Part shown: piece after piece, positions 1 through 20,871 of the stretch
Numbering within the stretch: the first letter of the stretch is position 1
How the letters are laid out: every line of letters starts with the position of its first letter
IMG/VR virus record: IMGVR_UViG_3300025083_000273
Coordinates: 1-20,871 of that record
Reading direction: 5' to 3' (one strand)
Length of the DNA: 20,871 nt
From: a virus
The notes under the pieces: generated by a model
What the model was told of the DNA's origin: nothing
Database searches by the model: none
The model's input: only the letters and a program-made list of their open reading frames with translations
Program-made: the position numbers and the translations under genes

Positions 1-666
1 AAGCCGGTCTGGCACGAGTTCGTTGACAGTATGATGTCGGCTGACGTGCATATCGAAGAGGGTTGGCCGGTTCACATTGGGCTTGACTTTGGTTTGACGC
101 CTGCGGCTGTCTTTGGGCAGAAGATGCAGAATGGCCGGTGGCACGTTGTGCATGAGCTTGTTGCGTTTGATATGGGGCTTGAGCGGTTTTGCCATCACTT
201 GCTGGCTGACATACAACAGCACTTTCCAAAGTCGGACGTGTTGATCTGGGGTGATCCGGCTGGTGTCAAGCGTGACGAGATATTTGAGGTGACGGCGTTT
301 GAGCATCTGCGCACGATGGGGCTACACGCTAGGCCGACCAGCACCAACGATTTTATGGTTCGGCGTGAAGCTGGTGCTATGCCGATGAATAGGTTGATTG
401 ACGGCAAGCCCGGCCTGCTGGTTAATCGTTCTTGCGTTAAGGTTCGCAAGTCTTTGGCTGGCGGTTATCATTTTAAACGTATGGCAGTCGGCGCTGGTCA
501 AGAGCGGTTCCGCGATGTGGCGAATAAAAACCAGCACTCGCACGTTGGTGACGCATTTGGCTATTTGATGCTTGGCGCTGGCGAGGTGCGGAACATTACG
601 CGCAACAGCCAGTTTAGCAATCAGTTTAAACAGGCCACAGCAAATATGGATTTTAGTGTTTTTTAA
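1..666 (+). CDS. terL: Terminase large subunit, C-terminal nuclease domain (5' partial)
   Basis: The reading frame is open from base 1, so the gene starts upstream; 221 residues are visible. The large terminase is the packaging motor that pumps DNA through the portal and cuts the concatemer. The visible part is the RNase H-fold nuclease domain. The acidic metal-binding residues are recognisable: Asp29 in GLDFG, Asp85 in GDPAG and Asp184 in HVGDAFGYL (numbering from base 1). The ATPase domain with its Walker motifs lies outside the window. An in-frame ATG at 31 is internal, because the codons before it read on as a plausible protein. The stop TAA overlaps the next start as TAATG. Family assignment is from these motifs plus the portal downstream; the exact terminase subfamily cannot be told from this half. 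Confidence 0.93.
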   Translation, partial: KPVWHEFVDSMMSADVHIEEGWPVHIGLDFGLTPAAVFGQKMQNGRWHVVHELVAFDMGLERFCHHLLADIQQHFPKSDVLIWGDPAGVKRDEIFEVTAFEHLRTMGLHARPTSTNDFMVRREAGAMPMNRLIDGKPGLLVNRSCVKVRKSLAGGYHFKRMAVGAGQERFRDVANKNQHSHVGDAFGYLMLGAGEVRNITRNSQFSNQFKQATANMDFSVF

Positions 667-1142
667 TGTGGCAGCGCGAAATAACCAACAATCGCCAAAT
701 CCAGATTGTGCCGTTTCATTGGACGCACCCCTATGCGGCTGATTTGCGGGAGCATGACAAGAAGGCTTTTAATCATATTCCTGACTATCAAGAGATGTTA
801 AAGGCGTTCCAAGCCGAGGGCGGCGCTATCACGGCGCTGTGGCGCGGCAGGATTGTTGCCTGCTTGGGCTGCAATGTTATGTGGCCTAGTGTAGCAGAGG
901 CGTGGATGATAACATCTATAGAATTTCCCAACATATCTACTACAGCGACAAGGGCAGCTATTAGATATTTCGATAAGATTTCTATAGAGTATCAATTAAA
1001 ACGATTGCAGATCACTGTTGACACAGAAAACGAGCTTGCGATGCGGTGGGCAAAGGTGTTAAAATTCACGCCAGAAGGATTACTGCGCAAATATGGGCCG
1101 GGCAATTCTGACCACATGATGTTCGCAAAGGTTTACGAATGA
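666..1142 (+). CDS. T7 gp13-like / GNAT-like virion-associated protein
   Basis: This 158-residue protein resembles the phage gp13-like family (T7 gp13 is 138 residues), whose members have a GNAT-acetyltransferase-like look. Features that fit are the helix-rich start with HIPDYQEML, the strand pair around ALWRGRIVACLG, and the C-terminal pattern in which an N-terminally placed residue pair precedes RWAKVLKFTPEG and a final MFAKVY strand. In T7, gp13 is needed for virion maturation; real acetyltransferase activity is not shown by the sequence, since a clear acetyl-CoA pyrophosphate loop (Q/RxxGxG/A) is missing. It sits between terminase and portal and overlaps both neighbours (TAATG before, ATGA after). 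The middle, about 905-1020, is unusually A+T-rich, with four ATA codons and AGG, AGA and CGA arginines. A small GNAT enzyme is the alternative reading. Confidence 0.7.
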   Translation: MWQREITNNRQIQIVPFHWTHPYAADLREHDKKAFNHIPDYQEMLKAFQAEGGAITALWRGRIVACLGCNVMWPSVAEAWMITSIEFPNISTTATRAAIRYFDKISIEYQLKRLQITVDTENELAMRWAKVLKFTPEGLLRKYGPGNSDHMMFAKVYE

Positions 1143-1360
1143 GCAATCTTTTTAAAACCCCTAAAATGCCAACGCCGCAACAAGTTGCCCCAGAGGTGAC
1201 AGAAGCGCAAAAACGGCAAGAAGAGCGCCTTGAAGCGCAAGAAGAAAGCCAAGCACGTCAAATGGCTGCTCGGCGCAGGGCTAGGCAGTACGGCGGTCGG
1301 CGTATGCTTATGGCTTCTATTCGCGGCGGCACAGCCGAAGATGAAACAACTTTAGGGTAA
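1139..1360 (+). CDS. Small charged phage protein with GRR...TTLG C-terminus
   Basis: A 73-residue protein. Residues 20-50 are a strongly charged, probably helical stretch of Glu, Gln, Arg and Ala; residues 44-55 hold an Arg cluster. The C-terminus has the pattern GRR (53-55), LM, RGG, then TTLG at the very end (70-73). The next gene ends in the same way, so the two look like relatives or products of convergent use of one motif. Small proteins ending in a GR(x)nTLLG/TTLG-type motif are, from memory, common between terminase and portal genes in marine phages; their role is unknown to me. The start ATG overlaps the previous stop (ATGA), with AAAGG upstream. No enzyme domain or membrane segment is visible. 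Confidence 0.75.
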   Translation: MSNLFKTPKMPTPQQVAPEVTEAQKRQEERLEAQEESQARQMAARRRARQYGGRRMLMASIRGGTAEDETTLG

Positions 1361-1365
1361 TTGAT

Positions 1366-1641
1366 ATGAGCAATGTAGTTAAAAAAGTTGGCGGCGCAAT
1401 TGGAATTGGCCCGAAGAAAAAAGCGCCTAGTATGGCTGTTGCAAATTTGGCCGCTACGGCTGCCGGAACCAGTGTCGAAGAAATGGCTGGTAAATTAACA
1501 GCGCAAAAGGCAGCTAGATCAGAACGAGCAGCGGCTGCTAAAAGACGTGGCCGCAGAGCGGGTCGCCGTGGGTTAATGATGGCTGGTCGCCTTGGTGGCG
1601 GCGGTGAGCAAGAAGAAACCAAGACAACATTAGGAGCGTAG
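1366..1641 (+). CDS. Small basic phage protein, related C-terminus to its upstream neighbour
   Basis: A 91-residue, Ala/Gly/Lys/Arg-rich protein. Residues 1-20 hold a Gly-rich start and a KKK cluster; residues 20-50 look helical and Ala-rich; residues 59-68 are an Arg-rich patch ending in GRR (66-68); the tail reads LMMAGR, four Gly, acidic EQEE and TTLG (87-90) plus a final Ala. The last 26 residues parallel the last 21 of the preceding gene. The start is an ATG five bases after the previous stop, with AGGG at 1354-1357 about eight bases before it. Function is unknown; position and charge suggest a virion or packaging accessory that touches DNA, but this is inference only. Confidence 0.75.
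   Translation: MSNVVKKVGGAIGIGPKKKAPSMAVANLAATAAGTSVEEMAGKLTAQKAARSERAAAAKRRGRRAGRRGLMMAGRLGGGGEQEETKTTLGA
1632..1636 (+). promoter_or_regulatory. Shine-Dalgarno AGGAG for an 11-codon gene
   Basis: AGGAG lies seven bases before the ATG at 1644. It is as good as any ribosome binding site in the window and is the main evidence that the tiny downstream frame is translated. It lies inside the last codons of the preceding gene. Confidence 0.65.
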
Positions 1642-1643
1642 TT

Positions 1644-1679
1644 ATGCCGAAGAAAAAAGGTAAGGGTTACGGTAAGTAA
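1644..1679 (+). CDS. 11-residue basic micropeptide (MPKKKGKGYGK)
   Basis: The frame encodes 11 residues: MPKKKGKGYGK, with five of its eleven residues Lys. It would normally be skipped because of its length. Support comes from three points: AGGAG sits at ideal spacing; it fills a gap in an otherwise gapless run of genes; and its TAA overlaps the next ATG as TAATG, the same stop-start junction used by clear genes here. The product may matter as a peptide (polycation binding DNA) or only as a leader that delivers ribosomes to the next gene, which lacks a strong site of its own. A -1 frameshift near its end would fuse it to that gene; no classic slippery heptamer was recognised. Family unknown. 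Confidence 0.5.
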   Translation: MPKKKGKGYGK

Positions 1680-1840
1680 TGGAAAAGAAAAAAGAGGTTT
1701 GGGATAAGAAACGCCCAAAGGGTTTGGGCAAGCCAAAAGGTTTAAGCCCGGCACAAAAGCGCAAAGCGCAGCGAGCCGCAGCAAAGGCTGGCCGTCCATA
1801 TCCTAACCTTGTCGATAACATGAGGGCGGCGCGTGACTAA
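1679..1840 (+). CDS. 53-residue Lys/Arg-rich phage protein (GRPYPNLVDN motif)
   Basis: The frame from ATG 1679 to TAA 1838-1840 gives 53 residues. Residues 1-40 are dominated by Lys, Arg, Gly, Pro and Ala. The C-terminal third carries GRPYPNLVDN followed by MRAARD. From memory, a tail of this kind (AGRPYPNLVDN, then an Ala/Arg-rich end) recurs in small hypothetical proteins of marine phages next to DUF6321-like genes, which supports a real gene. It starts by overlapping the micropeptide stop (TAATG), and its end overlaps the next gene by eight bases. No catalytic motif or membrane segment is seen. Function is unknown. Confidence 0.7.
   Translation: MEKKKEVWDKKRPKGLGKPKGLSPAQKRKAQRAAAKAGRPYPNLVDNMRAARD
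1822..1826 (+). promoter_or_regulatory. Shine-Dalgarno GAGGG that supports a GTG start
   Basis: GAGGG lies six bases before GTG 1833. It supports the GTG as the start of the DUF6321-like gene, since no ATG occurs early in that frame. Confidence 0.55.
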
Positions 1841-2108
1841 GAAAGCGCATCAGGCTCCGGGCGGTGGATTGAACGAAGCTGGTCGCAGGCATCACGAAGC
1901 CAAGGACGGCGGCAATCTAAAGCGCCCAGTCAAAACTGGCACTGGGCCGCGCCGCGTTTCTTTTGCTGGCCGGTTCGGTGGTATGGCTGGCCCTGAGACA
2001 AAACCAGATGGATCGCCCACTAGGTTAAAAAAGGCACTATCTGCTTGGGGCTTTGGGTCAAAGCAAGCTGCGAGAAACTTTGCGAAGAGGCACAAGAAAA
2101 ATGCGTAG
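1833..2108 (+). CDS. DUF6321-like small basic phage protein
   Basis: A 91-residue protein starting at GTG. Motifs in order are GGGLNEAGRRHHE (about 10-22), GGNLKRPVK (about 27-35), SFAGRFGGMAGPE (about 44-56), DGSPTRLKKALSAWGFG (about 60-76) and a basic tail. The order 'GGL..G...., NL..PV, SF..R.GGM.GP, G.PTR...L..W' matches the family I remember as DUF6321, found in tailed phages; a search is needed to confirm. Members often carry Cys in the SF..R segment, while this one has none. The role is unknown. The end overlaps the portal start by eight bases, so its expression is probably coupled to portal synthesis. Confidence 0.75.
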   Translation: MTKKAHQAPGGGLNEAGRRHHEAKDGGNLKRPVKTGTGPRRVSFAGRFGGMAGPETKPDGSPTRLKKALSAWGFGSKQAARNFAKRHKKNA

Positions 2109-3663
2109 TGTTGAGGAAATCCTAAAGCGTCACGATATTGCGCAGCGCCGCAAAGATAATTGGCGGCAGATTTACGAAGATTGTTATGAGTTCGGCTTGC
2201 CGCAGCGCAATCTGTATGATGGCTATTACGAGGGCGGTGGCTCTCCGGGGCAAAACAAAATGGCTCGCGTGTTCGATAGCACGGCTATCAATGCAACACA
2301 GCGATTTGCCAACCGCATCCAGTCGGGCCTATTCCCGCCTTATGCACCGTGGTGCCGCCTAGAGCCGGGGCCAGAAATTCCAGAAGAGCGGCGCATCGAA
2401 GCACAAATGGCGCTGGATATGTACAGCGACACAATGTTTAGTGTGCTGCGCCAATCTAACTTTGATTTGGCTATGGGCGAGTTCTTGCTCGATTTGGCGG
2501 TCGGCACAGCTTGTATGCTGATCCAGCCCGGCGATGAGCTAAACCCAATCCGATTTACTGCGGTGCCGCAGTATTTGGTTGCTATTGAAGAGGGCGCACA
2601 CGGCAAGGTGGATAATGTTTACCGGCGTATGCGTATGAAGGGCGAGGCCATTAGCCAGCACTGGCAAGATGCCGAAATCCCAGAGCGTATGCAGCGCATG
2701 ATTGACGAAAAGCCGACTGAGGAAATCGAGCTTATCGAAGCCACACTGTATGAGCCTGAGATGGGTGAGTTCTGCTATCACGTCATTTGGCCGGAAGGCA
2801 AAGCCGAGCTATTAAAGCGTTACATGAAATCCAGTCCTTGGATCGTGGCGCGTTACATGAAGGTCGCTGGCGAGGTCTACGGTCGTGGGCCGTTGGTCAC
2901 TGCTATCCCAGACATCAAGACGCTAAACAAGACGCTAGAGTTGCTGCTTAAAAATGCCAGCTTGTCGATTGCCGGTGTTTACACTGCTGCTGATGACGGC
3001 GTGTTGAACCCGCAAGCAATCCGCATTGCGCCGGGTGCTATTATCCCGGTGGCGCGTAATGGTGGCCCGCAGGGTGAGAGCCTGCGTCAGATGCCACGAT
3101 CTGGTGACTTTAACGTGTCGCAGATCGTCATCAATGATTTGCGCATGAACGTCAAAAAGATTTTGCTCGATGACACACTGCCGCCTGACAATATGAGCGC
3201 AAGGTCTGCGACAGAGATTGCCGAGCGCATGAAAGAATTGGCGCAGAACCTTGGCTCCGCTTTTGGTCGTTTGATTACCGAGACTATGGTGCCAATGATT
3301 GCGCGTATCTTGTATGTGATGGATGAGCGCGGCTTGATTGAGATGCCACTGCGCGTCAACGGCCTTGAAGTTAAGGTCACGCCAGTCAGCCCAATTGCAC
3401 AAGCGCAAAATATGGGTGATATCGAAAAGATTATGCAGTGGGTGCAAATGTCGTCAGCCCTTGGCCCCGAAGGTCAGATGGCTGTCAAGACAGGCAGTAT
3501 TGCAGATTATGTTGCTGACAAGCTGGGTATCCCGGCTGAGTTGCGCACATCTCCAGAGGAACGCGAGATGATGATGCAGCAGGCAATGGAAGCCGCCCAG
3601 ATGGCGGCACAAGCGGAGGCCGGTGAAATGCCAGAAGGTGAGGCACCGCCAGAAGGGGTATAA
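2101..3663 (+). CDS. Portal (head-tail connector) protein, T7 gp8-like
   Basis: The portal forms the dodecameric ring at one capsid vertex through which DNA enters and leaves and to which the tail attaches. From ATG 2101 it has 520 residues, close to T7 gp8 (536). The frame is open to a TTG at 2053, but ATG 2101 is preferred: it has AGAGG ten bases upstream and its MRSVEEILKR start fits the family. Recognisable segments are the N-terminal helix with the W.....CYEFGLPQR pattern, DSTAINATQRFANRIQSGLFPP (split here as DSTAINATQRF and IQSGLFPP), the central GEVYGRGP, and SARSATEIAERM near the crown region. The C-terminus is a Met/Ala/Glu/Gln-rich tail, as is common for portals. The stop is followed after two bases by the next start. 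Confidence 0.95.
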   Translation: MRSVEEILKRHDIAQRRKDNWRQIYEDCYEFGLPQRNLYDGYYEGGGSPGQNKMARVFDSTAINATQRFANRIQSGLFPPYAPWCRLEPGPEIPEERRIEAQMALDMYSDTMFSVLRQSNFDLAMGEFLLDLAVGTACMLIQPGDELNPIRFTAVPQYLVAIEEGAHGKVDNVYRRMRMKGEAISQHWQDAEIPERMQRMIDEKPTEEIELIEATLYEPEMGEFCYHVIWPEGKAELLKRYMKSSPWIVARYMKVAGEVYGRGPLVTAIPDIKTLNKTLELLLKNASLSIAGVYTAADDGVLNPQAIRIAPGAIIPVARNGGPQGESLRQMPRSGDFNVSQIVINDLRMNVKKILLDDTLPPDNMSARSATEIAERMKELAQNLGSAFGRLITETMVPMIARILYVMDERGLIEMPLRVNGLEVKVTPVSPIAQAQNMGDIEKIMQWVQMSSALGPEGQMAVKTGSIADYVADKLGIPAELRTSPEEREMMMQQAMEAAQMAAQAEAGEMPEGEAPPEGV

Positions 3664-3665
3664 GA

Positions 3666-3935
3666 ATGAACCCAGACGGTTGGGATGGTCTACGTTCTGT
3701 GGACCCTAAGATTGCAGAAAAACAGCAAGTAGACAAAGACGATATTGATCGTCTCTATTTGCGCGTATTCGCCAGTGACGATGGGGCAAAGCTGCTCACC
3801 CATCTACGCGCGCTGACGATAGAGCAGCCAACGTGGTATCCCGGCGAAGAGGCCAGCCACGGCTATGCTCGCGAAGGCCAGAACAGTCTGGTCAGGGAAA
3901 TTGAGCGGCGCATGAAAAGAGCGAGATCACTATGA
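3666..3935 (+). CDS. Bbp19-like phage protein
   Basis: An 89-residue protein. Residues 26-55 contain DIDRLYLRVFASDDGAKLL and HLRALTIEQP, and the second half has the AREGQNSLVREIERR pattern. This layout ('F.R.F.S.DG...L..LR..T.....', then 'EGQ..LVR.I...') matches the small protein family named after Bordetella phage BPP-1 Bbp19, usually encoded between portal and capsid genes. Its function is not established; position suggests head assembly or packaging. AAGGGG at 3653-3658 gives a good ribosome binding site for ATG 3666. The stop overlaps the scaffold start (ATGA), implying translational coupling. Assignment is from memory of the pattern. Confidence 0.75.
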   Translation: MNPDGWDGLRSVDPKIAEKQQVDKDDIDRLYLRVFASDDGAKLLTHLRALTIEQPTWYPGEEASHGYAREGQNSLVREIERRMKRARSL

Positions 3936-4708
3936 ACGAAACTGATGGTCTGTTGGCCGATGCTCAAGTTGAGAGTGACGATAACCAACAGCAAGCAGAA
4001 GAAACAATCTCACACGTTAAGCCTGATGGCGAGACAGTTTCTAGTGACGCAGTAGCGTCAGAGGCGGCAACCGAAGAGGGAAAACCTGAGTGGTTGCCAG
4101 AAAAATTTAATACCGGCGAAGATTTGGCAAAGGCTTATTCTGAGTTGCAGAAAAAGTTTAGCCAAGGAAAGCACAAAGCCCCAGAAGAGTATGACGAAAG
4201 CGTGTTTGCTGAGGCTGGCATTCCAGAGGATGACGAGCTTTACACAACATACAAAGACTGGGCTAAAGAAAACGGCATTAGCCAGTCTGCGTTTGAAGAA
4301 CTTGCTGGCAAGTTTATTTCTATGGCTGGTGAAGAGGCTGAGGCCGCAGACATTTCATACAAGGAAGAATATGAAAAGCTGGGCAACAATGCAGACGCAA
4401 TCATTAAATCAATGTCTGACTGGGCTTCTGGTCTGGTGCGCAAAGGTGTTTGGTCTGAGGATGATTTTGAAGAGTTCAAAATTATGGGCGGCACAGCCCA
4501 AGGCATGAGGGCTTTGCAGAAAGTGCGCAGCTATTATGGCGACAAGGCTATTCCTGTTGACGTTGCGCCATTGGCCGGTGCGCCGTCAAAAGACGAACTG
4601 ATGGCTATGGTTGGCAAACCAGAATATCAAACTGACCCAACATATCGAATGAAGGTTGAAAAAATGTTTGAGCAAGCGTTTGGCAATGACGAATACTCGC
4701 CAACTTAA
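3932..4708 (+). CDS. Capsid scaffolding / assembly protein, T7 gp9-like
   Basis: A 258-residue acidic protein (T7 gp9 has 307). Scaffold proteins drive coat assembly and leave the head before DNA fills it. Residues 1-50 are low-complexity and rich in Asp, Glu, Gln and Ser, as in disordered scaffold N-termini. Residues 51-59 hold KPEWLPEKF followed by EDLAKAYSELQKKF (63-76), a signature seen in many podovirus capsid-assembly proteins. The middle is helical and acidic. The C-terminus has GKPEYQTDPTYRMKVEKMFEQ, where scaffolds usually bind coat (quoted only in part by function). It is the last gene before a terminator, directly upstream of the capsid gene. No enzymatic motif is seen. Confidence 0.88.
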   Translation: MNETDGLLADAQVESDDNQQQAEETISHVKPDGETVSSDAVASEAATEEGKPEWLPEKFNTGEDLAKAYSELQKKFSQGKHKAPEEYDESVFAEAGIPEDDELYTTYKDWAKENGISQSAFEELAGKFISMAGEEAEAADISYKEEYEKLGNNADAIIKSMSDWASGLVRKGVWSEDDFEEFKIMGGTAQGMRALQKVRSYYGDKAIPVDVAPLAGAPSKDELMAMVGKPEYQTDPTYRMKVEKMFEQAFGNDEYSPT

Positions 4709-4713
4709 AGGTC

Positions 4714-4745
4714 AAGAGGGAACTGTTTACAGTTCCTTCTTTTTT
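4714..4745 (+). terminator. Intrinsic terminator after the scaffold gene
   Basis: GGAACTG (4719-4725) pairs perfectly with CAGTTCC (4730-4736) around a TTTA loop. The stem can extend outward to 4714-4725 with 4730-4741 (12 pairs, one G-U). The T-rich run TTCTTTTTT at 4737-4745 follows. It begins six bases after the scaffold stop and separates the packaging genes from the capsid gene. Confidence 0.85.
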
Positions 4746-4754
4746 CAATATAAT
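4726..4754 (+). promoter_or_regulatory. Sigma70-type promoter for the capsid unit
   Basis: TTTACA at 4726-4731 and a perfect TATAAT at 4749-4754 are 17 bases apart, the optimal spacing; the -35 differs from consensus at one base. The -35 box lies in the loop and 3' arm of the terminator hairpin. The predicted start of transcription is near 4761. A host-type promoter here would give extra capsid mRNA just after read-through is stopped. No experimental support; the inference rests on sequence match and position. Confidence 0.7.
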
Positions 4755-4760
4755 ACCTGT

Positions 4761-4886
4761 TGACAGACAATCGGCTTTCGACCTGTCGCCAACGCTTGGG
4801 GGCGTAGCGTGTATGCCCAAGCCGCAGCCCGAAAGGATACCTGCTAGGCGCTAATCGTGTTTTAACTTTTACAAAGGAATAGGAAA
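4761..4886 (+). promoter_or_regulatory. Structured leader (5' UTR) of the capsid gene, three candidate hairpins
   Basis: About 126 bases separate the predicted transcript start from the capsid ATG. Hairpin 1: GACAG (4762-4766, with a U-G pair 4761/4788) pairs with CTGTC (4783-4787), topped by TCG/CGA (4771-4773 / 4779-4781). Hairpin 2: GCTTGGG (4794-4800) pairs with CCCAAGC (4816-4822), a perfect seven-base stem with a 15-base loop. Hairpin 3: GCAG (4824-4827) pairs with CTGC (4841-4844), enclosing CC-GAAA-GG, a GNRA tetraloop. A linker leads to the ribosome binding site AAAGGA (4873-4878). No known riboswitch or leader family was recognised. The pairing was found by eye and has no covariation support. 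Confidence 0.45.
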
Positions 4887-5720
4887 ATGGCTGTAGGCAT
4901 TTCCAATGCTTTTGTGCAATTGTTCGATGCGGAAGTGAAGCAGGCTTATCAAGCATCTCGTGCTTTGGCTGGCATTACTCGCGAAAGAACAAGTGTCGAA
5001 GGCAATCAGGTGAAGTTCCCGAAGATCGGGAAAGGCACCGCAACAGTTCGCGTACCGCAAACTGACGTAACCCCTCTTAACGTGACCTATTCGCAGGTCA
5101 CAGCAACAATGAGCGACTACATCGCTGCCGAATATAGCGACATCTTTTCACAGCAGAAAGTCAATTTTGACGAGCGCCGTGAATTGGTGCAAGTAGTCGG
5201 TGCAGCTATTGGTCGCCGTATGGATCAGCTTGTTATTGACGCGCTCAATGCAGCTTCCGCACCGTCAACCGTTGCAACAACTGTTGGTGGCGCAGGCACA
5301 AACATGAACCTTGCAAAGCTGCTCGCAGCTAAAAAGGCTCTGGATGTGAAGAACGTGCCAGCAGAAGGCCGCTGCATGATCATTCACGCAAACGGTTTGT
5401 CAGCATTGCTTGATGAGACAGAACTTACCAGCAGCGATTTTGCTACTGTGAAGGCTCTTTCAACAGGCGAGATCGACACTTTCCTCGGCTTTAAGTTCAT
5501 CACACTTGGTGATCGTGATGAAGGTGGCCTGCCACTACCATCAACCCGCACTTGCTTTGCGTTCCATCGCGATGCAATCGGCCTTGGTATCGGCATGAAC
5601 CAAAAGTCAGAAATCAACTACGTTCCTGAGAAAACGTCATTCCTCGTTTCTTCAATGTTCTCCGCAGGCGCGGTTGCCATTGATGACGATGGCATTGTCA
5701 AAATCTCAGCGACTGAATAG
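4887..5720 (+). CDS. Major capsid protein
   Basis: A 277-residue protein that makes the icosahedral shell. It follows the scaffold gene, has its own promoter and a strong ribosome binding site (AAAGGA, eight bases before ATG), and is shorter than T7 gp10A (345 residues). The N-terminal part (VKQAYQASRALAGITRER, then VKFPKIGKGTATVRVP) and the later segments SDYIAAEYSDIFSQQKVNFD, GRRMDQLVIDALN, CMIIHANGLSALLDE and FLGFKFITLGDR fit the HK97-fold coat proteins of marine and BPP-1-like podoviruses. The end (GAVAIDDDGIVKI) is typical for these coats. The codon choice is more regular, with more C-ending codons, than in flanking genes, as expected for a highly expressed protein. Subfamily assignment is tentative; the capsid identity is well supported by context. 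Confidence 0.93.
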   Translation: MAVGISNAFVQLFDAEVKQAYQASRALAGITRERTSVEGNQVKFPKIGKGTATVRVPQTDVTPLNVTYSQVTATMSDYIAAEYSDIFSQQKVNFDERRELVQVVGAAIGRRMDQLVIDALNAASAPSTVATTVGGAGTNMNLAKLLAAKKALDVKNVPAEGRCMIIHANGLSALLDETELTSSDFATVKALSTGEIDTFLGFKFITLGDRDEGGLPLPSTRTCFAFHRDAIGLGIGMNQKSEINYVPEKTSFLVSSMFSAGAVAIDDDGIVKISATE

Positions 5721-5735
5721 AAAGGAGTTTAGAAA

Positions 5736-6008
5736 ATGGCTTTCTCTTCAGCAGGATGGAATGTTATCGGTGCAGCTAAATCTGGCAACGCACCATCAAT
5801 GTACACCTACACATCAGCAGACGCGATTGCGACTGTGAACACCGAAGGTTATTTCAACGACTTGTCAGACACAGTGGCAGTTGGTGATGTGATCTTTGTT
5901 CACGACAGCGCGACCCCAACAATGTCAATCGTTGTTGTTCTGTCAAACGCATCTGGTGTTGTTGACGTATCAGACGGCACGGCTGTATCAGTCGCTGACG
6001 CAGACTAA
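5736..6008 (+). CDS. Probable head decoration protein
   Basis: A 90-residue protein, beta-rich and poor in charge, with Ser, Thr, Val and Asp dominant. The order DAIATVNTEGYFN, VAVGDVIFVHDS, then IVVVLSNASGVVDVSDG describes a small repeated-strand domain. Very similar short proteins follow the capsid gene in many marine podoviruses. It is preceded by a strong AAAGGAG (5721-5727), eight bases from the ATG, implying high expression, as needed for a protein present in hundreds of copies. No signal peptide or membrane segment. The decoration role is inferred from position, size and composition; a head fibre base or small tail protein is the alternative. Confidence 0.65.
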   Translation: MAFSSAGWNVIGAAKSGNAPSMYTYTSADAIATVNTEGYFNDLSDTVAVGDVIFVHDSATPTMSIVVVLSNASGVVDVSDGTAVSVADAD

Positions 6009-6015
6009 TTTAAGT

Positions 6016-6044
6016 GGGGCCGGGCAACCGGCCCCCTTTCCCTA
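6016..6044 (+). terminator. GC-rich hairpin terminator/attenuator after the capsid unit
   Basis: GGGGCCGG (6016-6023) pairs perfectly with CCGGCCCC (6028-6035) around a GCAA (GNRA) tetraloop, followed by CTTTCCCTAT. The U-tract is weak and interrupted, so it may act as a partial terminator or an mRNA-stabilising 3' end that lets some transcription pass into the tail genes. Confidence 0.7.
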
Positions 6045-6059
6045 TTCTGGAGTAGCGCA

Positions 6060-6674
6060 ATGGCGGCTGGTGATACCAAACTATCAATCTGTTCTGATGC
6101 TTTGATTATGTTGGGCGCTGCGCCTCTGTCATCATTTGCCACTGGCACCGATGAAGCGCAAGTTGCGGATCGTTTATATGACGATGTTCGCGACACCCTT
6201 TTAATGCAATATGCCTATTCTTGGTCTGTGCAAAAAGTGCAATTGGCGCAGCTTGCCAGTACCCCAATCAACGAATGGAAATACACTTATGCGCTGCCGG
6301 GCGACATTCTTGGCAACCCAAAGGCTGTGTTTAATACAAGCTCTGTCGGCGCAAATACGGTTCGCGATTTTGAGGTTTACAACCTTGGCCTTTATACAAA
6401 CTACGAGAGCATTTGGATTGATTACCAGTTCCGGCCAGAGCCTGCCATTTTCCCGCCGTATTTTGTGCGGTTGTTAAAAATGGCGCTGGCGGCTGAGTTT
6501 GCCGAGCCGATCACTGATCAGATTACAAAGGCTGATTATTACCATCAAAAAGCATATGGTTCGCCGTCTGAAAATATGCGCGGTGGCTTGGTTCGCGTAT
6601 CTATTAACATTGACGGTGCTGACCGCCCGGCGCAACAAATACAAGAGTTTCCCATTTCAGATATAAGGTTCTAG
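6060..6674 (+). CDS. Tail tubular protein A (head-tail adaptor), T7 gp11-like
   Basis: A 204-residue protein, close to T7 gp11 (196). It joins the portal ring to the nozzle of the short tail. Visible family features are an N-terminal helix in 'LSICSDALIMLGA', the acidic 'ADRLYDDVRDTLLMQYAYSW' (first and second parts of the helical bundle), 'YALPGDIL', 'IWIDYQFRP' and 'FPPYFVRLLKMALAAEFA'. The C-terminus SDIRF is a short tail typical of the family. GGAG at 6049-6052 lies seven bases before the ATG. The next gene starts one base after the stop. Confidence is high, given both motif pattern and its place directly before tubular protein B. Confidence 0.92.
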   Translation: MAAGDTKLSICSDALIMLGAAPLSSFATGTDEAQVADRLYDDVRDTLLMQYAYSWSVQKVQLAQLASTPINEWKYTYALPGDILGNPKAVFNTSSVGANTVRDFEVYNLGLYTNYESIWIDYQFRPEPAIFPPYFVRLLKMALAAEFAEPITDQITKADYYHQKAYGSPSENMRGGLVRVSINIDGADRPAQQIQEFPISDIRF

Positions 6675-6675
6675 C

Positions 6676-8697
6676 ATGAGCCGCATCATTCAAATACAGA
6701 ATGACTTTACCGCTGGTGAGCTTGACCCAAAACTGCGGTCGCGTACTGACATCAGCCAATATAAGTCTGGCCTGTCAACTGCGCGGAATGTTAGCATCCA
6801 ACCGCAAGGCGGGGCAAAGCGGCGTGATGGTACTAAGTTTATTGCAGAGCTAGACAGCGGTGCCGGTGATGCGGTGCGGATGGTGTCTTTTGAGTTCAGT
6901 ATATCTGACAGCTATATGCTGGTGTTTACGCCCGGCAAAATGTATGTATTCAAAGACGGCTCGTTGATTACCAACATTAACAGCAGCGGCAATGATTTTT
7001 TAGCTGTGGCTAGTTTGACTAGCTCCATATTGCCAGAAATGAATTGGGTGCAGTCTGCCGACACAATTATTGTCGTGCATGAGGATTTGCCACCGACAAA
7101 GATTGTGCGTGGGGCTGGTGACAGCAATTGGACTGCCAGCACGATTAGTTTTGATTTTGTGCCTAAGTATGCTTTCACTTTAACTGTAACTGCCGGAAGC
7201 TCCTACAATACTGGTGTGCCACATGACCACCTAGAACCATCAGCTACATCTGGAAACCTTACACTAACAGCAAAGCACAGCGGGTCAGATGCAAATGAGT
7301 TTACTGACCCCGCCGATGATTATGTTGGGCAATATATCAACGTGACGCCATTTGGCCGGTTGCGGATTGTGCGCAAGGTATCAGATGCCAAGCTAGAATG
7401 TTTTGCCGAGGTGCCGCTTTTTGACACTGGCAACATTGATGATGCTGATTGGGAGCTTGAAGAGGGTTACGAGGATTCGTGGTCAGGTAGTAGAGGATAT
7501 CCGCGCAGCGTGACGTTTCACGAGGGCCGTTTATATTTTGGCGGCACGAAACAACGCCCATCAACTATCTTTGGGTCTAGGGTTGCGACCTTCTTTAACT
7601 TTGACCCCGGCGAGGCACTCGATGATGCGGCGGTTGAGGCAACACTCGACACCGGCACATTTAACGCAATTGTCGATATCTTTTCTGGTCGTCACTTGCA
7701 AATCTTTACGACTGGCGCAGAGTTCTATGTGCCGCAGACATTAGACACGCCAATCACGCCCAGTAACCTTATCGTCAAGCAGCAGACTGCGTTTGGCAGC
7801 AAGCCCGGCATACGATTGCAAAACGTGGACGGCTCGACCTTGTTTATCCAAAGGCAAGGAAAAGCGATACAAGAGTTTATTTATAGTGACGCGGTGCAAG
7901 CGTACACGTCAGCCAAGATATCTTTGCTGTCATCGCATCTGCTAAAGACGCCAGAGGAAATGGCGGTGCGTGTCGCAACGTCTACTGATGAGGGCGACCG
8001 TCTAATGCTGGTAAACGGCGAAGATGGCAGCATTGCCTGTTATACATTGCTGCGCAGTCAGAACGTCATTGCGCCGTCAGAGTGGACAACCGATGGCGAT
8101 TTTATCAATATCGGTGTTGACGTTGACGACATTTATGTTGTGGTAAAGCGCACGGTAAATAGCGCGACTGTTTATTATGTTGAGTTATTTGATCCTGCTG
8201 CGTTGCTTGATTGTTCGGTGACAGGCGGGGCTGCGGCGTCAGTGAACATGACGCACCTAGAAGCTAAAACAGTTAAGATTATCCGCGACGGCATCGTTGA
8301 GCCTGATCAAACCGTTCCGGCGTCACCGTTCACTGTTACCTTTGCCGCTGCGGCGGCTACAAGCCACGAGGTCGGCCTTAACTTTACGCCAGAGGTAAAG
8401 ACACTACCAGTCGAGCCAAACCTGCCGAGCGGCTCTATAAAGGGCTTTAAGAAGCGGATCTTTGAGGTAAACGCTGAGTTGTTTGAAACGCAGTCTTTAA
8501 CAATCGACAGCAAGCTAATCGCGTTTCGCCAGTTTGGCGCAAATGTGTTTGGCAGCGCGGTGCCTGAGTACACAGGCATCAAGACATTGCACGGCCTTTT
8601 GGGTTATACTTATGATGGGCAAATAACAATCGGCCAAGAGGTGCCATTAAAAATGACACTGCTAGGCATTGATTATAAAGTGAGCGTAGGACAGTAA
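6676..8697 (+). CDS. Tail tubular protein B (nozzle), T7 gp12-like
   Basis: A 673-residue protein (T7 gp12 has 794). It forms the hexameric nozzle below the adaptor and is the attachment site for fibres. The N-terminus shows the strongly conserved pattern NDFTAGELDPKL, DISQYKSGL, ARNVSIQPQGGAKRRDGT (residues about 9-50). A second conserved block, HEGRLYFGGTKQRPSTIFGS, lies at about residues 281-300, and WVQSADTIIVVHEDLPP occurs in the first third. The remainder is beta-rich, as expected for a nozzle propeller. It lies one base after gp11-like stop and one base before the gp14-like start. No enzymatic domain was recognised. Confidence 0.94.
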   Translation: MSRIIQIQNDFTAGELDPKLRSRTDISQYKSGLSTARNVSIQPQGGAKRRDGTKFIAELDSGAGDAVRMVSFEFSISDSYMLVFTPGKMYVFKDGSLITNINSSGNDFLAVASLTSSILPEMNWVQSADTIIVVHEDLPPTKIVRGAGDSNWTASTISFDFVPKYAFTLTVTAGSSYNTGVPHDHLEPSATSGNLTLTAKHSGSDANEFTDPADDYVGQYINVTPFGRLRIVRKVSDAKLECFAEVPLFDTGNIDDADWELEEGYEDSWSGSRGYPRSVTFHEGRLYFGGTKQRPSTIFGSRVATFFNFDPGEALDDAAVEATLDTGTFNAIVDIFSGRHLQIFTTGAEFYVPQTLDTPITPSNLIVKQQTAFGSKPGIRLQNVDGSTLFIQRQGKAIQEFIYSDAVQAYTSAKISLLSSHLLKTPEEMAVRVATSTDEGDRLMLVNGEDGSIACYTLLRSQNVIAPSEWTTDGDFINIGVDVDDIYVVVKRTVNSATVYYVELFDPAALLDCSVTGGAAASVNMTHLEAKTVKIIRDGIVEPDQTVPASPFTVTFAAAAATSHEVGLNFTPEVKTLPVEPNLPSGSIKGFKKRIFEVNAELFETQSLTIDSKLIAFRQFGANVFGSAVPEYTGIKTLHGLLGYTYDGQITIGQEVPLKMTLLGIDYKVSVGQ

Positions 8698-8698
8698 T

Positions 8699-9223
8699 AT
8701 GGCACAAGCACTTCCATTTATTATGGCTGGCTTAACCGCCGCGAAAATGTATTCGCAATTAAAGGCGGGGCAACAGCAAGCTAAAGGTCTGATGCGCCAA
8801 GCCGCATTTAAAAGAGTGCAAGCCAGATCTGAGGCTCTTAAATATAAACAGCAGGGCGTTGCAGTTATGGACAACATATTGCAAACCAAAGCGTCAATTA
8901 ACGCCCGCATCGCCGCTGGGGGGCTTGAGACATTTAGTGGAAGCGCTAAAGTTTTAGGTGTTATGGCCGAAGCTAAAGGCGCAAACGAACTTTACATTAG
9001 CCGTGATGGTGAGCAAATTGCATTTGGCACTGGTGAAGCGCAGGCAATGCAGTATGCGTCACAAGCCAAATCAGCGATGGCGGCTGGTAGAACTGCCGCG
9101 CTTGGCACTCTGACGAGCGCCGTGGCAGGGCAAATGGCTTTAGGCGGTGCGCCGGGTGGTTCAACAGGCGGCTCTTACCTAACAAATGCCGATGACGTTA
9201 TGGGCGCTGGTGGGGGCTTGTAA
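8699..9223 (+). CDS. Internal virion protein, T7 gp14-like
   Basis: A 174-residue protein (T7 gp14 has 196), small and Ala-rich, with long predicted helices. Pattern: hydrophobic MAGLTAAKMYSQLKAGQQQ near the start; a Lys/Arg/Gln helix; INARIAAGGLETFSGS in the middle; and a second Ala-rich helix with AMQYASQAKSAMAAGR before a Gly-rich tail. Members are stored in the head and ejected into the outer membrane first, where they form the entry channel. Position after gp12-like gene and before two large ejection proteins matches T7 order. The stop and next start overlap (TAATG). Family assignment rests mostly on this order plus size and composition. Confidence 0.82.
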   Translation: MAQALPFIMAGLTAAKMYSQLKAGQQQAKGLMRQAAFKRVQARSEALKYKQQGVAVMDNILQTKASINARIAAGGLETFSGSAKVLGVMAEAKGANELYISRDGEQIAFGTGEAQAMQYASQAKSAMAAGRTAALGTLTSAVAGQMALGGAPGGSTGGSYLTNADDVMGAGGGL

Positions 9224-10992
9224 TGGCAGAGCTACCAAAATACAGACCTTTAGGCGTAGGCATACCGTCAGTGCCGACTGTTGACTTTGTGGCGACAGGC
9301 GCAGCTAAAGCTCGCGCACTTGATGCTGTTACCAAAGGTCTTAACAGCATGAGCGATTATGTTTACAAAAAACAAGTTGCCCAGACACAGCGAGAGGCAA
9401 TGCAGTATGCGTTTGAAAACCCAGTAACCGCTGAACAAATTGAGCAAGCCCTCGCTGATGGCCGAGACATGAGCGAGGTTGTCGGCGACCCTGATACAGT
9501 GTTTGGCGCGGTGACGACTGCGGCCACAGCAACCCAGTTATCTACTGAGCTACAAACACAACTAACATCAAAGCTTGCTATCTATAATGGAATGATTGAG
9601 GGCGGCGATCCTAACTTTGACCCACAGTCTATGCGCAACGATTTAACGGCTATGATCACAGGTCATAGCGAAATAATCGCGGGTGTAGACCCGGAGGCTG
9701 CGCTAAAATACAACGCGACCGCAAACACACTATCTGCGGCCACATATAAATCAGGACTTGAACATAGCTTTAAAATAGCCCAAGCCCTCACAAAAGACCG
9801 GGCAAATGCAGAGCTTGATAAATTGCCTAACATTGTAAAGCGCGTTTTGTTAAACCACGCTGGCGACATTGGTGTTACTACCGGCACAATCGCTACCCAA
9901 TTAAAAGTTGCTAACAACGCAATCATTGAGACTGGTGATGCCGCATTTATAGAAAGCGCCGGAACTAAGATTAGGGATATTGTAACTGAGCAATATCAAA
10001 ACGTCCTAGCCGACTGGGCTGGGCAATCAAGCGCAAACACAAAGAGCGCCCTGCAAGGTAATTTTGGTGACAGGTTTACCAGTTTATATGGCATCCTTGA
10101 CGATAAAGAAAAGGCTGGTGTTCGCGACTTAGTTAGAAAACAGCGCGATGCTCGTATAGCTGATAATAAAGTTGCTAAAGACCTTGGCCTTGCTAACGCC
10201 AAAAAAGAAGTGCAGCGCATACAAACAAGGATGGCTGACTTAGCGCCTACTGCTTACCAAGGCGCAGATTATAATTCTGCTGTTGATCAGTTGCAGGCGT
10301 TAGCTATTCTGTATCCAGAGGCCGTAACACAATCATCTATTACATCGCTAGACAAAGCGCTTGATCCCAGCAAAGACCCCAAGTCGAACTTTGCTGGTAT
10401 GTTTGAATTAAAGCGCAGGGTTCTAAGCAACGAAATACAGACAATGGATGATTTAGAAAAGCAAGCAACGAACCTCGGCGTTGGCGCAAAAGATTATTAT
10501 TCAATTGTGCCGTTCTTGCAAACAGACGTAAAAGCAGAAGCAACAGCCGTTGATCGGATTATTCGGCGTAACGCTAAAATTGTTGATGGGTCAAATGCAA
10601 GCGAAAAACAATCCAAAGCGTATTTTAAGTTTGATAGAGTTTTGACCGAAAGACATGATGCAAAGATAGAAGAGTGGGAGCAAGGTGGAAAAGTTGGTAT
10701 AATGCCAACAAAACTGCAAACAGCTAAAGAAATTGACCTAGAGTATCGCCGCAGCGATGAGCAAAAAGATGTTAACAATGCTGTTGCAAACCTTGCCAGA
10801 GACTTTGGGCCAGGTGGCGCGCAAACACCTCTTAATATTTTAATTGACGAAGATACAACAGAACAAGACATAAAAGACGCTTTAATCGCTAAAGGTGTAG
10901 AAGGCCGGAAATTAGCTGCGCAACTGGATTTGGTAAAGTCTAGGATTAGCACTATGCAGCGGGCTGTTGAAAGAAGGGATGCTCTACGATGA
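9223..10992 (+). CDS. Internal virion (ejection) protein, T7 gp15-like
   Basis: A 589-residue, mostly helical, hydrophilic protein (T7 gp15 has 747). It begins with YRPLGVGIPSVPTVDF, a Pro-rich start common to these core proteins, followed by long helices (for example about residues 25-60, and the Lys-rich stretch around AKKEVQRIQTRMADLA). No catalytic motif, signal peptide or membrane segment is evident, as expected for the periplasm-spanning tube subunit formed after ejection. It overlaps the upstream gene as TAATG and the downstream gene as ATGA. The codon use in the second half is A-rich. Function is inferred from place in the T7-like order and overall architecture; sequence similarity to T7 gp15 itself is not apparent by eye. 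Confidence 0.75.
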   Translation: MAELPKYRPLGVGIPSVPTVDFVATGAAKARALDAVTKGLNSMSDYVYKKQVAQTQREAMQYAFENPVTAEQIEQALADGRDMSEVVGDPDTVFGAVTTAATATQLSTELQTQLTSKLAIYNGMIEGGDPNFDPQSMRNDLTAMITGHSEIIAGVDPEAALKYNATANTLSAATYKSGLEHSFKIAQALTKDRANAELDKLPNIVKRVLLNHAGDIGVTTGTIATQLKVANNAIIETGDAAFIESAGTKIRDIVTEQYQNVLADWAGQSSANTKSALQGNFGDRFTSLYGILDDKEKAGVRDLVRKQRDARIADNKVAKDLGLANAKKEVQRIQTRMADLAPTAYQGADYNSAVDQLQALAILYPEAVTQSSITSLDKALDPSKDPKSNFAGMFELKRRVLSNEIQTMDDLEKQATNLGVGAKDYYSIVPFLQTDVKAEATAVDRIIRRNAKIVDGSNASEKQSKAYFKFDRVLTERHDAKIEEWEQGGKVGIMPTKLQTAKEIDLEYRRSDEQKDVNNAVANLARDFGPGGAQTPLNILIDEDTTEQDIKDALIAKGVEGRKLAAQLDLVKSRISTMQRAVERRDALR

Positions 10993-13208
10993 CTGATGAT
11001 TTTGCAAGAGCGTTTGATGACAGGTTTGCGTCTAATGTTATGGTTGACACGCCGCCTGTTCTGCAAATCCCATCAATGGATACACCACCAGACCCAGTGC
11101 AGCCAGAGGCACCAGAGGTAACTGAAAAACAATTGTTGCTTGACCCGCAGTTTGCAGCAGCGGCGCGTGACGTGCATTTGCTGTTTGAGGGTGAGCCGTT
11201 TGAGGGTGACGATCAAATGGCGGCGCGCTACGGCATAGATGCAATCGGTGAGTTTAATTATAACTTTGCTGGCCCGGCTGGTATCCCCGGCGAAAGTGGT
11301 ATTAGCTCGCCCGGCACTATTGGTCAGGCAGCAGCGCTAATGACTAGCGGCTCACAAGATCAGGCCAAATCATTTGTTTACCTTATGGATCGTTATGATC
11401 AATTGCCCAACTTTACACTGGCTGGCACTGCTCGCATGATACGCGGTATGGTTGCTGACCCTAGCGTTTACACTGGCTTTGGTACATTAGGCGCTGGTTT
11501 CTTGGTTCGCAAGACTGGGGCTACTGGCATCAAAAAATTATTAGTTGAGATAGCAAAGCGCCCCGGCACGTCAGCCGCTGTATATACTGGCGTTGAAGCT
11601 GGGGCTGCCGATCAACTAACGCAGGGCGTTGAGCGCAAAGCTGGGATAGACATTGACCCAGCAACAGGCGCACTGCGCACTGCGTTGACTGCTGGCGTTG
11701 CTGGCACAATGGGTGGCGGTTTAGTCAAGGGCGGCGAGATGTTAGCGCGTGAACTTGGGCCTGCTATTGGTGACGTTATTAGCCAAGCTGGGCAGTCAGC
11801 CGAAGCGCGGATGGCCGAGCGCGGGCCTATTACTGACCGCGTTATGTCTGGCGCTGATCCTATGGAAGTGATTGACCCGGCGTTAGCTGCGGCTGGTAAG
11901 TTGGCTAGGGGTGGATCAACAGAAGCGCATCCAAACAGGATAGCAACAAGATTGCCAACAGCAGTTAGAGCAACAGAAAATCCCATAGATGAACCCTTGC
12001 AAATTGGTTTAGCTGAATCAAAAGCAGACCCGGTGCAATTTGAACATAATGTTAAAATTGTCCAAGATTACCCAAACATGACTGAGGCGCAATCACAGTT
12101 GCCCCCAGAGCAAGCGTCAGAAGAGTTCATAACTCATGTTAAAGATAATTTGCTTTGGATACACGACAAGATCCCAGATGAAACAAGGCAAAGATCAAAA
12201 CTATGGTATGACGGTGCGAGGGCTATAACTGACAAATGGTCTGCAAAGTATAATTTACCTGACGCATCAATAGCTGGCACTCTAGCTGCTTTGTCTCCGC
12301 AAATGGATTGGTATAAAAACGTCAGCCTTGCCGAGCGTGTTATTACAACGATGGCAAACCGTGATGTTCCTGCTAGTAAAGAGATGATTGCGTTTGCTAA
12401 ACAACTCGACCCTAAAACAAAAAAACCAAAACTGGCCGAAAAGTTTCAGCCAATAGTTGACGACATGCTTGGCAAAACCTTAAACGATCTTGATAGCCCA
12501 CTAAAAAGAGCTATATTTGTTCGTTTGTATGATGAGGTTAATAATCCAAGAACACACAATATTATTAGCCCAGAAGGCGATTTGATGGAAACTGTAAAGA
12601 GGGCTGACGGTTCTGAAGCTGGAACAGGTTGGGGCAGTTTTGTTGAAATAACCAAAGCTGTTGAGGCTGTTGAAAGTGGTGGGGATAAGGCTGTTCTAAC
12701 GCCATTGATGGGTACGCAGCACAAAGTGCGAAGTTTTTATAACAACATTCTCGACCCTAATGGGCCTAATGGTGATGTAACAATTGACACGCACGCAGTG
12801 GCCGCTGGCTTGTTAAAGCCCCTGTCAGGTCAATCAACAGAAGTGCATCACAACTTTGGCAGCGCCCCATCTATTGCACAAAGATCCGCGAACTGGAAAG
12901 GCGCAACAAAGAACTCTAGTGTTACTGGCGTTCAAGGGAATTATGGTCTTTATGCAGAAGCATATAGAAGAGCAGCACAAGAACGTGGTATTCTTCCAAG
13001 AGAAATGCAGTCAATAACTTGGGAAGCTGCTCGCGGGTTGTTTACAGATGTATATAAACGCGCCAAAAAAGATGGTGAATTTGTAAATGTTAAAGCAGTT
13101 GATGGTTTTTGGCAAAAGTACCGCAAGGGCGAAATGACTATAGATGAGGTAAGAGATGCAATCGAACAACACGCAGGGGGAATTAACCCCCCAACTTGGA
13201 AACAGTAA
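10989..13208 (+). CDS. Ejection protein with C-terminal DUF7178-like / DNA-glycosylase-like domain
   Basis: A 739-residue two-part protein. Residues 1-300: an acidic, Pro-rich start, then a module with LFEGEPFEGDD, YGIDAIGEFNYNF, MDRYDQLP and a Gly/Ala hydrophobic stretch (MVADPSVYTGFGTLGAGFL, about 154-172) like those in other phage internal virion proteins. Residues about 345-735: a different domain containing LSPQMDWYKN (435-444), GTQHKVRSFYNN (575-586), VTIDTHA (597-603), ITWEA and a helical end. I associate this domain, from memory, with DUF7178. The spacing of K579 and D600 parallels the catalytic Lys and Asp of HhH-GPD glycosylases (endonuclease III K120/D138). Arginine codons shift between the two parts, from about 3 of 16 AGA/AGG to about 14 of 22. 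It overlaps its upstream neighbour as ATGA. Confidence 0.78.
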   Translation: MTDDFARAFDDRFASNVMVDTPPVLQIPSMDTPPDPVQPEAPEVTEKQLLLDPQFAAAARDVHLLFEGEPFEGDDQMAARYGIDAIGEFNYNFAGPAGIPGESGISSPGTIGQAAALMTSGSQDQAKSFVYLMDRYDQLPNFTLAGTARMIRGMVADPSVYTGFGTLGAGFLVRKTGATGIKKLLVEIAKRPGTSAAVYTGVEAGAADQLTQGVERKAGIDIDPATGALRTALTAGVAGTMGGGLVKGGEMLARELGPAIGDVISQAGQSAEARMAERGPITDRVMSGADPMEVIDPALAAAGKLARGGSTEAHPNRIATRLPTAVRATENPIDEPLQIGLAESKADPVQFEHNVKIVQDYPNMTEAQSQLPPEQASEEFITHVKDNLLWIHDKIPDETRQRSKLWYDGARAITDKWSAKYNLPDASIAGTLAALSPQMDWYKNVSLAERVITTMANRDVPASKEMIAFAKQLDPKTKKPKLAEKFQPIVDDMLGKTLNDLDSPLKRAIFVRLYDEVNNPRTHNIISPEGDLMETVKRADGSEAGTGWGSFVEITKAVEAVESGGDKAVLTPLMGTQHKVRSFYNNILDPNGPNGDVTIDTHAVAAGLLKPLSGQSTEVHHNFGSAPSIAQRSANWKGATKNSSVTGVQGNYGLYAEAYRRAAQERGILPREMQSITWEAARGLFTDVYKRAKKDGEFVNVKAVDGFWQKYRKGEMTIDEVRDAIEQHAGGINPPTWKQ

Positions 13209-13347
13209 CCCAGTTATTGAGTTGCTTAAAGAATATGGCATCCCTGTTAACAGGGAAAACTATTTACAGTTGGCTTATCTTGGCGAGCCGCCAGAAGAGT
13301 TAAGCGCAGAGGAAGAGCTAGAACTGCCAGAACAGTTACGAAATTAA
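13156..13347 (+). CDS. Small acidic hypothetical phage protein (overlapping start)
   Basis: A 63-residue protein whose first 53 bases lie inside the end of the preceding gene in another frame. ATG 13156 is preferred because GAGG (13146-13149) precedes it by six bases. The part outside the overlap reads VIELLKEYGIPVNRENYLQLAYLGEPPEELS and an acidic C-terminus (segments VIELLKEYGIPV, NRENYLQLAYLG). A 'LLKE.GIPVTRENYL.LAY.G.PPE' pattern recurs, from memory, in small phage proteins between internal virion genes. No function is known. It ends ten bases before the large ejection protein, with AAGGA between. Confidence 0.75.
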   Translation: MQSNNTQGELTPQLGNSNPVIELLKEYGIPVNRENYLQLAYLGEPPEELSAEEELELPEQLRN

Positions 13348-13357
13348 GGAATAAACA

Positions 13358-16300
13358 ATGGCAATACGCGGCCCAAGAGATTTAGAAGATAAGCTCGACC
13401 AGCTTTCCAAACAGGAGCCGGATGCCGACCTGACTGATGACGGCATCCAGCCTGCTGGTTTTGCCCGGTCATTAGGCCGTCAAGCCGCTGGGGAAATTAT
13501 CAAGCCTCTAACAAAGCGCGGTGCGCGTGTTGATCCTGATTACAAGGTAACAGAAGAAATAACAAAGCCGGTTGACGTTATTGACCAAGACGGCACTGCC
13601 ACAGATATTATGGACATTCAGCCGCCTGTTGAGGCGCAAACAAAAATAGAGCCGCAAATTGTGCCGCCTATAAAAAAGCCAAAGCCATCAACAGAAGAAC
13701 GTGTCGAAGAGGTGATGGCCGAGCGTCAAGAGGCTATGGGTGGTGCGCGCACAGTGCCATCGCCCAGCAAAAAGCAGTTAGCAGAGGGCGTTGAGGCTGG
13801 CCCAATTAACACTAGCTTTTATGATAGCGATAGTTTAGCAGCAACAGCTAAGGCTGTGGCCGGGAATACTGAACCTGACTATCAAGCTCAAACAGTTGAG
13901 AGCTTATATAGACGCGCCTTTATGTCTGGCGTTCCTAAGAAAACATTAGACGCAATGTTTCGCGGCATACCAATGCAAAGCAAGGTTGGCAACAACCAGT
14001 TAGCGACACAGCTTGCTGGATTGCAGGCACTGCATGATGTTAGCGCACAAAAGGTTGATGAGCTTATGACGCAGGCTGCGTCTGGCCTTCTAACTGACCT
14101 TGGCAAGTTTGAGTTGCGCGAGGCTTTGTCGCAGCATGAGGTAATCCTTGGCACGTTAAAGGGCGCAAAGCGTGACGTGGCTCGCAGCATGAATGTGTTT
14201 AAGGGTGCGCGTGAACGCAATCTGCCATCGCTCGACATCCGCGCCGTTCTTGACGGCGCTGGCGGCGATGATCAATTGCGCGCCCTAGCTGACAATTACA
14301 TGAAACAAGAAACCCGCGCTGCCAAAAACAAAGTCCTTGAGGTCGGCATTATCCGCAAAACATATGACAGTATCATTTATGCGGCGCAGTCTACGTTCCT
14401 GACTAACTGGGAAACGCATCTGTTCAACAGTGCCGCTAACTTTGGAACGCTAATCGCTGACGTTCCAGAGCGCGCCGTTGCTGTTCCAATTGGCAAGGTA
14501 AGAAAGCGCATCGCAAAAACACTGGGGCTAGAGTACAGCCCGGATGAGTATTACCGTCAGGACATTTACGCCAGAACATCTGCATTTTATAACGGCATTA
14601 TGGATGGTTGGTCGTTAATGTCTCAAGGCGCAAAGACAGGGTCAACAAAAGACGCGGCGCGCAATCCGATATCATCTGCATATTTTAGCAACACGCCCCT
14701 GATGCTGCTTGGCAAAGAGGTGGCTAGAACGCCAGAGTTAAAGAACACGCTGGCTGGGAAAGTGCTTGATAGCTTGGGGATGATTTACTCAATCCCTATG
14801 CGCGCCCTTGGTGCTGGCGACCAGTTCTTTGGTGGTATTGCGCAGCGTATGGAATTGCACGAGCAGGCTTGGCGTTACGGCGCGCAAATATATGACAAGA
14901 AGCTGGCCGATGGCGGTACAGCAGATGAGGCGCTGTCTGTTTCACAAGAGGCCGTAAACAAGTTTTTGACTGAGCGTCCAGCAGAGGTTGACGCTAGTGT
15001 ACAGAGCTTTAGAAAGCAAGCGACACTGATGGCCGACATTGACCGGCAATCAAACCTTGGCCGTATGTATCACGGCGCGCTCAAGGTTATGAACAACCCG
15101 CTAGTCAAACCGATCATGTTGTTTAGTAAGTCAGTCACAAACCTAGCCATTGAGGGCGCGGCTCGTGTGCCTATTTTAAACTTTATGTCGCCACGCTTTT
15201 ACAGTGAGTGGGAAAAGGGTGGCAGGCACCGTGACCTAGCCATTAGCCGTATTGTTGTCGGCGGCACTATGGGTCTTGGCTCTTACTATCTAGCTTACAA
15301 CGGCAGGCTCACTGGCGCAGGCCCGGCAGATACAGAGGACAGAAACAATTTAAAGCGCATTGGTTGGCAAGATTTTAGCTTGCGCCTAAACAATGACGAG
15401 ATGTCGGATGAGAATATTGATCGCATAAATAAAATTCTTGGCGCTGGTACAATTCAGCGCGGCACCGGCAATATGGAGGGCAGCACGTTTATGTCATTAA
15501 AGAGGCTTGAGCCGGTGACAATACCATTGCTGCTTGGTGCTGCTTATGCCGACGCTGTTAAATACCGCGCCTATGATCCAGACGACACGCAGCTTAGTAT
15601 TATGTTTGACGCAATGGCTGCGGCACTGTCTGAGTATTCCACTAATATGCCAGCGATGCAGTCAGTAAACGAGCTAATGCGTATTGCCAACCAGCGCCAG
15701 ACAGACAGCGGTGACAGGATTTATGCTGCGGTTGATGCTTATGTGCGTCAGGTGAGCAACGTGGCTATTGCTGGAACGCCTGTGGTTGGTTTAGCTAACA
15801 GCGCAATTGTTGGCAAGATTGAGCGCATACTAGACCCGGCTGCAAGTAACACAGCAGTCAATCAAGCGCAGGTAGAGTGGGCAGATGATGTGTTGGGAAT
15901 TGACGCAACGCAGCTTGGTGTTCGCGCTCTCTTTGAGGCTTATAATAAAATGATGAGCCGAGTTCCAACAAAGGCAAACAAACTGCCGCCAAAGTTAGAC
16001 GAGCGCGGCAAGCCTATTGAATATAGCCCTGATTATTCTTGGGTGCCTATGGCTATGCAAAAGGGAAAACGTGACGAGGTGTCTGAGATTTTAGCGGCGA
16101 TTAATCACGGCATTGCGTATCCAAACTTTGAAATCAATGGTGTTGGCCTGACGGCAGAGCAACAAAATATGTATTTAAAGTTGCAGCAAGACCCAGACCC
16201 TGACACCGGGATGACAATGGATGAGGCTATTGTTGACGTTATAAACCAGCGCCTCAATGACGCTGATCTGCTTGGCATTGCCCCGGCGATTGGCTCATTG

Positions 16301-16498
16301 CAAAATGACGTTAACACTGTGGTGTCTGATTATCGGGCTAGAGCGCGAGAGTTTATGTTTGGCAAAACCATCAAAGATAGAGACACCGGGCTTGTTGATT
16401 ACACATTAGAGACAGATGACGGCACTGCTATTCTTTACCCAGATACGGCAGCGGCAATTGCTAAGAACCAGCAAAAGGTCAATCTATACGGCAGGTAA
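13358..16498 (+). CDS. Large internal virion (ejection) protein, T7 gp16 position
   Basis: A 1046-residue protein, the largest complete gene here (T7 gp16 has 1318). Residues 1-135 are Pro, Lys, Asp and Glu-rich and probably disordered. The central 330-640 part holds recognisable ejection-protein segments: FLTNWETHLFNSAANFG, a long helical region, PIMLFSKSVTNLAIEG, and a hydrophobic Gly-rich segment near residues 628-645 (RIVVGGTMGLGSYYL), likely membrane-active. The C-terminal third has WVPMAMQKGKR and a helical end. In T7, gp16 crosses the inner membrane and carries a lytic transglycosylase at its N-terminus; no SLT-type motif is seen here. AAGGA (13346-13350) is seven bases before the ATG. 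A TAA ends the unit, followed by a 40-base gap. Confidence 0.82.
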   Translation: MAIRGPRDLEDKLDQLSKQEPDADLTDDGIQPAGFARSLGRQAAGEIIKPLTKRGARVDPDYKVTEEITKPVDVIDQDGTATDIMDIQPPVEAQTKIEPQIVPPIKKPKPSTEERVEEVMAERQEAMGGARTVPSPSKKQLAEGVEAGPINTSFYDSDSLAATAKAVAGNTEPDYQAQTVESLYRRAFMSGVPKKTLDAMFRGIPMQSKVGNNQLATQLAGLQALHDVSAQKVDELMTQAASGLLTDLGKFELREALSQHEVILGTLKGAKRDVARSMNVFKGARERNLPSLDIRAVLDGAGGDDQLRALADNYMKQETRAAKNKVLEVGIIRKTYDSIIYAAQSTFLTNWETHLFNSAANFGTLIADVPERAVAVPIGKVRKRIAKTLGLEYSPDEYYRQDIYARTSAFYNGIMDGWSLMSQGAKTGSTKDAARNPISSAYFSNTPLMLLGKEVARTPELKNTLAGKVLDSLGMIYSIPMRALGAGDQFFGGIAQRMELHEQAWRYGAQIYDKKLADGGTADEALSVSQEAVNKFLTERPAEVDASVQSFRKQATLMADIDRQSNLGRMYHGALKVMNNPLVKPIMLFSKSVTNLAIEGAARVPILNFMSPRFYSEWEKGGRHRDLAISRIVVGGTMGLGSYYLAYNGRLTGAGPADTEDRNNLKRIGWQDFSLRLNNDEMSDENIDRINKILGAGTIQRGTGNMEGSTFMSLKRLEPVTIPLLLGAAYADAVKYRAYDPDDTQLSIMFDAMAAALSEYSTNMPAMQSVNELMRIANQRQTDSGDRIYAAVDAYVRQVSNVAIAGTPVVGLANSAIVGKIERILDPAASNTAVNQAQVEWADDVLGIDATQLGVRALFEAYNKMMSRVPTKANKLPPKLDERGKPIEYSPDYSWVPMAMQKGKRDEVSEILAAINHGIAYPNFEINGVGLTAEQQNMYLKLQQDPDPDTGMTMDEAIVDVINQRLNDADLLGIAPAIGSLQNDVNTVVSDYRARAREFMFGKTIKDRDTGLVDYTLETDDGTAILYPDTAAAIAKNQQKVNLYGR

Positions 16499-16507
16499 TA
16501 AATAGGC

Positions 16508-16513
16508 TATAAT
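16508..16513 (+). promoter_or_regulatory. Possible -10 element before the fibre genes
   Basis: A perfect TATAAT lies in the 40-base gap before the fibre gene and would start transcription about 19 bases before its ATG. The -35 region at the right distance matches only three of six bases (TATACG, 16485-16490), so this is a weak candidate. Confidence 0.3.
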
Positions 16514-16538
16514 CACGGCAACCATATGAGGCACAAAA

Positions 16539-17309
16539 ATGGCTGACTATAACATCAACGCAATTACACGCAGGGTCGTGTTTACCGGGTCAGCCGGTCT
16601 GGGGCCGTATGCGTTTTCGTTTGAGATATTGGCTAACACCGACATCGTTGTTTATTTTAACGCAACCAAACTGACACTGACCACAGATTTTACTGTCACT
16701 ATAAACGCTAATGGCACTGGTTCAGTTACACTGATTGTTAATGTTGGGGGCAACATACCGGCCACGCCAACAGCATCTGATCAAGTTGTTGTGATTGGTG
16801 CGCGAGACATTGAGCGCGTGACAGACTTTGTGACAGCCGGTGACTTGCTGGCATCGAGCCTTAATGAGCAGCTAGACGCGCTGACAATTTTTGATCAACA
16901 GGTTGCAGAAGAAAACAGGCGCGGCCTCCGCGCCCCTGTCTATGACCCTGCACTGGTTGAGGATGGCGGTGTTGTTGATATGACATTGCCAGCAAAGGCT
17001 GACCGGGCGCTAAAGTTTCTAGCGTTTGACAGCAACGGCAACCCAATCGCCACAACTACGGCTGGCGACTTTAGAGGCACTTGGGCAGCGGGCGTTGATT
17101 ATTTTGCTGGTGATCTAGTTATTGACCCAGACGATAACAATGTTTATCGCGTTAATACAGCGCACACATCTGCTGGTGCAGTTCCTCTAAACACAAACAC
17201 AAACAGCGCAAACTATGACTTGTTTGTAAACATATCTGCGGCGCAAACTGCTCTGATTGAAAGCATAGCGTCTCAATCCGCTGTAGAATTTTCACTAATC
17301 TTAGGATAG
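16539..17309 (+). CDS. Tail fibre anchor protein, T7 gp17 N-terminal domain-like
   Basis: A 256-residue protein. Residues 1-150 match the N-terminal domain that anchors T7-type fibres to the tail: RRVVFTGSAGLGPYAFSFEIL, VVYFNATKLTLTTDFTV, then VIGARDIERVTDF, SSLNEQLDALTIF and the ENRRGLRAP turn. Residues about 178-230 form a small module with WAAGVDYFAGDLVI and NVYRVNTAHTS, which looks like a chitin-binding/CBM5-12-like carbohydrate-binding fold often found in phage fibres. No long triple-helical shaft or tip follows, so it is an adaptor stub whose distal parts are on separate proteins. GAGG at 16528-16531 is seven bases before ATG. Role: attaches the receptor-binding complex to the nozzle. 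Confidence 0.88.
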   Translation: MADYNINAITRRVVFTGSAGLGPYAFSFEILANTDIVVYFNATKLTLTTDFTVTINANGTGSVTLIVNVGGNIPATPTASDQVVVIGARDIERVTDFVTAGDLLASSLNEQLDALTIFDQQVAEENRRGLRAPVYDPALVEDGGVVDMTLPAKADRALKFLAFDSNGNPIATTTAGDFRGTWAAGVDYFAGDLVIDPDDNNVYRVNTAHTSAGAVPLNTNTNSANYDLFVNISAAQTALIESIASQSAVEFSLILG

Positions 17310-17313
17310 TAAA

Positions 17314-17664
17314 ATGGCTAACACTTTTAAACTAAAGACTAATGGGGCTATGCCAGCTAGTTCTGGCACGCCTGACACGCTTTATACAGTTCCGGCTGCA
17401 ACTACTGCGGTAGTTGTTGGGCTGACACTGGCAAACATCCACACAACCTCAGTCACAGCCACGGTTCAGATCGTTTCTACAACGGTTGATACTGAAACCA
17501 ACGAGACAGTCAGCGTTGTTAAAGACGTTCCTATCTTGGTTGGGTCATCATTAGAGTTAATGTCTGGCAACAAATACATTTTGCAGACTGGTGACGTGAT
17601 CAAGATTGATTGCAGCGTGTCTGCCAAGATAGACGCAACGCTAAGTGTGACGGAGATAACCTGA
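17314..17664 (+). CDS. Small beta-rich fibre-associated virion protein
   Basis: A 116-residue protein, rich in Thr, Val and Ser. The arrangement LYTVPAATTAVVVGLTLAN, TATVQIVS, VVKDVPILVGSSLELMSGNKYIL and GDVIKIDCSVS describes a compact beta-sandwich. Close look-alikes occur next to fibre genes in many marine phages. It has AGGA seven bases upstream and its stop overlaps the next start (TGATG). It has no charged catalytic motif, so a structural role at the fibre is the sensible inference. Alternatives are a head decoration or a tail tip accessory. Confidence 0.72.
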   Translation: MANTFKLKTNGAMPASSGTPDTLYTVPAATTAVVVGLTLANIHTTSVTATVQIVSTTVDTETNETVSVVKDVPILVGSSLELMSGNKYILQTGDVIKIDCSVSAKIDATLSVTEIT

Positions 17665-18317
17665 TGAGGTACATTGGTGCTGACGCGAACAACGCTAACA
17701 ATCAAGTTTACACCTACACGGCTTCTGGCGGTGAGACTAGCATTTCTGGTGCAGACAATGGCGGTTCAGTTCTGGCGTTTTCGTCTGGCGCAAATCTGAC
17801 TGTGCATCTTAACGGCGCATTGCTAACGGCTGGCACTGACTACGACACAAACACAGCGAACACTATTGATGGCCTTACTGCCTTAACAGCAAGCGACAGC
17901 GTGGTTGTTACTGTCTACCGCTTACACAATGGGGCTGATGCTATGCCGCTGGTTGGTGGTACATTTAGTGGCCCTGTTGACTTTAGCAATTCTGTTGCTG
18001 GCACTACCGAGGTAAACGCCACAGTCACAGGCAATGTGACGTTAGACTTTTCTAAACATCAGAACTTTGTTTTGACGCTAACTGGCAACACGACTTTAGA
18101 CAATCCCACTACTGAAGCAGTCGGTCAAACTGGTTTCATTACCTTTATTCAAGACAGCACTGGCGGCTATACAGTATCACTGGACACTGACTACGAGACT
18201 GCGGCTGCTGCTGGGTTGACACTATCTAGCACGGCAGACACAACAGACATTGTGCCTTACATCGTCACTGCATCGAACCGCATTTTGCTTGGCGCACCAC
18301 AACTAGCTTTTGCATAG
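17664..18317 (+). CDS. Fibre-associated protein (beta-rich, distal fibre or adaptor)
   Basis: A 217-residue protein. ATG 17664 is chosen: it overlaps the previous stop (TGATG) and has CGGAG at 17651-17655; an upstream in-frame alternative start at 17610 lies inside the previous gene and is unsupported. Residues 1-90 carry a strand motif, VHLNGALLTAGTDYDT, that also recurs in the anchor protein (VVYFNATKLTLTTDFT). The second half, beginning near residue 98, has GGTFSGPVDFSN, then NVTLDFSKHQNFVLTLTGN, GFITFIQDSTGGYTV and IVPYIVTASNRILLG, an end domain shared, from memory, by many marine phage fibre proteins. It probably builds the shaft or tip together with neighbours. No intramolecular chaperone or enzyme motif is seen. 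Confidence 0.72.
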   Translation: MRYIGADANNANNQVYTYTASGGETSISGADNGGSVLAFSSGANLTVHLNGALLTAGTDYDTNTANTIDGLTALTASDSVVVTVYRLHNGADAMPLVGGTFSGPVDFSNSVAGTTEVNATVTGNVTLDFSKHQNFVLTLTGNTTLDNPTTEAVGQTGFITFIQDSTGGYTVSLDTDYETAAAAGLTLSSTADTTDIVPYIVTASNRILLGAPQLAFA

Positions 18318-18320
18318 GAG
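18316..18320 (+). promoter_or_regulatory. Shine-Dalgarno AGGAG of the LamG/SPRY protein
   Basis: AGGAG overlaps the previous stop codon (TAG 18315-18317) and lies five bases before ATG 18326, which fixes that start. Confidence 0.6.
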
Positions 18321-18325
18321 TTACT

Positions 18326-20871
18326 ATGTCAGGCCCACTAGGTTCCTCACAATGGATGTACGCTTCTGGCGCAGAGGCAGTTACCCAGCAATCCCTCAAG
18401 TTCAACGATGACGAAAGCCAGTATCTAAGCTGGACGCCTGCATCTGCTGGCAACCGCAAGACTTGGACTTGGAGTGGCTGGGTCAAGCGTGGAAAAATTA
18501 GTGGGTCAGGTTATTCTGTATTATTTGGCGCTGGTGGCACTACTAACAATGACCAACTCCTATTTAGAATGACAAGCGATGAAGGTCAGTTATTTTGGAG
18601 ACAAGAAGCAAGCAACGTTGCCAACGCAAAACAAAATTCTATAGCATTATTTCGTGACCCATCGGCTTGGTATCATATCGTTATGGCTTACGACAGTACA
18701 AACGCAACAGAGATCGACAGAATAAAAATATATGTTAACGGTGTTCGGATTGAGCTAGATAACGATAACAAAATTGAATTAGATAGAGAAACCCAAACTA
18801 ATAATACTGTTGATCACCATATAGGTTACGCTCCTCAAGTCTCAGACTACTTTGACGGCTATATGTCCGACATCAACTTCATTGACGGTCAAGCACTAGA
18901 CGCAAGTAGCTTTGGTGAGACTGTCAACGGCTACTGGAAAGCAAAAGACTACGCTGGCACATACGGTACAAACGGTTTCCACCTAACCTTTGAAGATGAC
19001 GTTGTGTCTGAAGGGTTCAATACTGCTACCTATCGTGCAAATGCTGGTACGCAAAGCATAAGTGGCTTGGGCTTTAGTCCAGATTTCGTTTGGACGAAGG
19101 CAAGAAACAATAGTTTCCACCACGAACTTTATGACACTGTTAGAGGTTCTACTAAAAAGCTGGCATCAAGCCAGACAAACGCAGAGTCTACAAAGGCAGA
19201 CTCATTAACGTCTTTTGATGCCGATGGCTTTACATTAGGTTATCAAGAAAACTCTAACTATGTTGCTGGTAATGGCGGTGTCGCTTGGTGCTGGGATGCT
19301 GGCAGCGGTTCACCTGTCAGCAATACTCAAGGGTCAATCACCAGCACGGTCAAGGCAAATCCTAGCTATGGGTTTAGCATCGTGGGCTGGGCTGGAACTG
19401 ATGGTTCTTCACAAACTGTTGGTCACGGTTTAAATTCTACGCCAGAATTATTTATAATTAAAAACAGGACTACGGCGGGTCAATCTTGGTTAGTGTATAC
19501 AACTGCTATTGATGGTTCTCTTGATTTTTTAACTCTTGAGAACACTGGTGCTAAAACCGATTCAGGAGCCAACGCCCCAACATCTTCAGTTTTTTCGGTT
19601 AGCGGTAATTCATCAAACAAATCAGGGTCAAATCACATAGCCTATTGTTTCCATTCGGTGGCTGGCTACTCATCCATCGGGTCATACAGCGGCACAGGTT
19701 CGGCTAACAATTCTGTAACTGGTCTAGGCTTCAAGCCTGCTTGGCTTATGATTAAGAAAACCAACGATACTAAGGATTGGTGCATTTATGACAGTACAAG
19801 GCATCCCGGTGCATCTACTGATACACGATTAGAAGCAAACGATTCTTCTGCCGAAGTGTCTAATTCTACTATTGAAATTACGTTTGATGATGATGGGTTT
19901 ACTTTGGTTGGCACTGGCTCAACAATTAACCAATCTGGCGGCGAACACATCTATATGGCCTTTGCCGACACACGCGAAGCAGCGTTCTGGAAAGACGTAT
20001 CTGGGCAGGGCAACCACTGGACACCTAACAACCTAGACTATCGTGATACCTTGCCTGACAGTCCTGTCAACAATTGGTCTGTAATAAACTCCCTAGTAAC
20101 TCGTGGAGACGTTACAGAAAAAGCTGTTTTTTCCGAAGGCAATTTAAAAGTTCAAGGGCAGACTAGCGGCACAGCATCGCAAGCTGCACAAGGCACAATA
20201 CAATTCCCCGCTACTGGAAAATATTATTTTGAGGTTTTAATTCTTAGTAGCGATAGCGCATCTGCTTGGCACGTTGGCATTTGCAGCGGTTACAGCAATT
20301 CAGGAAGCGCTAGTGATAGCGACGTTTATTATCGTGAAGATGGTCAGAAACGTATCGACGGCACAAATTCATCTTACGGTGCTACTTACACAGCAGACGA
20401 TATTATAGGCATTGCTGTAGACATAGACGGAGATGAAGTCGAGTTTTTCAAAAATGGTGCTTCACAAGGAACAATTAGTCACGCATTAGACGGCGACTTT
20501 ATTCCGATGCTGTTTGTGCCGCCGACGGCTGACCAAGCGGTTGTCAACTTCGGTCAAGACAGCACCTTCTCAGGCGCAAAGCCGATGGGTGAGTACACCG
20601 ATGACAGCGAACTGGGAACATTCCAGCACCAGCCACCGGCGGGTTTCAAATCCTTGTGTACGGCTAACCTTCCTGACCCTTCAATAATTTCTGGCACTGA
20701 GTATTTCAATACGGTGCTTTATACTGGTAATGGCTCTACAACACAAACAATAACAGGGGTTGGGTTTGGCAGCGCACCAGACTTTGTTTGGATTAAAAAC
20801 AGAACAAGCGTTTTAGACCACAATATATATGATGTAATTCGTGGGGATGGTAAAAAATTAAAGACAAACAA
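18326..20871 (+). CDS. LamG/SPRY-containing receptor-binding protein (3' partial)
   Basis: The frame from ATG 18326 stays open to the window end, showing 848 residues. Residues about 20-225: a LamG/concanavalin-A-like lectin domain (WTWSGWVKRG, WYHIVMAYDS, IKIYVNG, FDGYMSDINFIDG). Residues about 244-600 hold repeat units starting G(L/V)GF.P followed by W/L..IK and a Y-D motif: at 247, 366, 466 and again at 811. About 540-600 has FWKDVSGQGNHWTPNN and DTLPDSPVNN, a block that I recall from cyanophage and marine phage proteins (DUF7483-like). Residues about 627-745: a SPRY/B30.2-like domain (GKYYFEV, DIIGIAVDIDGDEVEFFKNG, VVNFGQD). No signal peptide. The protein likely binds surface glycans or proteins at the fibre tip. 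Arg codons AGA/AGG are common. Its end, and whether a chaperone gene follows, is unseen. Confidence 0.85.
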   Translation, partial: MSGPLGSSQWMYASGAEAVTQQSLKFNDDESQYLSWTPASAGNRKTWTWSGWVKRGKISGSGYSVLFGAGGTTNNDQLLFRMTSDEGQLFWRQEASNVANAKQNSIALFRDPSAWYHIVMAYDSTNATEIDRIKIYVNGVRIELDNDNKIELDRETQTNNTVDHHIGYAPQVSDYFDGYMSDINFIDGQALDASSFGETVNGYWKAKDYAGTYGTNGFHLTFEDDVVSEGFNTATYRANAGTQSISGLGFSPDFVWTKARNNSFHHELYDTVRGSTKKLASSQTNAESTKADSLTSFDADGFTLGYQENSNYVAGNGGVAWCWDAGSGSPVSNTQGSITSTVKANPSYGFSIVGWAGTDGSSQTVGHGLNSTPELFIIKNRTTAGQSWLVYTTAIDGSLDFLTLENTGAKTDSGANAPTSSVFSVSGNSSNKSGSNHIAYCFHSVAGYSSIGSYSGTGSANNSVTGLGFKPAWLMIKKTNDTKDWCIYDSTRHPGASTDTRLEANDSSAEVSNSTIEITFDDDGFTLVGTGSTINQSGGEHIYMAFADTREAAFWKDVSGQGNHWTPNNLDYRDTLPDSPVNNWSVINSLVTRGDVTEKAVFSEGNLKVQGQTSGTASQAAQGTIQFPATGKYYFEVLILSSDSASAWHVGICSGYSNSGSASDSDVYYREDGQKRIDGTNSSYGATYTADDIIGIAVDIDGDEVEFFKNGASQGTISHALDGDFIPMLFVPPTADQAVVNFGQDSTFSGAKPMGEYTDDSELGTFQHQPPAGFKSLCTANLPDPSIISGTEYFNTVLYTGNGSTTQTITGVGFGSAPDFVWIKNRTSVLDHNIYDVIRGDGKKLKTN

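Follow-up and report, generated by a model that had tools for sequence, protein, structure and literature searches.

The window analysed here, a 20,871-nucleotide stretch of viral DNA (IMG/VR record IMGVR_UViG_3300025083_000273), encodes on its plus strand, on which all features described below lie, a 739-residue protein (10989..13208) whose C-terminal part carries residues reminiscent of a DNA glycosylase active site. The question raised by this locus is what such a domain would do in a protein encoded among internal virion proteins.

An exchangeable domain in a probable ejection protein

The 739-residue protein matched the Pfam family DUF7178 (PF23802) with 94.2 bits (E 1.3e-26; curated cut-off 27 bits) and the PHROG family phrog_3842 (E 1.9e-28), and all 36 members of our non-redundant set of long forms also matched DUF7178. 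Pfam lists DUF7178 as a family of unknown function. The gene is flanked by internal virion protein families, phrog_418 upstream (8699..9223; E 5e-9) and phrog_6651 downstream (13358..16498, 1046 residues; E 1.7e-15), and directly preceded by a gene for a 589-residue protein (9223..10992) to which neither Pfam nor PHROG gave a confident family; judged by position, the 589- and 1046-residue proteins would correspond to T7 gp15 and gp16, respectively. Since the gene sits between these families, its product is probably an ejection protein, stored in the virion and injected with the genome. Delivery into the host is further suggested by the occurrence of DUF7178 in giant phage proteins which carry ART-PolyVal or InPase domains; the ORFs containing the long module reach 3,354 residues, and one of them has ART-PolyVal above cut-off. 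The long form is also carried by the seawater Roseobacter phage CRP-738, as gp40.

The protein comprises a head (residues 1-270; 10989..11798), with two mildly hydrophobic Gly/Ala stretches at about 155-173 and 228-246 in the hydropathy plot, a junction (residues 271-308, AEARMAERGPITDRVMSGADPMEVIDPALAAAGKLARG; 11799..11912), which is common to differing heads and payloads, and the long DUF7178 domain as payload (residues 309-739; 11913..13205). Head and junction together had no match in PHROG. In four loci (L009, L010, L011 and L057) residues 1-308 are 97-98% identical to ours and the payload differs, DNA homology stopping at nucleotide 11911; nucleotides 11912-13356 are swapped as a block in near relatives, with head and next gene retained, and elsewhere the same payload cassette (96%) was found on a different head. 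The DUF7178 domain is an exchangeable payload of a constant-head protein, a layout like that of polymorphic toxins. Two other payloads were considered as enzymes and rejected: payload P4 (L249) showed by eye an HhH-GPD-like pattern, G..NK..SF..L..G..D....DR, yet its hhalign probability to Ogg2 was 2, and payload P5 (L250-L253) resembled ART by eye, yet Pfam was silent and a BLAST comparison with the ART-PolyVal region of L064 failed.

Active-site motifs and their conservation

The first-pass annotation had pointed to LSPQ, L-x-G-x-x-x-K and TIDTH as a glycosylase-like pattern, and we found each of them once in the 739-residue ORF, as LSPQ at residues 435-438 (12291..12302), LMGTQHK at 573-579 (12705..12725) and TIDTH at 598-602 (12780..12794). 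When the protein was shuffled 20,000 times, a loose regular expression for this pattern matched one shuffle; it was composed after the pattern had been seen, and conservation is the stronger test. The non-redundant alignment consists of the window protein and 35 relatives, 37-70% identical to it; the wider long-form set holds 114 ORFs at 112 loci, many near-identical and some contigs present twice, of which 108 cover the Lys, Asp and His sites. K579 (12723..12725), the predicted active-site lysine, and D600, whose conservation had been set as a check on the pattern, proved invariant in 36/36 non-redundant rows and 108/108 covering long ORFs, and so did H602. Conservation, together with the pairing of the short-form D-x-H with that of Ogg2 in hhalign, marks D600-T-H602 (12786..12794) as a predicted catalytic aspartate and phosphate-contacting histidine. 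In standalone relatives (the short form), Lys and Asp are present in 91/91 ORFs covering them and His in 88, the other three having Trp. Within LSPQ, which the model places in a loop joining two helices, Ser and Pro are nearly invariant in long and short forms; the Gln is variable, a few long forms having Thr or Arg there and some short forms Arg, Asn, Thr or Leu.

Further downstream, Q674 (107/107 covering long-form ORFs) and W678 (105/107) form a predicted base-reading pair, Q674-S-I-T-W678 (13008..13022), which aligns with Q315/F319 of OGG1 and D194/W198 of Ogg2, residues described as equivalent to one another (PMC3397491); the register was taken from aligned range ends, which in the listed OGG1 matches 9fnu and 6rlw of the short model are off by two residues. 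The replacement of the GVG hairpin, already remarked upon in the first-pass annotation, is real: the window protein has GTQHK instead of G-[VI]-G-x-K, and short forms mostly have G-x-K, the second Gly being absent. The AGOG hairpin likewise deviates, with equivalent catalytic residues (PMC3397491). As the GxG hairpin is absent, we regard the DUF7178 domain as a separate family sharing an HhH-GPD-type fold. When the hhalign match is extended, the DUF7178 lysine falls one residue off the Ogg2 lysine (Phe at K+4 versus K+5), and K579 is a candidate residue-for-residue counterpart of the OGG lysine.

Predicted fold and sequence link to Ogg2

An AF2 model of residues 310-739 (pLDDT 93.3, pTM 0.91) was compared with known structures using VIA-align, in which Z below about 13 may arise by chance among helical bundles. 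Only MjOgg2, DUF2419, AGOG, OGG1 and MUTYH reached a Z of at least 4.5, the next other match having 3.4; MjOgg2 was best (Z 9.5, rmsd 3.6, 184/206 residues), followed by the queuosine enzyme DUF2419 (Z 8.3, rmsd 4.8, 225 aligned). The model of a standalone relative (pLDDT 94.2) matched SsOgg2 (Z 12.8, rmsd 3.7, 177/207 residues) and MjOgg2 (Z 12.8, rmsd 3.3, 170/205 residues), and the best 50 of 220 chains with Z of at least 2 were all HhH-GPD proteins. With Foldseek against PDB, the standalone model gave a best E of 0.018, none being at or below 0.001 among the matches listed, and among these 50 all with probability of at least 0.98 were AGOG or Ogg2; the long model gave no significant match, AGOG 1xqp topping the 50 listed (probability 0.33). 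In BFVD, the long model found standalone phage proteins such as that of S-CBP42 (E 6.4e-6). By DSSP on the long model, K579 is the second residue of domain helix 269-279, after the shortened hairpin, and D600 (domain D291) immediately precedes helix 292-299, as expected of the HhH-GPD catalytic pair. Both predicted models matched the two-lobed all-helical HhH-GPD fold, the lack of a six-helix HhH-GPD bundle having been named in advance as a refutation of the pattern, and the models support a DNA-glycosylase-like reading of the C-terminal domain. Of the likeness to endonuclease III proposed earlier, the shared superfamily fold and the order of LSxQ, K and D-T-H stood (short model Z 10.7, rmsd 3.3, 168 aligned); the score of the short model is lower than with Ogg2, and the closest relatives are instead Ogg2, AGOG and OGG1.

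Sequence profiles gave a concordant picture. The long and short DUF7178 forms were joined by hhalign with E 3.2e-27, and 44 short-type sequences aligned to 17 archaeal Ogg2 (17 of the 28 matches listed, fragments and weak matches being omitted) with probability 89 and E 2.3e-6 over 67 columns, pairing D-x-H with D-x-H and Trp with Trp. Once gaps had been trimmed from the alignments and the short set enlarged, 0/250 column-shuffled and 0/250 block-shuffled decoys reached the real score. A first hhalign run had given probability 49, and in its decoy run, with gaps untrimmed, 0/300 column-shuffled and 3/300 block-shuffled decoys scored above the then real score, these three scoring an implausible 134 or so across 7-25 columns. 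The long form alone gave probability 0.5 against Ogg2, so that its profile link to Ogg2 passes through the short form. No signal was obtained by hhalign for the long form against endonuclease III, MutY and AlkA groups, nor for the short form against endonuclease III (probability 0.8), MutY and AlkA; the Pfam HhH-GPD profile PF00730 matched 0/36 members at E of at most 5 and had no match in the window record, and direct sequence searches of PDB, NCBIfam and PADLOC returned nothing useful.

Overlapping small gene

The 3' end of the payload is overlapped in the +1 frame by a small gene for an acidic 63-residue protein (13156..13347). A small gene in the same frame, mostly acidic, was present in 34/36 non-redundant long forms, even within polyproteins, as counted with an HMM seeded with ten segments nearly all taken from rows later counted, which therefore match by construction; at standalone loci it was found in 0/91. 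The identity test used an alignment built on the frame of the small gene, which favours that frame, and the codon-position pattern is less affected. A role as mere translation coupler of the next structural gene is disfavoured because the small gene persists in polyprotein linkers. Its frame could conceivably be entered by a programmed +1 frameshift rather than from a separate start, against which stands the upstream ATG present in 34/34. The small gene is conserved beside the payload, and its product, a candidate partner, may be the antidote of the payload, in the manner of a cognate immunity protein.

Standalone relatives

Standalone phage proteins such as S-CRES3 gp63, SIO1 gp9 and 9515-10a gp9 belong to the same family as the window payload by Pfam, and mycobacteriophage Sheen gp85 was joined to DUF7178/phrog_3842 by tblastn and alignment. 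They retain the Lys, Asp, Gln and Trp of the window payload, but are about 200 residues long and encoded by a gene of their own, whereas the long form of the window has about 430 residues within a probable ejection protein; an annotated structural neighbour was seen in 0 of 11 contexts examined. We counted 156 phage records matching the standalone form (GenBank/RefSeq duplicates included); soil-isolated phages also carry this form, and S-CRES3 has in addition an annotated pyrimidine-dimer glycosylase. Some database records already label the standalone form as glycosylase, DNA glycosylase or N-glycosylase/DNA lyase. Rctr197k holds two copies in one ORF, and a contig of 138 kb contains two long ORFs. 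Although 0/37 records combine a standalone short gene with a long one, we do not claim that the two forms exclude each other, since a record may represent only a fragment and such exclusion has a low prior. Spread on plasmids was likewise set aside, with just two Bradyrhizobium records.

Proposed function and alternatives

Taken together, the best explanation, to which we give a probability of roughly 0.68, is that the C-terminal 430 residues form an Ogg2-like HhH-GPD N-glycosylase within an injected ejection protein, whose catalysis and substrate we infer from the residues described above. A base would flip into the pocket, where W678 would stack on it and Q674 would read its edge, the target being a guanine-type base, which might be oxidised or carry another modification; D600 would drive cleavage of the glycosidic bond, K579 would attack C1' or position the base, and H602 would hold a phosphate. 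The small gene would keep the enzyme silent in the producing cell.

As to its role, the enzyme would most likely be an injected effector that acts on DNA when infection begins, either attacking host or rival DNA or serving counter-defence. A close second, though in itself a doubtful proposition, is that the injected enzyme clears 8-oxoguanine accumulated by the phage's own genome in the free particle, other phages producing the standalone version after entry. The Ogg2-like fold with its base-reading pair, the long form in seawater phage CRP-738 and the co-occurrence of the S-CRES3 standalone gene with a pyrimidine-dimer glycosylase are all in keeping with such repair, which, however, has no need for swapping with unrelated payloads or for a dedicated small partner, and the standalone form also occurs in soil-isolated phages. 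Going beyond the effector role, we tentatively envisage a polymorphic effector system of these podovirus-like phages, in which one head and junction carry swappable payloads, including an OGG-type attacker of DNA, or of a modified base, in the new host with its acidic +1-frame antidote, and the standalone form is a post-entry weapon; we consider this possible rather than likely.

Other readings concern the chemistry itself. The domain might be a nucleotide or nucleoside N-glycosidase like DUF2419 of queuosine salvage, able to destroy signalling or modified nucleotides, as the second rank of DUF2419 among matches of the long model and the suggestion of signal-targeting enzymes among injected polyvalent proteins (PMC7824862) would allow; but the short model has, among its listed matches, nothing other than DNA glycosylases and homologues of these, Lys and Asp, both invariant, suit a DNA glycosylase/lyase and the profile match is to Ogg2, and we hold this improbable. 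Equally improbable is a non-catalytic use of the fold in binding DNA or lining a channel, as in the glycosylase homologue Mag2, said in a title to sculpt DNA at abasic sites. Mag2 is among the short-model matches (Z 9.2), ejection proteins bind DNA and undergo changes of shape (PMC8954989) and the hairpin is altered, but very divergent sequences all keep the Lys, Asp and Gln, and almost all the Trp, which a DNA-binding role alone would not lead one to expect, and standalone and polyprotein forms exist. That an all-helical domain merely resembles HhH-GPD seems very improbable: Foldseek E-values are weak and middling Z is common for helical bundles, but two separate models of related proteins list solely HhH-GPD proteins and DUF2419 above background among the matches listed, and sequence profiles concur, with motif residues aligned.

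The glycosylase reading would tell what chemistry a functionally unassigned phage family performs, add DNA base chemistry to the repertoire of injected phage enzymes and establish that ejection proteins can carry payload cassettes. With the overlapping gene conserved alongside, the toxin-antidote question becomes testable with two small genes.

Comparison with known systems

The payload resembles Ogg2 (MjOgg, SsOgg, TmOgg) and AGOG in its predicted all-helical HhH-GPD fold, a Lys, the D-x-H and the last-helix Trp in register. It differs from them in the shortened hairpin without GxG, in its long form of about 430 residues with an insert and extensions, in having Gln, as OGG1 does, where Ogg2 has Asp194, four residues before the Trp, and in lying within a probable ejection protein. 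In Ogg2 the C-terminal lysine, K207, reads the N7-H of 8-oxoG (PMC9638937).

Polyvalent injected proteins (Iyer et al. 2017, PMC5512222) are likewise injected effectors, and large ORFs also hold the long module, whereas the window protein has two parts, head and payload; no glycosylase was found in the main text of that source. The injected ADP-ribosyltransferase Alt of phage T4 is also a virion-stored enzyme, of different chemistry (PMC5512222). Mosaic ejection proteins are known to exchange functional domains such as a peptidoglycan hydrolase, and the available sections of the same account mention no payload cassette in which a glycosylase is paired with a partner gene (PMC8954989). With Brig1 the payload would share base excision within the phage-host conflict; Brig1, however, is host-encoded and directed against modified phage DNA (PMC11078745), whereas the DUF7178 payload is encoded by the phage.

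Results

The 739-aa protein is encoded by the ORF at 10989–13208 of the 20,871-base virus record and is flanked by genes matching two internal-virion-protein families, phrog_418 (gene at 8699) and phrog_6651 (gene at 13358). A tail/nozzle-type protein (phrog_376; Phage_nozzle E 0.0014) precedes this internal-virion block and a protein matching tail and tail-fibre families lies beyond it, an arrangement which we take to resemble the T7-like ejection-protein block. The C-terminal half, here called the payload, matches Pfam DUF7178 (E 1.3e-26), whose function Pfam gives as unknown and whose name was not found in the literature searched. The glycosylase-like motifs named in the first-pass annotation (LSPQ, 435–438; L-x-G-x-x-x-K, 573–579; TIDTH, 598–602) were each located at the residues it gave. 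Elsewhere in the window, 666–1142 encodes a small GNAT-like protein, for which Pfam Acetyltransf_1 reaches no better than E 0.08 and which also matches an internal-virion-protein family (phrog_308 E 2.5e-9, phrog_4177 E 1e-19). Between this gene and a 536-aa ORF at 2053 lies a small basic 91-aa ORF (1366–1641; KRRGRRAGRRG), possibly with a DNA-binding role.

The payload had been proposed to adopt the HhH-GPD fold, and the predicted structures support this. The model of this long form (pLDDT 93.3, pTM 0.91) gave weak Foldseek matches against PDB; when the 1000 best chains were realigned, only HhH-GPD proteins and DUF2419, which has the same fold as the glycosylases, rose above background. The best match was MjOgg2 (Z 9.5, rmsd 3.6, 184 aligned), further rows being DUF2419 (8.3), AGOG (7.7), OGG1 (6.2) and MUTYH (5.9), while the first row outside these groups had Z 3.4. 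The model also retrieved standalone phage proteins in BFVD. A separate model of a short, standalone relative (pLDDT 94.2) matched SsOgg2 and MjOgg2 (both Z 12.8), endonuclease III (10.7), AGOG (10.1) and OGG1 (9.0); the best 50 of its 220 chains with Z of at least 2 were all HhH-GPD proteins, and Foldseek returned Ogg2 and AGOG chains at probability 0.98–1.00 (E 0.018–0.20). Among helical proteins, Z values under about 13 can, according to the tool, arise by chance; what counts in these predicted folds is the exclusivity of the match lists.

Long and short DUF7178 forms are one family (hhalign E 3.2e-27). When 44 sequences of the short type (one of them taken out of the Rctr197k polyprotein) were compared with 17 archaeal Ogg2 found with PF22175, hhalign gave probability 89 and E 2.3e-6 over 67 columns, placing D-x-H on D-x-H and Trp on Trp, and the real score was reached by 0/250 column-shuffled and 0/250 block-shuffled decoys. 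An earlier, smaller short set gave 49% and 1.7e-4, with 3/300 block-shuffled decoys above the real score, in implausible alignments; the long form alone showed no link to Ogg2 by hhalign.

K579 and D600, the suspected catalytic pair, proved invariant across 36 aligned non-redundant sequences (the window and 35 relatives 37–70% identical to it), H602, S436, P437, Q674 and W678 likewise being among the invariant residues. Among 114 long-form ORFs from 112 loci, many near-identical and some contigs counted twice, those covering each site retained K in 108/108, D in 108/108, H in 108/108, Q in 107/107 and W in 105/107; the corresponding counts in 91 standalone relatives were 91/91, 91/91, 88/91, 90/90 and 90/90. 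In the long model K579 lies at the start of a helix and D600 just before the next. The aligned ranges of this model stop with domain residue 375 opposite OGG1 325 (in mouse, 374 opposite 324) and with 374 opposite MjOgg2 203. For the short model, the residue opposite OGG1 325 is 195 in most of these rows and 197 in two, while 194 is opposite position 203 of both MjOgg2 and SsOgg2. If the last helices are ungapped, these ends place Q674/W678 on OGG1 Q315/F319 and Ogg2 D194/W198. The Q-x-x-x-W register had been recorded before the equivalence of the OGG residues was known from passages of a review (PMC3397491), in which OGG1 Gln315, Ogg2 Asp194 and AGOG Asp218 are equivalent and Phe319, Trp198 and Trp222 stack on 8-oxoguanine. 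The hairpin is altered, as first noticed (GTQHK in the window, usually G-x-K in the short forms), and once the hhalign match is extended the lysine sits one residue off the Ogg2 lysine; for these two reasons the equivalence of K579 to the OGG-type lysine is likely and no firmer. According to the same passages, AGOG is a precedent, having a different hairpin yet equivalent catalytic residues.

Counting duplicates, 156 phage records match the standalone protein (~200 aa); their hosts include Mycobacterium, Streptomyces, Gordonia, Microbacterium, Roseobacter and cyanobacteria. Eleven of its genomic contexts were inspected, and in none was an immediate neighbour annotated as structural; most neighbours are hypothetical. 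A few records are annotated as glycosylase, DNA glycosylase or N-glycosylase/DNA lyase, so the likeness had already been noticed by annotators; two others are annotated glycosyltransferase. In cyanophage 9515-10a (L231) the gene stands two genes away from one annotated as DNA methyltransferase and is also close to the RNA polymerase of the phage. Virus Rctr197k (L081) encodes a polyprotein of 2,039 aa in which DUF7178 occurs twice, together with domains of the inorganic pyrophosphatase and 2H phosphoesterase types; the polyprotein also matches ParB weakly.

Comparison with contigs from four IMG datasets (L009, L010, L011, L057) revealed exchange of the payload. Window 8173–11911 aligned at 86% DNA identity, 11912–13356 gave no DNA alignment, and alignment resumed over 13357–17222 (91%); the head with the junction that follows it (residues 1–308) is 97–98% identical there, and the payload belongs to DUF7178 but has diverged strongly (Pfam E 3e-9 in L239, same contig as L009). 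The reverse was seen in locus L004, where window 11786–13366 aligns at 96%, only 67 nt of 9552–11785 align, and the gene after the payload gives only three short pieces (67–68%). Among 19 loci found with the head only (two cut by contig ends; payload types as far as ORFs were read), some carry the window's payload and some the divergent one. Two loci (L244; L246:5919–6320) have an extra module of ~130 aa between junction and payload (window-type or divergent). In L016, which is the same contig as L244, the AGKLARG that ends the junction recurs behind this module, a sequence pattern which suggests cassette stacking. In L249:5821–7278 the head carries an unrelated 486-aa payload, P4, with no confident Pfam or PHROG match. 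P4 (L249; L255–L334) is a second large exchangeable payload family, which also occurs within ORFs as long as 3,033 aa; its 23 non-redundant members have G..NK..SF..L..G..D....DR in common, a pattern that resembles HhH-GPD by eye only. A related head (39%) bears a short payload in L250–L253 (e.g. L251:5700–6185, no Pfam match), whose GPGVYF and QEAVIWD look ADP-ribosyltransferase-like by eye, and the 290-aa head-only ORF L254:887–1756, with almost no payload, stops about where the payload usually starts.

The payload end is overlapped by a +1-frame gene (13156–13347) encoding 63 aa with net charge −9. An HMM, built from ten seeds nearly all taken from the alignment rows later counted, found a +1-frame homologue within about 450 nt in 34 of the 36 rows; of the other two, L071 has one on the opposite strand and L061 none. 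It was present in 64/74 long-form loci, 14/18 bacterial-genome loci and 1/3 named long-form phages, and in 0/91 standalone, 0/80 P4-payload, 0/10 divergent-payload and 0/41 host glycosylase loci. Of the ten long-form loci without it, eight stop at a contig end, L019 has a P4 payload and L061 lacks it. In 15 rows the main frame runs >250 aa beyond the domain and the +1 frame is kept, with amino-acid identity of 0.41 (0.23 in every other frame) and nucleotide identity of 0.53, 0.62 and 0.36 at its codon positions. All 34 homologues have an upstream ATG, and net charge averages −5.9 (−5.4 if L058 is left out), two rows being +2. We regard this frame as a genuine overlapping gene that goes with the long module. 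The protein matches no Pfam family; near 3688 of L058 its reading frame runs on to 417 aa, and this fusion may help in finding its role.

Discussion

The explanation that we favour is an OGG-like N-glycosylase which a probable ejection protein would deliver; to fold, delivery and catalysis taken jointly we assign a probability of roughly two in three. Such an enzyme could repair oxidised incoming DNA, a role that suits the predicted pocket and stands only slightly behind that of an effector; payload exchange and the dedicated partner gene speak against pure repair, and because of them we favour the effector. The small +1 protein is a candidate antidote of the payload.

No description of this glycosylase-like ejection-protein payload was found in the titles, abstract openings and passages searched, and as far as that literature goes, the novelty lies in assigning DUF7178 to a family more fully than the annotations of the records do, and in its delivery context, its cassette and the partner gene. 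That ejection proteins swap domains has been described in general terms (PMC8954989), and internal virion protein genes are mosaic (PMC10386132). Injected enzymes are likewise known, for example T4 Alt and the polyvalent proteins (PMC5512222, in whose main text no glycosylase was found). Free HhH-GPD genes occur in phages, as with gp35 of Streptomyces phage Sf3 (PMC5336643), and a glycosylase serves as an antiviral weapon on the host side in Brig1 (PMC11078745).
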